In this document: piece after piece, positions 1-54,137 of the stretch
How positions within the stretch are numbered: the first letter of the stretch is position 1
How the letters are laid out: each line of letters opens with the position of its first letter
DNA from: Archaeoglobi archaeon
GTDB lineage: Archaea; Halobacteriota; Archaeoglobi; Archaeoglobales; Archaeoglobaceae
Length of the DNA stretch: 54,137 nucleotides
NCBI GenBank assembly: GCA_029259345.1
Contig: JAPDIX010000005.1
Location: 1-54,137 of the forward strand
Direction: 5' to 3'
Position numbers and translations under genes: made by a program
Notes under the pieces: model-generated
Told to the model about the DNA's origin: nothing
What the model saw: only the letters and a program-made list of their open reading frames with translations
The model's database searches: none

Positions 1-355
1 CTCCGGGCACATCAAAGATGAGTACATCTGACTCGTCAGCAATGCTCTCGAGCGTATCCGTGACGCCCTCTTTCCTCATAAGGTCTTTCAACTTCATTCC
101 TGCAGGAATGACCTTTACACGTGCTAATCCGCTGTAGATGATGTCGTCAAGTTCTACTTCTCCACTGAAGAAATTGTTCAATGTGAGAGGAATGTCTTCT
201 ATTTGAGTAATGTTGTTAAGGGCAACCATAGAGGGGTCAAAGTCAATAACAGTAACCTCATATTCATTTTGAGCAAGCAAAACGGCTAAATTCATTACTA
301 AGGTTGTTTTTCCCTCCATATTTCCGCCAGATGTGACGACTATGCATTCTAACAT
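1..355 (-). CDS. MinD/ParA-like P-loop ATPase, N-terminal part
   Basis: The minus strand is open from an ATG at 353-355 to the window edge, giving the first 118 residues of a protein. Residues 9-18 read SGGNMEGKTT, a deviant Walker A of the MinD/ParA/CooC class, followed by an LVMNLAVLLAQ helix and a VIDFDP segment matching the A' motif; LIFDVPG near the cut end fits Walker B. Such ATPases position proteins or partition DNA, or load metals and Fe-S clusters; which of these applies cannot be told from the N-terminus. The gene diverges from the ABC transporter, with about 70 bases between the starts. The C-terminal half lies outside the window. Confidence 0.8.
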   Translation of the reverse strand, partial: MLECIVVTSGGNMEGKTTLVMNLAVLLAQNEYEVTVIDFDPSMVALNNITQIEDIPLTLNNFFSGEVELDDIIYSGLARVKVIPAGMKLKDLMRKEGVTDTLESIADESDVLIFDVPG

Positions 356-363
356 CACTTGTC

Positions 364-412
364 ACTATATTTTAAATAATTTAAATTTTTCCATGACAGA
401 TAAATTTTTAAA
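364..412 (+). promoter_or_regulatory. TATA-like boxes in divergent promoter region
   Basis: The region between the two divergent starts holds two runs of T/A (about 364-390 and 399-412). The second, atttttaaat near 402-411, lies about 25 bases before the ATG codons at 426 and 435, the spacing expected of an archaeal TATA box and a leaderless or nearly leaderless transcript. Assignment is by pattern only. Confidence 0.45.
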
Positions 413-425
413 TCAAGCTAATGTC

Positions 426-1445
426 ATGCAACCGATGTCATCACTGCGAGCTTACATAATAACAAGGCTTTTAATGGTTATTCCAACTGTGATAATTCTC
501 CTGACCTTGGTTTTCCTGATACTCCGCATTATCCCCGGTGATCCAATAACTTCAATGGTAGGTCAAAAAGTCCCCGAGGAAGTCTTGGAGAGGTTGAGAC
601 ACGAGGCGGGACTTGATAAACCCTATCACGTTCAATACATTGAGTATTTAACTGGAGTATTCACGGGAAATCTTGGAAAATCCATGATTTGGGGTAAAAG
701 GCCAGTAATTGCCGAAGTAATGGATCACTTTCCAGCAACTCTTGAACTGACAATTTTTGGATTTGCTCTTAGCGTTATTCTCGGGATAATTACCGGCTCG
801 ATTGCCGCCTTCAGGAGAGGTTCAAAAACCGATTCAGGAATGAGGATATACAGTATAATTGCCTACACACTCTTTATTCCTTGGTTTGGGATGCTTTTGC
901 AAATGCTTTTTGGTGTTTATCTTGAGCTACTCCCAATAGGAGGCAGAATAACACCCGGAAATTCACCTGAAACCATCACGGGTTTATATGTTCTTGACAG
1001 TATCCTCACACTAAATTCAACCTCCCTGATGGATGCACTCTCACACCTTGCCTTGCCATCCTTAACACTCGGCATTGTGCTTTCTGGAGCATACACCAGG
1101 CTGGTGAGAAACAATCTCATTGATGTTCTCAGTCAGGACTTCATAAGGGCTTACCGGGCAAGGGGTGTGAGAGAGAGGAAGGTAGTTTTCCACGCAATGA
1201 AGAATGCCTTCATTCCAGTTGTTACTCTTATGGGTTTACAATTCGCAATACTTCTTGCCGGGGCAGTGCTGACCGAATCAACGTTCTCGTGGCCAGGTAT
1301 GGGCACTTTTCTGATAGAGAGAATTGAGTACAGAGACTACACTGCAGTTCAGGGTGCAATAGTTTTCTACGCGATGTTTGTTGCGCTGATAAGCTTGGTG
1401 GTGGACGTGATTTACGCACTACTCGATCCGAGGATCAGGTACTGA
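426..1445 (+). CDS. Peptide/nickel-type ABC transporter permease (DppB/OppB family)
   Basis: Inner-membrane permease of a dipeptide/oligopeptide/nickel-type ABC importer, one half of the transport channel. The N-terminus (residues about 9-36) is the membrane helix typical of DppB; about six hydrophobic segments follow. The cytoplasmic EAA-type loop that contacts the ATPase lies at about residues 237-264 (FIRAYRARGVRERK). An upstream in-frame ATG at 333 exists, but it would overlap the divergent ATPase gene and add residues unlike the family; starts at 426 or 435 fit better, with a TATA-like box about 25 bases before. First gene of a four-gene operon. Family members carry peptides, nickel or sugars; the substrate is not determinable here. 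Confidence 0.9.
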   Translation: MQPMSSLRAYIITRLLMVIPTVIILLTLVFLILRIIPGDPITSMVGQKVPEEVLERLRHEAGLDKPYHVQYIEYLTGVFTGNLGKSMIWGKRPVIAEVMDHFPATLELTIFGFALSVILGIITGSIAAFRRGSKTDSGMRIYSIIAYTLFIPWFGMLLQMLFGVYLELLPIGGRITPGNSPETITGLYVLDSILTLNSTSLMDALSHLALPSLTLGIVLSGAYTRLVRNNLIDVLSQDFIRAYRARGVRERKVVFHAMKNAFIPVVTLMGLQFAILLAGAVLTESTFSWPGMGTFLIERIEYRDYTAVQGAIVFYAMFVALISLVVDVIYALLDPRIRY

Positions 1446-1454
1446 GGTGGTAGA

Positions 1455-2315
1455 ATGGCAGAGGTTAGGAATCTTGCAACAACGATATTCAGTTTCCTTC
1501 CAGAGGCTGAAGGGAGGTACATGGTTTTGACGGGACTGGGGATAATCATAACCGTCGCTCTTATGGCTATTTTTGCACCACTTATAGCCCCCTATGACCC
1601 AATAAAGTCGAGCGGGGATGTTTTACAGCCCCCAAGTGCAAAACACCTCATGGGAACGGATAATCTCGGAAGAGACGTATTTTCCAGAATTATATTCGGA
1701 TCCAGAGTCGTTCTGGCTGTTGTTTTCTCGGCCTCAATAATCTCAATGATTGTTGGTGTGCCCCTCGGACTTATTTCCGGTTACTTTGGCGGAAAGCTTG
1801 ATAGAGTTCTTTCGATACTGATGGACAGTATGTATGCCTTTCCAGGATTGATTCTTGCCATTGCCATTGCTGCCGTTCTCGGTCCAAGCGTTTTCAATGC
1901 GGTCGTTGCAATCTCAGTTGTTTACGTCCCCACATACTTCAGAATGATACGCGGCCAAACTCTCAGTCTCAAATCCCTTCTATTCGTCGAGGCTGCCAGG
2001 GCGATCGGAGCTACAGACTGGAGAATTATGAGAAAGTACATCTTCCCCAACCTTATCCCTACCTTGGTAGTTGTCTTCTCCCTCAGCGTTGCAGATGCAA
2101 TACTTACCGAGGCAGGTCTGAGCTTCCTCGGATTTATCGTCAGCGCTCCCACGCCTGACTGGGGTTTTGAGCTTGCTTCAGGAAGACCATACCTTCCAGC
2201 CGGCTACTGGTGGATGATAACTTTCCCCGGTCTGATGGTGATGCTTCTTTCACTCGGATTCGCACTGGTGGGGGAGGGGCTCAGTGAAATTTATGCGCCG
2301 AGGAGGGAAAGATAA
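1455..2315 (+). CDS. Peptide/nickel-type ABC transporter permease (DppC/OppC family)
   Basis: Second permease of the importer, 286 residues. The N-terminal region with the first membrane helix (about 26-46) and APYDP just after it, then GTDNLGRDVFSRI (about 68-80), are hallmarks of the DppC family. Several further hydrophobic helices follow, and the EAA loop lies at about 177-203 (AARAIGATDWRIMRKY). The gene begins 9 bases after the first permease and its stop shares one base with the start of the first ATPase gene, so translational coupling is likely. It should pair with the product of 426-1445 to form the transmembrane channel. Confidence 0.92.
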   Translation: MAEVRNLATTIFSFLPEAEGRYMVLTGLGIIITVALMAIFAPLIAPYDPIKSSGDVLQPPSAKHLMGTDNLGRDVFSRIIFGSRVVLAVVFSASIISMIVGVPLGLISGYFGGKLDRVLSILMDSMYAFPGLILAIAIAAVLGPSVFNAVVAISVVYVPTYFRMIRGQTLSLKSLLFVEAARAIGATDWRIMRKYIFPNLIPTLVVVFSLSVADAILTEAGLSFLGFIVSAPTPDWGFELASGRPYLPAGYWWMITFPGLMVMLLSLGFALVGEGLSEIYAPRRER

Positions 2316-3259
2316 TGCTGCTCGAAGTGGAGAATTTGACAACGCTCTTTAGGACGAAGAGGGGAATTATCAAGGCAGTTGACAACGTATCGCTATCCCT
2401 TGAAAAGGGAGATTTTATCTCAGTTGTTGGTGAGAGTGGATGTGGTAAATCTACCCTCGCTTACTCGATAATCAGATTGATAGATTCCCCCGGAGAGATT
2501 GCGGGCGGTAAAATTTACTTTGACGGCAAAGAACTTACGAGCCTGAGCGAGGAAAAAATGAGGAAGGTTAGGGGGAAGGAAATAGGGATGGTCTTTCAGG
2601 ACCCAATGACCAGCTTGGATCCTCTCGAAAAAATTGGTGACCAGATAACCGAAACCTTGATGGAGCACATTGATGTCACGAAAAAGGAGGCGTGGGGGAT
2701 TGCAAGAGAGATGCTCGAAAAAGTTGGTTTGCCCCCTGACAGAGTCGATTCCTATCCTCACCAGCTTAGCGGCGGACAGAGGCAGAGGGTGGTTATAGCA
2801 ATGGCCGTTAGCCTAAATCCGAAGCTACTAATTGCTGATGAACCTACAACAGCTCTTGACGTGATCGTTCAGGAAAAAATAATGGACTTGCTCAATGAAA
2901 TGAGAAAGGAGGGCAGGGCGATAATGCTTATCACCCACGACTTTGCTCTTGCTGCCGAGAGTAGCGACAGAATAGCTGTGATGTATGCCGGCTGGATCGT
3001 TGAAATGGGAGATGCTGACAGATTAACGAAAGAGCCCATGCATCCCTACACAAGGGGTCTCATTGAGTCCGTTCCAGATGTGTGGGTCGATAGAGAGATC
3101 AAGCCTCTACCCGGATTCCCTCCAGACCTTGCCAAACCGCCAGAGGGGTGCAGATTTAGGCCAAGATGTCCTTTGGCAACGGAAAAGTGTACGAAGGAAC
3201 CACCGGGTGTTGAGGTTGACGGCAGATACGTAAAATGTTGGCTTTTTGAGGTGGAATAA
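2315..3259 (+). CDS. Peptide/nickel-type ABC transporter ATP-binding protein (DppD family)
   Basis: ATPase subunit, 314 residues. Walker A GESGCGKST is at about 39-47, the Q-loop region FQDPMTSLDP near 95-104, the ABC signature LSGGQRQRV at about 150-158, Walker B LLIADEPTT near 171-179 and the switch His in ITHD about 207-210. The C-terminus (about 260-310) is the oligo_HPY region with cysteines arranged CRFRPRCP...C...C; in this family that element can bind a [4Fe-4S] cluster. Overlaps the next ATPase gene by one base. Should form a heterodimer with the product of 3259-4230 and power the two permeases. Confidence 0.93.
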   Translation: MLLEVENLTTLFRTKRGIIKAVDNVSLSLEKGDFISVVGESGCGKSTLAYSIIRLIDSPGEIAGGKIYFDGKELTSLSEEKMRKVRGKEIGMVFQDPMTSLDPLEKIGDQITETLMEHIDVTKKEAWGIAREMLEKVGLPPDRVDSYPHQLSGGQRQRVVIAMAVSLNPKLLIADEPTTALDVIVQEKIMDLLNEMRKEGRAIMLITHDFALAAESSDRIAVMYAGWIVEMGDADRLTKEPMHPYTRGLIESVPDVWVDREIKPLPGFPPDLAKPPEGCRFRPRCPLATEKCTKEPPGVEVDGRYVKCWLFEVE

Positions 3260-4230
3260 TGCTCAAAGTTGAGGGACTGAAGAAATACTACCCAGTGCAG
3301 AAATCCTCCATCGAAGTTTTGCTTACAAAAAGAAGGGATTTCGTAAGGGCTGTTGATGGTGTAACCTTCGATGTTCAGAAAGGAGAGGTTCTTTCGTTGG
3401 TTGGTGAAAGCGGATGTGGAAAAACCACAACTGGCAGAATTCTTGTCGGGCTTGAAACCCCCACAGACGGTAAAATATACTTCAAGGACAAGGAAGTCAC
3501 CTCAATGGAAAAGGATGAGTTGAGAAGGCTCAGAAAATACATCCAGATGGTATTTCAAGACCCATATGCATCCCTAAATCCAAGAATGAAAATAGGGGAG
3601 CATCTTGAAGACTCTTTAGCAGTACATGGAATTGCCGAAGGTGAGGAAGCGAAAGAGATGGCTATGGCTATGCTCGACAGAGTTGGATTGCCGGGGGAGC
3701 AGTTTTACAACAGAATGCCGTACCAGCTGAGCGGTGGACAGAGGCAGAGGGTTGCAATTGCAAGGGCAATGATACTAAAACCAGAGTTCGTTGTCGCAGA
3801 TGAGCCAGTATCAATGATTGATGTGAGCCTCAGAGCGGCAATTCTTGATCTGCTCATGTCATTCAGAGAGGAGTATGATTTGAGTATGATTTTCATCACC
3901 CACGATCTGTCAGTGGCGAGGCTGGTAGGAGACAGAATAGCTGTGATGTATCTCGGAAAGATTGTCGAAATAGGGGAAACAAGGAAGGTTATACACAGCC
4001 CAAGACATCCTTACACCGCCGCTTTACTCTCTTCTGTCCCCAGCTTCATGAGGAGGAAGAAAAGAGTGGAGATTATTGGAGACATAGCCAACCCAATTGA
4101 TATACCATCGGGGTGCAGATACCACCCCAGATGTCCCTTTGCGAGGGATGTTTGCAGAAAAGATGAACCTGAGCTTGAAGGAGACAGACATCTCTTCGCA
4201 TGTCATTTCCCACTTGAACTCACTTTTTAA
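3259..4230 (+). CDS. Peptide/nickel-type ABC transporter ATP-binding protein (DppF family)
   Basis: Second ATPase subunit, 323 residues. Walker A GESGCGKTT lies near 49-57, FQDPYASLNP follows, the signature LSGGQRQRV is near 157-165 and Walker B FVVADEPVS near 178-186. The C-terminal oligo_HPY segment again carries four cysteines (GCRYHPRCPFARDVC...C). Last gene of the operon. No extracellular substrate-binding protein gene is present before or after, so that component must be outside the window or encoded elsewhere, and this leaves the substrate open. Confidence 0.93.
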   Translation: MLKVEGLKKYYPVQKSSIEVLLTKRRDFVRAVDGVTFDVQKGEVLSLVGESGCGKTTTGRILVGLETPTDGKIYFKDKEVTSMEKDELRRLRKYIQMVFQDPYASLNPRMKIGEHLEDSLAVHGIAEGEEAKEMAMAMLDRVGLPGEQFYNRMPYQLSGGQRQRVAIARAMILKPEFVVADEPVSMIDVSLRAAILDLLMSFREEYDLSMIFITHDLSVARLVGDRIAVMYLGKIVEIGETRKVIHSPRHPYTAALLSSVPSFMRRKKRVEIIGDIANPIDIPSGCRYHPRCPFARDVCRKDEPELEGDRHLFACHFPLELTF

Positions 4231-4283
4231 CACTTCAGTTTCATAGCAAAAAATATTTAATATTTCATCCCGTAAATTGATTT

Positions 4284-4727
4284 GTGCTCGTGGCAGAAGT
4301 GTATGGGTTATTTGCCGTGAAAAGCGTATTTGGTAGTTCCCCTGTAGTTGTACTCAGGACAGAGGACGGTAGGGTTTTGCCAATATACATAGGATTTGCA
4401 GAAGCTCTCTCAATCTATTACGCACTACGTGGGGACGTTCCCCCGAGACCGATGACGCACGATCTAATGGTTGACGTCATAAGCAAGCTAAATGCGAGAG
4501 TTGAGAAGATCGTGATTGATGACCTTATAGACAACACGTTTTATGCGAGACTTGTTCTGAAGCAAAACGATAAAACGATAGAGATTGATGCAAGGCCGAG
4601 CGACAGCATAGCAATTGCATTGAGACTTGCATGCCCCATATTTGTCGAGGATGAGGTCATGGATGAGGCTGGAAATGAGGAGCTGCCATCCGAGTTTGTG
4701 GACTTTAGCGAGGGTTTTGGGATTTGA
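4284..4727 (+). CDS. Bifunctional nuclease family protein (DUF151)
   Basis: 147 residues matching the DUF151/BFN fold: the LRTEDGRVLPIYIGFAEA segment near 24-41, then the MTHDLMVDVISKL stretch and the ARPSDSIAIALRL signature about 103-115. Members have reported nuclease activity in plants and are widespread in archaea and bacteria with poorly defined function. The start is a GTG at 4284 (a second in-frame GTG is at 4290); an atatttaata TATA-like box near 4251-4262 suggests a leaderless message with its own promoter. The 3' end overlaps the convergent Brix gene by 23 bases. Confidence 0.85.
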   Translation: MLVAEVYGLFAVKSVFGSSPVVVLRTEDGRVLPIYIGFAEALSIYYALRGDVPPRPMTHDLMVDVISKLNARVEKIVIDDLIDNTFYARLVLKQNDKTIEIDARPSDSIAIALRLACPIFVEDEVMDEAGNEELPSEFVDFSEGFGI

Positions 4728-5169
4728 TATAAAGTATCTTCATCATGAAAACAACTTCATCCTGATATAGAAACTGCCAGATATTGTCTCTAACAACAAC
4801 TTTTTTTGGAAAATCAAATTTTCTTGTAAGCTTTGTTCCAGCTCTGGTTTGCGGTATTGCACCAAACACAAGCGGGTCTATCGGAGTTTTGCCTTGAAAA
4901 ACCACTGCACTATCATCCATCTCAATTTTATTTATGTTGCTGGCGGTAAAACCGATTCTCAACACCTCTTCACCTTTTCTGTATAGACTCAGTATTGCAG
5001 GATTACCCTTAACCTCCGAAATGATCCAAAAGTTTTCTGAAATAGATTTGAGCTCTTCTAAGCTCATCTTACCTCTGTTAATGTATCTCCAGTTAAAGAA
5101 TCTCGCAATAACCTTTGCAAATCTCCTCGTCTTTCTGCCGGGTTTTCTCGACGTTGTTACAAGACACAT
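4705..5169 (-). CDS. Brix domain ribosome biogenesis protein (Imp4-like)
   Basis: 154 residues. The N-terminus CLVTTSRKPGRKTRRFAK (2-19), followed by NRGKMSLEEL, is characteristic of the archaeal Brix/Imp4 family, whose eukaryotic relatives (Imp4, Brx1, Rpf1/2, Ssf1) act in rRNA processing and ribosomal subunit assembly. The archaeal version is a single compact Brix domain of about this size. It is the last gene of the minus-strand run that begins at 8459 and overlaps the gene before it by 13 bases. Role in archaea is inferred from the eukaryotic relatives. Confidence 0.85.
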   Translation of the reverse strand: MCLVTTSRKPGRKTRRFAKVIARFFNWRYINRGKMSLEELKSISENFWIISEVKGNPAILSLYRKGEEVLRIGFTASNINKIEMDDSAVVFQGKTPIDPLVFGAIPQTRAGTKLTRKFDFPKKVVVRDNIWQFLYQDEVVFMMKILYIKSQNPR

Positions 5170-5741
5170 CTCACAAAACCGTCCTCAGTCATTCCAAAAA
5201 TTATATTTCCGGATTTTTCAGGGATTACAATCCCTTTAGCTTCATCCATACTCTCAATCTTCTTTACCGAGCTTATAACAAAATCCTCAATGACTACATC
5301 GAGAAATTCTCCGGAATTCGCTGGTTTGCATTCACAACCGTAAAAGTTTGCAGGCATCAGGTTATATACTCCACCCTCCTCCTCACTCCCAAGTTCCTCA
5401 CCGAAAAGAATTTCCTGAAGGCTTTTGCTAAAAAAACGCCAGTCTGCTTCAACAAGAAACTGTCTGGGGAAGGCTGAAAAATACGTGACTACTTCCTCAA
5501 CATTCTCTTTCCCATGGATCCATCTGCAGTTTTTGCAGCTCCAAACATAACTACCAGTGGATGAAACAATGAGTTCTCCACCGAGCCGGTAAATCAGGCA
5601 TGGATAGAAAGGACAGTAACACAGAGAGCAGTCCTGTCCCTCAAAGTGGCACGGATAGTAGTAGCATTCAAGAGCTGAGCCTGAAAAGTCTTCCATTGCA
5701 GCAAAGAGATCAATAAGGGCTCGCTCTCTCTCGTTCTTCAT
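5157..5741 (-). CDS. Protein with cysteine-rich small domain (PF04071-like)
   Basis: 194 residues. Residues about 24-80 contain a dense cysteine region: CYYYPCHFEGQDCSLCYCPF, then PC about ten residues on and CKNCRWIHG, resembling the cysteine-rich small domain proposed to bind metal. The remainder has no motif I recognise, apart from a CEC triplet near residue 136. It overlaps the DUF89 gene start region by 4 bases and the Brix gene by 13, so it is translated in the same operon. The domain has been seen near cobamide-related genes in other archaea, but nothing around here is cobamide-related. Function unknown; a metal-binding role is inference. Confidence 0.6.
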   Translation of the reverse strand: MKNERERALIDLFAAMEDFSGSALECYYYPCHFEGQDCSLCYCPFYPCLIYRLGGELIVSSTGSYVWSCKNCRWIHGKENVEEVVTYFSAFPRQFLVEADWRFFSKSLQEILFGEELGSEEEGGVYNLMPANFYGCECKPANSGEFLDVVIEDFVISSVKKIESMDEAKGIVIPEKSGNIIFGMTEDGFVRCVL

Positions 5742-6604
5742 TCAACCACCTTTGCTACCATATCCCCAACTTCAACCCCAATCTCCCTCGCCACAGGCTC
5801 ACACTTGGCTGTTAGCAAGAAGGCGATTGGCTTGAATTCAGCATCTGAAAGACATTCGTAATTTGCCATCCCCTTTGCAACTATCACATCGGCCTCTTCA
5901 AGACGTTTTAGCGTTTCCTCAGGCAGCTCCTCCCTTATAATACCAATCGCCCCTTTTCCATTCGTCAGAAGCTCATCTGCTATCTTTTCAACACCCGCAA
6001 GTTTTGCATCTTCAGTGGTGGCATCGCTTATGATCGCTTTTCCTCTCACAACAACAGTAAGTCTTTCAGAGTATTTTTTAATTTCCTTCATTAGAAGGGT
6101 GTCGAACACTATCTCTCCTGCATTGTCGGTCAGATAAACCACCTTCCCGCTGCAGAGGTCTCTCAGCCTCGATACGTTATCAATAGCCAACCCTTCTTCA
6201 ATTTTCCTGAGGAGATATTTCTGAAAATCTCTTTCAACAACTTTGTGACCCTGAACACCATAATCGAAAGTATTTGCAACGATTGAAATGATGACTGCAG
6301 CCTTAAAAGGGTCTTCAGACTCCTTAACTATTTTCTCCGCCATAGGTAGTGATTCCAGAGCAACCCTGTTTGCGCTCCCTTTCACCTTCCAATAGGGATC
6401 ATCAACTCCGAGAATCTCATAAACCCTTCTGTGAATTCTAGTGGCGAGATGAGCATTAATGGGTTTGAGTGGAAAGTTCTCAGCCAAAATTGAAAGAGAC
6501 TCTTCCACACATCTTGCAATAACCTCCTCATCGTCAGTAACAAGCTTCGCTTCATAGTATACCCTTCCGAGAAGGCATGAAGGACAAAGGGGAGAGATTT
6601 TCAT
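5738..6604 (-). CDS. DUF89 / damage-control phosphatase-like protein
   Basis: 288 residues from the ATG at 6602-6604. An N-terminal CPSCLLGR near residues 8-15 marks the archaeal/plant-type subgroup of DUF89. LTDNAGEIVFD (about 166-176) holds the Asp-Asn-Glu residues that bind the catalytic metal, and VVRGKAIISDAT plus VIAKGMANYE further on match conserved family blocks. DUF89 proteins are metal-dependent phosphatases acting on damaged or overflow phosphometabolites; the substrate here is unknown. A start further upstream (6682) would add residues not typical of the family. Even with this start, it overlaps the DUF429 gene by 53 bases, which is unusually long. Confidence 0.85.
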   Translation of the reverse strand: MKISPLCPSCLLGRVYYEAKLVTDDEEVIARCVEESLSILAENFPLKPINAHLATRIHRRVYEILGVDDPYWKVKGSANRVALESLPMAEKIVKESEDPFKAAVIISIVANTFDYGVQGHKVVERDFQKYLLRKIEEGLAIDNVSRLRDLCSGKVVYLTDNAGEIVFDTLLMKEIKKYSERLTVVVRGKAIISDATTEDAKLAGVEKIADELLTNGKGAIGIIREELPEETLKRLEEADVIVAKGMANYECLSDAEFKPIAFLLTAKCEPVAREIGVEVGDMVAKVVE

Positions 6605-7190
6605 ATAGTATCCTCGTTGTTGTGGGGTTATTAACTTTACCAAAACCACCCAGACTAAGCTGAAGGTTGCCTTTCGGCACAACTATCTCCCCATCAGAGC
6701 CCTTCAGCAAAATACCCTTACCCCTGTCATACAGCATAACTGTCAGAGCAGCGATTATCGCATCAACCTCGTCATGGTTAGCCTTCTCAACCTCAACAAA
6801 CCTCGATAGACTGCAGATTATCTCACTCAATCCATCCTTTGTGCGTTTCTTTGCTTTCGGAGCTATGTCAAGAATTACCCTCGTGGCATAGGGGTAAACC
6901 TCGTATACTTTAACCCCCTTCTTTCTAAGCTCCTCTGCGATCTCCATGCCCCTCAATGAAATTTTCCTGAAAAAGGAAGCAGTTGGAGGAAACAGCCTTA
7001 TTCCCATTTTCAAAAGAAGTCGTTCACATTCCCTAAATGCTCCCCTTTCAGGAAAGCTAAGCGGAGCATCTATGCCCGCAAGCTTGACGTCGCTCAAGTC
7101 CAGCTCCTCGTATTCCCCAACAAATTCAACGCCATCACTTATTACAGCAGCGTGACATTTCTTCAGCCCAACATCCACCCCGCAATACAT
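6552..7190 (-). CDS. DUF429 family protein, predicted RNase H-fold
   Basis: 212 residues. The start MYCGVDVGLKKCHAAV and the AGIDAPLSFP block (about 39-48) match DUF429 proteins, which are predicted RNase H-like nucleases; the Asp residues in GVDVG and GIDAP and the later NHDEVDAIIAAL are the likely acidic active-site positions. It begins 1 base after aroC ends and its C-terminal 17 codons overlap the DUF89 gene in another frame. The last 30 residues (after GGFGKV) look poorly conserved, which may mean the overlap arose by loss of an earlier stop codon. Activity is predicted, not established. Confidence 0.75.
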   Translation of the reverse strand: MYCGVDVGLKKCHAAVISDGVEFVGEYEELDLSDVKLAGIDAPLSFPERGAFRECERLLLKMGIRLFPPTASFFRKISLRGMEIAEELRKKGVKVYEVYPYATRVILDIAPKAKKRTKDGLSEIICSLSRFVEVEKANHDEVDAIIAALTVMLYDRGKGILLKGSDGEIVVPKGNLQLSLGGFGKVNNPTTTRILYENLSPLSFMPSRKGIL

Positions 7191-7191
7191 A

Positions 7192-8274
7192 CTACCTGAA
7201 ACTTCTTGGAATCATACCCTGAAGCATCATACAGTCTGCAATTGTCAGCGCAACCATAGCTTCTACAACAGGAACAGCCCTTGGCACGATGCAGGGATCG
7301 TGTCTACCCTTAACGCTAATTTCCACCTCTTCCATCCTCTCGTAATCAACAGTTCTCTGCCTTTTTGAGATTGATGCCGTTGGTTTTATCGCTGCCCTTA
7401 CAACTATATCCTCACCGTTCGATATCCCACCGAGAATTCCTCCGGCGTTGTTGCTCTCAAAGACAATCTTTCCACCCCTTATTACGATCGGGTCATTGTT
7501 CTCACTCCCCTTCTTCCTCGCTGCATTAAATCCAGCCCCAATTTCAACCCCTTTAACTGCCGGAATCCCCATCACGGCGTAGGCAAGATATGCATCGAGT
7601 TTTCCGAAAACTGGCTCTCCAAGACCTGCCGGGACATTTTTAGCTATAACCTCAACGATGCCTCCAACGCTGTCCCCTTCACTCATCGCCTCCCTCAGTC
7701 TCCTTTCAGCCTCCTTCTCAGCCTCTACATCAGGCATTCTTAGCGGGCTTTTTTCCGCTCTCTCAAATGCCCTCTCGACATCATCTATTCTGCATTCAAC
7801 TCCAGCTATTTCCTTGGAGTATCCAAAAACCTTAACCCCAAATTTCTCGAGTAAAAGCTTCGCCATCGCCCCAGCAGCGACCCTCGCAGCAGTTTCTCTG
7901 GCAGATGCCCTTCCACCTCCCCTCCAGTCTCTGATGCCAAACTTCGCCCAGTAGGTGTAGTCCGCATGTCCCGGTCTGAAAACTGTTCTAAGTTCTTCAT
8001 ATGGTTTTGAATCTACATCTGTGTTCCAGATTAGCATTGACACAGGAGTGCCAACAGTTTTTCCCTCAAAAACACCAGAAAGGATCTCTACCCTGTCTTC
8101 TTCTTTTCTCTTTGAGGCAAACCTCCCTCCCGGTCGCCTTCTCTTCATCTCTTTGTTGATATACTCGGTGTCTACTTCAATTCCAGCCGGAAATCCATCA
8201 ATAATGCATCCAACAGCCTTCCCGTGGCTCTCTCCAAACGTGGTTACTTTAAGTAAATAGCCAAAGGTGTTCAT
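7192..8274 (-). CDS. aroC: Chorismate synthase
   Basis: 360 residues, the usual length. Catalyses 5-enolpyruvylshikimate-3-phosphate to chorismate with reduced FMN, the last step of the shikimate pathway. N-terminal TTFGESHGKAVGCIIDG, RRRPGG (about 45-50), and RPGHADYTYWAKFGIRDWRGG with ASARETAARVAAGA near 105-140 are the family signatures; the two catalytic His residues are those in GESHG and in RPGHAD. Stop and start overlap with neighbours (4 bases with the tautomerase gene). No other shikimate gene is in this window. Identification is secure. Confidence 0.97.
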   Translation of the reverse strand: MNTFGYLLKVTTFGESHGKAVGCIIDGFPAGIEVDTEYINKEMKRRRPGGRFASKRKEEDRVEILSGVFEGKTVGTPVSMLIWNTDVDSKPYEELRTVFRPGHADYTYWAKFGIRDWRGGGRASARETAARVAAGAMAKLLLEKFGVKVFGYSKEIAGVECRIDDVERAFERAEKSPLRMPDVEAEKEAERRLREAMSEGDSVGGIVEVIAKNVPAGLGEPVFGKLDAYLAYAVMGIPAVKGVEIGAGFNAARKKGSENNDPIVIRGGKIVFESNNAGGILGGISNGEDIVVRAAIKPTASISKRQRTVDYERMEEVEISVKGRHDPCIVPRAVPVVEAMVALTIADCMMLQGMIPRSFR

Positions 8275-8459
8275 CTTTCTCTGTCAGCTATTAGCATTCC
8301 CCCAACACCGACATTCTCGGCAGGTGGCTCGTGGATAAGAATCGTTATCGCTTTTCTGTCCATATTGTAAACCTCTGCTGCAACATCAGTCAGCTTTTCT
8401 ACAAACTCTCTCTTTTTCTCCGTATCCAGCTTAGGCCCGTAAACTATCAAAACCGGCAT
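8271..8459 (-). CDS. 4-oxalocrotonate tautomerase-like small protein
   Basis: 62 residues starting at the ATG 8457-8459. After removal of Met the N-terminus is PVLIVYGPKL, the Pro-1 that acts as general base in this superfamily; the rest (EKKREFVEKLTDVAAEVY, then ITILIHEPPAENVGVGG) fits the beta-alpha-beta fold and the hexamer-forming tail. An upstream ATG at 8475-8477 would hide the catalytic proline and is therefore unlikely. First gene of the minus-strand run, overlapping aroC by an ATGA. The physiological substrate is unknown. Confidence 0.85.
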   Translation of the reverse strand: MPVLIVYGPKLDTEKKREFVEKLTDVAAEVYNMDRKAITILIHEPPAENVGVGGMLIADRER

Positions 8460-8491
8460 AAAAAATGTTTGACGCAAAGAAATAAAAATTT

Positions 8492-8668
8492 TTACTTTCT
8501 TAATCTATCTATTTCCCTCCTGATATCTTCAAGTTCTGCTTCCAGCTCATCTCTCAATTTTTCGAGTGTCTTCAGCCTCTCTTCCCTACTAAACTCTTTA
8601 AACCACCTCCACCCGGTAGCATAGCACATCCATTTCCAGCCTCTTCCCCCTCCACCTCTCCAGCATCT
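8492..8668 (-). pseudogene. Small DUF5320-like protein, N-terminus apparently lost
   Basis: One minus-strand frame is open from 8668 to a stop at 8492-8494. It begins, directly after an in-frame TGA at 8669-8671, with RCWRGGGGRGWKWMCYATG and continues into a charged coiled-coil helix ending EIDRLRK. The Gly/Trp-rich head plus coiled-coil tail resembles the small DUF5320-type proteins that accompany DUF134 regulators in archaea. The only in-frame ATG (8627-8629, at the M of WKWM) would leave out the head and give 45 residues. Either a frameshift removed the start, or the short form is made. Divergent from the DUF134 gene. Confidence 0.45.
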
Positions 8669-8687
8669 TCACATCTCCAACACCTCT

Positions 8688-8705
8688 TTTGAAATATGTT
8701 TCAAA
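8688..8705. promoter_or_regulatory. Inverted repeat over the DUF134 start codon
   Basis: TTTGAAATATGTTTCAAA has perfect 7-base arms and a 4-base centre, TATG, which contains the start codon (8696-8698) of the DUF134 gene. It sits in the divergent gap with the small DUF5320-like gene, so a protein binding here could control both. Autoregulation by the DUF134 product is plausible but unproven. Confidence 0.45.
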
Positions 8706-9022
8706 TTTTCAGATGGAAGAAAAGAAAGTGCAGAGGAAGAAAGCTGAGAGGTGTTTATCTTGGCATGATACCAGAGATAAAAGCTTTGATACCACACCCA
8801 AAGACTAGCGATGATGTTATAACGCTGAATCTTGCTGAGGCAGAGGCCTTGAGGCTTGTTGATTATGAAGATGTGAGCTTTGACGAGGCGGCGAGAAAAA
8901 TGAGAGCTTCAAAAGCCACAGTTTGGAGACTTACAAAGTCGGCGAGAAGAAAGATTGCCAGAGCACTTTTCGAGGGTAAAACATTAGTCCTAACCGAGGG
9001 AGGGATTCTCGAGAGGGTTTAG
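8696..9022 (+). CDS. DUF134 (UPF0251) helix-turn-helix protein
   Basis: 108 residues. After a basic head (KKRKCRGRKLRG) comes the block LNLAEAEALRLVDYEDVSFDEAARKMRASKATVWRL split over residues 44-80, which contains the sigma-like helix-turn-helix, followed by ARRKIARALFEGKTLVL. This is the DUF134 family, common in archaea and anaerobic bacteria and often beside DUF5320-type and NifB/NifX-like small proteins. An in-frame TGA lies two codons before the ATG, so the start is fixed or internal. Probably a DNA-binding regulator; its target is unknown. Confidence 0.85.
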   Translation: MFQIFRWKKRKCRGRKLRGVYLGMIPEIKALIPHPKTSDDVITLNLAEAEALRLVDYEDVSFDEAARKMRASKATVWRLTKSARRKIARALFEGKTLVLTEGGILERV

Positions 9023-9610
9023 CTATCCCATACTTACCCTCTCAACGTATCTGCCCCTCTCCTCTATCTCTCTTGCCCTACCAATGACCTCCATATTTCC
9101 TCCCGCAGCAAGATATCCCTCAATGAAAGCATCTCTCAACTTTTCCCAGTTCTCAAAGCTCGCCTTTAATGACTCGAAATATACATGCACATCAACGCCC
9201 ATCGGCTCAATTTTGTTATCGTAGAAGGCAAGTCCAAAATCTACAAAGAAAATTTTGTCTCCCTTTTTTATCAAATTCATAGGCGTGATGTCCCCATGGA
9301 TTATTCCGGCTCTATGCAGTTTGGCAGTATATTTTCCAATTTCTCTGCTTATCTCCTCGGTTATGCACTCCTTAACAGGCTTACCCTCGATTCTCTCCAT
9401 TACAATTGTATCGCTCTCTATGTCCAGAACAATTGGAGTTGGAACTCCGATTCTACGGGATTGAGAGATTATTTTAGCTTCATTTCTCGTTCTTCTGAAT
9501 CTCAACTCGTCATCAAGCTCTTTTATCCTGTATCTCTTGGGTTTCCTCTTTTTTATTACCACATCCTCAAGAATCCTGACTTCAGCCTCTCCACCAAGAT
9601 AGACCTTCAC
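9023..9610 (-). CDS. bud32: KEOPS complex kinase/ATPase Bud32
   Basis: 195 residues, the compact size of archaeal Bud32. Visible: the lysine region VVIKKRKPKRYR near 18-29, LHRAGIIHGDITPMNLI (about 97-113) with catalytic Asp in HGD, and FVDFGLA (about 120-126) as the metal-binding DFG. The kinase works with Kae1, Cgi121 and Pcc1 to make the t6A modification at position 37 of ANN-decoding tRNAs. In many archaea it is fused or adjacent to Kae1; here no kae1 is next to it. Start is a GTG (9608-9610); an actataaaaac box on the minus strand near 9628-9637 suggests a leaderless transcript. Confidence 0.93.
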   Translation of the reverse strand: MKVYLGGEAEVRILEDVVIKKRKPKRYRIKELDDELRFRRTRNEAKIISQSRRIGVPTPIVLDIESDTIVMERIEGKPVKECITEEISREIGKYTAKLHRAGIIHGDITPMNLIKKGDKIFFVDFGLAFYDNKIEPMGVDVHVYFESLKASFENWEKLRDAFIEGYLAAGGNMEVIGRAREIEERGRYVERVSMG

Positions 9611-9733
9611 AAAAAGAGTAGGGTTCGTTTTTATAGTCTTTTTTGAGTGCCATACATGGTAGATACTATTTAAAGAGCCTCATGCTGCAGAAAGAACGAA
9701 ACGATTAATCTAACAAATTTCTGTCTAGCTACT

Positions 9734-9775
9734 ATTTCGAAAAAAATAGGAATTTCGAATTTTGTTTAATTTCGA
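9734..9775 (+). promoter_or_regulatory. Three ATTTCGA direct repeats upstream of qmoA
   Basis: The heptamer ATTTCGA occurs at 9734-9740, 9752-9758 and 9769-9775, spaced 18 and 17 bases, in the bud32-qmoA intergenic region about 60-100 bases before the qmoA ATG at 9834. The near-regular spacing suggests an activator or repressor array for the sulfate-respiration operon. A TATA-like tttatta lies just downstream (about 9780-9786). Confidence 0.5.
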
Positions 9776-9833
9776 TAGATTTATTAACTTCTCATTAAGC
9801 TGGAGGTTTAGAAAGGAATTTCAGGTGTTAGCT

Positions 9834-11048
9834 ATGGCTGGCGAGATACTTGTTATAGGAGGCGGAATTGCTGGTTTAACTGCTGCAATTGAAGCTGCTG
9901 AAACCGGCTATGATGTAATACTTGTAGAGAAGAACCCGTATCTTGGAGGCAGGGTTTCTCAGCTGAACAAATACTTTCCAAAGCTCTGTCCACCGTTCTG
10001 TGGACTTGAGATATTCTTCAAGAGAATGAAAAGCACTCCGAAGCTGAAGTACTTCACAAATGCTGAAGTTCTTGAGGTGACAGGAGAGGAAGGAAACTTC
10101 AGGGTGAGGGTAAAGGTAAAACCGAGATACGTCAATGATAACTGCACAGCCTGTGGTGCATGTAGGGAAGTATGTCCCGTCGAGGCGCCGGATGAGTTCA
10201 ACTTCGGTCTCAAGACGAAGAAGGCAATTGACATACCAAGCATAATGGCCATGCCTTTCCAGTACTACATTGATGACAGATACTGCGACAAGTGCGGCGA
10301 GTGTGTTTCTGCATGCAAGTACAACGCCATTGACCTGAACGAAAAGGAGAAAACAATTGATCTTAATGTTGCATCCATTATCGTCGCTACTGGCTGGAAA
10401 CCCTACGATGCAACGAAGCTTGACAATCTCGGTTACGGTAAGTTCAAGAACGTCATAACCAATATGGAAATGGAAAGACTCGCATCATTGAACGGTCCAA
10501 CTGGAGGGACGATTCAAACGATGGATGGTAGACCAATTGAGACGATTGCCTTTGTTCAGTGTGCTGGTAGTAGAGATGAAAACCATCTGCCTTACTGTTC
10601 CGCAGTATGCTGCTTGGCGAGTATGAAACAGGCAACGTATGTGAGAGAGCAGTATCCAGATGCAAAAATATACATCTTCTACATAGACATCAGAGCTTTC
10701 GGTAGGTACGAGGACTTCTTTGCAAAGGTGAAGGCTGATGAAAACATCGAGTTTATCAAGGGCAAGGTCGCGAAGGTCGAGGAGGTTGATGGTAAGCTCG
10801 TCGTCACGGCAGAGGATACTCTGACTGGAGTTAAGAGTAAAAGAGAAGTTGATATGGTTGTTCTTGCCACAGGAATGCAGCCCGCCATAGAGCCGATTCC
10901 GGGTATTGAGCTGGATGAATACGGTTTTGTAAAGCCCAAACCGGGAATCATTCCTGCAGGTGTTGCAGCAATGCCAATGGAGGTAGCATCAGCTAACGAG
11001 AGTGCAACTGGAGCGGTTTTGAAGGCAATACAGATGGCAAGGAGGTGA
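9834..11048 (+). CDS. qmoA: Qmo complex subunit A (HdrA-like flavoprotein)
   Basis: 404 residues. With QmoB and QmoC it forms the quinone-interacting membrane-bound oxidoreductase, which passes electrons from menaquinol toward APS reductase in sulfate reducers. ILVIGGGIAGLTAA at 5-18 is the FAD-binding Rossmann motif, ending in the acidic VEKNPYLGGR (31-40). Two four-cysteine sets follow: C104, C107, C110, C114 and C151, C154, C157, C161, typical of [4Fe-4S] sites. The block FVQCAGSRDENHLPYCSAVCC is the conserved HdrA segment. ATG 9834 was chosen because it gives the family N-terminus, with aggtg upstream; in-frame codons reach back to 9762. It lies 4 bases before qmoB. Confidence 0.95.
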   Translation: MAGEILVIGGGIAGLTAAIEAAETGYDVILVEKNPYLGGRVSQLNKYFPKLCPPFCGLEIFFKRMKSTPKLKYFTNAEVLEVTGEEGNFRVRVKVKPRYVNDNCTACGACREVCPVEAPDEFNFGLKTKKAIDIPSIMAMPFQYYIDDRYCDKCGECVSACKYNAIDLNEKEKTIDLNVASIIVATGWKPYDATKLDNLGYGKFKNVITNMEMERLASLNGPTGGTIQTMDGRPIETIAFVQCAGSRDENHLPYCSAVCCLASMKQATYVREQYPDAKIYIFYIDIRAFGRYEDFFAKVKADENIEFIKGKVAKVEEVDGKLVVTAEDTLTGVKSKREVDMVVLATGMQPAIEPIPGIELDEYGFVKPKPGIIPAGVAAMPMEVASANESATGAVLKAIQMARR

Positions 11049-11052
11049 AAAA

Positions 11053-13293
11053 ATGGAGAAGGTTGGTGTTTACATCTGTTCCGGTTGTGATATTGATAAA
11101 CTAGACATTGACAGACTCAAGAACGTTGCTAAGGAGGAGTTTGGCATAGAGGCTAAGGTTCACCCTCACCTCTGCTCGAAAGATGGAGTTGAGCTGATAA
11201 ATAACGATCTATCCGAACTTGACGCTGTTGTTATTGCCGCATGCTCACCCCGTGTTAAAACCGCAGTTTTCACCTTTGACGGCAAGTATGTCGAGAGAGC
11301 AAACCTAAGAGAAGGCGTCGTGTGGAGTCACGACATTGACGTGCACGCTCAAGAACTTGCTGAGGATTATCTGAGAATAGCGATCACCAAGGCTCAGAAG
11401 GCAGAGAAGCCAGAACCTTATCTTGAAGAGGTGTCAAAGGATATCCTCGTGGTTGGTGGTGGAGTTACCGGTTTGACTGCTGCAATTGAGATTGCAAGGG
11501 CTGGATACAAAGCATATCTCGTCGAGAAAGAGCCTGAGCTTGGTGGATGGGCAGCGAAGTTCTACAAAACCCTTCCAATTACACCTCCATACACACGTAT
11601 TGAGGAACCAGTTGTTTCCGAGCTAATTGAAGAGGTTAAGAACAACGAGAACATTGAGGTATACACATCATCAACAATTGATGCGATAAGCGGACAGCCA
11701 GGAATGTTTGATGTCACAATTAACCAGAACGGGAATGCGGTAAACTTCAGAGTTGGTGGAATTGTCGTCGCAACTGGCTGGAAGCCGTACGATGCAACGA
11801 AGCTTGAGGAGCTTGGATACGGTAAATTCGCCGATGTTGTAACAAATTTAGAGTTTGAAGAGATGGCAAGAGAAGGTAAGATCGTCAGGAAGTCAGATGG
11901 GAGTGAGGCAAAGAACGTTGTCTTCATCCAGTGCGCTGGTCAGAGGGACGAGAATCATCTGCCCTACTGCTCTTCCGTCTGCTGCCTCGTCAGTTTGAAA
12001 CAGGCCAAATATGTAAGAGAACTTACAGACGGTAATTCTTTCATAATATACAAGGATATGAGGACTCCGGGGCTCTGGGAGGACTTCTACAAGGAAATGC
12101 AGCAAGATGAGGGTATATTCTTGACTAAAGGTGAGATCAAGAATATAAAAGAGGAGGACGGAAAACTTGTTGTTGAAGTTACAGACACTCTCTTGGGTGA
12201 GGACATTGAAATTAAAGCCGATCTCATCGTTCTTGCAACGGGTATGGTTTCAACCCTCAAAGGACTTTACACTGTTAAAGAGGAGTTTCCTGACGAGAAG
12301 ACTGTGCCCTACAAACACATCTACGAGCCTCATCTGATAAAGAGTGAGGAAGATGTTGAAGTTCTCAAACAGGCTGGACACATCTTAAACCTACAATACA
12401 GGCAGGGTCCAGAACTGCCAACACTTAAATATGGATTTCCGGACTCAAACTACATATGTTTCCCATATGAGAGCAGGAGACTTGGTATTTATGCTGCTGG
12501 AGCGGTCAGAGCACCAATGGAGATAGCATCATGTATGGATGATGCTAGAGGTGCTGCATTGAAGGCAATTCAGGCTGTAGAGCTGGTAGCAGAGGGTAAA
12601 ACAACGTTTCCGAGAACTGGTGATATTGACTTTCCGAACTTCTTCCTACAGCGGTGCACCCAGTGTAAAAGATGTACAGAAGAGTGCCCATTCGGAGCTC
12701 TTGATGAAGATGAGAAGGGAACACCAATGCCCAATCCATTGAGATGTAGAAGGTGTGGAATCTGCTTTGGAGCTTGCCCTGAGAGAATCATCAGCTTCAA
12801 GACCTACAGCATTGATCAAATGGCTTCAGCAGTGAAATCCATATACGTACCCGATCCGAACTGGGAGGAGGGAGCTGAGGACAAATTCCGCTTTATTGTG
12901 TTCGCATGCGAAAATGATGCACTGCCCGCTCTGGACATGGCAGCACTGAATGGCAAAAAGTTCAGTCCACTTGTGAGAGTTATACCTGTCAGATGCCTCG
13001 GTTCGGTGAACACAGTGTTTATCGCAGATGCTCTATCGAAGGGTATTGACGGAATATTGCTCATAGGCTGTAAGTTTGGGGAGGATTATCAGTGCCACTT
13101 CATAAGAGGTAGTGAGCTTGCTAACAGAAGGATGGAGAATGTTGCAGAGACGCTTGAAAGACTTATGCTCGAACCCGAAAGAGTTCAGGTTATTGAAGTT
13201 TCAATAACAGACTGGGATAAGATTCCAGAAATAATAGACAACTTCGTGAACCAGGTCATAGAGATAGGTGCAAATCCATACAAGGGATTCTGA
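11053..13293 (+). CDS. qmoB: Qmo complex subunit B (HdrA/MvhD-like flavoprotein)
   Basis: 746 residues. An N-terminal segment with CSGCDI (about 9-14) precedes a second FAD Rossmann motif ILVVGGGVTGLTAA near 131-144. The HdrA-type block FIQCAGQRDENHLPYCSSVCC lies in the middle. Two ferredoxin-like cysteine sets are at about 535-545 and 565-575 (CTQCKRCTEECP, CRRCGICFGACP). The C-terminal about 120 residues (FRFIVFACENDALPALD...VIPVRCLGSVN...GCKFGEDYQCHF) are a MvhD/FrhD-like domain. This order matches QmoB. The protein should sit in the cytoplasm bound to QmoA and the membrane subunit QmoC. Confidence 0.95.
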   Translation: MEKVGVYICSGCDIDKLDIDRLKNVAKEEFGIEAKVHPHLCSKDGVELINNDLSELDAVVIAACSPRVKTAVFTFDGKYVERANLREGVVWSHDIDVHAQELAEDYLRIAITKAQKAEKPEPYLEEVSKDILVVGGGVTGLTAAIEIARAGYKAYLVEKEPELGGWAAKFYKTLPITPPYTRIEEPVVSELIEEVKNNENIEVYTSSTIDAISGQPGMFDVTINQNGNAVNFRVGGIVVATGWKPYDATKLEELGYGKFADVVTNLEFEEMAREGKIVRKSDGSEAKNVVFIQCAGQRDENHLPYCSSVCCLVSLKQAKYVRELTDGNSFIIYKDMRTPGLWEDFYKEMQQDEGIFLTKGEIKNIKEEDGKLVVEVTDTLLGEDIEIKADLIVLATGMVSTLKGLYTVKEEFPDEKTVPYKHIYEPHLIKSEEDVEVLKQAGHILNLQYRQGPELPTLKYGFPDSNYICFPYESRRLGIYAAGAVRAPMEIASCMDDARGAALKAIQAVELVAEGKTTFPRTGDIDFPNFFLQRCTQCKRCTEECPFGALDEDEKGTPMPNPLRCRRCGICFGACPERIISFKTYSIDQMASAVKSIYVPDPNWEEGAEDKFRFIVFACENDALPALDMAALNGKKFSPLVRVIPVRCLGSVNTVFIADALSKGIDGILLIGCKFGEDYQCHFIRGSELANRRMENVAETLERLMLEPERVQVIEVSITDWDKIPEIIDNFVNQVIEIGANPYKGF

Positions 13294-13303
13294 GGTGATA
13301 GGT

Positions 13304-14443
13304 ATGGAGGTTGATACTCAGTTTGTGAAAGATGTGATGGAGTTTGGTGGAGAGACATTGAAAAAATGCTATCAGTGCGCTACATGCAGCGTTATCTGCC
13401 CACTGAGTCCCGAGGAAAATCCATTTCCGAGGAAGGAAATGATATGGGCACAGTGGGGTTTGAAAGATAAACTGCTAAAAGACGGAGATATCTGGTTATG
13501 CCATCAGTGCAATGACTGTAGTGAGTACTGTCCAAGAGGGGCTAAGCCGGGCGAGGTTCTTTCAGCTTTAAGGGCAAAAGTTATTCAGGAGTACGCCTTC
13601 CCATCCTTTTTAGCAAAAATACTCCTGAAACCTGCCGGAATACTGGTTTACTTTGCTATTCCAATAATCCTCACATTGGCTTATCTTGCAGTCTTCAATC
13701 CGGAAATACCAAATGGCGAAATTGTCATCGGAAACTTCATCCCCCACGAACACATCGAGCTCGCGGGATTCGCAGTTGGTGGATGGGTGCTGCTTGTTGC
13801 AGCAATAGGAGCTTTCAGATTCTGGACGGCAATAAATTCAGAGGTCTCAAAAGTTTACGAATACAAACTTGATGAAAATGCTGAACTCAAGGTAACAAAA
13901 GCGAGTCCGAGATTCATAGAGTGTCTGTTCTGGTCAGTAATTGATATTCTGAAGCACTCTCGCTTTGCCGAATGTGGAACAGCGAAGTATCGCTTTTTTG
14001 CTCACTTCCTGATCTTCTGGGGCTTCATTGTTCTCGGTGTTGCAACGCTTGGAGATATCGTTTATCTCTACGGTCTCGGCGTTGAGGAGCTTGCCTTGCC
14101 CATCACAGACCCGGTAAAGATTCTCGGTAATCTCGGTGCAATTATGCTGTTGGTAGGTTCAGGTTGGGCAATCGTCGCAAGATTCGGCGATGAACGGATC
14201 GGGTACGGAACGTACTTTGACTGGATTTTCCTGTCAACAATCTTCGCTATAGGCATTACTGGTGTTGCACTTGAAGCTTTTAGATATGCGGGTAGCGTTG
14301 CAGCCTACTACACATATCTGATCCACCTAATACTGGTCTTCACATTGATAGCCTACGCACCTTACTCCAAATTCGCACACTTACTCTACAGAACACTCGC
14401 CTACACTTGGGCAAAGAGCACTGGAAGAGAGCCCTCAAAGTGA
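13304..14443 (+). CDS. qmoC: Qmo complex subunit C (HdrC/HdrE fusion, heme b membrane subunit)
   Basis: 379 residues. The N-terminal half is HdrC-like with two four-cysteine motifs, C22/C25/C28/C32 and C66/C69/C72/C76. From about residue 105 on there are about six hydrophobic helices with His residues, matching the cytochrome b (HdrE/NarI-like) part that oxidises menaquinol. ATG 13304 follows a gaggtga ribosome-binding site; an upstream in-frame start at 13268 overlaps qmoB and adds atypical residues. Last qmo gene. AprAB, the electron acceptor, is not in this window. Confidence 0.94.
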   Translation: MEVDTQFVKDVMEFGGETLKKCYQCATCSVICPLSPEENPFPRKEMIWAQWGLKDKLLKDGDIWLCHQCNDCSEYCPRGAKPGEVLSALRAKVIQEYAFPSFLAKILLKPAGILVYFAIPIILTLAYLAVFNPEIPNGEIVIGNFIPHEHIELAGFAVGGWVLLVAAIGAFRFWTAINSEVSKVYEYKLDENAELKVTKASPRFIECLFWSVIDILKHSRFAECGTAKYRFFAHFLIFWGFIVLGVATLGDIVYLYGLGVEELALPITDPVKILGNLGAIMLLVGSGWAIVARFGDERIGYGTYFDWIFLSTIFAIGITGVALEAFRYAGSVAAYYTYLIHLILVFTLIAYAPYSKFAHLLYRTLAYTWAKSTGREPSK

Positions 14444-14457
14444 TACTTTTATTTTTT

Positions 14458-14733
14458 ATGGACATATCTGAGCTTCAAAGAGCTATCAAGGAAAAGTATT
14501 ATTCGATTGACAAAAAAAGCGGTCCTTTGTTTCTTTTAGCGGTTCTTTTCGAGGAGGTCGGGGAGCTTGCTGAGGCGGTAAGGAAAAATGATGCAGAAGG
14601 AATTGAGGATGAGCTTGCGGATGTCCTCTTTATGATTCTGAGCCTTGCCAACCTTTTCGGGATTAAACCAGAAAGTAGGCTGGTCGAGAAATACATAAAA
14701 GGCGATCCAACCGAAAGATGGGATTTGCCTTAG
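14458..14733 (+). CDS. MazG-like nucleotide pyrophosphohydrolase
   Basis: 91 residues, a single MazG-type four-helix domain. EEVGELAEAVRKND (about 31-44) with EDELADVLFMILSLAN (about 50-65) provides the EExxE and ExxD metal-binding residues. Such proteins hydrolyse nucleoside triphosphates, often non-canonical ones, to monophosphates. The ATG at 14458 follows qmoC by 14 bases with only a TTTTATTTTTT stretch between, so it may have its own promoter within the end of qmoC. A second MazG-type gene lies at 49233. Confidence 0.82.
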   Translation: MDISELQRAIKEKYYSIDKKSGPLFLLAVLFEEVGELAEAVRKNDAEGIEDELADVLFMILSLANLFGIKPESRLVEKYIKGDPTERWDLP

Positions 14734-14786
14734 CTTGTAATTTTGTAAGAAAAACATATATTGAGCGATAGTATATCAGATTGCCG

Positions 14787-16322
14787 ATGGGAAAAAACCA
14801 CTATGATATACTGAAGAAATACATAAAGGATGTGGAACTTCTTGAGGAGGTTAAATTATGTGCAGAATGCAGACTCGTGGAGGAGTACTGGATACATGAG
14901 CCTTTCATTAAAGCTGTAATAGTTGAAAATGAGGGTGAATACAGAAACCATTACAACGTTATAGAGCCGACCGTCAGTTTGGAAGAAGCTCAGATAATTT
15001 CTGCACTGTATTCTGATCTGAAGAGAATTCTCGTGCTTAGAGATGTCTCTGTTGACATCTCTGATAGGGCAGAAGTTCTTGTAAGTTACATTGACAGACT
15101 GGCAAATGAGTATGCTGTAAAGTTTGATGAGAATTTTTACTCAAGGATGTTATACTACTTCTTCCGCGACTTTTTTGGGTATGGAGTCATAGATCCTCTG
15201 ATGGTAGATCCCTATGTTGAGGACATCTCCTGCGATGGGTATGATATCCCCATCTTCATTTACCATCAAAATTACGGTAACATAGAGACGAACATAAAGC
15301 TCGACAAGGAAAAGCTTGACAGAATGGTTTTAAGACTCACTCAGAGGAGTGGAAAGTATGTATCAATGGCTAATCCGATTATTGACGCTACATTGCCAGA
15401 TGGTAGCAGATTACAGGCGACATTTGGAACTGAGGTTACCCCACACGGTTCCAGCTTCACGATCAGAAAGTTCACAGCTGAACCTCTAACGCCGATAAAC
15501 CTCATAGAAAAAGGCACTGTGCCTTCTGGTGTTCTTGCCTATCTTTGGATGGCGATAGAGCACAAGTTCTCTGCAATAATCGTTGGAGAGACAGCAAGCG
15601 GTAAGACGACGACATTGAATGCCATTTTGATGTTCGTTCCACCTGAAGCCAAGGTCGTTTCGATTGAAGATACGAGAGAAATTAAACTCTACCACGAGAA
15701 CTGGCTGGCAGAGGTTACAAGGGTTGGTGTCGGAGAAACCGAAATAGATATGTACGATTTGCTAAGAGCTGCTCTGAGGCAGAGACCTGATTACATAGTA
15801 GTTGGAGAAGTGAGGGGCAAGGAGGCTCAAACTCTGTTTCAGGCGATGTCAACCGGGCATGCAAGCTACTCAACACTTCATGCAGGTGATATTAACCAGA
15901 TGGTGTACAGGCTTGAGAGTAACCCGCTGAGGGTGCCAAGAAGCATGCTGCAATTCCTTGACATAGCTCTTGTTCAGAGCATGTGGGTAAAAGGGAAAAC
16001 AAGATTAAGAAGGACAAAGGAGGTTAACGAGATACTTGGAATTGATCCCAATGACAAAAACCTTCTCGTAAATCAGTTCTTAAGGTGGGATCCAGATAAG
16101 GACGAGCACATTGAAGTGGAAATGCCGAAAAAGATTGAAAAAATAGCTGAAATTATGGGTACAAGCGTTGAGGAGGTCTACCAAGAGCTCCTGAATAGGA
16201 AAAAGTATCTGGAAGAGATGGTGAAAAAAGGTGTGAAGAACTACAAGAAGGTTACTAAGCATATTCATGCATACTACCGCAACCCTGAGATTGCGATGTC
16301 TAAGGTCGGGGAGATACCGTGA
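14787..16322 (+). CDS. Type II/IV secretion system ATPase (archaeal GspE/pilus assembly type)
   Basis: 511 residues. Walker A GETASGKTT is at about 266-274; SIEDTREI follows as the Asp box, DYIVVGEVRGKEA is Walker B and MSTGHASYSTLHA the His box. The N-terminal about 200 residues are the archaeal GspE N-domain. Hexamers of this ATPase drive assembly of type IV pilus-like filaments or secretion pseudopili. ATG at 14787 is preferred (TTG at 14781 is possible); acatatatt near 14753-14761 would place a leaderless start here. Overlaps the next gene by 4 bases (GTGA). No pilin or prepilin peptidase is in the window. Confidence 0.92.
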   Translation: MGKNHYDILKKYIKDVELLEEVKLCAECRLVEEYWIHEPFIKAVIVENEGEYRNHYNVIEPTVSLEEAQIISALYSDLKRILVLRDVSVDISDRAEVLVSYIDRLANEYAVKFDENFYSRMLYYFFRDFFGYGVIDPLMVDPYVEDISCDGYDIPIFIYHQNYGNIETNIKLDKEKLDRMVLRLTQRSGKYVSMANPIIDATLPDGSRLQATFGTEVTPHGSSFTIRKFTAEPLTPINLIEKGTVPSGVLAYLWMAIEHKFSAIIVGETASGKTTTLNAILMFVPPEAKVVSIEDTREIKLYHENWLAEVTRVGVGETEIDMYDLLRAALRQRPDYIVVGEVRGKEAQTLFQAMSTGHASYSTLHAGDINQMVYRLESNPLRVPRSMLQFLDIALVQSMWVKGKTRLRRTKEVNEILGIDPNDKNLLVNQFLRWDPDKDEHIEVEMPKKIEKIAEIMGTSVEEVYQELLNRKKYLEEMVKKGVKNYKKVTKHIHAYYRNPEIAMSKVGEIP

Positions 16323-18169
16323 CTCTCTATGTCCCCCTCAGTTTTGTAAGGTTTTACAGAAGGAGAATAGACAGAAAACCCAAAAAATACTCGGATTTAT
16401 CAAACATGCTTGAAAGATCGCGGCTGAGGGTTACACTGTCTGAAATACTCGCTCTATCCCTCTTCTACCCTTTTCTTGCCACAATTCCGGGTATAGCGCT
16501 TGGTTATCTTGTGAGTGAATTTGTAAAACCAGCGGAGTTCCTTGTGATCAGAGGTGTTGAGATAGAGTATTGGAGAGTCCAGATAGCCATGTGCATTGGC
16601 TTTGCTTTGCTCGCTTTTGGATTCACAAGATACCTTATTTTGTCTTACCCCATATACATATCCAACATAAGAAGGGGCAGGATTGATGCCTCTTTACCCC
16701 ACACAGTTAACATGACGCTGGGCATGGCAAAGGGTGGAGTTCCAATAATCTCTATTTTCAGATTTATCTCAGAGAATAAAGATATTTTCGGGGAGATCAG
16801 CAAGGAATTTGAAAAAATTGTCCTCCTTGCTGAGGTTTTTGGAAACGACATACTATCTGCCATGAGGAAAGTTGCAGATACAACACCTTCTGAAAAGCTA
16901 AAAACCTTTCTTGAGAACTTCATAAACGTTTATGAGGGTGGAGGAGATATAATTGAGTATCTTAGGGCAAAATCTGACCAGTACCTAACCGAAAGAGAAA
17001 CTTACTACACGCTCTTCTTTGAAACTTTGCAAGTTTTTGCCGAAATCTATCTTGCTCTCTTTATCGTCTCCCCACTTTTCTTCCTCACAGTCCTTGTCGT
17101 CTTTCAGCTGATAGGCGGAACAACCTTACAGCTTTTCAAGGCTGTAATGTTCACCTTCATCCCTCTCGGTTCTATCTTAATTATCTGGTTAATTAAGTCT
17201 GCTATCCCTAAGGAGCCAACAGGATTTTCAGAGGTTAAGGAAGAGTTTGAGAGGATTGACCTTAGAATTGACGATAATAAGAAACCCGGTTTTACAGTTG
17301 ATAAGTTCAGGCTAAGGTTGAGGGCAATTAAAAGATTTCTGACCCTGCCCTTCATCGAAGAACCATACACCCTGACTTTCAGGGCACTATTATTTTATCT
17401 AATTCTACCTGGAGCCGTATTTTTCTTCTTAGCTTACGGAAAAATGGAGCTTGATTTCCTTGTATTCACGTCCCTCTCTGCTATAATCCTTCCAGCCATA
17501 ATCTTCATAGAATATAGGAGCAGAATTATACACAAGATGGAGAGAGAGCTTCCTGAGTTTTTGAGACAGCTTGCCTCTCTCAACGAAGCTGGATTAAACG
17601 TCGTTGAAGCTCTCCGTCATCTTTCCGAAACTGAGCTCGGGATTTTGGGCAGAGAAATTAGAAGGATAAAAAGAGAGGTTGAATGGGGCGAGCTTGTAAC
17701 ATCAGCGCTGGAAAAGGTGGAAAGCAGAATAAGGAGCGGAATATTTGCAAAGGCCATTTCAATGCTGATACGAGCTATAGAATCCACCCCAAGCATTAAG
17801 GATGCTTTGCTGACGGCATCTCTCTATTCCGAGCTTGAAATAGAAGTGAGAGATAGGATCAATGCACAAATGAGCATGTATATTATAATAATATATTTAT
17901 CATTCGCGGTGTTTCTATATACCACCAATGTATTAATTCAAAATATGCTCTCAGTATTCGTAACTCTCGAAACAGCTCCAATTGTCGGTAATGTTGTCTT
18001 TAACATTGGCGAGGTGAAAGAGGTATTTCTTGAAACGTCTCTGCTGGTGGCGGTTTTCTCAGGGTTAATGGCTGGATTGATGGGCGAAGGAAAACTTGAA
18101 GCAGGTTTGAAGCACGTATTTGTACTGGTGGTGATGGTGTATGTTTTCTTCAGATTCATCCTCCCATAA
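16319..18169 (+). CDS. TadC/GspF-like membrane platform protein, tandem F domains
   Basis: 616 residues, GTG start overlapping the ATPase stop. Hydrophobic clusters occur near 45-65, 85-110, 235-300, 355-400, 520-545 and 565-615, separated by two cytoplasmic helical regions typical of the type II secretion F domain: one at about 120-230 (SLPHTVNMTLGMAKGGVPI) and another at about 400-520 (ELPEFLRQLASLNEAGLNVVEAL). The duplicated F domain matches archaeal TadC/ArlJ-like platforms that anchor the ATPase and build a filament. Tight coupling to the GspE-like gene supports one machine. Confidence 0.88.
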   Translation: MTLYVPLSFVRFYRRRIDRKPKKYSDLSNMLERSRLRVTLSEILALSLFYPFLATIPGIALGYLVSEFVKPAEFLVIRGVEIEYWRVQIAMCIGFALLAFGFTRYLILSYPIYISNIRRGRIDASLPHTVNMTLGMAKGGVPIISIFRFISENKDIFGEISKEFEKIVLLAEVFGNDILSAMRKVADTTPSEKLKTFLENFINVYEGGGDIIEYLRAKSDQYLTERETYYTLFFETLQVFAEIYLALFIVSPLFFLTVLVVFQLIGGTTLQLFKAVMFTFIPLGSILIIWLIKSAIPKEPTGFSEVKEEFERIDLRIDDNKKPGFTVDKFRLRLRAIKRFLTLPFIEEPYTLTFRALLFYLILPGAVFFFLAYGKMELDFLVFTSLSAIILPAIIFIEYRSRIIHKMERELPEFLRQLASLNEAGLNVVEALRHLSETELGILGREIRRIKREVEWGELVTSALEKVESRIRSGIFAKAISMLIRAIESTPSIKDALLTASLYSELEIEVRDRINAQMSMYIIIIYLSFAVFLYTTNVLIQNMLSVFVTLETAPIVGNVVFNIGEVKEVFLETSLLVAVFSGLMAGLMGEGKLEAGLKHVFVLVVMVYVFFRFILP

Positions 18170-18584
18170 GACAAGAGTTGCAGCCCACTTTGTAGATGCG
18201 GCACCCGCTGAAGGAGATATGACTACAGTCGAGGGTTGGGTTACGTTTTACGATGAATCAAAGAAATCATGGATACCCTTAGAGAGAGCTAAAGTTTCCA
18301 TTTACCTTGACGGAAGAGAGATCGGGAGTTCGGAGACCAATGATTATGGGATGTTTTCCTTCACCTTCGTGGCACCCTCTGCAGGGAAACACAAACTTGA
18401 GGTGAGGTTCAAAGGCAAGCAAGGCTACGAAATTAGCAGTAAATCCATGGAATTTCAGGTTCTGAAAAGAGAAGAGAAGAGAAGGCTTGGAAAGCTGGCG
18501 AAGATTATTTTTGTGCTTATAATCACTCTGATGTTTCTGATGTTCTTGACAGTATTCATTGCCAAGTTCAGTTCAGGTAGTTAG
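18141..18584 (+). CDS. Ig-like domain protein with C-terminal membrane anchor
   Basis: 147 residues from ATG 18141; an internal ATG at 18219, just after aaggagat, gives 121 residues and is equally possible. Residues about 28-110 form a beta-rich segment (VEGWVTFYDESKKSWIPLE, VSIYLDGREIGSSETNDYG, HKLEVRFKGKQGY) like bacterial Ig-like or carboxypeptidase-regulatory domains. A basic stretch (KREEKRRLGK) leads to one hydrophobic helix near 119-141. No signal peptide is visible, so orientation is uncertain. It overlaps the TadC-like gene by 29 bases and probably belongs to the same surface machine; specific role unknown. Confidence 0.7.
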   Translation: MFSSDSSSHKTRVAAHFVDAAPAEGDMTTVEGWVTFYDESKKSWIPLERAKVSIYLDGREIGSSETNDYGMFSFTFVAPSAGKHKLEVRFKGKQGYEISSKSMEFQVLKREEKRRLGKLAKIIFVLIITLMFLMFLTVFIAKFSSGS

Positions 18585-18591
18585 AAAAGTT

Positions 18592-19773
18592 TCAGATAAC
18601 TCTCAGATCTTCAAATCTCAGAGACTTCGTAACAGTATTTTCTACCTGTCTTCTTTCACCGAACTCTCCTTCAAGTTTTTTTAGCACTTCAAATATGTTC
18701 CCGTAGATCATAGCACCTTTCACAGGTTTGTCTCCGAGACTTGCGTTCATACACTCAAGACTGAAGTCGCCGCTTATTGGGTTTGAAGTGTGGGAACCGA
18801 TAAGCGTGTGGACTTTAAGGCAGCCATCATCTTCATACATTTCTTCAGCCTCTATAACAACATTGCTTGGCAGAGGTGCAGGAAAGCTCGTTTCTTCCAT
18901 TCTGAACCCGTTTCCAGTTACACCATACTTTTTCGAATGTTTCCAGTCCGTGTAGTAGCTTCTGACAACACCATCCTCAACGAGTATCGTTGGTTTTGTG
19001 TCCACCCCTTCATCGTCAAAGCTGCAACTCATCAAACCACCTTCAATCGTCGGATCATCTGTGATACTAACTCTACCAAGCTTATCTCCTATTCTAACAG
19101 CACTTCTCCCCTTTTCAACATTTTCGGCTGAAAATGATGGATAAAGAGTGTAAAAAAGTAGCTGATGAACAGCTATTGGTTCAAAAAGCACGTCATAAAC
19201 TCCGCTTTCTATCTTCTTAGCTCTGGACGATTCAATAGCCAGTTCTTCAGCCTTTCTTACAGCCTCTTCGATGTCAAGATTCACATCTCTACTCTCGCGT
19301 ATCTCGTAGGCACTCCCTCCGTTATAGACTGTCTCGACTATTATAGCCGATGAAGTGGTTTTTTCCGCACACTCAAGCCCGAAAGAGTTAGAAATCCTGA
19401 CTTCCTTAACCTCGTGACTGATCGAGGCAGAGGAGACATTTGCCTTTCTTGCTGAGGATACAACCATCTCATATTCATCTTTCAAGAACTCTGAGTCAAC
19501 TCCCTCGACCTTTCTGTCGTAAATTCCTCCCACCTTCTTATACTTGCCTGAGGGAAAATCCTCCAAAGTGTCTTCTGAGACTATTGCAATCTTCTCAGCC
19601 ATCTCTATCGCCTTCTCTTTACTGAACGATGAGGAGGCAAAACCAACCCTTCCGTTGACTATAACTCTCGCGGAAAAGCCAGAATCTACGTAAGACTTTA
19701 CGCTCTTTAGCTTTCCAGCCTCGATCTCTGCCGATATACCTTTAACTCTGTACTCATAAATTTCCCATTCCAT
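18592..19773 (-). CDS. tldE: TldE/PmbA-like subunit of TldD-TldE protease
   Basis: 393 residues from the ATG 19771-19773, which shares one base with the tldD stop. TldE is the non-catalytic partner of the TldD metalloprotease; together they degrade unfolded or modified peptides (in bacteria they mature microcin B17 and degrade CcdA). It has the TldD/PmbA blocks, e.g. GFSARVIVNGRVGFASSS near 29-46 and the Gly-rich SFDDEGVDTKP with KKYGVTGNG, but no HExxxH motif, as expected for TldE. A longer start at 19854 would lie inside tldD. Confidence 0.9.
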   Translation of the reverse strand: MEWEIYEYRVKGISAEIEAGKLKSVKSYVDSGFSARVIVNGRVGFASSSFSKEKAIEMAEKIAIVSEDTLEDFPSGKYKKVGGIYDRKVEGVDSEFLKDEYEMVVSSARKANVSSASISHEVKEVRISNSFGLECAEKTTSSAIIVETVYNGGSAYEIRESRDVNLDIEEAVRKAEELAIESSRAKKIESGVYDVLFEPIAVHQLLFYTLYPSFSAENVEKGRSAVRIGDKLGRVSITDDPTIEGGLMSCSFDDEGVDTKPTILVEDGVVRSYYTDWKHSKKYGVTGNGFRMEETSFPAPLPSNVVIEAEEMYEDDGCLKVHTLIGSHTSNPISGDFSLECMNASLGDKPVKGAMIYGNIFEVLKKLEGEFGERRQVENTVTKSLRFEDLRVI

Positions 19774-21050
19774 CAGGCTCCACCCACCGTAGCCCTGCAT
19801 AAAAGATGCGGAGAACCATCGGAAACCGGGACGAGTTGTCCAGACTTGCCACAAAATCCAGGATCAAATTGTAGATCACACCCAATCCTGACGTTCTTCA
19901 GTATTTCAAGAGTATTGCCAGAAAGGGAGACGTCTCTGACCATTTCAGTAATCTCTCCCCTCTCGATTAGATAGCCATACTGAGCGCTAAAGTGAAAATA
20001 ACCGGTTGCTGGATTTGTTTCTCCACCTCTCGATCCGAGGAGATATATGCCGTTCTTGCATTCCTCGACAAGCTCATCAAAGCTGTAGTCAGAGGGGGCA
20101 ATGTAGGTATTGCTCATCCTGACAATTGGCACATCAACCCCCTGCGATCTTGCATTCCCCGCTCTCCCGCCAAGCTTTTTAGCCGTCTCTCTGCTGTGAA
20201 GGAAGCTCTTCAAAACTCCCTTCTCTACAATGACCTTCTTTTCAGCCCTAACGCCCTCATCGTCGAATGGAAAGAAACCAAATTCAGGGATCGTGGGGTC
20301 GTCAATAACCGTAACATTCTCGGCTGCAACAACATCTCCAATTCTGCCTTCAAGAACAGTTGCTCCCTGCAAAACGTGGTCAGCCTCAACAGCATGGCCG
20401 AAAGCTTCATGAACAAAAACACCAGCCAGATTTGGATCCATCACAACGTTCATCTCTCCAGATGGGGGTGATCTCGCATTTACAAGTGATGGTAAAACTT
20501 CTCTGATTTCTTCAGCCTTGCTGATTGCATTTCCAAGAACCTCAAAACCACCAGCCTTCATCAATCTCCGGGAGAAGAACTGCAGGGTTTCTCCCTTACC
20601 CACTCCAGTTATGGATACACCAGTCCTGTAGACAGAATAGCTCACGTTAGACTCACATGAATCCCTATAACGAAAAATCCTCAGGTTTTCAATATACACA
20701 ACCTTCGTGCTAACGCAAACGTCCTTTATAACCCTCTCTAAATCCCTCAAAAGTTCGACTTTTTCCTCAATCGGGACATCTTCAGGCCTCTCCTTCACCC
20801 TCATCTCAAAACTGCCCTCTAACTTAATTTCAACAACATCTGAATCTGAGTGGAAAATAGCGTTCTTCTCAGCTTGGCTTAATCCATCTCGATCATCCAC
20901 ATTACCTTCAAAAACCCCCCAGAATCCGTTTTTTAGAACTCTAAAACCTTTGGACACTGAATGATCGTATCTCGGCTTCTCCATCTTTCCATTTTCAAGC
21001 TGTAAGCTGAGAGAGAAACTCTCAACTTCGCGTATATCGTAGAATTCCAT
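19773..21050 (-). CDS. tldD: TldD metalloprotease subunit
   Basis: 425 residues. The HExxxH zinc motif HEAFGH is at 214-219, followed by AVEADHVLQG; FFPFDDEGVRAEKKVIVEKGVLKSF is split across the next conserved blocks, and GGETNPATGYFHFSAQYGY carries the later conserved residues. TldD uses the zinc site to hydrolyse extended peptides inside a chamber built with TldE. The gene begins immediately after the stop of the FAD dehydrogenase gene (TGA at 21051-21053 abuts the ATG at 21048-21050) and overlaps tldE by one base, so the three are one operon. Confidence 0.93.
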   Translation of the reverse strand: MEFYDIREVESFSLSLQLENGKMEKPRYDHSVSKGFRVLKNGFWGVFEGNVDDRDGLSQAEKNAIFHSDSDVVEIKLEGSFEMRVKERPEDVPIEEKVELLRDLERVIKDVCVSTKVVYIENLRIFRYRDSCESNVSYSVYRTGVSITGVGKGETLQFFSRRLMKAGGFEVLGNAISKAEEIREVLPSLVNARSPPSGEMNVVMDPNLAGVFVHEAFGHAVEADHVLQGATVLEGRIGDVVAAENVTVIDDPTIPEFGFFPFDDEGVRAEKKVIVEKGVLKSFLHSRETAKKLGGRAGNARSQGVDVPIVRMSNTYIAPSDYSFDELVEECKNGIYLLGSRGGETNPATGYFHFSAQYGYLIERGEITEMVRDVSLSGNTLEILKNVRIGCDLQFDPGFCGKSGQLVPVSDGSPHLLCRATVGGA

Positions 21051-22451
21051 TCAGATCAATCCTCTCTCCTTAAGTACACTCTCCGCTGCAATTATGCCCG
21101 TGACTGCCGCTCCAACAATCCCTCTGCTAACCCCCGCACCATCACCGATAGCATAAACATAGGGGATGTTGGTCTTCATCCATTTGTTAACCTTGAGTTT
21201 CAGGGAGTAAAACTTTACTTCAGGAGCGTAAAGTAATGTGGAGTCATCTGCAACGCCCGGAATTACCTTATCGAGCCTTTCGAGAGCATCAAGTATATCA
21301 TCAATCGCTCTGCCGGGATATGCAAGGCTTATATCTCCCGGAATTGCAGTTTTGAGAGTTGGTTGAACGAGTCTATTGTTCTTTATTCTACTCTCCGTGC
21401 TCCTTCTCCCAAGTCTCAGGTCTTTCAGCCTCTGAACTATCGGATTTCCTCCTCCAAGCTTTGTGGTAATTCTTGCCAAGTCCCTCCCCCACTCGTTGGG
21501 CTCCTCAAATGGCTCTGTAAACTCGTAATGTCCCAGAAGTGCAAAGTTCGAGTTGTTCGTTTTCTCTTTTGCTTTGCTGTGTCCGTTAACGAGACAGAAG
21601 TCTCCGTAATCCTCTCTGATAACCCAACCTCTCGGACAGGTGCAGAATGTTCTCATATAGTCATCATGCCTCTTGGTCACAACTCTGAGCTTTGGATCGT
21701 AGATTGTTGAAGTTATGTCATCCATTATTGAGGCTGGCACCTCCACTCTAACACCGACATCTATCGCCTTTGAGTTCTCAGCAACCTCCAGATTGTAATC
21801 TTTAGCCCATTTTTCAAGCCAGTTTGCCCCACTCCTGCCAACAGCTATTATTAACTGATCATAGCCGAACTCTTCTCCTTTATCTGTCTTAACAACCTTT
21901 TTTTCAGGATTTATGTCCACAACAGTCTTTCTTGTGTAGATCTTCACCCCACTTTTCTTCAGCTTGTTTTCAATGCTCTTAACGACCTTCGGTAATTCGT
22001 CGCTACCAACATGCCTCTGCCTCAGCGGAACGAATTCAATCCCAGCGGCATTAGCCCTCTTTAAAAACTCAGCCACCTTCTTAGAATCTTCGCCATAAAT
22101 TTCATTTGGCGCTCCATGTTTGAGGAATATCTGATCAACCTCATTCATTTTCTCAATTAGATAATCCGGATCGAGGAAGTCAAAATCACCACCAACTGTA
22201 AAGCTTGACGGATAATCGGGGTTCACGTAGTTTAGTTTTCCATCGGAGAGTCCACCTGCTCCACCAATACCTGAGGTTATGTTGCACGGGTTGCATTTAG
22301 TACAGTAGCTTTCAGAGAGATCACTGGGGCACTTTCTTCTCGAGATGTCCCTTCCCATTTCAAAAATAGCCACACTTAGCTTTCCAGCAAGCTTGTAAGC
22401 AGCAAACATCCCTCCAGGACCAGCACCAACAATTATGACGTCAAATTTCAT
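21051..22451 (-). CDS. FAD-dependent dehydrogenase (COG2509 type)
   Basis: 466 residues. FDVIIVGAGPGGMFAAYKL at 3-21 is the FAD Rossmann motif. A cysteine group C41, C50, C53, C56 lies in a loop before GIGGAGGLSDGKLN, a signature of this FAD-dehydrogenase family related to geranylgeranyl reductases. FGYDQLIIAVGRSG and YVYAIGDGAG.SRGI-like blocks complete the FAD site. Substrate unknown; the family is widespread in archaea and bacteria. First gene of the operon with tldD and tldE, diverging from sepF. The function of linking it to TldDE is unclear. Confidence 0.85.
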   Translation of the reverse strand: MKFDVIIVGAGPGGMFAAYKLAGKLSVAIFEMGRDISRRKCPSDLSESYCTKCNPCNITSGIGGAGGLSDGKLNYVNPDYPSSFTVGGDFDFLDPDYLIEKMNEVDQIFLKHGAPNEIYGEDSKKVAEFLKRANAAGIEFVPLRQRHVGSDELPKVVKSIENKLKKSGVKIYTRKTVVDINPEKKVVKTDKGEEFGYDQLIIAVGRSGANWLEKWAKDYNLEVAENSKAIDVGVRVEVPASIMDDITSTIYDPKLRVVTKRHDDYMRTFCTCPRGWVIREDYGDFCLVNGHSKAKEKTNNSNFALLGHYEFTEPFEEPNEWGRDLARITTKLGGGNPIVQRLKDLRLGRRSTESRIKNNRLVQPTLKTAIPGDISLAYPGRAIDDILDALERLDKVIPGVADDSTLLYAPEVKFYSLKLKVNKWMKTNIPYVYAIGDGAGVSRGIVGAAVTGIIAAESVLKERGLI

Positions 22452-22542
22452 ACATTTGTGCTTAGCTGACTTAGGCCTTTTAAGCTTTGTTATTGCAAAA
22501 AATCTTTAAATACTTTAAATCAAAAATAGCTCTGGTGAAATC

Positions 22543-22911
22543 ATGGGGCTTATAGACAAGATTCTCGGTAAGTCTGAAAGGATCAACATAGACGAGTATG
22601 AGGAGCTTGACCTGAGTGAGTATGAGGCAGAAATCACTACTGGTGCTGCCACCTTCATAAGAGTGGCTGAAGTAACCGGTTTAAATGAGATTCCAGAGAT
22701 AAAAAGAGAAATCTACGATGGAAACATTGTGGTTGCAGATATAGCGTTCATTAAGCACGACAAGCTTACCCTTGATAGGGTGCTTAAAGACCTCAGGCAG
22801 CTTGCAGAAGACGTGAAAGGAGATATCGTGGGGCTTGGGGAGGACTACGTTATTGTAACACCTACAGGAATAAAGGTTGACAGGAACAAGATTAGGGGCA
22901 CAGGCAGATGA
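22543..22911 (+). CDS. sepF: Archaeal SepF cell-division protein
   Basis: 122 residues. The N-terminus MGLIDKILGKS is the short amphipathic membrane-targeting helix; a linker is followed by the DUF552 core (about 35-115), with TFIRVAEVTGLNEI, the DGNIVVADIAFI strand and EDYVIVTPTGIKV at the end. In archaea that use FtsZ, SepF anchors FtsZ to the membrane. Promoter: ctttaaata near 22504-22512 and ggtg before the ATG. Its stop overlaps the ZPR1 start by ATGA, a common archaeal pairing. Confidence 0.92.
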   Translation: MGLIDKILGKSERINIDEYEELDLSEYEAEITTGAATFIRVAEVTGLNEIPEIKREIYDGNIVVADIAFIKHDKLTLDRVLKDLRQLAEDVKGDIVGLGEDYVIVTPTGIKVDRNKIRGTGR

Positions 22912-23492
22912 TACCATGCCCAAGCTGTGGGGGAGAGCTTAAAACAGTCGTAACAACATACAAGGTACCATTTTTTGGAAATGTTTTACTTACCTCAATT
23001 AGCTGTGAATGTGGATTCAAGCATTCTGATTCTGTTGTTGTTGAAACGAAAGAGCCAACAAGATACAAGATCAAGATAAACCGCCACAACCTCTACACGA
23101 AGGTAATAAGGTCGACTTCAGGAACGATCAGAATTCCAGAAGTTGGGGTGAGTGTTGAGCCTGGCCCAGCCAGCCAAGCCTTTATAACCAACCTCGAAGG
23201 TGTGCTGGACAGAGTTGAGAAGGTCGTGAGAACTGTCATGAGATGGAATGCTGAAGATGAAGAGAAGGTCAAGAGATGCGAATGGGTTCTTGAGCGTATC
23301 AGAAATACGATTGAGGGGGATGAAGAGCTCACCCTTATCCTTGAAGATCCCTTTGGAAACAGCATGATTATATCGGATGAGGCTTTCAGAGAAATTATGA
23401 GCAAAGAAGAGGCTGAAGGATTGAAGAAGGGGCTTACCGTGCTTGAAATCACCGGTCTGAGCGAGGAGGAGCTTCTTGAGAGGAGTCTTTGA
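22908..23492 (+). CDS. ZPR1-type zinc-finger protein
   Basis: 194 residues. The zinc finger is formed by C4, C7 and C33, C35 (CPSCGG ... CECGFKHSD), the pattern of one ZPR1 module. The downstream part (RIPEVGVSVEPGPASQAFITNLEGVLDRV, in pieces near 73-104) matches the A/B domain of ZPR1 proteins. Eukaryotic ZPR1 helps fold elongation factor EF1A; the archaeal single-module version probably acts similarly, but this is not shown. Translationally coupled to sepF. Its 3' end overlaps tatA (convergent) by 44 bases. Confidence 0.88.
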   Translation: MIPCPSCGGELKTVVTTYKVPFFGNVLLTSISCECGFKHSDSVVVETKEPTRYKIKINRHNLYTKVIRSTSGTIRIPEVGVSVEPGPASQAFITNLEGVLDRVEKVVRTVMRWNAEDEEKVKRCEWVLERIRNTIEGDEELTLILEDPFGNSMIISDEAFREIMSKEEAEGLKKGLTVLEITGLSEEELLERSL

Positions 23493-23715
23493 GTTCGCTT
23501 AACAGCTTTTCGTAATTCTCCTTAGCCTTTTTTTCAACTTCATCATCATCTAAGGGCTTTATGCCATAGATGACCTCAAGCTCAATCATTCTTTTCGCCT
23601 TCTTGTACTCCCCATAGAGCTTTCCTAGTTGCCTTGCAAAGTCGGTAAGCTTATCAGGGCCCATGAAGATTATCGCGGCGATGATTATCAGCACTATTTC
23701 TCCCCAGCCAAGCAT
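23449..23715 (-). CDS. tatA: Twin-arginine translocase subunit TatA/TatB type
   Basis: 88 residues from ATG 23713-23715. One N-terminal membrane helix (WGEIVLIIIAAIIFM, 4-18), then GPDKLTDFARQLGKLYGEYKKA, the hinge and amphipathic helix of TatA/TatB, followed by an acidic/basic tail. The twin-arginine system exports folded proteins, often redox enzymes. No tatC is in this window. An in-frame ATG at 23775 would add an N-terminal extension that conflicts with the family. Confidence 0.88.
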   Translation of the reverse strand: MLGWGEIVLIIIAAIIFMGPDKLTDFARQLGKLYGEYKKAKRMIELEVIYGIKPLDDDEVEKKAKENYEKLLSELKDSSQEAPPRSDR

Positions 23716-23758
23716 TATACATTTTTTCTCACGAAAGTATATCAAGTTTTTCTGATAG

Positions 23759-23774
23759 TGTGCATTTGTGCACA
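23759..23774. promoter_or_regulatory. Inverted repeat between tatA and the MFS operon
   Basis: TGTGCATTTGTGCACA has perfect 6-base arms around TTTG. It lies about 45 bases before the ATG of the MFS gene at 23819, upstream of a TATA-like tttattaat near 23796-23804. It is a candidate operator for the six-gene operon; the binding protein is unknown. Confidence 0.45.
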
Positions 23775-23818
23775 TTTATTTGCATAAATTTTTTAGTTTA
23801 TTAATCCATTAAAAATCT

Positions 23819-25030
23819 ATGACTGAGATTAAATTCACGAGGTTTGAGAAGCTCATAGTTTTGATTGCCGCTGCAATAGGCTGGTCGCACGATGCTGTTG
23901 GTCTGACAATCCTCAACTTTCTTGCAGAGCCAATCATGAGGGATTTTGATGTTGGCACGCTTGAAATCGGCTTTGTTTTTTCTGCCCAGTATATTTTCTG
24001 CATTTTCGGTGCAATGCTTTTCGGCGAGCTTGGAGACAGATTCGGAAGGAAGAATGCCCTAATCCTATCAATACTGTGGGTCGTTATTTTTAGCGTTTTA
24101 TCGGCATTTGCCCCAAACTTCTGGACCCTTGCAGTCCTAAGACTGATTTCCGGTATGGGTGTAACTTGGGGTCTGGCTTTTACCTATATGAGTGAGTTTT
24201 ACTCCCCAAAAAGACGTGGACTGTTCGGTGGGTTGATTCACGCAACCTTTGTATTTGGTTTCATAATCTCCGCCCTCTCCGTCTCTCTGATTTATCCGAT
24301 TTATGGTTGGAGAGCCTGCTTTTTTATAGTTCTTTACCCCATCCCATTTCTGATCCTCTTTGCCAAATATCTTCCCGAATCCAGAATTTGGGAGAAGCAC
24401 GGTGCAGAGGGTGAAAAGTCTCTTAGACTAAAAGAGATAGTGAAAAACAGGACGTATCTGAAGCTGATGATTCTCGCAACCTTCCTCTTCTGGTTAGCTG
24501 AATTTGCCTACCACACGATAGTTGACTGGTCTCCAACATTCATCATAAGAGAGTTCAGTTATCGCCCTGAAGAGGCGAGCATGATAGTTCTGAGAATTTC
24601 TCTTGTTGCTCTAATCGTTTTACCCTTTGTAGGCTTCGTGAGTGATTACGTAGGCAGGAGGGTTAGCTTCGCCATATCCTCGGCAGTGGGATTGATTGGC
24701 TGTATGCTCCTTGGCTACTTCACCTTGGTGAACTACAACCAGAATCTTGCTTTGCTATCACTCTTCATAATCCCAATTGGATTCGGTTCACATGCTCTAT
24801 TCGGAGTTTGGAGTAGTGAAATGTTTCCGACGAGAGTTAGGGCAACAGCAACATCTGTTATCTTCAGCATTGCAAGGGGCTTATCCGTGGGTGGACTTGT
24901 TGTCGGGTATGTGGCAACCTTTTCGAGCATCCTCTACGGCATGCTTCTGGGCGGAATAGCCTTCTTGCTCATGTGCTTGATGCCATGGCTATTGCCAGAA
25001 ACCAAGGGTAAGGAGTTGGATGAGTTCTGA
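23819..25030 (+). CDS. MFS transporter
   Basis: 403 residues with about twelve hydrophobic segments. GELGDRFGRKNAL near 70-82 is the MFS loop 2-3 motif; a second copy GFVSDYVGRRVSF occurs after the central loop (about 280-292). The early Asp in GWSHDAVGL (residues 21-29) resembles the D-x-x-D/T region of the aromatic acid/H+ and sugar-acid symporters. Likely an importer of an organic anion, driven by H+ or Na+. First gene of the operon ending at 30355; the next gene starts 9 bases on. Confidence 0.85.
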   Translation: MTEIKFTRFEKLIVLIAAAIGWSHDAVGLTILNFLAEPIMRDFDVGTLEIGFVFSAQYIFCIFGAMLFGELGDRFGRKNALILSILWVVIFSVLSAFAPNFWTLAVLRLISGMGVTWGLAFTYMSEFYSPKRRGLFGGLIHATFVFGFIISALSVSLIYPIYGWRACFFIVLYPIPFLILFAKYLPESRIWEKHGAEGEKSLRLKEIVKNRTYLKLMILATFLFWLAEFAYHTIVDWSPTFIIREFSYRPEEASMIVLRISLVALIVLPFVGFVSDYVGRRVSFAISSAVGLIGCMLLGYFTLVNYNQNLALLSLFIIPIGFGSHALFGVWSSEMFPTRVRATATSVIFSIARGLSVGGLVVGYVATFSSILYGMLLGGIAFLLMCLMPWLLPETKGKELDEF

Positions 25031-25039
25031 GGTGAGAAA

Positions 25040-26686
25040 ATGAATGGAGCAGAATTGGTGGCAAAATCTTTGCTAAAGGAGGGGGTAAAGTGTGCCTTTG
25101 CTCTGCCAAGCGGTGAGATTCTACCGGTGTGTGAATACCTGAGAGATGAGGGTGTTGAGGTCATATTCACGAGGCACGAGCAGGCTGCCGGGAATGCTGC
25201 CGATGGTTATGCACGTGTGACGAGAGATGCGGGATTTTGCATTGTCCCAACAGGACCGGGGCTGGCAAATTTAATGCCGGCTCTTGCTCAGGCCTACTAC
25301 GCCTCAAGTCCAGTTGTTGCTATTGCCGGACACAGCAGGTATGCCAATCTAGACAGAAATGCCTTTGAAGAGATTGACGGCCATCTGTGGGTGAAGGAGT
25401 ACACTAAGTGGTCAAGACTTGTGCCCTTCACGCAAAGACTTCGCGAATATGTTCAAGAAGCTTTCAGGAGAGCTTTGTCAGGCAGATTTGGGCCAGTGAT
25501 GCTTGAGATACCAAAGGACGTTTTAAACTCCGACTGTAACGTGGAAATCGAACTCCCTGATCCGGAAAACTATCGCTACACTGGAAGAGTTGGCTGCGAG
25601 GAGGGCTACATTTTAAAGGCAGTCGAATTGCTAAAAGATGCTGAAAAACCACTGATAATTGCCGGCTCTGGGGTTTACTGGAGCAAGGCGGAAAATTTGC
25701 TTCTGGAATTTGCTGAAAGGCTGTCAATTCCGGTATGTGTTAGCGGACTTGGTTACTGCTGCATCTCAGGTGATCACAAACTGTTTGCCGGTCAGGCTTC
25801 AGCCTCGCCTGTTGTAGGTGAAAGCGATTTTCTGCTCGTTCTTGGAACAAGATTTGACGAGTTTCTTGGTTTTGGGCAGAAATTTGCAAAAGATGCAAAG
25901 GTTGTTCATGTGGACGTTGATCCAAAGGAGGTGGCCAAAAACAGGTATGTTAACGTCGCGATATGCTGCGATATAGGATTCTTCCTTGCTAATGCCCTTC
26001 GTTTCCTCGATTCTACCTCAAAATTCGATAGATGGGCTGAGGGTGTTCAGATGACTGTTGGCAACATAAATAAAGTGTTTGATGAGGCTGCCAAAGGTGA
26101 TGAGAAGCCGATGAAGCCTCAAAGACTTATGAAAGAGCTTTCCGAAATCCTGAGAAGGGACGGCCTTGTTATTCTCGACGGCGGTGAAACAACTGCCTGG
26201 GGACTGCTTTACTTCAGATCTGGAAAAGTTATTGCTTCTCAAGGCCCATTTGGGCATCTTGGAGCTGGCATCCCTATGGGTATCGCTGCAAAGGCTGCGG
26301 AACCAGAAAAAAGGGTTTTTGTTGTAACTGGTGACGGTAGCTTTCTGTTTAATGGTGTTGAGATAGACACTGCCGTCAGGCACGGTTTGCAGATTGTGGT
26401 TGTGGTTGTAAATGATTCTGCATGGGGACTGGTTAACCACACAAGGTTTCTGACGACGAAGTCTGAAGAGAGGGCAAAGTATGGTGTTATGCTTAATGAA
26501 AATGTCAGATACGACAGGTTTGCCGAAAGCCTTGGGGCATACGGGGAGCTTGTTACCGATCCTGAAGAGGTGAAAGGGGCTGTGAGGAGGGCACTGGATT
26601 CTGGATTACCTGCTGTTCTGGACGTGAGAGTGAAGCTTGAAGAGATATCTCCTCTAGCTTACCTTCTCTCCAATTCGGAGGGTTAA
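25040..26686 (+). CDS. ThDP-dependent enzyme of the acetolactate synthase family
   Basis: 548 residues, three-domain ThDP enzyme. RHEQAAGNAADGYAR (45-59) supplies the catalytic Glu47. VTGDGSFLFNGVE opens the GDG-N thiamine diphosphate motif (about 430-458, ending in VVNDSAWG). The middle domain binds nucleotide in relatives. Related enzymes include acetolactate synthase, benzoylformate and oxalyl-CoA decarboxylase and sulfoacetaldehyde acetyltransferase. No ilvN regulatory subunit or other branched-chain gene is near, so a catabolic role with the neighbouring dehydrogenases is more likely than isoleucine/valine biosynthesis. Start uses tgaggtgaaa just upstream. Confidence 0.88.
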   Translation: MNGAELVAKSLLKEGVKCAFALPSGEILPVCEYLRDEGVEVIFTRHEQAAGNAADGYARVTRDAGFCIVPTGPGLANLMPALAQAYYASSPVVAIAGHSRYANLDRNAFEEIDGHLWVKEYTKWSRLVPFTQRLREYVQEAFRRALSGRFGPVMLEIPKDVLNSDCNVEIELPDPENYRYTGRVGCEEGYILKAVELLKDAEKPLIIAGSGVYWSKAENLLLEFAERLSIPVCVSGLGYCCISGDHKLFAGQASASPVVGESDFLLVLGTRFDEFLGFGQKFAKDAKVVHVDVDPKEVAKNRYVNVAICCDIGFFLANALRFLDSTSKFDRWAEGVQMTVGNINKVFDEAAKGDEKPMKPQRLMKELSEILRRDGLVILDGGETTAWGLLYFRSGKVIASQGPFGHLGAGIPMGIAAKAAEPEKRVFVVTGDGSFLFNGVEIDTAVRHGLQIVVVVVNDSAWGLVNHTRFLTTKSEERAKYGVMLNENVRYDRFAESLGAYGELVTDPEEVKGAVRRALDSGLPAVLDVRVKLEEISPLAYLLSNSEG

Positions 26687-26687
26687 A

Positions 26688-27614
26688 ATGACAGTCCTCA
26701 TCACGGGCGGATCGGGTTTTCTCGGAAGGTTCGTTGCATCACACTTCGAAGACCCGATTATTCTTGACCTGAAAGAGAGCAAGAAGGGTATTTTTGAATT
26801 CGGCAGTGTTACCGCATGGTCGGATATTGCAAGGGTGTTCAGAGAGCACGAGATTGATGGAGTTGTTCATGCCGCTGCTGAACTCTCCATCAAGGCTGAA
26901 AAGAGCCACGTTGATACCTTTAAGGTAAATGTTGAAGGCACTCTGAATATCCTTGAGGCATGCAGACTGTTCGATGTTGAGAAGGTTGTGTTCACGAGCA
27001 GCCACTCTGTTTACGGTTTGAGAAGTCAGCCCATATCCGAGTTTTCCTTTCGCGATCCCTCTACATTCTACGGTGCCACCAAAGCATGCTCCGAAATTCT
27101 CGGCACCTACTACGGATATGCCTATGGCACAGATTTCAGGATTGTCAGATTCCCCATTCTAATTGGCCCTTTCAGGAGTGGGATGGGGGCAAGTGTTACC
27201 TTCTCCACCTTAATTGATGATGCTTTTTTCAGCAGAACGGGCGTTATCTCACTACCTCCCGAAACTCGACTACCGGTTCTCTACGTTAAAGATGCTGCAG
27301 ATTTAATCCGTAGACTTTATGAGAAGAAAAAAGTTTCCAGACCCATATTCAATGCTGGTGGCATTCCCGTCTCCCTTGGAGAGCTTGTTGATGCTGTCAA
27401 AAGGCTGTTTCCCGATTTTAAGCCGAAATTCGATATCAGTGACGAGGCAAGGAAAATTGCGGAAAACTGGACGCTTATGACTGATTTTGTGGACAAGTCG
27501 GGAATTCTGAAGAGATACAGCAGGATTGATGAGCTTGGATGGGAGATAAGATGGGATGACGTTGATAAAATCGTTGAAGACCACGTCAAAACTCTTAAAG
27601 AGGAGGTGAGCTGA
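26688..27614 (+). CDS. NAD-dependent epimerase/dehydratase (extended SDR)
   Basis: 308 residues. GGSGFLGRF (7-15) is the NAD-binding motif of extended short-chain dehydrogenases. The catalytic YxxxK is FYGATKACSE (Y about 128, K about 132), with Ser in the FTSSHSVYG block before it. It reads like UDP-sugar epimerase or threonine/sugar-acid dehydrogenase-type enzymes. Starts 1 base after the ThDP gene and shares one base with the next gene. In context it probably oxidises or reduces a pathway intermediate rather than making surface sugars. Confidence 0.85.
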   Translation: MTVLITGGSGFLGRFVASHFEDPIILDLKESKKGIFEFGSVTAWSDIARVFREHEIDGVVHAAAELSIKAEKSHVDTFKVNVEGTLNILEACRLFDVEKVVFTSSHSVYGLRSQPISEFSFRDPSTFYGATKACSEILGTYYGYAYGTDFRIVRFPILIGPFRSGMGASVTFSTLIDDAFFSRTGVISLPPETRLPVLYVKDAADLIRRLYEKKKVSRPIFNAGGIPVSLGELVDAVKRLFPDFKPKFDISDEARKIAENWTLMTDFVDKSGILKRYSRIDELGWEIRWDDVDKIVEDHVKTLKEEVS

Positions 27615-28480
27615 TGAGAATTTTCATTGCAGGAGCGGGACTCATGGGGCAGGGAATTGCCTTGGATGTAGCAAGAAAGAACGACGTAGTCCTTTACGAT
27701 GTAAGTGAAAAAGCTCTGGAGGGTGCAAAAAAAGCGATCGGAGAAATGGCTAAGAGATTCGAGATTGGGGGTGAGATTAGCTTCACACAAAACATGGAGG
27801 AAGTAAAGACGTGTGATCTCGTCATTGAGGCTGTTGTTGAAAGTCTTGAAGTGAAAGCGGAGGTGTTGAAGAAATTTGAAAAGCTAACAAAAGCTCCGCT
27901 GTGCTCCAACACATCCGTTATTTGCGTCAACGACATTGCTGAAAGGCTCGATGAAAGAGAAAGGTTTCTCGGCGTCCACTGGATGAATCCTCCCTACGTC
28001 ATGCCTCTTGTTGAGGTTGTTTTGTCTAAATACACCGACCAGAAAGTGGCGAGGTTCGTGGATGACCTTTTGAAAGATTTGGGTAAAGAGGTTGTTTTCT
28101 GCAGGAATCAGTCCATCGTCAACAGGTTCAACGCCGCTGTTTTAAGCGAGGCTTCAAAGATGATTGAGGAAGGAGTTAGGGTTGAGGATATTGACAGAGT
28201 CTGGAAGTCTCATCTCGGCATTCTCTACACACTTTTCGGCCCTATGGGAAACGTAGATTACATAGGCCTTGATGTCGTTTACTATGCATCCCTCTATCTG
28301 TATCAGAGATTTAGGGACGAGAAGTTCAAACCATCCCAATGGCTCTTGGAGAAGGTTGATAGGGGTGAGCTTGGCGTAAAAACGGGAAGAGGGATTTATG
28401 AATATAAGGATATCGAGAGAGCGTATGTTGAGAGGGTTGAGAGAGTTGAAAAAATGCTTAAGTTTCTCGGACTAAAATGA
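27614..28480 (+). CDS. 3-hydroxyacyl-CoA dehydrogenase family protein
   Basis: 288 residues. GAGLMGQGIALDVA (7-20) is the NAD motif; VIEAVVESLEVK, CSNTSVICVNDIAERL and LGVHWMNPPYVMPLVEVV match the family, with the catalytic His in VHWMNP. The C-terminal half (helical) contains GILYTLFGPMGNVDYIGLDV and ends near the usual size for single-domain members such as 3-hydroxybutyryl-CoA dehydrogenase, L-gulonate 3-dehydrogenase and carnitine dehydrogenase. The substrate may therefore be a CoA ester or a free hydroxyacid. Overlaps neighbours by 1 and 4 bases. Confidence 0.87.
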   Translation: MRIFIAGAGLMGQGIALDVARKNDVVLYDVSEKALEGAKKAIGEMAKRFEIGGEISFTQNMEEVKTCDLVIEAVVESLEVKAEVLKKFEKLTKAPLCSNTSVICVNDIAERLDERERFLGVHWMNPPYVMPLVEVVLSKYTDQKVARFVDDLLKDLGKEVVFCRNQSIVNRFNAAVLSEASKMIEEGVRVEDIDRVWKSHLGILYTLFGPMGNVDYIGLDVVYYASLYLYQRFRDEKFKPSQWLLEKVDRGELGVKTGRGIYEYKDIERAYVERVERVEKMLKFLGLK

Positions 28481-29211
28481 CGCCGCTAACACTGGCTATA
28501 ATGTGCCTGCTAACTCTCATAGCCTTCACAATCAGAGTGGTTACGGGCTTTGGAAGTGCAATCTTTCTCTCACCAATTTTCTCCAACATTTTACCACCGA
28601 AAGAGGCTGTGGTTCTTCTGATCCTTCTCGAATCCTTTGTAAACATAATTTTCGTTGTAAGAGAGAAACTGAACTTCAGTCTAAGAGAGATTTATTTTGG
28701 AGGGTTTGCTGGAGTTGCAGCGGGCATGTTTCTTTTTGGAATTGCTTCTCAGGAGATTGTGGGATTGTTAATCGGATTTGGTATGGGTATTTTAGCCTCA
28801 CTGATGCTTTTCGGTGTGAGTTTTAGAGTTAGAAGAGCAAAGCCCATGTTTTTAACTCTGGGATTTGTAAGCGGTATCATGGGCGTTTTAACCGGTGTAA
28901 ATGGACCGCAGATAGTGATTGGTCTCGCAAATCAGGGGTACAACAGTGCTTTCATTCGCAGTTTCATGATAACATATCTTGTGGTTATAGATACGGTAAC
29001 ACTTTCAGCCTTCGTCGCTTTCGGGCATGTCAGTTATGAGGTCCTGACCAAACTCGCTTTAATTGCTCCTTTTGTTGCTGCAGCCTATTTTACAGGCAGA
29101 AAAATACTCGGAAGGCTTGATGGGGAAAGTTTAAAGAAGTTAATGCTTGGTGTCGTGATAGTTATGTCTGCAGTACTTGTCATCAGATACGGAGGTGGTT
29201 TGGTTGGATAG
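28477..29211 (+). CDS. TauE/SafE family anion exporter
   Basis: 244 residues, about eight hydrophobic helices. RVVTGFGSAIFLSPI near 21-35 and the second-half repeat GVLTGVNGPQIVIGLANQG (about 145-163) are the two inverted-repeat signatures of TauE/SafE (DUF81) proteins. Family members export sulfite, sulfoacetate or other small anions, though many are uncharacterised. Placed between dehydrogenase genes in a catabolic operon, it could remove an anionic product, sulfite being one option. Start ATG overlaps the previous stop (ATGA). Confidence 0.85.
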   Translation: MTPLTLAIMCLLTLIAFTIRVVTGFGSAIFLSPIFSNILPPKEAVVLLILLESFVNIIFVVREKLNFSLREIYFGGFAGVAAGMFLFGIASQEIVGLLIGFGMGILASLMLFGVSFRVRRAKPMFLTLGFVSGIMGVLTGVNGPQIVIGLANQGYNSAFIRSFMITYLVVIDTVTLSAFVAFGHVSYEVLTKLALIAPFVAAAYFTGRKILGRLDGESLKKLMLGVVIVMSAVLVIRYGGGLVG

Positions 29212-30355
29212 CTTCACTTTCAGCTGTGTTAAAGTTGTTTTTGGTCCTGACCGCATCAAGGAGATATGCAGTGTGGTTAGGAGACTCGGGGGCAAGAAAG
29301 TAGTGGTCATCACAGACAAAGCAATGAAGCGGGTTGGGGAGGAGATATGTGAAATTTTAAAGGAATTTGACTGTGAGTTATGGAGTAAGGTCGAACCAGA
29401 GCCTGAAATTGATGTTGTTGACGAAATTCTCAGCAGTGTTAAATTTGACACAGTCGTTGGTGTTGGTGGAGGGAGTACTCTCGACGTTGCAAAACTCTCA
29501 GCAGTTGCAGGCAAAGATTCGAGTGTCTCAGAATTTATCGGAAAAGAACTCCCAGAAAGAAGTGCAAAGCTCATCCTCTGCCCCACAACCGCAGGGACTG
29601 GTTCAGAAGTCACAAAGCTAGCGGTGTTTAAAATTCCGGGAAGGGAAGTTAAGTATGTTTTTGATAGCGAATCGCTGTATGCCGACATAGCTATCGTTGA
29701 CCCCATGCTAACGATTTCTGCGCCTCCTGAGGTGACAGCAAATGCAGGAATTGACGCTATCTGTCACGCCATTGAAGCATATACATCTATCCTCGCAAAT
29801 CCCATAACAGATATGTTTGCCGAGCAAGCCATAAAAATTGGTGCAAAAGCCATCAGAGAGGCTTACTCGAATGGAAATAATCTTAATGCTCGTTCAGAGA
29901 TGTCCTACGCCTCACTTCTTGCTGGGATAGCATTTAATGTTGCAGGAACTTCCCTTGGTCACGCTCTCGGCTATGCCCATTCACATATCCACAAAAGCCC
30001 TCACGGCAAGAGCGTTGGGATTACGATGCCCTATGTTCTGCAGTATAATGCAATAGCGAATTTGGAAAAGCATGCTAGAATAGCCAAACTTCTGGGGGCA
30101 AATGTTGACGGTATATCGCTTAGGGATGCTGCCCTAAACTCAGGAGTCGAATTTATGAAACTTCTTGAGGATTTACACATCCCCACAAAGCTTTTGGATG
30201 TCGGAGCGGGTGAAGATGATGTTGATGAGATAGCTGAAAGAATCTTTCTGAGTGAAAGGCACGTGTCAAGAAATCCCAGAGTTGTAAAGAAAGAGGATAT
30301 GAGGGAGTTAGTGAAAAGGGCAATTTACGGAACTACACACGGTTATTACGGCTAA
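29204..30355 (+). CDS. Iron-containing (type III) alcohol dehydrogenase
   Basis: 383 residues. Start TTG 29204 is preferred because ggaggtg at 29191-29197 lies 6 bases before it; TTG 29177 and GTG 29195 are in-frame alternatives. GVGGGSTLDVAKL is the NAD(P) motif; PTTAGTGSEVT follows. Metal ligands appear in GIDAICHAIEAY (Asp about 184, His about 188) and the two His of LGHALGYAHSHIHKSPHGKS (about 252 and 266). Such enzymes reduce aldehydes or ketones, e.g. sulfoacetaldehyde, succinic semialdehyde, lactaldehyde. Last gene of the operon; convergent with the RHH gene, overlapping by 23 bases. Confidence 0.88.
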   Translation: MDSFTFSCVKVVFGPDRIKEICSVVRRLGGKKVVVITDKAMKRVGEEICEILKEFDCELWSKVEPEPEIDVVDEILSSVKFDTVVGVGGGSTLDVAKLSAVAGKDSSVSEFIGKELPERSAKLILCPTTAGTGSEVTKLAVFKIPGREVKYVFDSESLYADIAIVDPMLTISAPPEVTANAGIDAICHAIEAYTSILANPITDMFAEQAIKIGAKAIREAYSNGNNLNARSEMSYASLLAGIAFNVAGTSLGHALGYAHSHIHKSPHGKSVGITMPYVLQYNAIANLEKHARIAKLLGANVDGISLRDAALNSGVEFMKLLEDLHIPTKLLDVGAGEDDVDEIAERIFLSERHVSRNPRVVKKEDMRELVKRAIYGTTHGYYG

Positions 30356-30905
30356 AAACCACCGAAAAGCCGTTAACTGTAATGGTGTCAACTCTCATCT
30401 CATAGCCGTCGGAGTAATATTTATCGAAAAGATATTTGATCAAGCTTAAGTGGATCTCCGAAACAGCCAAGCTTCTCATGTCATGATAGAACACGAAATT
30501 GATCTCGTTTTCGATTTTCTCAACCTCCACATGCTCTGCTCTGTTCAAAATCTGCCACAACTTACTCACATTCTCAAGTAACTCCTCCAAACTGAGGTCA
30601 CTTATCGGCCTCTTTGAGATGTACTTTACAGCCATTTCCAGCATACTCTCTCTTACAGCCCTCTCAATATCCCTTTCAGCAAGAGCAGTGTAGTGGTCTT
30701 TAGCACATAGTGTGAAATTCAATTCTTTGACGAAACTAAGAAGGAGGACGTCATAATCACTCACGTTTTTTACGTTTTCAGAATTGTAAAGTAAGTTAAC
30801 AGCTTTTTCGACGATATTGCTCAATGTTTTGTGCTCCTTTTTCAATTCCTCGATTTTTCTGGATGTTTCGGGTGATACAGTTGTGTGAATCCTCACTTTT
30901 GGCAT
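30333..30905 (-). CDS. Ribbon-helix-helix protein with C-terminal sensor-like domain
   Basis: 190 residues. The first about 45 (VRIHTTVSPETSRKIEEL ... TLSNIVEKAVNLLY) fit a ribbon-helix-helix DNA-binding domain. The rest is an alpha/beta domain ending in a beta strand pair (MRVDTITVNGFSVVFSRN) that I cannot assign to a named family; it contains one Cys near residue 67 and His residues near 70, 124 and 140. Archaeoglobales hold several proteins of this build. It lies tail-to-tail with the catabolic operon and might regulate it, but no shared operator was found next to its start. Regulator role is inferred. Confidence 0.65.
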   Translation of the reverse strand: MPKVRIHTTVSPETSRKIEELKKEHKTLSNIVEKAVNLLYNSENVKNVSDYDVLLLSFVKELNFTLCAKDHYTALAERDIERAVRESMLEMAVKYISKRPISDLSLEELLENVSKLWQILNRAEHVEVEKIENEINFVFYHDMRSLAVSEIHLSLIKYLFDKYYSDGYEMRVDTITVNGFSVVFSRNNRV

Positions 30906-31010
30906 GGGTTTTTGTCAGCATATCCCTTTAAAACTGTAACCTCGAAGATTCTGTTGAAACAATTGGGTGTTGCAAATAAGGTAACTCCAAACATTTGTTT
31001 TTGCCTAAGT

Positions 31011-31200
31011 TTAAGTCAATTTTCGCCCCCTCTCTAGAGTTCTGTCATCCAAGCCCATTTGAGGGCTAATGAAGTTGTAGTAAATCATATGTCCATTGAT
31101 TATCGGTGTATCCTCAATTTTCAATCCACTCGTGACCTTCTTTATCTCTTACAGTTCCACGTAATCTCTCAACTGAATTGTTGTTTAGCTGTCCTCCCCA
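31011..31200 (-). pseudogene. Transposase C-terminal remnant (DDE type)
   Basis: On the minus strand, pieces in two frames read GGQLNNNSVERLRGTVRD then, after a shift, KKVTSGLKIEDTPIINGH, MIYYNFISPQMGLDDRTLE and a stop at 31011-31013. The order N-x-V-E-R-x-x-G-T-x-R ... YYNFI-x-P-x-x-x-L matches the C-terminus of IS6/IS240-like DDE transposases. It has at least two frameshifts and no N-terminus, so it is a decayed copy. No terminal inverted repeats could be recognised. From 30906 to 31010 nothing else is seen. Confidence 0.6.
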
Positions 31201-31283
31201 TCTTTATCATCTGACGGATAAAGGAACAAGATTCCGCTTGCAAGTGTGATTTCAAGAGAATGACAAGCCAAAGTTTGTGATAA

Positions 31284-31638
31284 ATCTTTTCTGAAGCAGC
31301 ATTAAAAACTTTCAAAGAATACATTGAGAAATACAAGCTAAGAAAGAGGCTGTTTCAGGGACAGAGAAAAGATAGATATACAACAACAAGGACTTTGCAG
31401 AAGATATTTGACAACATGTAGAAAAGCAGGGATAAGGAAAGAGGTTACAGTTCATTCCTTGAGGCATTCATTTGCCACCCATCTGTTTGAGAGTGGAGTT
31501 GATCTGAGATACATTCAGGAGTTGCTTGGTCACAAAAGTTCAAAAACGACAGAGATCTATACTCACGTTGCAATGAAAGATTTGAGAAAAGTAAGAAGTC
31601 CGCTATACAGGATGGTTAAAGGTGAAAAAGATGGATGA
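31284..31638 (+). pseudogene. Tyrosine recombinase (XerA/integrase type), frameshifted C-terminal part
   Basis: From 31284 one frame reads [20 protein letters not shown] and [20 protein letters not shown], then hits TAG at 31419-31421. In the next frame the protein continues from [10 protein letters not shown] to [32 protein letters not shown] and GEKDG, stopping at 31636-31638. The two halves join naturally at FDN/CRKAG, so a 1-2 base indel split the gene. The catalytic His-x-x-Arg, the second His and the Tyr nucleophile (IYTHV) are intact, but the N-terminal DNA-binding domain is missing and further stops lie upstream. An inactive remnant is most likely; a free 76-residue C-terminal product is possible. 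Confidence 0.75.
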
Positions 31639-31721
31639 GTTCGCATATACTGTCAAAATTAAAGATAGCATGAACTTCGTATATCCTTCCAAAACCGAAC
31701 AAAAAAGTGAACTCGTATACT
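31636..31721 (+). repeat. Three imperfect direct repeats after the recombinase remnant
   Basis: TGAGTTCGCATATACT (31636), TGAACTTCGTATATCCT (31671) and TGAACTCGTATACT (31708) share the core TGAnyTCGyATA and are spaced 35 and 37 bases. The spacing is not a multiple of three, so they are not coding repeats. They begin on the stop codon of the recombinase fragment. They may be old recombination or protein-binding sites; this is too few and too imperfect for a CRISPR. Confidence 0.45.
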
Positions 31722-31789
31722 AAGTTAAGTGAAATCGGACTCCGCGGTGGCTTGAAAAAACATTTATAAACCAGGGAGTAATTAAAATT

Positions 31790-31969
31790 ATGAATATCAA
31801 GAAGAAAAAGCATGCAATCATAGGGGGACTTGCAGGAGGAATCGCAGGGGGTTTAGCAGGTAATTTTGGTTTAGGAATTTTAGAGGGCATATCTCTTGGT
31901 GTTGTATCGTTTATCATTATAGAGATAATAATATATCTACCTCTTCAAAAAATGGTGGAAACAAAATGA
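31790..31969 (+). CDS. Small glycine-rich membrane protein
   Basis: 59 residues, too short for many gene finders. A lysine-rich start (MNIKKKKHA) precedes a glycine/isoleucine-rich hydrophobic stretch (IIGGLAGGIAGGLAGNFGLG, 10-29), then a second hydrophobic helix (LGVVSFIIIEIIIYLPL). Evidence for a real gene: a catttataaac TATA-like box near 31761-31771, about 25 bases before the ATG, and an ATGA overlap with the next gene. No family recognised. First of a three-gene membrane cluster. Confidence 0.6.
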   Translation: MNIKKKKHAIIGGLAGGIAGGLAGNFGLGILEGISLGVVSFIIIEIIIYLPLQKMVETK

Positions 31970-32529
31970 GTAAGAGAACAACGATTAGAATGAACCAGAT
32001 AGTAAAGGAGGAGCTGATGAGGAGTATTGCAGTATTTTTCTTTGCCTTAATTTTCACATCTTTTCTATTGGTAAAGTTGGATCTGCCGACCAATTTCTTC
32101 ACTGTTGTAGGGATTCCTCTGCTCATTACAGCTGCAGTGTTTGCCATTCAGGTTAAAAAGAGAAGTGCCAAGGCTTACGAGAAGCCAAACATGAAGGATG
32201 TTGCATTACATGCTGTCATTATCGGTATCGTCTTTGCCATCTACGGAGTATCCTACACAGCTTTAACCATGGATTGGAGAGGATACATTTACCTAATTCT
32301 CCTTCCAATCTTTCTATTCTGGTACAAAAGAGCTGAGGGAAAAGCTAATCCAAGAAATGTTGCAAAGTACTCGGCTCAGGGAGCAGTCATCTTCATCTTT
32401 CTCGGACTGGCTGGAGCAAGTTTAAAGGGTTTCAATGAATTTGCTTATGCTTGGCTTACATGCTGGTTTGGTTTGCTTGTAACATTGTTAGTCTATTATT
32501 TTAAAAGTGGAAAGGTGAAAGAATGGTAA
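31966..32529 (+). CDS. Hypothetical membrane protein, about five helices
   Basis: 187 residues with hydrophobic stretches near 20-36, 43-60, 81-98, 107-122, 134-150 and 158-175, joined by short basic loops (KKRSAKAYEKPNMKD, YKRAEGKANPRNVAK). I do not recognise a family and see no catalytic motif. It is coupled to the small protein before it (4-base overlap) and to the next membrane protein (7-base overlap), so the three are expressed together. The group sits between a mobile-element scar and the actin-like operon and may have arrived with it; this is inference. Confidence 0.65.
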   Translation: MSKRTTIRMNQIVKEELMRSIAVFFFALIFTSFLLVKLDLPTNFFTVVGIPLLITAAVFAIQVKKRSAKAYEKPNMKDVALHAVIIGIVFAIYGVSYTALTMDWRGYIYLILLPIFLFWYKRAEGKANPRNVAKYSAQGAVIFIFLGLAGASLKGFNEFAYAWLTCWFGLLVTLLVYYFKSGKVKEW

Positions 32530-32897
32530 AGCCAGTTGACTTGAAATACGGGATAGCATTCGGATTTGCGGGTTTTGTTATAACCCTCGTTGGCATTTAC
32601 TACGCAACAGGCATGCTCGATTTAAGATTTCCTGCTGTTATTGGAGCAGGATTTTTTGGTGGAGGATTTCTCGGTTCAGTGATGAGAAGGTTGCATAAAG
32701 ATGGAGAAGAAAGAAAGGCAAATTTCATTTTTCTTGCTCTTATGTTGATTGTGGGCATTCCTTTAATTGCTGAGTATGCATATGACATTCTAACGGGAAA
32801 TTGGAAAATATGGAAGCTTATTTCTATATTTGCTTTTGCATACCTGATATGTTATGGAATTTTTCGTATAACGAAATCGAGAGGTGTAAAAACATAA
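32523..32897 (+). CDS. Hypothetical membrane protein, four helices
   Basis: 124 residues with four hydrophobic segments (about 8-30, 34-52, 67-87, 95-114) and a basic loop RRLHKDGEERK between the second and third. The second segment is glycine-rich (IGAGFFGGGFLGS). No family recognised. Last gene of the three-gene membrane cluster; overlaps the preceding gene by 7 bases. Could form a complex with its two neighbours, as three different small membrane proteins are made from one message. Confidence 0.62.
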   Translation: MVKPVDLKYGIAFGFAGFVITLVGIYYATGMLDLRFPAVIGAGFFGGGFLGSVMRRLHKDGEERKANFIFLALMLIVGIPLIAEYAYDILTGNWKIWKLISIFAFAYLICYGIFRITKSRGVKT

Positions 32898-33124
32898 TGC
32901 CACCGCTCCGCCCGATTCTTCGCCACTATCGTGGTTCGCACACGTTCGCCCAAATTTCGCAAGGCAAAACTTCACATATCCCCAGAACATTAAGTGAGAC
33001 TTTTGTTCTATTTCAAGATTGATTTAGAGTTACCACTACATCTGCAACACCACAAATACAACACTCAAGATTCGCCAGACCCACTTCGAAGAAATTTTTT
33101 ATATAACACAGCTCAACTTAATTC
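32898..33124 (+). promoter_or_regulatory. Non-coding region with TTCGC repeats upstream of the actin-like gene
   Basis: The first about 70 bases are clearly more GC-rich than the surroundings. TTCGC occurs at 32919, 32935, 32945 and 32956 (spacing 16, 10, 11 bases), and again at 33071. The near-helical spacing is what a DNA-binding dimer array would need. The last part has ttttttatataac (about 33095-33107), a TATA-like box 25 bases before the ATG at 33125. No gene with a start codon and plausible composition was seen here. Confidence 0.45.
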
Positions 33125-34153
33125 ATGCGACCGATTGGTGTTGACATCGGAACGAATTACACGAAGATAACCGCTGACGGTAAAAACGTTCTGGTTTATC
33201 CTTCCATTGTTGCCTATGGCGAAGAGAAAGAGTGGACTCTGAAAGGAGAATCAAAGAGCGTTTATGTTGGAGATGAAGCTTTACCCATTGTCCACTCTAT
33301 GGAAAATGTAGAGGTATTGAGGCCCTTACATGAGGGCAGAGTTCTGCACACATCATATTTTGAACTCGCCAGATACGGTATAAAGAAGCTAAAAGCAGAG
33401 AACACTTCAATAATTGCCACAGGTTTACCTGTAAAATCCTCGAGGAAAGAAAGAGAGGAGCTTAAGAAGGAAATGGAGTCTGAACTAAAGGCGAGGGTTC
33501 TCATATTTCCAGAGCCCGTAGGAACGATGGCATACATGGGGACAGAGACTGGAGTTTGCGTTGACATAGGCTTTGGCACGACGGACATCCTCGTGATTGC
33601 AGATATGGAGTATCTGAAGGGCGACACGATGCTTATGGGTGTGGACAAGCTCTACGAAAATCTGGAGGTGGCAGTGAGGAATAAGATCGGAATCAGCATA
33701 AGCCCAGAAGAGATGACAAAGCTGCTAACGACTGAAGGGTACGAGGTTGGGAGAATAAGAAGTGGAAAGAAGTTAAGCGTGAGCAGAGAAGAAGTAATGG
33801 CTGAATACGAGAGTCTTGTTGGTTCGTGGGTAGAGAGAATCGCCAGCAGAGTAAAGCTCGTGCTTGAAGGGCTTTCAACAATTCTCTTAGAGAACTTCAC
33901 CATCACCGGCGGAGGAAGTATGCTTCCGGGAGTTTATGAGATGTTTCAGGAAAGCTTCAAGGATATTGGTGATGTCAAGAGGCCTGACGATCCGATAAAG
34001 GCCAACTCTATTGGATATTACATGCTCGCAAAAACCATGGCTGGAGAAGAGGAGGAAGTAAAAGAGGAGAGGGAAAAAGAGGAGAGTAAAGAAGAAATTT
34101 TAGATGCTGATGAGAAAGGAAAAGTTAGAAAGGGAGGGAAAGGCAGGAAATGA
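33125..34153 (+). CDS. Actin-like ATPase (ParM/archaeal actin family)
   Basis: 342 residues. Three nucleotide-binding signatures of the actin/Hsp70 fold are visible: PHOSPHATE-1 IGVDIGTNYTKI (4-15), PHOSPHATE-2 VCVDIGFGTTDILV (144-157) and ADENOSINE ITGGGSMLPGVYEMF (260-274). The size and shortened form resemble ParM/Alp proteins and the archaeal Ta0583-type actin rather than Hsp70 or MreB. Residues 306-342 form a very charged tail, acidic then basic (KGKVRKGGKGRK). It has its own TATA-like box and overlaps the next gene by ATGA. In plasmids such filaments push DNA apart; here the role is inferred from the pairing with a DNA-binding protein. Confidence 0.85.
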   Translation: MRPIGVDIGTNYTKITADGKNVLVYPSIVAYGEEKEWTLKGESKSVYVGDEALPIVHSMENVEVLRPLHEGRVLHTSYFELARYGIKKLKAENTSIIATGLPVKSSRKEREELKKEMESELKARVLIFPEPVGTMAYMGTETGVCVDIGFGTTDILVIADMEYLKGDTMLMGVDKLYENLEVAVRNKIGISISPEEMTKLLTTEGYEVGRIRSGKKLSVSREEVMAEYESLVGSWVERIASRVKLVLEGLSTILLENFTITGGGSMLPGVYEMFQESFKDIGDVKRPDDPIKANSIGYYMLAKTMAGEEEEVKEEREKEESKEEILDADEKGKVRKGGKGRK

Positions 34154-34689
34154 AGGTCACTGTTGACATACCACCGGATATGGAAAGACTGCTGATGAAG
34201 AAGTGTGAGGAGGCAAATGTGACTCCATCAGAGTTCGTTTACCTTCTGCTTGAGTGGTATTTTTATAAGAGGCAGAAGAAGGCAGAAACTACTGGGGAGC
34301 TCAATGAATTTCTCAGAGTTGTGAGGGAAATCTCAGAAGAGAGAGTGAGATACTGCAAGTTCAGTGATGGTGCATACTGCGCTATCGAGACTTTTGAGGA
34401 TGTTTTCTCCGATAAAGAACCCGTTCCCATATCTCCTTACAGATGCCTGTTCTGTCTGTACTACGTGGACAGAAGGAAGGACAGAAGGAAAACCGAGTTC
34501 AGAGAGTTAACCGAGGCAAAGATGTACGATTTGGCAAAGATTGCAGCAAAATTCGTGGTAGAACTTTACGGCGACAGACTTGGTTACAAACCGAAAACCA
34601 AGAGTGACAAAGTTATGGATACGGGAAAGGATGAGGATGGGGAAAGATTGCCAAAAAAGGCAAGTGTTAAAAAGCTCCTTGATTGGTAG
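34150..34689 (+). CDS. Ribbon-helix-helix-like protein with cysteine motif, partner of the actin-like ATPase
   Basis: 179 residues. Residues 1-40 (KVTVDIPPDMERLLMKKCEE, VTPSEFVYLLLEWYFY) fit a ribbon-helix-helix domain: a strand followed by two helices. Then C69 and C77, and C99 and C102 (RCLFC), could bind zinc or an Fe-S cluster. The tail is basic and ends KKLLDW. Its start overlaps the actin-like gene by 4 bases. The order actin-like gene then RHH gene is that of plasmid parM-parR, where ParR binds the centromere and the filament. The cysteine motif is not typical of ParR. Function inferred. Confidence 0.65.
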   Translation: MKVTVDIPPDMERLLMKKCEEANVTPSEFVYLLLEWYFYKRQKKAETTGELNEFLRVVREISEERVRYCKFSDGAYCAIETFEDVFSDKEPVPISPYRCLFCLYYVDRRKDRRKTEFRELTEAKMYDLAKIAAKFVVELYGDRLGYKPKTKSDKVMDTGKDEDGERLPKKASVKKLLDW

Positions 34690-35551
34690 ACTTGGGCTGA
34701 ACATAAACGGCGATTTGAGTGAGAAAGAAATTGTGGATAGGGTAAAATTTGCTGAAATTGCTGGAATAAGGACGATTTGGGTGGGTGAGTTTGAGGGCTT
34801 TACTGATCCCTTTGTTGTTGCAGATATAATAAGCAGTGCTTCGAGAAGCTTAATTGTTGGTTTTGGAATACTGTCGGTTAGTCGAAGAAGCTGTGAGGAG
34901 ATAGTTGATAGCTTAGAAGTGTTAAGGCAGAAGTATGGTGACAGATACATTTTAGGGTTGGGTTTAGGAGAGAACGCTAAAGCCTTTCATAGACTGAAGG
35001 AGTGTGTTGAGAGGTTATCAGGTTGCTGCGTAGTTGGGGCAGGCTCACCAGCGACACTGAAGCTTTCTTCAAAGACTGACGGAGTGCTGTATAATTCCGT
35101 TAACACTGAGTTTATCCGGTGGATGGATGGATTTGTGGAGGGGAACATCTTCAAAGCTGCTTACGGTCCAGCACTTCTTCTTTCGAGCAAGTTTGAAGAA
35201 GATTTGATTATCGCAGCATTAATCGTCTTTCTTGGCAGTAAAAGACTTATTTCGGAGTTCAAGATGGATGCTATTGCCGAAGAAACTTCAGGAGTTGACA
35301 TTATGGAGCTTGTGGAACTGAGAAGATCGGGTAGAAGTATAAGGGAGAGTAGCGATGCAGAAAAGATACTCAAACACAGAGATTTTCTACTAAAAAATTT
35401 CACCCTCTCTGGTGGAGTTTCGGAGGTTGCTGAGGGGATAGAAAAACTGCTTGAACTATGTGATCACGTGGTTCTCGCAGACCCATTCTTCCGAGATCTG
35501 AATTCTATGAGAATGCTGGGTACCCTTGTAAACATGATTGAGGGAGGATGA
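34679..35551 (+). CDS. Luciferase-like protein, probably F420-dependent
   Basis: 290 residues from TTG 34679, which yields MIGRLGLNINGDLSEKEI, the usual start of archaeal F420-dependent luciferase-fold proteins (Mer relatives). IRTIWVGEFEGFTDPFVVAD and DRYILGLGLGENAKAF match the beta-barrel blocks. It is shorter than methylenetetrahydromethanopterin reductase (about 330 residues) and diverges after the middle, so a different substrate is likely. Upstream in-frame ATGs lie inside the previous gene and give atypical residues. It overlaps that gene by 11 bases and is 3 bases from hisC. Confidence 0.72.
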   Translation: MIGRLGLNINGDLSEKEIVDRVKFAEIAGIRTIWVGEFEGFTDPFVVADIISSASRSLIVGFGILSVSRRSCEEIVDSLEVLRQKYGDRYILGLGLGENAKAFHRLKECVERLSGCCVVGAGSPATLKLSSKTDGVLYNSVNTEFIRWMDGFVEGNIFKAAYGPALLLSSKFEEDLIIAALIVFLGSKRLISEFKMDAIAEETSGVDIMELVELRRSGRSIRESSDAEKILKHRDFLLKNFTLSGGVSEVAEGIEKLLELCDHVVLADPFFRDLNSMRMLGTLVNMIEGG

Positions 35552-35554
35552 AGA

Positions 35555-36580
35555 ATGAGGGAGGTAATCAGGTTTATCAATCCCTACGATGCAGGCTTTT
35601 TTCCTGAGGATTTTCCGTCTAGAGTTGTTATTCAGCTCGGTTCAAATGAGAACCCTTACGAGCCAAGTGAAGAAGTTAAAAAAGCTTATCTTGATTCGCT
35701 ACACACAATAAATCGGTATCCGAAGGCAGATTACAGAAGACTGAAGGAAGCAATTTCAGATTACACAGGCTTCCCAATCGAGAACATAGCTGTGGGCTGT
35801 GGGGCATCTGAGCTTATACAATCTGTCTGCAATGTGATAATTGACGAACTTGATAAGGTCGTCATTCCAATGCCTTCCTACACCATGTACGCAATCTACG
35901 CGATGCTCAGAAGTGCTTCCATAAGCTTTCCTGTGTTTGAAGGATATACGGTGGACTCAGAGGTTATAGCTATGGAAAAACCAAAACTGATCTTCCTGTG
36001 CTCACCCAACAACCCGACCGGGAATACAATCGAAAGAAAAGTTGTTGAAGAGCTAGCTATGCATTCCGAGTATGTCGTGCTCGATGAGGCATATGTTGAG
36101 TTTTCCGGAAAAAGTTCTATTGATTTGGTAAACGAGCTTGATAATTTGATAGTCCTGAGAAGCTTCTCCAAGTATTTTGGCCTCGCGGGCATGAGAATAG
36201 GATATGCCGTCTGCAACCCAGATTTGACTGAAGCGATAGAAAAGGTTCGCCTGCCATTTGCGATAAGCCATCCAGCTGTAAACTCTGCAATAGCTGCGAT
36301 AAAGTCGGAAAATTACTATGAGGCGGTGAAGGAAAAAATAGTTTCTGAAAGGGAAAGAGTGTTTTCAGAGCTTTCAAAAATTGACTGGCTTGAGCCCCAT
36401 CCCTCTGAGGCGAACTTTATCCTCGCCAAAGTTCATTCAGAAGATGACATTACAAAGAAACTTCTCGAAAAGGGGATAATAATAAGGGATGCGAGTGTAA
36501 TGGGGCTTGACGGTGTGCATATCCGCATAACCATCGGTAAAAAGGAGGAGAATGACAGGCTTCTGGAAGCTTTGAAATAA
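35555..36580 (+). CDS. hisC: Histidinol-phosphate aminotransferase
   Basis: 341 residues, fold type I aminotransferase of the HisC family. GSNENPYEPS (29-38), SPNNPTGN (150-157), LDEAYVEF (176-183) with Asp and Tyr contacting PLP, and SFSKYFGLAGMRIGY (203-217) with the Schiff-base Lys206 and Arg214. It converts imidazole acetol phosphate to histidinol phosphate; relatives also act on aromatic amino acids. Strong ribosome-binding site gggagga before the ATG. hisF lies 13 kb away at 49556, so the his genes are scattered. Confidence 0.92.
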   Translation: MREVIRFINPYDAGFFPEDFPSRVVIQLGSNENPYEPSEEVKKAYLDSLHTINRYPKADYRRLKEAISDYTGFPIENIAVGCGASELIQSVCNVIIDELDKVVIPMPSYTMYAIYAMLRSASISFPVFEGYTVDSEVIAMEKPKLIFLCSPNNPTGNTIERKVVEELAMHSEYVVLDEAYVEFSGKSSIDLVNELDNLIVLRSFSKYFGLAGMRIGYAVCNPDLTEAIEKVRLPFAISHPAVNSAIAAIKSENYYEAVKEKIVSERERVFSELSKIDWLEPHPSEANFILAKVHSEDDITKKLLEKGIIIRDASVMGLDGVHIRITIGKKEENDRLLEALK

Positions 36581-36660
36581 ACTTTTCGAGTTGTTGGGTA
36601 TTAAGTATATAAAATAGAGACCGGAAATGTTTAATACCCTTATAGTTTTCTGATTGTGAA

Positions 36661-38091
36661 ATGACCGAAAACGGCAAGTACGAGTATGTTGTTGTGGGTT
36701 GTGAGTCCGCTGGTGTCGGGCTGGTTCGAGAACTGACAAAGGCTGGAAAAAGTGTTCTGGCAGTGGATAAGTCGCAGGAAAAGGTAGAACTGCTCGAAGA
36801 CGAGGGTTTTGATGCCGTTATAGCTGATCCAACAGACCCTTCCTTCTACAAAACAATTGACTTTGAAACTATCTCCGCGATTCTCGTTACCGGGGCAAAT
36901 GATGAGGCAAATCTTGAGACTGTCAGGGCGATAAGAAGTGTAAACAAAGAAGTATTCTTAATTGTCAGAGTCGCTTCTCCTAAACTGAAGGAAGAATTTG
37001 AGAGCGCAGGGGCAAATATAGTTGTTCTTGTATCAGATGCTATCAAAAACACGTTTCTTGAAAAAATAAAGAGGGTAGAAATTTACAAGAAGCTGGAAAA
37101 TCTCAAGAACATTCTGGAATCGCTGAAGGGCAAAAGATTGGGGATATTCACCCACGATAACCCCGATCCAGACTCAATGTCCTCAGCCTATGCTCTGAAG
37201 GAGATAGCAAAGCAGTTTGACGTTGATGCCGATATCCTCTACTATGGCGAAATTCTGCATCAAAAGAACAGAGCTATGATGAACATTCTCGAGATTCCAA
37301 TGGTAAGAGCTGAAGAGGCAGATTTGATGTCATACGAGACCTTTGCAATCGTTGATAGCTCGGGACCGGGTGTAAACAATTCCATTCCTCCAGATATAGA
37401 CGTTTCAATAATTATAGACCACCACCCCCCAGCAGAGAAGGTCGTTGCAAGATTTGTAGATATTAGAGACAACGTTGGTGCGACTGCAACGATACTAACA
37501 GAGTATGTCAAGGAATTAAAACTTACTCCGAGTAAGATGCTTGCCACAGCGTTGTTTTTTGGAATAAAGAGCGAAACTGACGAATTCAAGAGGAATACAA
37601 AGACAGCAGATTTTCTCGCATCTGCCTACCTTTACCCATTTGTTGACCACGAACTTATCGAGAAAATTGAAGGGCCAGCAATATCAACCGAGACACTAGA
37701 TATTCTTGGTACGGCAATTAGGAACAGACAGGTTTACTCAAGCTTTCTCCTGAGCTTTGCAGGGTTTATAAATGACAGAGATGCTCTACCACAGGCTGCA
37801 GATTTTCTGCTAAGGCTTGAAGGTATTTCCACAGTAGTGGTTTTTGGAGTTGTAAAAGATGTTGTATACATCTCAGCGAGAAACAAGGATGTGAGAATTC
37901 ACATGGGTGATGTACTGAGGAGAGCCTTTGGAGATGTAGGAAGTGCTGGAGGGCATGCACATGCAGCCGGGGCACAGATACCGCTCGGAATTTTCGGTGA
38001 AGCTAGTGAGAAGGAGCTGCTTTCTAAGCTGATAACTGAGGCAATAAAGAAGAGGTTGCTAACAGTATTGGGCATCGAAGCTCAGAGCTAA
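36661..38091 (+). CDS. TrkA-N/DHH-DHHA1 phosphoesterase fusion
   Basis: 476 residues. The N-terminus (8-130) is a TrkA-N Rossmann domain: YVVVGCESAGVGLVREL, SVLAVDKS, and NEAN-like AND. After a helical linker comes the DHH domain: THDNPDPDS (164-172), VDSSGPG (231-237) and IIDHHPP (251-257), all Asp/His metal ligands; GGHAHAAGAQIP near 425 is the DHHA1 substrate motif. DHH-DHHA1 enzymes degrade nano-RNA, pAp or cyclic dinucleotides. The TrkA-N domain suggests control by NAD or another nucleotide. TATA-like tgtttaata near 36627-36635, 26 bases before the ATG. Confidence 0.88.
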   Translation: MTENGKYEYVVVGCESAGVGLVRELTKAGKSVLAVDKSQEKVELLEDEGFDAVIADPTDPSFYKTIDFETISAILVTGANDEANLETVRAIRSVNKEVFLIVRVASPKLKEEFESAGANIVVLVSDAIKNTFLEKIKRVEIYKKLENLKNILESLKGKRLGIFTHDNPDPDSMSSAYALKEIAKQFDVDADILYYGEILHQKNRAMMNILEIPMVRAEEADLMSYETFAIVDSSGPGVNNSIPPDIDVSIIIDHHPPAEKVVARFVDIRDNVGATATILTEYVKELKLTPSKMLATALFFGIKSETDEFKRNTKTADFLASAYLYPFVDHELIEKIEGPAISTETLDILGTAIRNRQVYSSFLLSFAGFINDRDALPQAADFLLRLEGISTVVVFGVVKDVVYISARNKDVRIHMGDVLRRAFGDVGSAGGHAHAAGAQIPLGIFGEASEKELLSKLITEAIKKRLLTVLGIEAQS

Positions 38092-38120
38092 ATTTTTAAA
38101 TGCATAGCTTGAGAGTGCGA

Positions 38121-38729
38121 ATGATGAAGCTGAACATCGTCATCGTAGGTGTTGGTGGACAGGGTGCTTTGACAACTTCCGGAATTCTCGCAAGAGCCGC
38201 AATGAAAGCTGGGCTAAATGTCATCACCGCCGAAACTCACGGCATGGCGCAGAGAGGGGGCAGCGTTGAAGTCCACGTAAGAGTGGGAGATGTAAAAGCA
38301 CCACTGATTCCAGAGGGAGGGGCGGATGTGATGATAGCCCTCGAACCCTCTGAAGCCATCAGATACGCCAAATTTCTGAACAACAAGTCTGTTGTAATTC
38401 TCAACACCCGAAAGATTATCCCACCGTCTGTAACTGCAGGAACAGGAACGTATCCAGAACTGGATGAGATTTTGGCTGAACTCAGAAGGATTACTCCGAG
38501 AGTTATTGCTGTAAACGCTTCTGATATTGCTGAAAAGGCTGGAAACATTCTTGCAACAAATGTTGTGGTTGTTGGAATGCTTCTCGGCTACTTTCCGATG
38601 CCATTCGAACTGGAACATGTTGAAGAGGTAATCAGAGAGGTTATGCCGGAGAAAATAGTTAATTTGAACCTGAAAGCACTAAAAATGGGGTATGAAGCGG
38701 CTAAATCAGCCCAGCCCTCTGCAATATGA
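38121..38729 (+). CDS. iorB: Indolepyruvate ferredoxin oxidoreductase beta subunit-like (IorB)
   Basis: 202 residues. IVIVGVGGQGALTTSGILARAA, in pieces from residue 6, plus AETHGMAQRGGSVEVHVRVG are signatures of the pyruvate/2-ketoacid oxidoreductase gamma-type domain in IorB, which joins IorA to oxidise aryl pyruvates to acyl-CoA with ferredoxin. There are ATGs at 38121 and 38124; an atttttaaat box near 38091-38101 suits a leaderless start. iorA is not adjacent. Its 3' end overlaps the convergent coiled-coil gene by 29 bases. Confidence 0.85.
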   Translation: MMKLNIVIVGVGGQGALTTSGILARAAMKAGLNVITAETHGMAQRGGSVEVHVRVGDVKAPLIPEGGADVMIALEPSEAIRYAKFLNNKSVVILNTRKIIPPSVTAGTGTYPELDEILAELRRITPRVIAVNASDIAEKAGNILATNVVVVGMLLGYFPMPFELEHVEEVIREVMPEKIVNLNLKALKMGYEAAKSAQPSAI

Positions 38730-39561
38730 GAAGATCCTCTGTTTCTATTTTCTCCCCTCTCTTGAACATTTCGTAAATCCGCTTTGCCTTCTTTAGAAGC
38801 TCTTCCTTCTCCCTCTGCTCCTTGCTCTTGAACTGTTTTGATTTCAGAGCTTTTATCACTTTCTCAAGGTCTTTGATATCCTTCCTCCTCTTTATTGCCT
38901 CATTGTGGCACCTATCTGCCTCTTTCTTGCTCTCCACGAATTTCATGTGCATTTCATCTGCGAGCTTCCTTTTTTCATCAATCTGGTTGAACATCTGGGT
39001 AAGCTGTTCATGATACTTATCTGCCTCCTCAGCATAAGCTTTAAGCTGATTGAGAAGCTCTTTTGCTTGATCCTTTAATTCTCTGATCTGCGAAATCAGT
39101 TTCCTGAACTCCTCGTGTCTTTCAAGCTGATTCTTCCTCTCCTCAAGCTCCTTCCTGAGCTTGGATATTCTCTCAATTAGCGCTCTCTCTTTTTCTATCG
39201 TTAGCACCGCAGTCTGCTGCTTGAACTCCAATCTCCTGATTTCCCTCTCAATCTCTCCGAGAGGTCTTCCACCACGGTCAATGCTCTTTCTGAGCTTGTC
39301 CACTTCTTTATAGAGCTTGTCCACTTCCTTGAATATTTCGTTTCTCTTTGCCCTTATCTCCCTTACCTTCTTGTTATACTCGTCTCTTTTCTCCTTCACA
39401 GTCTTCGTTGCTGCCAGCATTTCTCTAACTTCTCTATTTAGTTCGTCTCTCTTTCTTGCGTACTCTTTTGCTGCTAAGTTAAGCTCATCCCTCTTCCTTA
39501 CAAACTCTTGGAGTTCTTTTTCAAGTTGTTCTTTTCTTTCTTCCAACTTTTCCAGCATCAT
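38701..39561 (-). CDS. Long coiled-coil protein (COG1340 type)
   Basis: 286 residues, almost all charged coiled coil: repeated KRDELN, REVREML, KEKRDEYNKKVREIRAKR and IERISKLRKELEERKNQLE patterns run from residue 1 to about 245, with a break at DRGGRPLGEIERE (about 94-106). The C-terminus (KRIYEMFKRGEKIETEDLLILQRAGLI) is a small helical end conserved in the archaeal family. Function is unknown; homologues occur across Euryarchaeota. ATGs at 39559-39561 and 39556-39558 are both possible starts. Monocistronic. Confidence 0.82.
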   Translation of the reverse strand: MMLEKLEERKEQLEKELQEFVRKRDELNLAAKEYARKRDELNREVREMLAATKTVKEKRDEYNKKVREIRAKRNEIFKEVDKLYKEVDKLRKSIDRGGRPLGEIEREIRRLEFKQQTAVLTIEKERALIERISKLRKELEERKNQLERHEEFRKLISQIRELKDQAKELLNQLKAYAEEADKYHEQLTQMFNQIDEKRKLADEMHMKFVESKKEADRCHNEAIKRRKDIKDLEKVIKALKSKQFKSKEQREKEELLKKAKRIYEMFKRGEKIETEDLLILQRAGLI

Positions 39562-39701
39562 GCTCTCACAACAGCGCGTTTTTGGAAAACTCTGAACTCA
39601 CTTAGTTGGGATGTTTTAGACTGGATTTAAATTTTTCTCTTATTTTTCCACGCAAGTCAGAGGCAGATTGCTAGATTGTGGTATATTAGCTAAGCGAAAA
39701 T

Positions 39702-39737
39702 GTTAAAAATATCTAACACTATGTTAGAAATACTTAA
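39702..39737. promoter_or_regulatory. Inverted repeat operator of the DUF2178/HTH pair
   Basis: TCTAACACTATGTTAGA at 39712-39728 has perfect 7-base arms around CTA; weaker symmetry extends to TTAA on both sides (13 of 16 positions pair). It lies between a TATA-like ttaaaaata and a strong ribosome-binding site aggaggtg (39739-39746). A palindrome TTAGCTAA also lies just upstream near 39686. Position suggests repression, probably by the HTH product. The rest of 39562-39701 holds nothing else recognisable. Confidence 0.6.
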
Positions 39738-39750
39738 TAGGAGGTGAAGT

Positions 39751-40113
39751 GTGGACATAAAGAAATTTGCATTGGTAGGAACTGCATTAGCAATTGTGTT
39801 GGGAGGGGTTGTAGGATATGCTGTGGTGAGCAGGCAACCATATTTAGCGGTAATTGCAGTTGTTACAGCACTTGTCCTGCTGAGGGTGGCGAGAGGGAGA
39901 GTTGAAAAGGTTCTGCTGGATGAAAGGATTGAAAGAGTGTCTGAAAAGGCGTCAAGAAGAGCTCTCGAACTCTTCAGCATCTCAGCTGCACTGCTGAGTG
40001 CATTGCTGATTGCCTTAGGAAACAGCACAGGCTACATTCTTGGATTTTCTGTGTGTGCCATCCTGATACTTTACCTGGGCTTCTACGCTTTCTATTCGAG
40101 GAGTTCCGTATGA
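39751..40113 (+). CDS. DUF2178-like small membrane protein
   Basis: 120 residues from GTG 39751, six bases after an aggaggtg ribosome-binding site. Two hydrophobic hairpins (about 7-46, 71-115) flank a cytoplasmic segment [19 protein letters not shown], where the DERxxxxSEKAS pattern is the DUF2178 signature. In archaea and bacteria this family is regularly paired with a small HTH_3 regulator, as here (4-base overlap). Function unknown; the pair may sense a membrane signal. Confidence 0.82.
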
Positions 40114-40307
40114 AAACCAGAATAAAGGAGTACAGAGCTAAATACAATCTGACTCAGGAAGAGCTTGCGAAAAAGGTTGGAGTTAGAAGGGAAACAATAG
40201 TTTTCCTTGAAAAGGGGAAACACAACCCTTCACTAAAGCTCGCTTACAAGATAGCCAGAGTTTTCAACGTTAGAATCGAGGACATATTTATTTTTGATGA
40301 GGAGTGA
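40110..40307 (+). CDS. HTH_3 (Xre-like) transcriptional regulator
   Basis: 65 residues. The helix-turn-helix spans about residues 10-36 ([20 protein letters not shown]), followed by the [19 protein letters not shown] helices and a short C-terminal strand IEDIFIF. Starts at ATG 40110 inside the stop of the DUF2178 gene; an earlier in-frame ATG at 40053 would lie within that gene. It is most likely the repressor acting at the inverted repeat before the pair, and the membrane partner could modulate it. Partner-based inference. Confidence 0.88.
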
Positions 40308-40388
40308 AAATAATAATCAGTTGAACAAACTTTCATACTTTGTTAGTTACTCATTACTTTTATTGTAATAAGTAGGAAAGTTTATTTA

Positions 40389-42428
40389 TTGGAAAAACAA
40401 GTAAAAATTGTGGACAACCTGAACAGCAAAAACATAACAGAGGCTGACGTTGAGACATTTAGGACAATAGTAGAACGCAGTCCGGATCCTGCCATTATCC
40501 ACGATGGTGAGAGAGTTCTTTACGCCAACCCCAAAGTACTGGAGTACGTTTCCCTCGAACACCTGATGAAGAGGAAACTTGTCGAGTTCATTCATCCAGA
40601 CTATCGGGCAGTTGCGGTAGAGAGGATAGCTAAGGTTATGAAGGGCGAGGAAGTGGAACCTTATGAGGAAATTTTTATCCTACCTGACGGAAGGGAAGTG
40701 TGGTTCGAGACCAACCCAACTCCCATCACCTTCAAGGGAAAACGGGCGGTTTTGCTCATTCTGCGAGACGTCACGGCAAGAAGAAAAACAGAGGAGAGAT
40801 ACAGAGAGTTCTTCGATAACTCTCTCGACATAATTGCCGTAACCGACTTGAAAGGAAATCACATTGAGGTAAATAAGGCGTTTGAGGAGGCATTTGGCTA
40901 CTCTCAGGATGAGGTTATAGGAAGGAACTTCGCCGAAGTCCTTAAACTCAGCAAGGAAGCGGCAGATGAGGTATACAGGGCCTACAACAGAGCTTTCAGG
41001 GAGAGAAGAAATCTTTACGGGCTCTTATTCAAGGTGAAGCGGAAGGATTCAAGGGAAATATTTGTTGAGGGTAATGTCAGGCTTCTGTGGGAAGGAGATA
41101 AAATCACGGGGTTCATTGGGAACTTCAGGGATGTGACTGAGAGAATTAAACTCGAAAAGAGGTTGAGAGAAAGCGAGGAAAAGTACAGGTCGATTTTCAA
41201 CTATTCACCCCTTGCAATCATCGTTTTTGACGACAGGTTAAAGATCGTTGACTGGAACAGGAGGGCAGAAGAGATTTTTGGGTGGAAAAAGGAAGAGGTT
41301 CTTGGAAAGAACGTTGTTGAACTTATCGTTCCAGAACCGCTGAAGGACGGAATGCAGCAAATTGCGAAAAGAATGGCCAAAGGAGAGATTTACACATACT
41401 CCATAAACGATAATTTAACGAAAGATGGTAGGACTATCACATGTGAGTGGCATAATACGATTTATAGAGATGCTGAAGGGAAAATCTACTGCCTTTCCAT
41501 CGCCTCGGATGTCACCGAGAAAATAAAGATGGAAAGAGAACTAAAGGAAAGCGAAGAAAGATACAGAGCCATTTTTATGCACTCTCCAATTCTTATTGCA
41601 ATTCTGGATAAAGAAGGGAGATTTGTCGAAGCGAATCCCGCGATGGTGAAGAGCATTGGGGAGAATCCCATCGGTAAAACTTTGTCTGAAATTTTTCCGA
41701 CAGATGTGGCGGAAAGAAGGTTTAGACACCTTAAAAAAGCTCTTGAGGAAGATTCGCTTGTTGAGTTCGAAGACGAGAGGAGTGGAAAGCACTTCATCAA
41801 CTTCTTCTTGCCAATTGAAGTTAAGGGTGAGAAGCACTGCTTGATAATCGCACAGGAAATCACAGAACTCCGGAAGCTTACCAAGCTGCTGAGAGAAATG
41901 GTGGAAGTTAACGAAGCAATAGTCAGAATACGTGAGCGCGAAGAACTGGTGAAAAGGGTAGAGGAAATACTATCCGACTACTCTGCAAAAATTGTGGAGA
42001 AACCTAGTGAGGGAGAATGTCTGGAAATCAGATATGGTGAAAAAACGTATGGTTTTCTGTCTGTGAAGAACGTGGATGAGGAGATGAAATCTTTGCTAAG
42101 GACACTCACCGACGACATCGCATTTGCCTTCAAATCGATGGAAGATGAGGAAAAGAGGGACGAGTTGTTCAAACAACTCGTTGAGAACATAAGGACGATA
42201 GCTTACCTTATTGATAGAATAAGGAATCCACTCACAGTCATAAGGGGTTTTGCCGAGGTTTATATTAAGGATGAGGAAGTCAGAAACAAGATAATCATGC
42301 AGATCGACAGAATCATGGAAATTGTTGAGAATCTCGACATTTCATGGGCAAAATCAGAAAGAATTGCCAAGATAGAAGAGGAAATTTACGACCTATCAAA
42401 AATAGAGGAGGAATTCAAAAAAGTTTAG
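40389..42428 (+). CDS. Multi-PAS sensor with degenerate, truncated histidine-kinase end
   Basis: 679 residues from TTG 40389 (GTG 40410 is an alternative). Four PAS domains in series: about 20-125, 137-255, 268-385 and 390-495, each closing with a DVT or EIT motif. A GAF-like remnant (about 510-590) follows, then a dimerisation-like helix pair LIDRIRNPLTVIRGFAEV near 607-624. The usual His in the kinase H box is Asp609 here, and the protein ends about 70 residues later without the N, G1 and G2 boxes of the ATPase domain. No membrane helices, so cytoplasmic. It may be a pseudo-kinase signalling partner. Ends 4 bases into the convergent gene. Confidence 0.82.
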   Translation: MEKQVKIVDNLNSKNITEADVETFRTIVERSPDPAIIHDGERVLYANPKVLEYVSLEHLMKRKLVEFIHPDYRAVAVERIAKVMKGEEVEPYEEIFILPDGREVWFETNPTPITFKGKRAVLLILRDVTARRKTEERYREFFDNSLDIIAVTDLKGNHIEVNKAFEEAFGYSQDEVIGRNFAEVLKLSKEAADEVYRAYNRAFRERRNLYGLLFKVKRKDSREIFVEGNVRLLWEGDKITGFIGNFRDVTERIKLEKRLRESEEKYRSIFNYSPLAIIVFDDRLKIVDWNRRAEEIFGWKKEEVLGKNVVELIVPEPLKDGMQQIAKRMAKGEIYTYSINDNLTKDGRTITCEWHNTIYRDAEGKIYCLSIASDVTEKIKMERELKESEERYRAIFMHSPILIAILDKEGRFVEANPAMVKSIGENPIGKTLSEIFPTDVAERRFRHLKKALEEDSLVEFEDERSGKHFINFFLPIEVKGEKHCLIIAQEITELRKLTKLLREMVEVNEAIVRIREREELVKRVEEILSDYSAKIVEKPSEGECLEIRYGEKTYGFLSVKNVDEEMKSLLRTLTDDIAFAFKSMEDEEKRDELFKQLVENIRTIAYLIDRIRNPLTVIRGFAEVYIKDEEVRNKIIMQIDRIMEIVENLDISWAKSERIAKIEEEIYDLSKIEEEFKKV

Positions 42429-44038
42429 CTGGAGTACATCTGCCTTAACACTTTCTTGTCTATCTTGCCGACGCTCGTCTTCGGTATTTCCTCAACAATC
42501 TCGAACTTGTCCGGCACTGCCCACTTGGTTATCTTGCCCTCCTCTACGAACTTCATTAAATGCTCTCTGAGTTCCTCTGGTGTTGGCGACTCTCCGGGCA
42601 TTGGGACGATGATTGCAAGCGGTCTCTCTCCCCACTTCTCGTCTGGGACGCCAATAACCGCAACCTCTCTGACTTTGGGATGCAGGCTCAGGAGGTTTTC
42701 GAGAGTCAGTGTTGAAATCCACTCTCCTCCACTCTTAACTACATCCTTCAGCCTGTCAACGATTGTTATGTATCCCTCCTCGTCCATGACAGCGATATCT
42801 CCAGTGTGCAGCCATCCTCCCTCCCAGAGCTCCTTCGTCTTTTCCGGATCCTTGAGGTAGGTGTCAGTAAGCCACGGTGTCCTCACGACTATCTCTCCCA
42901 TGTCCTCCTCGTCAGGTTTGACATCCGTGAAGTCGTCGTGCACGACTCTAACGTAAACCAAGGGGAAGGGAATGCCGGTCTTTATCGACAGGTCAAGCTT
43001 CGTTTCCTCATCAACATCAAGCAAATGTGGCTTCAGGAAGCCTCCCGTCAGAACGGGACAGGTTTCTGACAATCCGTAACCGGCCATCGTCGTTATACCC
43101 TTCTCCTTCGCCCTCAAAGCCAGGCCCTTGGGCAGCTTCGCACCACCGATTATCATCTTCCATCCGGGGAACTTGAAGCCCTCAGGCAGGTTGTCGACTA
43201 TCATCTGGAGAATCGTTGGCACGCAGTGTGAGTAGGTTACGCCCTCATTCAACACAAGCTTGACAATCATCTGCGGTTCATACCTGCCCGGATAGACGTG
43301 CTTATACCCAAGCAACCACATCATGTACGGAACTCCCCAGGCGTGAACGTGGAACATCGGTGTGAGGGGCATGTAAACGACTTCATCCTCCCTCAATGTG
43401 AGCACTGACCTGTAGCCCGTCATGGCTATGCATCCAGCCAATGTGTGAAGGAAGAGCTTTCTGTGAGTGAACCAGACACCCTTAGGCCTCCCTGTTGTTC
43501 CAGTGGTGTAGCTAAGCGTTGCCATGGTGTTCTCGTCAAAGTCCGGGAATTCGTAGTTCGGGCTTGCTTTCTTCAGCATTTCTTCGTACTCTAAGTCGGT
43601 GAGCTTTGTTTCAGGCATTGTATCGTCAGTCATAACGACATAGCTCTTCACAGTGTCAAGCTTGTCCGAAAGCGATTCGATAAGTGGTACAAAGTCCTTG
43701 TAAACAAGAACAACCTCGTCTTCTGCATGCTGCATGGTGTAGAGGATATCATCAGGGCTTAGCCTTACGTTTACCGTATGCAAAACAGCTCCCATCATTG
43801 GAATGGCAAAGAAGCACTCAAGGTAGCGGTTGCTGTCCCAATCAAGAACCGCAACCTTCGTCCCCTTCTTTACACCAAGCTCCTCCAGCGCACTTGCAAG
43901 CCTGTGCACTCTCTCGTAGATGTCCTTGTACGTGAACCTCCTCAAATCTCTGTAAACTATCTCCTGCTTCGGTGCATAGGTCACACCGCTCTCAAGAATG
44001 TGTTTCAACAAAAGCTGATAGTTATACGCCTCACTCAT
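42425..44038 (-). CDS. Acyl-CoA synthetase (AMP-binding, medium/long chain)
   Basis: 537 residues. YTTGTTGRPKGVWF (177-190) is the AMP-binding P-loop; MFHVHAWGVPY and AGYGLSET are motifs in the middle; WLHTGDIAVMDEEGY and DRLKDVVKSGGEWIS are the core motifs, with the adenylation Lys in KTSVGKIDKKVLR at the end. Activates a fatty or other carboxylic acid to acyl-CoA via acyl-AMP. Archaeoglobus-type organisms carry many such enzymes for beta-oxidation of fatty acids with sulfate. The specific acid cannot be told. Single gene. Confidence 0.93.
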   Translation of the reverse strand: MSEAYNYQLLLKHILESGVTYAPKQEIVYRDLRRFTYKDIYERVHRLASALEELGVKKGTKVAVLDWDSNRYLECFFAIPMMGAVLHTVNVRLSPDDILYTMQHAEDEVVLVYKDFVPLIESLSDKLDTVKSYVVMTDDTMPETKLTDLEYEEMLKKASPNYEFPDFDENTMATLSYTTGTTGRPKGVWFTHRKLFLHTLAGCIAMTGYRSVLTLREDEVVYMPLTPMFHVHAWGVPYMMWLLGYKHVYPGRYEPQMIVKLVLNEGVTYSHCVPTILQMIVDNLPEGFKFPGWKMIIGGAKLPKGLALRAKEKGITTMAGYGLSETCPVLTGGFLKPHLLDVDEETKLDLSIKTGIPFPLVYVRVVHDDFTDVKPDEEDMGEIVVRTPWLTDTYLKDPEKTKELWEGGWLHTGDIAVMDEEGYITIVDRLKDVVKSGGEWISTLTLENLLSLHPKVREVAVIGVPDEKWGERPLAIIVPMPGESPTPEELREHLMKFVEEGKITKWAVPDKFEIVEEIPKTSVGKIDKKVLRQMYSS

Positions 44039-44168
44039 CCAACCACCTCTCCAATATCATTAATACTTAACCAAATCGGGAGTATAAGAAAATTTTGGTA
44101 TGTTCTGAAATTTCCATTACAAAATCTTAGCTGCCAAAACTTTTAACCAGTGTTGACAATTCCCATCC

Positions 44169-45260
44169 ATGATTGCCAAGTTTCTAAAAGAGCACAATGC
44201 TGATTTCATAATCCTCCACGGTTCGAGCAACGATGCAAATTTCTATTACGCAACAAAGTTCAAAACCTATGATCCGCTAACATACATCATAGGTATTGAC
44301 GGTTCTGACATCCTTCTCGTCCCTGAAATGGAGAAGAGGAGGGCAGAAAGAGAGAGCAGAGTTAAAGAAGTGGTCTCACTCAACGACCTCAGATACATGG
44401 AGAAGTTGAAGGAAATGAAAGATGCAAAGAAAGCGTATCTCGACATTCTGGTGTCGGTTTTGAAGGAAGGGAGATGCAGGAAGCTACTTCTCCCTGAAGA
44501 GCTGCCAACATACATCTCCTTCGAGCTCATGAAGCACTTCCAGGTTGAGGTCGTAAAGAATCCTTTCATGAAGCTGAGGATTATTAAAAGCTCTTCTGAA
44601 ATTGAGAAAATTAGGGATACGAGCAACGCAATCCTGAGATGCGTTAAATGGGCAGTGGAGAACTTCAACTTTAAAACCTGTGAGGAGTTGAGGAGTGCAG
44701 TTGAGCTTAAGCTGTTTTCTGATGGATATTTAGCGGAGAATACAATAGCATCATCGGGAAAAACCTCCTCCGACCCCCACGAGATTGGAAGAGGCAGGAT
44801 GGAGGATCACGTAGTTCTCGATGTCTTTCCGAAGAGTGTAGACCATCTTTACTACTCCGACTTTACGAGAACGATATTTCTCAGGAAAAACCCTGAGCTG
44901 GAGGAGATGTATAAAGCTGTGGTTGATGCGCAGGAAAAGGCGGTTGGAATGATAAAAGACGGTATTGATGCCAGAGATGTTCACCAGCTGGTGAAGGATG
45001 TGTTCGACAGCTACGGATTCAAGACGGAGAAGGGAGAGGGGTTCATTCACTCTACAGGACACGGAATAGGACTTGAAGTGCACGAGGAGCCGAGGATAAG
45101 CGAGCTGAGTGTTGAGCTGAAGAAAGGGATGGTGGTCACTGTCGAGCCTGGACTTTACTACTCCGAAATTGGGGGTGTGAGGGTAGAGGACACCGTTGTC
45201 GTGAGAAAGAAAGACTGCGAAATCCTCACACCTTTCGAGAAGTTCATAAGGCTCTACTGA
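44169..45260 (+). CDS. M24 family metallopeptidase (Xaa-Pro dipeptidase type)
   Basis: 363 residues. The N-terminal creatinase-like domain (1-140) precedes the pita-bread catalytic domain. Ligands seen: D218 and D231 (VVLDVF, SDFTRT), H298 (HSTGHGIG), E326 (TVEPGLYY) and E340 (VRVEDTVVV), the five dinuclear metal ligands. Members cut Xaa-Pro dipeptides or other proline peptide bonds. Promoter: aacttttaacc near 44137-44147, 27 bases before the ATG at 44169. The 3' end overlaps serS (convergent) by 7 bases. Confidence 0.92.
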   Translation: MIAKFLKEHNADFIILHGSSNDANFYYATKFKTYDPLTYIIGIDGSDILLVPEMEKRRAERESRVKEVVSLNDLRYMEKLKEMKDAKKAYLDILVSVLKEGRCRKLLLPEELPTYISFELMKHFQVEVVKNPFMKLRIIKSSSEIEKIRDTSNAILRCVKWAVENFNFKTCEELRSAVELKLFSDGYLAENTIASSGKTSSDPHEIGRGRMEDHVVLDVFPKSVDHLYYSDFTRTIFLRKNPELEEMYKAVVDAQEKAVGMIKDGIDARDVHQLVKDVFDSYGFKTEKGEGFIHSTGHGIGLEVHEEPRISELSVELKKGMVVTVEPGLYYSEIGGVRVEDTVVVRKKDCEILTPFEKFIRLY

Positions 45261-46615
45261 GTTTTTGCTGGAAGGATGAAGTCCTTGGGCGCAGGTTCGA
45301 TGGGCTCAAGGTATTTTCTTAGTGCCTTTGGAACTTCAACTCTCCCGTCTTCCTGCTGGAAGTTCTCGATTATGGCTGTGATTGCTCTTGTAGTTGCAAT
45401 CGCTGTAGAGTTGAGGGTGTGGACAAATCCCTTGCTCGGCTTTCCTCTCTCCTCAGCAAATCTTACATCCAATCTGTAGCTCTGCCAGTCCGTGCAGTTG
45501 CTGCATGAAACCATCTCTCTGTATCTGCCCTGAGCAGGCATCCATGCCTCAAGGTCATACTTTTTGGCCGCTACAATCCCCAAATCTCCTGTGCAGATGT
45601 TCACAATTCTGTAAGGCAATTCGAGTCCCTGCCATAGCTTCTCCACATTCTCCAAAAGCTTCTCATGCCAGTCCCAGCTCTCTTCAGGCAAGCAGAAGAC
45701 AAACTGCTCAACCTTGTTGAACTGGTGGACTCTGAATATTCCCTTTGTGTCCTTTCCATGCGCCCCCGCCTCTTTTCTGAAGCAAGGTGAGACTCCGGCA
45801 TAAAGCAGAGGTAACTCATTCTCTTCAAGAACCTCCTTCATGTGCATGGCAGCGAGAGGATGCTCACTCGTAGCAATCAGATACAAATCTTCGTCTTCAA
45901 CCTTGTATATCACCTCTTCAAAGTCGCTGAAGGCTGTAACTCCACTGTAAGCCTCTCTTCGCATCATGTACGGAGGAGAGACTATTGTAAATCCCTCTTT
46001 TTTAAGGAAGTCCAGAGCGTAGAAGGTTAAGGCAAAATCAAGCCATACAAGATCGTTAAGAAGATAATAGAATCTCGCTCCTGCAACCTTCGCTGCTCTA
46101 TCAAGGTCTGCCCAGCCGAAAATCTCAACGGCATCAGCATGACCCACTGGCTTGACATCAGTCACTTCGTACTCCGCCATTCCTTGCGTCATCTCGACAA
46201 AGGAATCAACGTCCTCAAAGTAGACCTTTGCCTTTCCCCAGTACTTTATCGGCACGTTCTCAGTATCATCTTTCCCTACTGGAACAGTTTCGTGAATTAT
46301 GTTCGGAATAGAAAGCAGAACTTCCTCAAGCTCAGCTTCAAGCTTCTTAAGCTCCTCTTCCGCTCTTTTAACCTCCTCTGAGACTGTCTTTGCTTCCTCT
46401 ATAATTTTTGCCCTCTCCTCACCCTTCGCCTCCTTCACCTTGTGTGCAAGCTCGTTTCTCCGCTTCCTGAGCTGATTCACTGCCTTAAGCTTCTCTCTCC
46501 ACTTCCTGTCAAGTTCTATCGCCCTGTCAACGATCTCAACGCTCAACCCCCTTCTTCTTTGAGACTCGTAAAGAATTTCCGGATTTTCACGAACCGCCTT
46601 GAGAATGCTCCACAT
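45254..46615 (-). CDS. serS: Seryl-tRNA synthetase
   Basis: 453 residues, the ordinary (bacterial/archaeal non-methanogen) type. The N-terminal long coiled-coil arm (about 27-105, LRKRRNELAHKVKEAKG) binds tRNA-Ser. Class II motif 2 is SPCFRKEAGAHGKDTKG with the catalytic Arg; motif 3 and the SCSNCTDWQSYRLDVRF block follow, then LNSTAIATTRAITAIIENFQ. Charges tRNA-Ser and, through selenocysteine or other routes, its relatives. Start ATG 46613-46615. Alone between two convergent or unrelated genes. Confidence 0.96.
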   Translation of the reverse strand: MWSILKAVRENPEILYESQRRRGLSVEIVDRAIELDRKWREKLKAVNQLRKRRNELAHKVKEAKGEERAKIIEEAKTVSEEVKRAEEELKKLEAELEEVLLSIPNIIHETVPVGKDDTENVPIKYWGKAKVYFEDVDSFVEMTQGMAEYEVTDVKPVGHADAVEIFGWADLDRAAKVAGARFYYLLNDLVWLDFALTFYALDFLKKEGFTIVSPPYMMRREAYSGVTAFSDFEEVIYKVEDEDLYLIATSEHPLAAMHMKEVLEENELPLLYAGVSPCFRKEAGAHGKDTKGIFRVHQFNKVEQFVFCLPEESWDWHEKLLENVEKLWQGLELPYRIVNICTGDLGIVAAKKYDLEAWMPAQGRYREMVSCSNCTDWQSYRLDVRFAEERGKPSKGFVHTLNSTAIATTRAITAIIENFQQEDGRVEVPKALRKYLEPIEPAPKDFILPAKTQ

Positions 46616-46638
46616 CAGCTTAAGTAAGAATGGCTTGT

Positions 46639-47481
46639 TTATAAAAATACGCCCAGAAGCAGGGAAAAGTATACCAGACCAAGAGTTATGCTCGCAAGCT
46701 TGTACATTTTTCTCGCCCCAGCTCTATTAGGTGCCATGGCGAACTTTATTGCTCTGTAAAGGAAAAAGGAGACAGTAGTGACAGACACTACAAGGTAGAA
46801 AACGCTCAGCGGAAGAAGCAGGTAAAGACTCGCAGCGAGCAGAAGCATGGCTGCGGTAGCAACCACAATCATCCAAGAAGCTTTTTCCATTCCGACAACG
46901 AGCGGATACATTGGGATTCCCGCAATTCTGTAATCTTCCTCATAGTGCATCGAAATGTACCATATGTGAGACGGGATCCATAGTAGAACTATCGCGGCGA
47001 TTACAAAACCCGGTAGTGTGAAGCCCTGAACCGCAACCCATCCTCCCAAGGCTGGCATGGCGCCAGCAAAACCACCCAGAACTATTGAGTAAGGACTCTT
47101 TCTCTTCAGCAGTATTGTGTAAATCACAATGTCGAAGAAGAGTCCGAGAAGCATAACAATAGCTAATTCAACACTGACAGTTACAGAGATTGCAAGTCCG
47201 ATTAAAAATAAAGCAAAACCGTAAATCACACATTCAACCGGACTTAAAATTCCTGCCGGAACCGGCCTGTATTTTGTTCTCGGCATCAGGGAGTCTATAT
47301 CTCGATCAAGCCACATGTTTATTGCCGTTGTGCCCGAAATTGCAAGATACATGGATACTGCAGCAACTATAAATTTATCAATAGTACCTGAAGCAACGAG
47401 AAACGACACTACAAAGGTAATCATCAATAATAAAGTTTGCTTTGGCTTCGTGACATCAATTAAAGCTTTAGCCTTCAACAC
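46639..47481 (-). CDS. ctaB: Protoheme IX farnesyltransferase-like (UbiA family, CtaB)
   Basis: 280 residues from GTG 47481 (TTG 47478 is possible); an ATG at 47658 would run across the divergent Nudix gene. About eight or nine hydrophobic helices. NMWLDRDIDSLMPRTKYRPVPAG (N55, D59, D63; the first prenyl-diphosphate site) plus GGFAGAMPALGGWVAV and ILLWIPSHIWYIS-type blocks match heme O synthase. It adds a farnesyl group to heme b. Heme O is normally needed by heme-copper oxidases, so its presence in a presumed anaerobe is worth noting. TATA-like run near 47503-47512, about 26 bases before the GTG. Confidence 0.85.
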   Translation of the reverse strand: MLKAKALIDVTKPKQTLLLMITFVVSFLVASGTIDKFIVAAVSMYLAISGTTAINMWLDRDIDSLMPRTKYRPVPAGILSPVECVIYGFALFLIGLAISVTVSVELAIVMLLGLFFDIVIYTILLKRKSPYSIVLGGFAGAMPALGGWVAVQGFTLPGFVIAAIVLLWIPSHIWYISMHYEEDYRIAGIPMYPLVVGMEKASWMIVVATAAMLLLAASLYLLLPLSVFYLVVSVTTVSFFLYRAIKFAMAPNRAGARKMYKLASITLGLVYFSLLLGVFL

Positions 47482-47561
47482 TTCACTTGTTGGAAGGAGG
47501 ATAAAAAAAGGTTTTCTCCACCATGAATAACTCTTAAATACAATTTTGCAAAGATCGGTTT
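47482..47561. promoter_or_regulatory. Divergent promoter between ctaB and the Nudix gene
   Basis: The 80-base gap holds ctcttaaatac (about 47531-47541) on the plus strand, 26 bases before the GTG at 47562, and a T/A run read on the minus strand near 47503-47512 for ctaB. Both transcripts would be leaderless. Confidence 0.5.
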
Positions 47562-48098
47562 GTGCTAAGTCAAAGGCTAAGTAAATTGCTCGATCATGAC
47601 TTGAAAAAGAAAAGTATGGCTGCTGTGTTGGTTCCCTTGTTTGACGAGACGTGTCCAAAAATCGTCATGATTAGAAGGTCAAAAAGTTTGTCGAGAAGTG
47701 CGGGGCATGTAGCCTTCCCAGGTGGGATGATTGAAGATGGTGAGAGTGAATTGAAAGCTGCATTGAGAGAAGTGAAGGAAGAACTTGGGATAAACCCAGA
47801 GAAAGTTGAAGTTCTTGGCTTTCTGAAACCAAGAGAGGTTATGGAGTATAGAATTCGCATATGTCCTGTTGTCGGGGTGATAGATAGCCTAACTTTCTCA
47901 CCTGACGGAAATGAAGTGAGCGACATTCTGGTTGATGAGTTGAAGAAGGTTCTGAAGTCCCGAAGGATTACTGACTGGGGGCCGAATTTTGAGTGTGCAG
48001 GGCAGCTTGTGTGGGGCGCATCAAGTAGAGTTCTTGACGACCTCTACTTAAGGATAGTGAGCAAATACAGGTCTATTGACGGGTTTTTCAGCCAATAA
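47562..48098 (+). CDS. Nudix hydrolase, CoA-pyrophosphatase type
   Basis: 178 residues, GTG start. The Nudix box GGMIEDGESELKAALREV continuing KEELG spans 54-76, with all Glu metal ligands. Just before it, MIRRSKSLSRSAGHVAFPGG is the CoA-specific (UPF0035/NUDT7-like) motif. Such enzymes split CoA or acyl-CoA to phosphopantetheine-containing products and 3',5'-ADP. An acyl-CoA synthetase gene lies 3.5 kb away, but the two are not in one operon. Ends 11 bases into the convergent pncB-type gene. Confidence 0.88.
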   Translation: MLSQRLSKLLDHDLKKKSMAAVLVPLFDETCPKIVMIRRSKSLSRSAGHVAFPGGMIEDGESELKAALREVKEELGINPEKVEVLGFLKPREVMEYRIRICPVVGVIDSLTFSPDGNEVSDILVDELKKVLKSRRITDWGPNFECAGQLVWGASSRVLDDLYLRIVSKYRSIDGFFSQ

Positions 48099-49236
48099 AT
48101 TCCTCTTCTCTCCCAAGCTTTCTTATGGTCTCCATCTGCTTCAAAGCGAGTTTTCTTGCCTCAACCATGCTGGTCTCGGCGAGCACTTTTCCCTTCTCGA
48201 TGACCTTTCTGAGCATGGGTTCTTTCCCCTCAACGGGTTCATCCTTGAAAAGTCTTACCTCGTCCTCAAGCTTTTCCCAGTCTCTGTAAACCTGCTTCAT
48301 TCCTCCTCTCTTCCCTCTCTTTGCCACGAATTTGCCCTCCTTCTCGACTATGTCAAGAGCAAAGTCTATCGGCCCCGCACCGCTTATCGCCGTTCCCACA
48401 CCGAAGGCATCAACAATGTCCCTTAGCTCAAGCACATCTTTAAGACTCAAACCACCGCTTACAAAAATTCTGACGTCACTTTTTCCTCTAATGTCAAGCT
48501 CCCATCTGACTTCCTCAATTATCTTTCTGAACTTGCCCCTTCTCGATGAGGGAGTATCGAGACGGACAGAAGTAACGTTCTCAACATTTTCAACAGCCAT
48601 AACTGCCTCTGTTTTCTCATCGAAGTAAGTATCAACGAGCATGGTTCTTGGAACATCAGCGTCAACGACTTCATCGAAGCTCCTCCAAGCTTTGACCTGA
48701 TCTCCAAAGCAGATGATCATGGCATGTGGCATCGTCCCCATGCTCGGAATTCCAAGATACTTTTCAGCAGAGAAGTTACTCACACCATCAACACCACCGA
48801 TATAGGCTGCTCTCTCAATTGCTGCAGCAATCGCAGGATGCATTCTTCTTGTTCCAAAAGAGAAGACCCACTTATTCTTAGCAGCAAGCTTGAATCTGAA
48901 TGCCTGTGTCGCTACAGCACTTGCATGGCAGATAAATCCGAGAATTGCGGTTTCGAATCTGGCAAAGTCCAGATAATTACCTACTATCGTTATAACAGGC
49001 TCGTGAGGGAAGAAGACGCTACCTTCAGGCATCGCGTAGACGTCCACAGGTAAACCTTCGAGAAGTTTCAGGACGTCGTTGAGACCAGCGAAAACACCCC
49101 AACCAGAGGTCGTCACCTCTGCAACAACCTTTGGGTTCACATTTTTCGCTTTAAGCACCTTCTCCGTCCATATAAAATACTTGTCCGTCACAACACCCTC
49201 CTTTATGTCATCCTCAGACACCATCAGAAACTTCAT
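48088..49236 (-). CDS. pncB: Nicotinate phosphoribosyltransferase
   Basis: 382 residues. The first step of the Preiss-Handler NAD pathway: nicotinate plus PRPP to nicotinate mononucleotide. FSFGTRRMHPAIAAAIERAAY (about 125-145), GVSNFSAEKYLGIPSMGTMPH with the catalytic His, and SVRLDTPSSRRG with IFVSGGLSLKD are type II phosphoribosyltransferase blocks of this family. The length is in the archaeal range. It overlaps the upstream MazG-like gene by 4 bases, so the two are co-translated; both deal with nucleotides. Confidence 0.92.
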   Translation of the reverse strand: MKFLMVSEDDIKEGVVTDKYFIWTEKVLKAKNVNPKVVAEVTTSGWGVFAGLNDVLKLLEGLPVDVYAMPEGSVFFPHEPVITIVGNYLDFARFETAILGFICHASAVATQAFRFKLAAKNKWVFSFGTRRMHPAIAAAIERAAYIGGVDGVSNFSAEKYLGIPSMGTMPHAMIICFGDQVKAWRSFDEVVDADVPRTMLVDTYFDEKTEAVMAVENVENVTSVRLDTPSSRRGKFRKIIEEVRWELDIRGKSDVRIFVSGGLSLKDVLELRDIVDAFGVGTAISGAGPIDFALDIVEKEGKFVAKRGKRGGMKQVYRDWEKLEDEVRLFKDEPVEGKEPMLRKVIEKGKVLAETSMVEARKLALKQMETIRKLGREEEFIG

Positions 49237-49517
49237 ACTGTATCACACTCACATGGCTTTTTTCCACAGCGAATGCAGTAGCCGGGATATTTTTTAAAAA
49301 CTTCTCTTTCGACATCAACATCCAGAAGATTTGCGAGACTAACAAGCCATGCCATAACGTCTGCTATCTCCTCCCCGACATTGCTGCCCTTTCTAACTGC
49401 TTCCGCAAGTTCACCAATCTCCTCAACCACCCAAAGCATCGTTTTTTCAACTCCTCTCTCCCTATCGCGGTGAACGTAAATCTCTCCAATCATTTTCTGG
49501 AATTCAGAAATTTTCAT
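49233..49517 (-). CDS. MazG-like nucleotide pyrophosphohydrolase with C-terminal Cys motif
   Basis: 94 residues. EEIGELAEAVRKG (about 32-44) and EEIADVMAWLVSLAN (about 49-63) are the EExxE and ExxD metal-binding helices. Unlike the gene at 14458, it ends in CIRCGKKPCECDTV: C-x2-C-x4-C-x-C, a likely zinc site. It is upstream of and overlaps the pncB-type gene (4 bases). Hydrolysis of aberrant nucleoside triphosphates is the likely job; the extra metal site is of unknown use. Confidence 0.85.
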   Translation of the reverse strand: MKISEFQKMIGEIYVHRDRERGVEKTMLWVVEEIGELAEAVRKGSNVGEEIADVMAWLVSLANLLDVDVEREVFKKYPGYCIRCGKKPCECDTV

Positions 49518-49555
49518 ATTTCAAGTATGGCCAATAAGTTTTAAATTTGCCGACA

Positions 49556-50374
49556 TTACCCAAGCCTAACAGGCACGCCCTTTCTGGCTAAATAATCCTT
49601 TATTTCGGAAATTGATATCTCTCTATAGTGGAAAATGCTTGCAGCAAGGCATGCATCCGCCTTACCGTAAACAAATCCCTCATAAAAATGCTCAATGGTT
49701 CCAGCACCACCCGATGCTATCACCGGAATGCTAACCTCCTCACATATCTTCCTCGTGATTGGGATGTCAAAGCCATCCTTTGTTCCGTCCCTGTTCATTG
49801 ATGTGAGCAGTATTTCCCCCGCCCCAAGCTCCTCAACCTTCTTAGCCCACCAGACCGCATCTATTCCAACAGGTTTTCTTCCCCCATAGATTACAACTTC
49901 ATACCACGCCTTACTCCCATCCTCAAGCTCTACGAAATACTTCCCCTTATCGAGGTCAAAGTTTCTCCTACAGTCAATTGCCACCACTATACACTGGCTG
50001 CCAAAAATCTCTGCTGCCTCTTTCACAAGTTCGGGGTTCTTTACTGCTGCTGTGTTAATGGAAACTTTATCCGCTCCAGCAGAGAGTATTTTGTTTATAT
50101 CCTCAACCCCCTTTATCCCTCCACCGACTGTGAAGGGAATAAATACCTCCTCTGCTGTCCTTTCGATCACATCTATCATCGTCCTTCTTCCCTCAGGCGA
50201 TGCTGTGATGTCCAGAAAGACAAGCTCATCTGCCCCTTCTCTATCATACCTCTTCGCCAGCTCAACCGGGTCGCCAGCATCTCTTAAATTGACGAATTCA
50301 ACTCCCTTAACAACCCTTGCCCCCTTATCGTCTAAGGTGACATCGAGACATGGAATTATCCGCTTCGCGAGCAT
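49556..50374 (-). CDS. hisF: Imidazole glycerol phosphate synthase subunit HisF
   Basis: 272 residues, a (beta/alpha)8 barrel. Catalytic D11 (PCLDVT) and D134 (VVAIDC) are present; [13 protein letters not shown] (about 51-63), [11 protein letters not shown] and [14 protein letters not shown] bind the two phosphates. With HisH it makes imidazole glycerol phosphate and AICAR from PRFAR and glutamine-derived ammonia. hisH is not adjacent. ATG 50372-50374; TATA-like atatacc on the minus strand just upstream. Confidence 0.96.
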
Positions 50375-50431
50375 TAAGATACACCTTCTTGATTTTTAGA
50401 TGGGCGGTATATAAAGACGACACATCCAATT

Positions 50432-50701
50432 TCAGTATCTGACTTCAAAGCCATTGAAGTTCTCCACATTAGCCCTTCTCACCTCTACACCCCTTACGAT
50501 AGCAGTGGGTGGACCACGGTTTATAACCGAAAGAAACTTGTCAAGCGTGACCTCATCTCCCACTGCGTAGATATAAACTCTTCCATCGGGAAGGTTTTTG
50601 ACGTAACCTTTAATCCCTAGCTCCCTTGCCACCCTCGTGGTGTAGTATCTGAATCCGACCCCCTGAACGATGCCGCTGACGTAGATTTCATAAGCGATCA
50701 T
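50432..50701 (-). CDS. acyP: Acylphosphatase
   Basis: 89 residues, the standard size. YVSGIVQGVGFRYYTTRVAREL with catalytic Arg18 begins the fold; GYVKNLPDGRVYIYAVGD holds Asn36, the second catalytic residue; the C-terminus ends GFEVRY as usual. Hydrolyses carboxyl-phosphate bonds such as in acetyl or 1,3-bisphosphoglycerate. ATG 50699-50701; a TTG just upstream is a possible alternative. Minus-strand TATA-like run near 50728-50745. Confidence 0.93.
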   Translation of the reverse strand: MIAYEIYVSGIVQGVGFRYYTTRVARELGIKGYVKNLPDGRVYIYAVGDEVTLDKFLSVINRGPPTAIVRGVEVRRANVENFNGFEVRY

Positions 50702-50803
50702 CAACGCCCATAAACGACTGCGGTATATAAGTTTAAATTTTTAGAACAAATATTTTATAACGAATTAAAACTGTATATATAACGTGGATGTGTAGTTTCT
50801 GAT

Positions 50804-52639
50804 ATGAGAGGAAAAGCTGTAATTTTAGTAATCGTCGCATTCACTATTGTGGTGTCTGCAGCAATTTTACTTCAAAATCCTGAAGATGAGACAGGATTGA
50901 AGGTATTCTCATCCAGTGACGAGTTCAGAGAATTCTTGAGCAAGTATAGCGGCGGCGTGGTTACGTATCCACTCTACACACTTGCAGTTGAAAAGTCAAT
51001 TAGTGGCGAGGGTGTAGCAACTCCCACACCAGCACCAACCCCCGAGCTAAGTGTGGAGAGGCACTCTCAAACCAACGTTCAGGTTGTAGGCATAGACGAG
51101 CCTGATATTGTAAAAACGGACGGAAAGCACATCTTTGTTTCCAAGACTTCATATCATTATATTCAGCCCAGAATCATGCCTCCAGTTAAGGGTGAAACGG
51201 TCGCTATTGCTGCTTTTCCACCCCAAAATATGAGTGTTGAATGGAAAATAGACAGGGCAGGTAACATGCTGCTACACGAGAACATTCTACTCTTACTAAC
51301 CCGCGACGAGTTACGTGCCTACAATATCGCCGAGCCTGAGGAAATATGGAAGGTTGAGCTGAACGGGAGTTTGATTGATGCAAGGCTTTACGATGGAAAG
51401 GTCTACATCGTCACAAGCAATGCGATCAATCCAGTAGATCCCTGTCCGATAAGGCCATTGAGTGTAAATGGAAAGGTCTACGAGATAGGTTGCAGTAGAA
51501 TCTACCATCCCACGATGCCAGTCAGTGTAGACACAACATACTCAGTTGTCACAATTGACTTGGAAAGCGGGAGAGTTGAGGATTCTGCATCCTTTGTCGG
51601 ATCGGCAGGATACACAGTCGTTTACATGAGCAAGAATGGTATTTACGTGACCTATAACGCCTACACTGATCCCGCAAAACTGGCATACGACTTTGTGAAG
51701 GAAAACACCGATCTTGTGCCTGATTGGGTGGTTGAAAGGATTGAAAAGCTGATGAATTACGACATAAGCAGCAGAGCAAAGAGTGTTGAGATTTCCGTTA
51801 TAATGGAGCAGTTAATGGCTTCACTCGGAAAAGACGAGAGGTTGAAATTTGAGAACGAATACTGGAACAGGTGGACTGATTTCCAGAAGAAGCATGCAAG
51901 AGAGATCGAGAAAACGTATATCGCGAAGTTCTCTCTAAACCTCGAACCTGAGGGAGTAGGAGAGGTTCCGGGAAGACTGCTAAACCAGTTCTCGCTGGAT
52001 GAGTTCGAAGGATATTTGAGGGTAGCCACAACAGTTGGTGGAGACGAAAATGACCTTTACGTGCTTGATGACGACTTGAAAGTGGTTGGGTCAATAAAGG
52101 GGTTCGGACTGGAGGAGAGAATCTACGCTGTGAGATTTGTTGGAGAGAAAGGTTACATTGTAACCTTCAGACAGACAGATCCTTTCTTTGTGCTTGACCT
52201 TTCCGATCCAGAAAAGCCGAAAATTGCAGGCGAGCTAAAGATTCCGGGCTTCTCGTCCTATCTGCATCCGATATCCGAAAACCTCGTACTCGGAATTGGC
52301 AAGGAAGATGAATATGTTAAGGTCTCCCTCTTCGATGTTTCAAATCCAGAAAATCCCACAGAGATTGACAGGTACACATTGAGAGAGTTCTGGAGTGACG
52401 TTCTCAACAATCATCACGCCTTCCTGCTCGACAAAGAGCATGAGATATTCTTCCTGCCAGCAGTTAATGGAGGTTATGTATTCTCCTACAGCGGAGGTGA
52501 GATTGGGCTGGTTAAAGCTGTCAGCATCAATGCACAGAGGGCGATTTACATCAACGACTACCTCTACATCATCGGGATAGACAGAATAACAGCCTATGAC
52601 GAGAATACGTGGGAGCAGGTAGGAGAAATTGAGATTTAA
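50804..52639 (+). CDS. Secreted/anchored C-terminal beta-propeller protein
   Basis: 611 residues. Residues 5-22 form a hydrophobic signal-anchor. A Pro/Thr-rich linker (TPTPAPTPE, about 73-81) follows, then HSQTNVQVVGIDEPDIVKTDG (about 87-108), the signature of the archaeal beta-propeller family COG4880. Repeating blade patterns include LYDGKVYIVTSN, ENDLYVLDDDLKVVGSIKGF, GEKGYIVTFRQTDPFFVLDLSDPEKPKI in pieces, and later LFDVSNPENPTEID. It probably sits outside the membrane. Function unknown, possibly binding or surface adhesion. TATA-like ctgtatatataac near 50771-50783, about 26 bases before the ATG. Confidence 0.87.
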   Translation: MRGKAVILVIVAFTIVVSAAILLQNPEDETGLKVFSSSDEFREFLSKYSGGVVTYPLYTLAVEKSISGEGVATPTPAPTPELSVERHSQTNVQVVGIDEPDIVKTDGKHIFVSKTSYHYIQPRIMPPVKGETVAIAAFPPQNMSVEWKIDRAGNMLLHENILLLLTRDELRAYNIAEPEEIWKVELNGSLIDARLYDGKVYIVTSNAINPVDPCPIRPLSVNGKVYEIGCSRIYHPTMPVSVDTTYSVVTIDLESGRVEDSASFVGSAGYTVVYMSKNGIYVTYNAYTDPAKLAYDFVKENTDLVPDWVVERIEKLMNYDISSRAKSVEISVIMEQLMASLGKDERLKFENEYWNRWTDFQKKHAREIEKTYIAKFSLNLEPEGVGEVPGRLLNQFSLDEFEGYLRVATTVGGDENDLYVLDDDLKVVGSIKGFGLEERIYAVRFVGEKGYIVTFRQTDPFFVLDLSDPEKPKIAGELKIPGFSSYLHPISENLVLGIGKEDEYVKVSLFDVSNPENPTEIDRYTLREFWSDVLNNHHAFLLDKEHEIFFLPAVNGGYVFSYSGGEIGLVKAVSINAQRAIYINDYLYIIGIDRITAYDENTWEQVGEIEI

Positions 52640-52693
52640 CTTATTTTTTCTAAGACCAATAAACTTTTTAAATGGGAGGGGTGATTAGCAGTC

Positions 52694-52879
52694 ATGGGTA
52701 AGACAGGCAGTGTAACGTGGATCAAGATAAAGAAGAGGAACAGCAACGAGTACAGACTGGTGCCAACTAAGTGGCAAGATTACAAGAAGCCAGGACCTAA
52801 TCAAAAATACACGTCCAACGGGAAGAAGAGAAGGAGAATAAGGAGGTCTCAGAAGTCTATCCTTGGTGTGAGGAGCTAA
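52694..52879 (+). CDS. DUF5350 family small basic protein
   Basis: 61 residues, very basic. MGKTGSVTWIKIKKRN and the C-terminal half (KPGPNQKYTSNGKKRRRIRR, SQKSILGVRS) are strongly conserved in small archaeal proteins of this family. The basic composition suggests RNA or ribosome association, which is not established. TATA-like actttttaaat near 52663-52673, and ggaggggtg about 10 bases before the ATG. Ends 4 bases into the convergent methyltransferase gene. Confidence 0.85.
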   Translation: MGKTGSVTWIKIKKRNSNEYRLVPTKWQDYKKPGPNQKYTSNGKKRRRIRRSQKSILGVRS

Positions 52880-53427
52880 TCCTTCTCGGATTTGAAAGCC
52901 GCAAGATAGTGGTAAGGTAGCTCTTTTACCTTTACCAATTTTAGGCCGCACATATCTTCAAGCTCTTTAATGCTGATTCTCTCCTCAAGAGGAGGGCCAA
53001 ACTGCATCTCCTCTTTCTTCCACTCTGCCACAACTACAAAATCTGCTCTTCTCGACCATGCAAGGTACTCTGTGGGGTTTTCCATCTCATGAAGAACGTT
53101 TGAGAAAAGGATTAGATCAATGTCAAATTCTATATCAGGAGGCTTCTCAGAGACTATAATCCCGACGTTAAGCACCTTTTCGTCTGCAAGTCTTTTCCTC
53201 AGCATCTCAGCCATTTCAAGGCTGATCTCAACCGCGTAAACTTTCTTGAAAATTTTTGCAAGTGGAATCGTAAGATAGCCTATTCCCGCTCCGATGTCGA
53301 AGGCAACGTTCTTCTTCAGACCCTTCAGGCTCTCTATGAATCTAATCACTTCATCAGGCGGAAATAATCTCTTTCTCCATTCAGAATCCAGTATATGTGC
53401 TTTCTTCGGATCAAACACATGTGGCAT
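52876..53427 (-). CDS. Class I SAM-dependent methyltransferase
   Basis: 183 residues. VAFDIGAGIGYLTIPLA (41-57) is motif I for S-adenosylmethionine binding, VYAVEISLEMAEML (about 64-77) contains the acidic residue for the ribose, and DLILFSNVLHEM (about 108-119) is motif IV. UbiE/Methyltransf_11-like; the substrate cannot be told. The C-terminal part LYCGLK-like EDMCGLKLVKVKELPYHYLAAFK is typical for small archaeal members. Single gene, convergent with DUF5350. Confidence 0.88.
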   Translation of the reverse strand: MPHVFDPKKAHILDSEWRKRLFPPDEVIRFIESLKGLKKNVAFDIGAGIGYLTIPLAKIFKKVYAVEISLEMAEMLRKRLADEKVLNVGIIVSEKPPDIEFDIDLILFSNVLHEMENPTEYLAWSRRADFVVVAEWKKEEMQFGPPLEERISIKELEDMCGLKLVKVKELPYHYLAAFKSEKD

Positions 53428-53517
53428 GCTTATCTTTCACCTCCATAACGGTATTAACTCTTTACGAAAATGCTTTGTCATCTTTTCGATAAAATCCCCA
53501 AAAAATTGGAAAAAGCT

Positions 53518-53682
53518 TTAATCGCTTAATCTTTCAAATTGATCTTTTTCAGCTCCGCAAACGGGACAAACCCAATCATCTGGGAGATCTTCCCACCTCG
53601 TTCCCGGTGGTATTCCCCCGTCAGGGTCACCATCATCTTCATCGTATATGTATCCACACACTGTGCACTGATACTTCGCCAT
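53518..53682 (-). CDS. Rubredoxin
   Basis: 54 residues, not listed by many gene finders because it is short. [18 protein letters not shown] (6-23) and [16 protein letters not shown] (35-50) carry the four iron ligands C6, C9, C39, C42; the Gly-Pro-rich [10 protein letters not shown] between them is typical. A one-iron electron carrier, in anaerobes often used with superoxide reductase, rubrerythrin or oxygen-detoxifying flavoproteins; none of those is in this window. ATG 53680-53682. The upstream minus-strand gene ends 4 bases away. Confidence 0.95.
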
Positions 53683-53686
53683 TATC

Positions 53687-53882
53687 TCACCCACTGTAGG
53701 CTAAATCAACACACTCTTCGGTAAGATAAAGTTTCCCATCCTTTTCCACAACAAAACCCTCAGCAACTATATAATTGAGGTTGTAGTTGAATTCAAAACC
53801 TGAAGTTTTTTCGAGTTCTTCTCTTGTTATACTGCCTTCACCAATTTTTTTTTTCAGCGACTCTTTTTCTTACGGGACTCAT
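53687..53882 (-). pseudogene. Short winged-helix-like protein with a poly-A frameshift
   Basis: On the minus strand a reading frame from ATG 53880-53882 (MSPVRKRVAEKK) and a second from about residue 13 (IGEGSITREELEKTSGF then FNYNLNYIVAEGFVVEKDG and [14 protein letters not shown], stop 53687-53689) would make a natural 63-residue protein, but they are one base apart because the tract at 53845-53854 has ten A on this strand; nine would keep the frame. The second part looks like a small winged helix. Either a real frameshift, an assembly error, or slippage. It precedes rubredoxin by 4 bases, as in an operon. Confidence 0.5.
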
Positions 53883-54074
53883 GACGGCTTTGAATAATCT
53901 TTCAGGCATAGCCGCAAACGTTTTCATCCATCCCGCAGCCGAGGATAAGAAAAAGAACTACGAATACAACTATCAGGCGACAAAGCTTGCGGTAGAAAGA
54001 GCTGTTAAGGGTTGCCAACTCCCGAAGAGATTAAAAAAAAGGAAGGAAGCCGTTCATCCCTTCGCATAGCGTAA
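53881..54074 (+). pseudogene. Possible short gene, frameshifted, family not recognised
   Basis: Plus strand from ATG 53881: MTALNNLSGIAANVFIHPA, then EDKKKNYEYNYQATKLAVE and RAVKG. One extra G in the tract at 54009-54011 would carry the frame on as LPTPEEIKKKEGSRSSLRIA with a stop at 54072-54074, a more natural ending than the basic tail in the printed frame (stop 54067-54069). Composition suggests a real protein, but I cannot name it. Its ATG would overlap the divergent winged-helix start, leaving no promoter, which casts doubt on this start. Confidence 0.3.
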
Positions 54075-54105
54075 AGTATTTCATTGTTTTTGCTCATTTT
54101 TTAAC

Positions 54106-54137
54106 ATGGAGACTGAGATTGTTGAATTAACTCCGAG
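54106..54137 (+). CDS. Start of a gene cut by the window edge
   Basis: ATG at 54106-54108 followed by METEIVELTP up to the edge, after a T-rich tcattttttaac stretch. Only ten codons are visible, so it is a guess from the open frame and the upstream A/T-rich promoter-like sequence. Confidence 0.3.
   Translation, partial: METEIVELTP

Follow-up and report, generated by a model that had tools for sequence, protein, structure and literature searches.

The Archaeoglobaceae carry a chromosomal module of two genes, one for an actin-like ATPase and one for a small partner protein with a ribbon-helix-helix (RHH)-like N-terminus, which is lineage-wide in the family and is retained or lost together. It is described here from a 54,137-nucleotide stretch of an Archaeoglobi archaeon, all of which we call the window (Table 1). 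Our preferred reading, which we hold tentatively and at slightly less than an even chance, is that of a lineage-wide chromosomal actin with a dedicated adaptor, most likely coupling the filament to DNA. Judged against the open-access literature with which it was compared, the pair is a new form of the actin-plus-adaptor plan. To our knowledge, chromosome segregation in euryarchaea is poorly understood, and we know of no filament-to-DNA link for salactin, the archaeal actin for which a role in DNA partition has been proposed; the pair is a concrete candidate for such a link, in an archaeal actin family other than salactin.

Table 1. Coordinates of the two-gene module and its surroundings in the window, with the basis of each assignment.
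Feature	Position	Strand	Basis
Insertion, ~2.1 kb, outside the actin module	30949..33085	.	Lacking in L063 and L033; flanking target duplication TCGAAGA
Imperfect palindrome with TTCGC copies, belonging to the mobile element	32898..33005	.	Core found at eight other loci
AT-rich TATA-like promoter element, genus-conserved, kept beside the insertion	33090..33109	+	Upstream regions of relatives
Actin-like ATPase, 342 aa	33125..34153	+	Pfam, NCBIfam and PDB profile matches; family genome survey
Charged tail at the actin C-terminus, residues 306-342	34040..34150	+	Sequence; modelled with low pLDDT in the A. veneficus tether
Partner protein, 179 aa, Archaeoglobales-specific	34150..34689	+	41/55 family genomes; 31 loci in the contig collection
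RHH-like domain of the partner, residues 2-45	34153..34284	+	PHROG 582, RHH_1/RHH_5, predicted helices, weak Foldseek Arc match
Cys4 region, C69-x2-SD-x3-C77 ... C99-x-F-C102, probable metal site	34354..34455	+	Invariant in 38 orthologues
C-terminal peptide of the partner, residues 171-179, end VKKLLDW, proposed actin-binding helix	34660..34686	+	Orthologue consensus; tethered model
LLM/Mer-like oxidoreductase gene	34679..35551	+	3' of the partner in most genera

The ATPase has the three nucleotide motifs that the initial annotation, made from the letters alone, had assigned to it, DIGTNYTK (residues 7-14), DIGFGTTD (147-154) and TGGGS..PG (261-269), and the charged tail and the four-base translational overlap with the partner gene (ATGA) are likewise as first described. 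A Pfam search matched it to MreB_Mbl (7e-18), ALP_N (2e-10) and Actin (6e-7), and the NCBIfam models gave 57.7 bits for MreB, 56.6 for MamK, 40.3 for ParM and 12.8 for salactin, each below its own cut-off. A 35-member profile of the actin found MamK (5e-11) and MreB (9e-11) in the PDB, with crenactin absent among the sequence matches listed; the top matches of the fold search were MreB, MamK, actin and Ta0583, with ParM absent from the 50 best. By sequence and by fold, the window ATPase is closer to MreB and MamK than to ParM. In a small tree the window-type actins stand apart from salactins and MreBs, the ParM branches being too long to place. Of 55 Archaeoglobaceae genomes, 40 have one copy of the gene (split across two contig ends in one of them), at 55-92% identity to the window, and a survey of 345 genomes of the phylum gave no match above ~26 bits outside the family. 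Plasmid and phage collections hold relatives at ~25% identity only. Outside the Archaeoglobaceae, the relatives of the window actin are remote.

Identification of the window actin as a salactin was rejected, given the 12.8 bits against a 400-bit cut-off (NF053533) and the true salactins found at a separate locus in 14 Archaeoglobaceae genomes; some members of the family carry two actin families side by side. In the genome that we take to be Ferroglobus (G022), the true salactin orthologue (in the region L115, 4067-9713) lies between pilus-type (TadC/FlaJ-like) genes and genes for a coiled-coil protein and a MinD/ParA-like ATPase, labels that we read from the sequence, and this context differs from that of the window actin.

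Conservation of the pair in relatives, which the initial annotation had proposed as a check, is borne out: of the 55 genomes, 38 have both genes, 12 neither, 2 the actin only (G043 and G044, both incomplete) and 3 the partner only (G023, at a contig edge, G032 and G048), an association that gives a Fisher value of 8e-8 when shared ancestry is ignored. Since 12 of the 55 have neither gene (one of them just 54% complete), the module is dispensable in some lineages. Six genomes (G008, G010, G039-G042) keep both genes on separate contigs, and the surroundings of such an unlinked pair were inspected in G010 and G042. The surveyed set presumably includes A. fulgidus (G001), A. veneficus (G019) and Geoglobus (G024-G026).

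The partner gene shows 43-94% identity to the window copy across the family, and every one of its loci in the contig collection falls in an Archaeoglobi-lineage record. The plasmid collection holds no homologue, and from the genome, contig and plasmid searches together the partner is known only from Archaeoglobales. From its RHH-like N-terminus it continues into a Cys4 region and a linker that varies among orthologues, and closes with a C-terminal peptide that is conserved. The RHH-like character claimed at the outset holds, on signals that are several, weak and mutually agreeing, none over a curated cut-off: a best E of 8e-4 against the Arc-like repressors of PHROG 582, values of ~0.01 for RHH_1 and RHH_5 in several orthologues, and a weak local Arc match of the lone partner in Foldseek, which gave no significant PDB match. 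An AF2 model of the window partner places the two helices to be expected of such a domain at residues 9-21 and 26-48 after an N-terminal segment, and DSSP assigned no strand. The four cysteines (C69, C77, C99, C102) that had been singled out as unlike known ParR are, together with S72, D73 and F101, invariant in 38 of 38 orthologues, and the region is a probable metal site. A PDB profile search found no homologue of the partner, and no recognisable homology to ParR emerged from PDB profiles, ParR-type families or plasmids.

Of the 37 full-length orthologues of the partner, 35 end in the consensus [KR][LI][LIV]x(1-2)W. Departures from it are confined to G032 (KKALDW) and G048 (EKLLDL), which are the two genomes that have a full-length partner without an intact actin, a pairing expected by chance once in 666, to be read with the knowledge that the consensus was defined after the alignment was viewed and that the argument rests on two genomes. 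The decayed actin of G048 can still be traced 5' of the partner (L122, ~1777-2750; tblastn E 0.002), with several stops and frame changes and with positions 88-112 and 133-144 recognisable, and the Cys4 site of the partner is intact although the actin has decayed; this pseudogene is a natural experiment in the loss of a partner. No actin remnant was detected in G032. Because G032 and G048 keep the partner although neither has an intact actin, this protein may have a function independent of the actin.

Structure prediction adds to this picture. Modelled alone, the window partner has no helix past residue 140, and its C-terminal blocks have pLDDT of ~31-33. The two A. veneficus genes share a reading frame, and a tethered chain results when the two intervening stop codons are read as Gln; here the last helix spans residues 500-509 in a block of pLDDT 83, and the linker at 479-495 is disordered (pLDDT below 50). 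The two models are from different species and the tethered chain is an artificial read-through. The tethered model suggests that the tail helix docks, most simply on the actin. Taking this model with the behaviour of the motif, we consider a physical partnership of actin and adaptor through the tail quite probable, and given that partnership, a DNA-coupling function seems to us a little better than evenly balanced.

Let us consider how such a pair might work. The RHH-like N-terminus of the partner would, as its fold implies, dimerise and bind DNA, and the Cys4 site would hold a structural metal. At the end of the flexible linker, a short amphipathic helix with the tryptophan as its last residue would attach to the actin. 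Its likeliest contact site would be the hydrophobic groove that separates subdomains IA and IIA, where ParR binds ParM and arcadin-2 binds crenactin. The likeliest result would be a filament coupled to DNA, with chromosomal loci moved or positioned by it, and the adaptor might in addition regulate its own operon. In its boldest form, the scenario would have the Archaeoglobales segregate or position their own chromosome by an actin filament acting via a dedicated RHH-Cys4 adaptor, perhaps metal-dependent or redox-sensitive. Such a system would be the equivalent of ParMR on an archaeal chromosome, likewise built on an actin; we put this forward as a speculation, possible but distinctly less likely than not. 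The predicted actin-binding peptide is short enough for direct tests.

The surroundings of the pair bear on where a DNA site might lie. The initial annotation saw a possible centromere of iterated TTCGC upstream of the actin, in a GC-rich non-coding block. The TTCGC copies are indeed at 32919, 32935, 32945, 32956 and 33071; the block 32898-33090 is not GC-rich overall (45.6% G+C vs 44.2% for the window; 54% in its first 93 bases). The copies fall inside an insertion flanked by a 7-bp target duplication, TCGAAGA (30942-30948 and 33086-33092), which is missing from the two nearest relatives (G003 and G005), where only a short gap, 76 bp in L063, separates the divergent RHH gene from the actin; the TTCGC block does not belong to the actin operon. 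The core of the palindrome (window ~32947-32997) is found again at eight further loci, spread over six genomes (G003, G006, G010, G013, G018, G020), with a recombinase fragment ~2 kb away in G003, G013 and G018. Because the TTCGC copies lie inside the insertion and the core recurs elsewhere, the block is mobile-element sequence. Across the window, TTCGC shows no enrichment (72 observed vs 84 expected), and ~7% of simulated windows show some G+C-rich 5-mer as tightly clustered. The 110 bp 5' of the actin in 23 relatives share a TATA-like element, and no iterated repeat was seen in them by eye. The insertion, the recurrence at other loci and this lack of upstream repeats rule out the TTCGC block as the centromere.

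The insertion does contain the mobile-element remains that had been noted next to the pair: a C-terminal fragment of a tyrosine recombinase (31408-31638) and two membrane-protein-like ORFs. Its ends are imperfectly inverted (GGTGTTGCA..GGTAACTC), and an Rfam search of it gave no match. The recurring palindromes (L128-L135) have ends resembling integron attC, for example ACTTAAC ... GTTAGGC in L133, and may be archaeal integron-type cassettes. We treat this attC-like reading as no more than suggestive: folded as a single strand, the window palindrome does no better than shuffles, and the recombinase fragment scores 93.5 bits as integron integrase vs 90.3 as XerD, a margin too small to separate them.

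On the 3' side, the oxidoreductase gene is probably in one operon with the partner, and is followed by a hisC-like gene (35555-36580; the HisC label is our reading of the sequence). No mreC or mreD was identified at the immediate neighbours of the actin, among which Pfam checks covered a part, and no magnetosome genes were identified beside it. A second, unrelated RHH-like gene (30333-30905, minus strand) is genus-conserved and divergent from the actin in near relatives. A viral fold search gave nothing useful.

Several other explanations deserve attention. The partner might be an arcadin-2- or thymosin-like regulator of the actin and a transcriptional autorepressor, its tail sequestering or depolymerising actin and free actin tuning the operon, with no DNA cargo and with the actin serving cell shape or another cytoskeletal task. 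We regard this as possible, if rather doubtful. Tail conservation, tail decay without actin and the helix of the tethered model fit it equally well; arcadin-2 binds crenactin by a similar tail and depolymerises it (PMC5173319); and the MreB/MamK-like leaning of the actin, the lack of centromere-like repeats found at the operon and the persistence of the partner in two genomes without intact actin all speak for it. Yet the two genes are unlinked in six genomes, which makes simple autoregulation harder, and an RHH domain followed by a tail is the layout of DNA-tethering adaptors. Alternatively, the co-conservation might be incidental, an ancestral operon having brought together an actin with a task of its own and an RHH protein that regulates, perhaps, the oxidoreductase gene, a view favoured by the oxidoreductase gene staying 3' of the partner where the actin is elsewhere (G042) or lost (G032). 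The correlated loss of the two genes argues against it, as does the decay of the tail motif, with the Cys4 site preserved, in the two genomes that lack the actin, and we think it unlikely.

The initial annotation had considered a domesticated plasmid system, and in that vein the pair might be a degenerate plasmid or provirus ParMRC relic with its centromere still adjoining. The order of actin then RHH gene, the match of the window actin to the 'partition protein' family PHROG 691 (4e-27, 96 bits) and the neighbouring mobile element would suit this. However, the pair is conserved, single-copy and nearly family-wide, the scar is specific to the window genome as an insertion without counterpart in near relatives, the TTCGC palindrome recurs elsewhere, and plasmids and phages offer only the distant actins mentioned above, the plasmids without the partner; we find the relic very improbable, and the domestication claim is unsupported, while a remote plasmid or phage ancestry of the pair stays conceivable. 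Least probable of all is a metabolic ASKHA enzyme that forms no filament. The fold is shared and the EutJ and PilM profiles do score, weakly, on the window actin; the best profiles are those of MreB, MamK, ParM and actin, and on these and the fold matches we rejected that identity.

Returning to the filament-DNA adaptor that we prefer, the closest layout is that of ParM-ParR-parC, with the gene for an actin-like ATPase first, then that for an RHH-type protein, and a short C-terminal tail on the adaptor which in our partner would likewise contact the actin. Of the parMRC plan first proposed, the filament former and the RHH adaptor, conserved, co-retained and provided with a tail peptide, are supported, and the iterated site is refuted. 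Unlike ParM-ParR-parC, the window pair is chromosomal and nearly family-wide, its actin is closer to MreB/MamK, its partner has the invariant Cys4 region and no detectable ParR relative, and no iterated site was found at the operon; by the tests run on ParR homology and an operon centromere, the pair lies outside ParMRC. Inspected by eye, the proteins paired with two ParM relatives from plasmids lack both the Cys4 region and the tail motif. The crenactin-arcadin-2 system likewise joins an archaeal actin to a small partner, and arcadin-2 grips crenactin by a conserved C-terminal helix with a tryptophan after a non-conserved linker, in the groove where ParR sits on ParM (PMC5173319). The partner described here has this arrangement of unconserved linker and C-terminal Trp helix. 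Unlike crenactin, which belongs to the arcade cluster of Thermoproteota, the window actin is of a different family, and the passages of PMC5173319 drawn on here describe no RHH or Cys4 domain for arcadin-2. Salactin, found in Haloarchaea and other Methanotecta, resembles the window actin as a euryarchaeal MreB/MamK-like actin; the paper proposing its role in DNA partition (PMC10746226) does not use the terms adaptor and ParR. MreB and MamK themselves are the nearest solved structures by profile and fold, and differ in that the window actin has an RHH-type partner. Lastly, SegA-SegB similarly combines an archaeal chromosomal ATPase with a protein that binds DNA, SegB being of the RHH type; the ATPase, SegA, is of the ParA-like Walker kind (PMC7617429), where the window pair is built on an actin.
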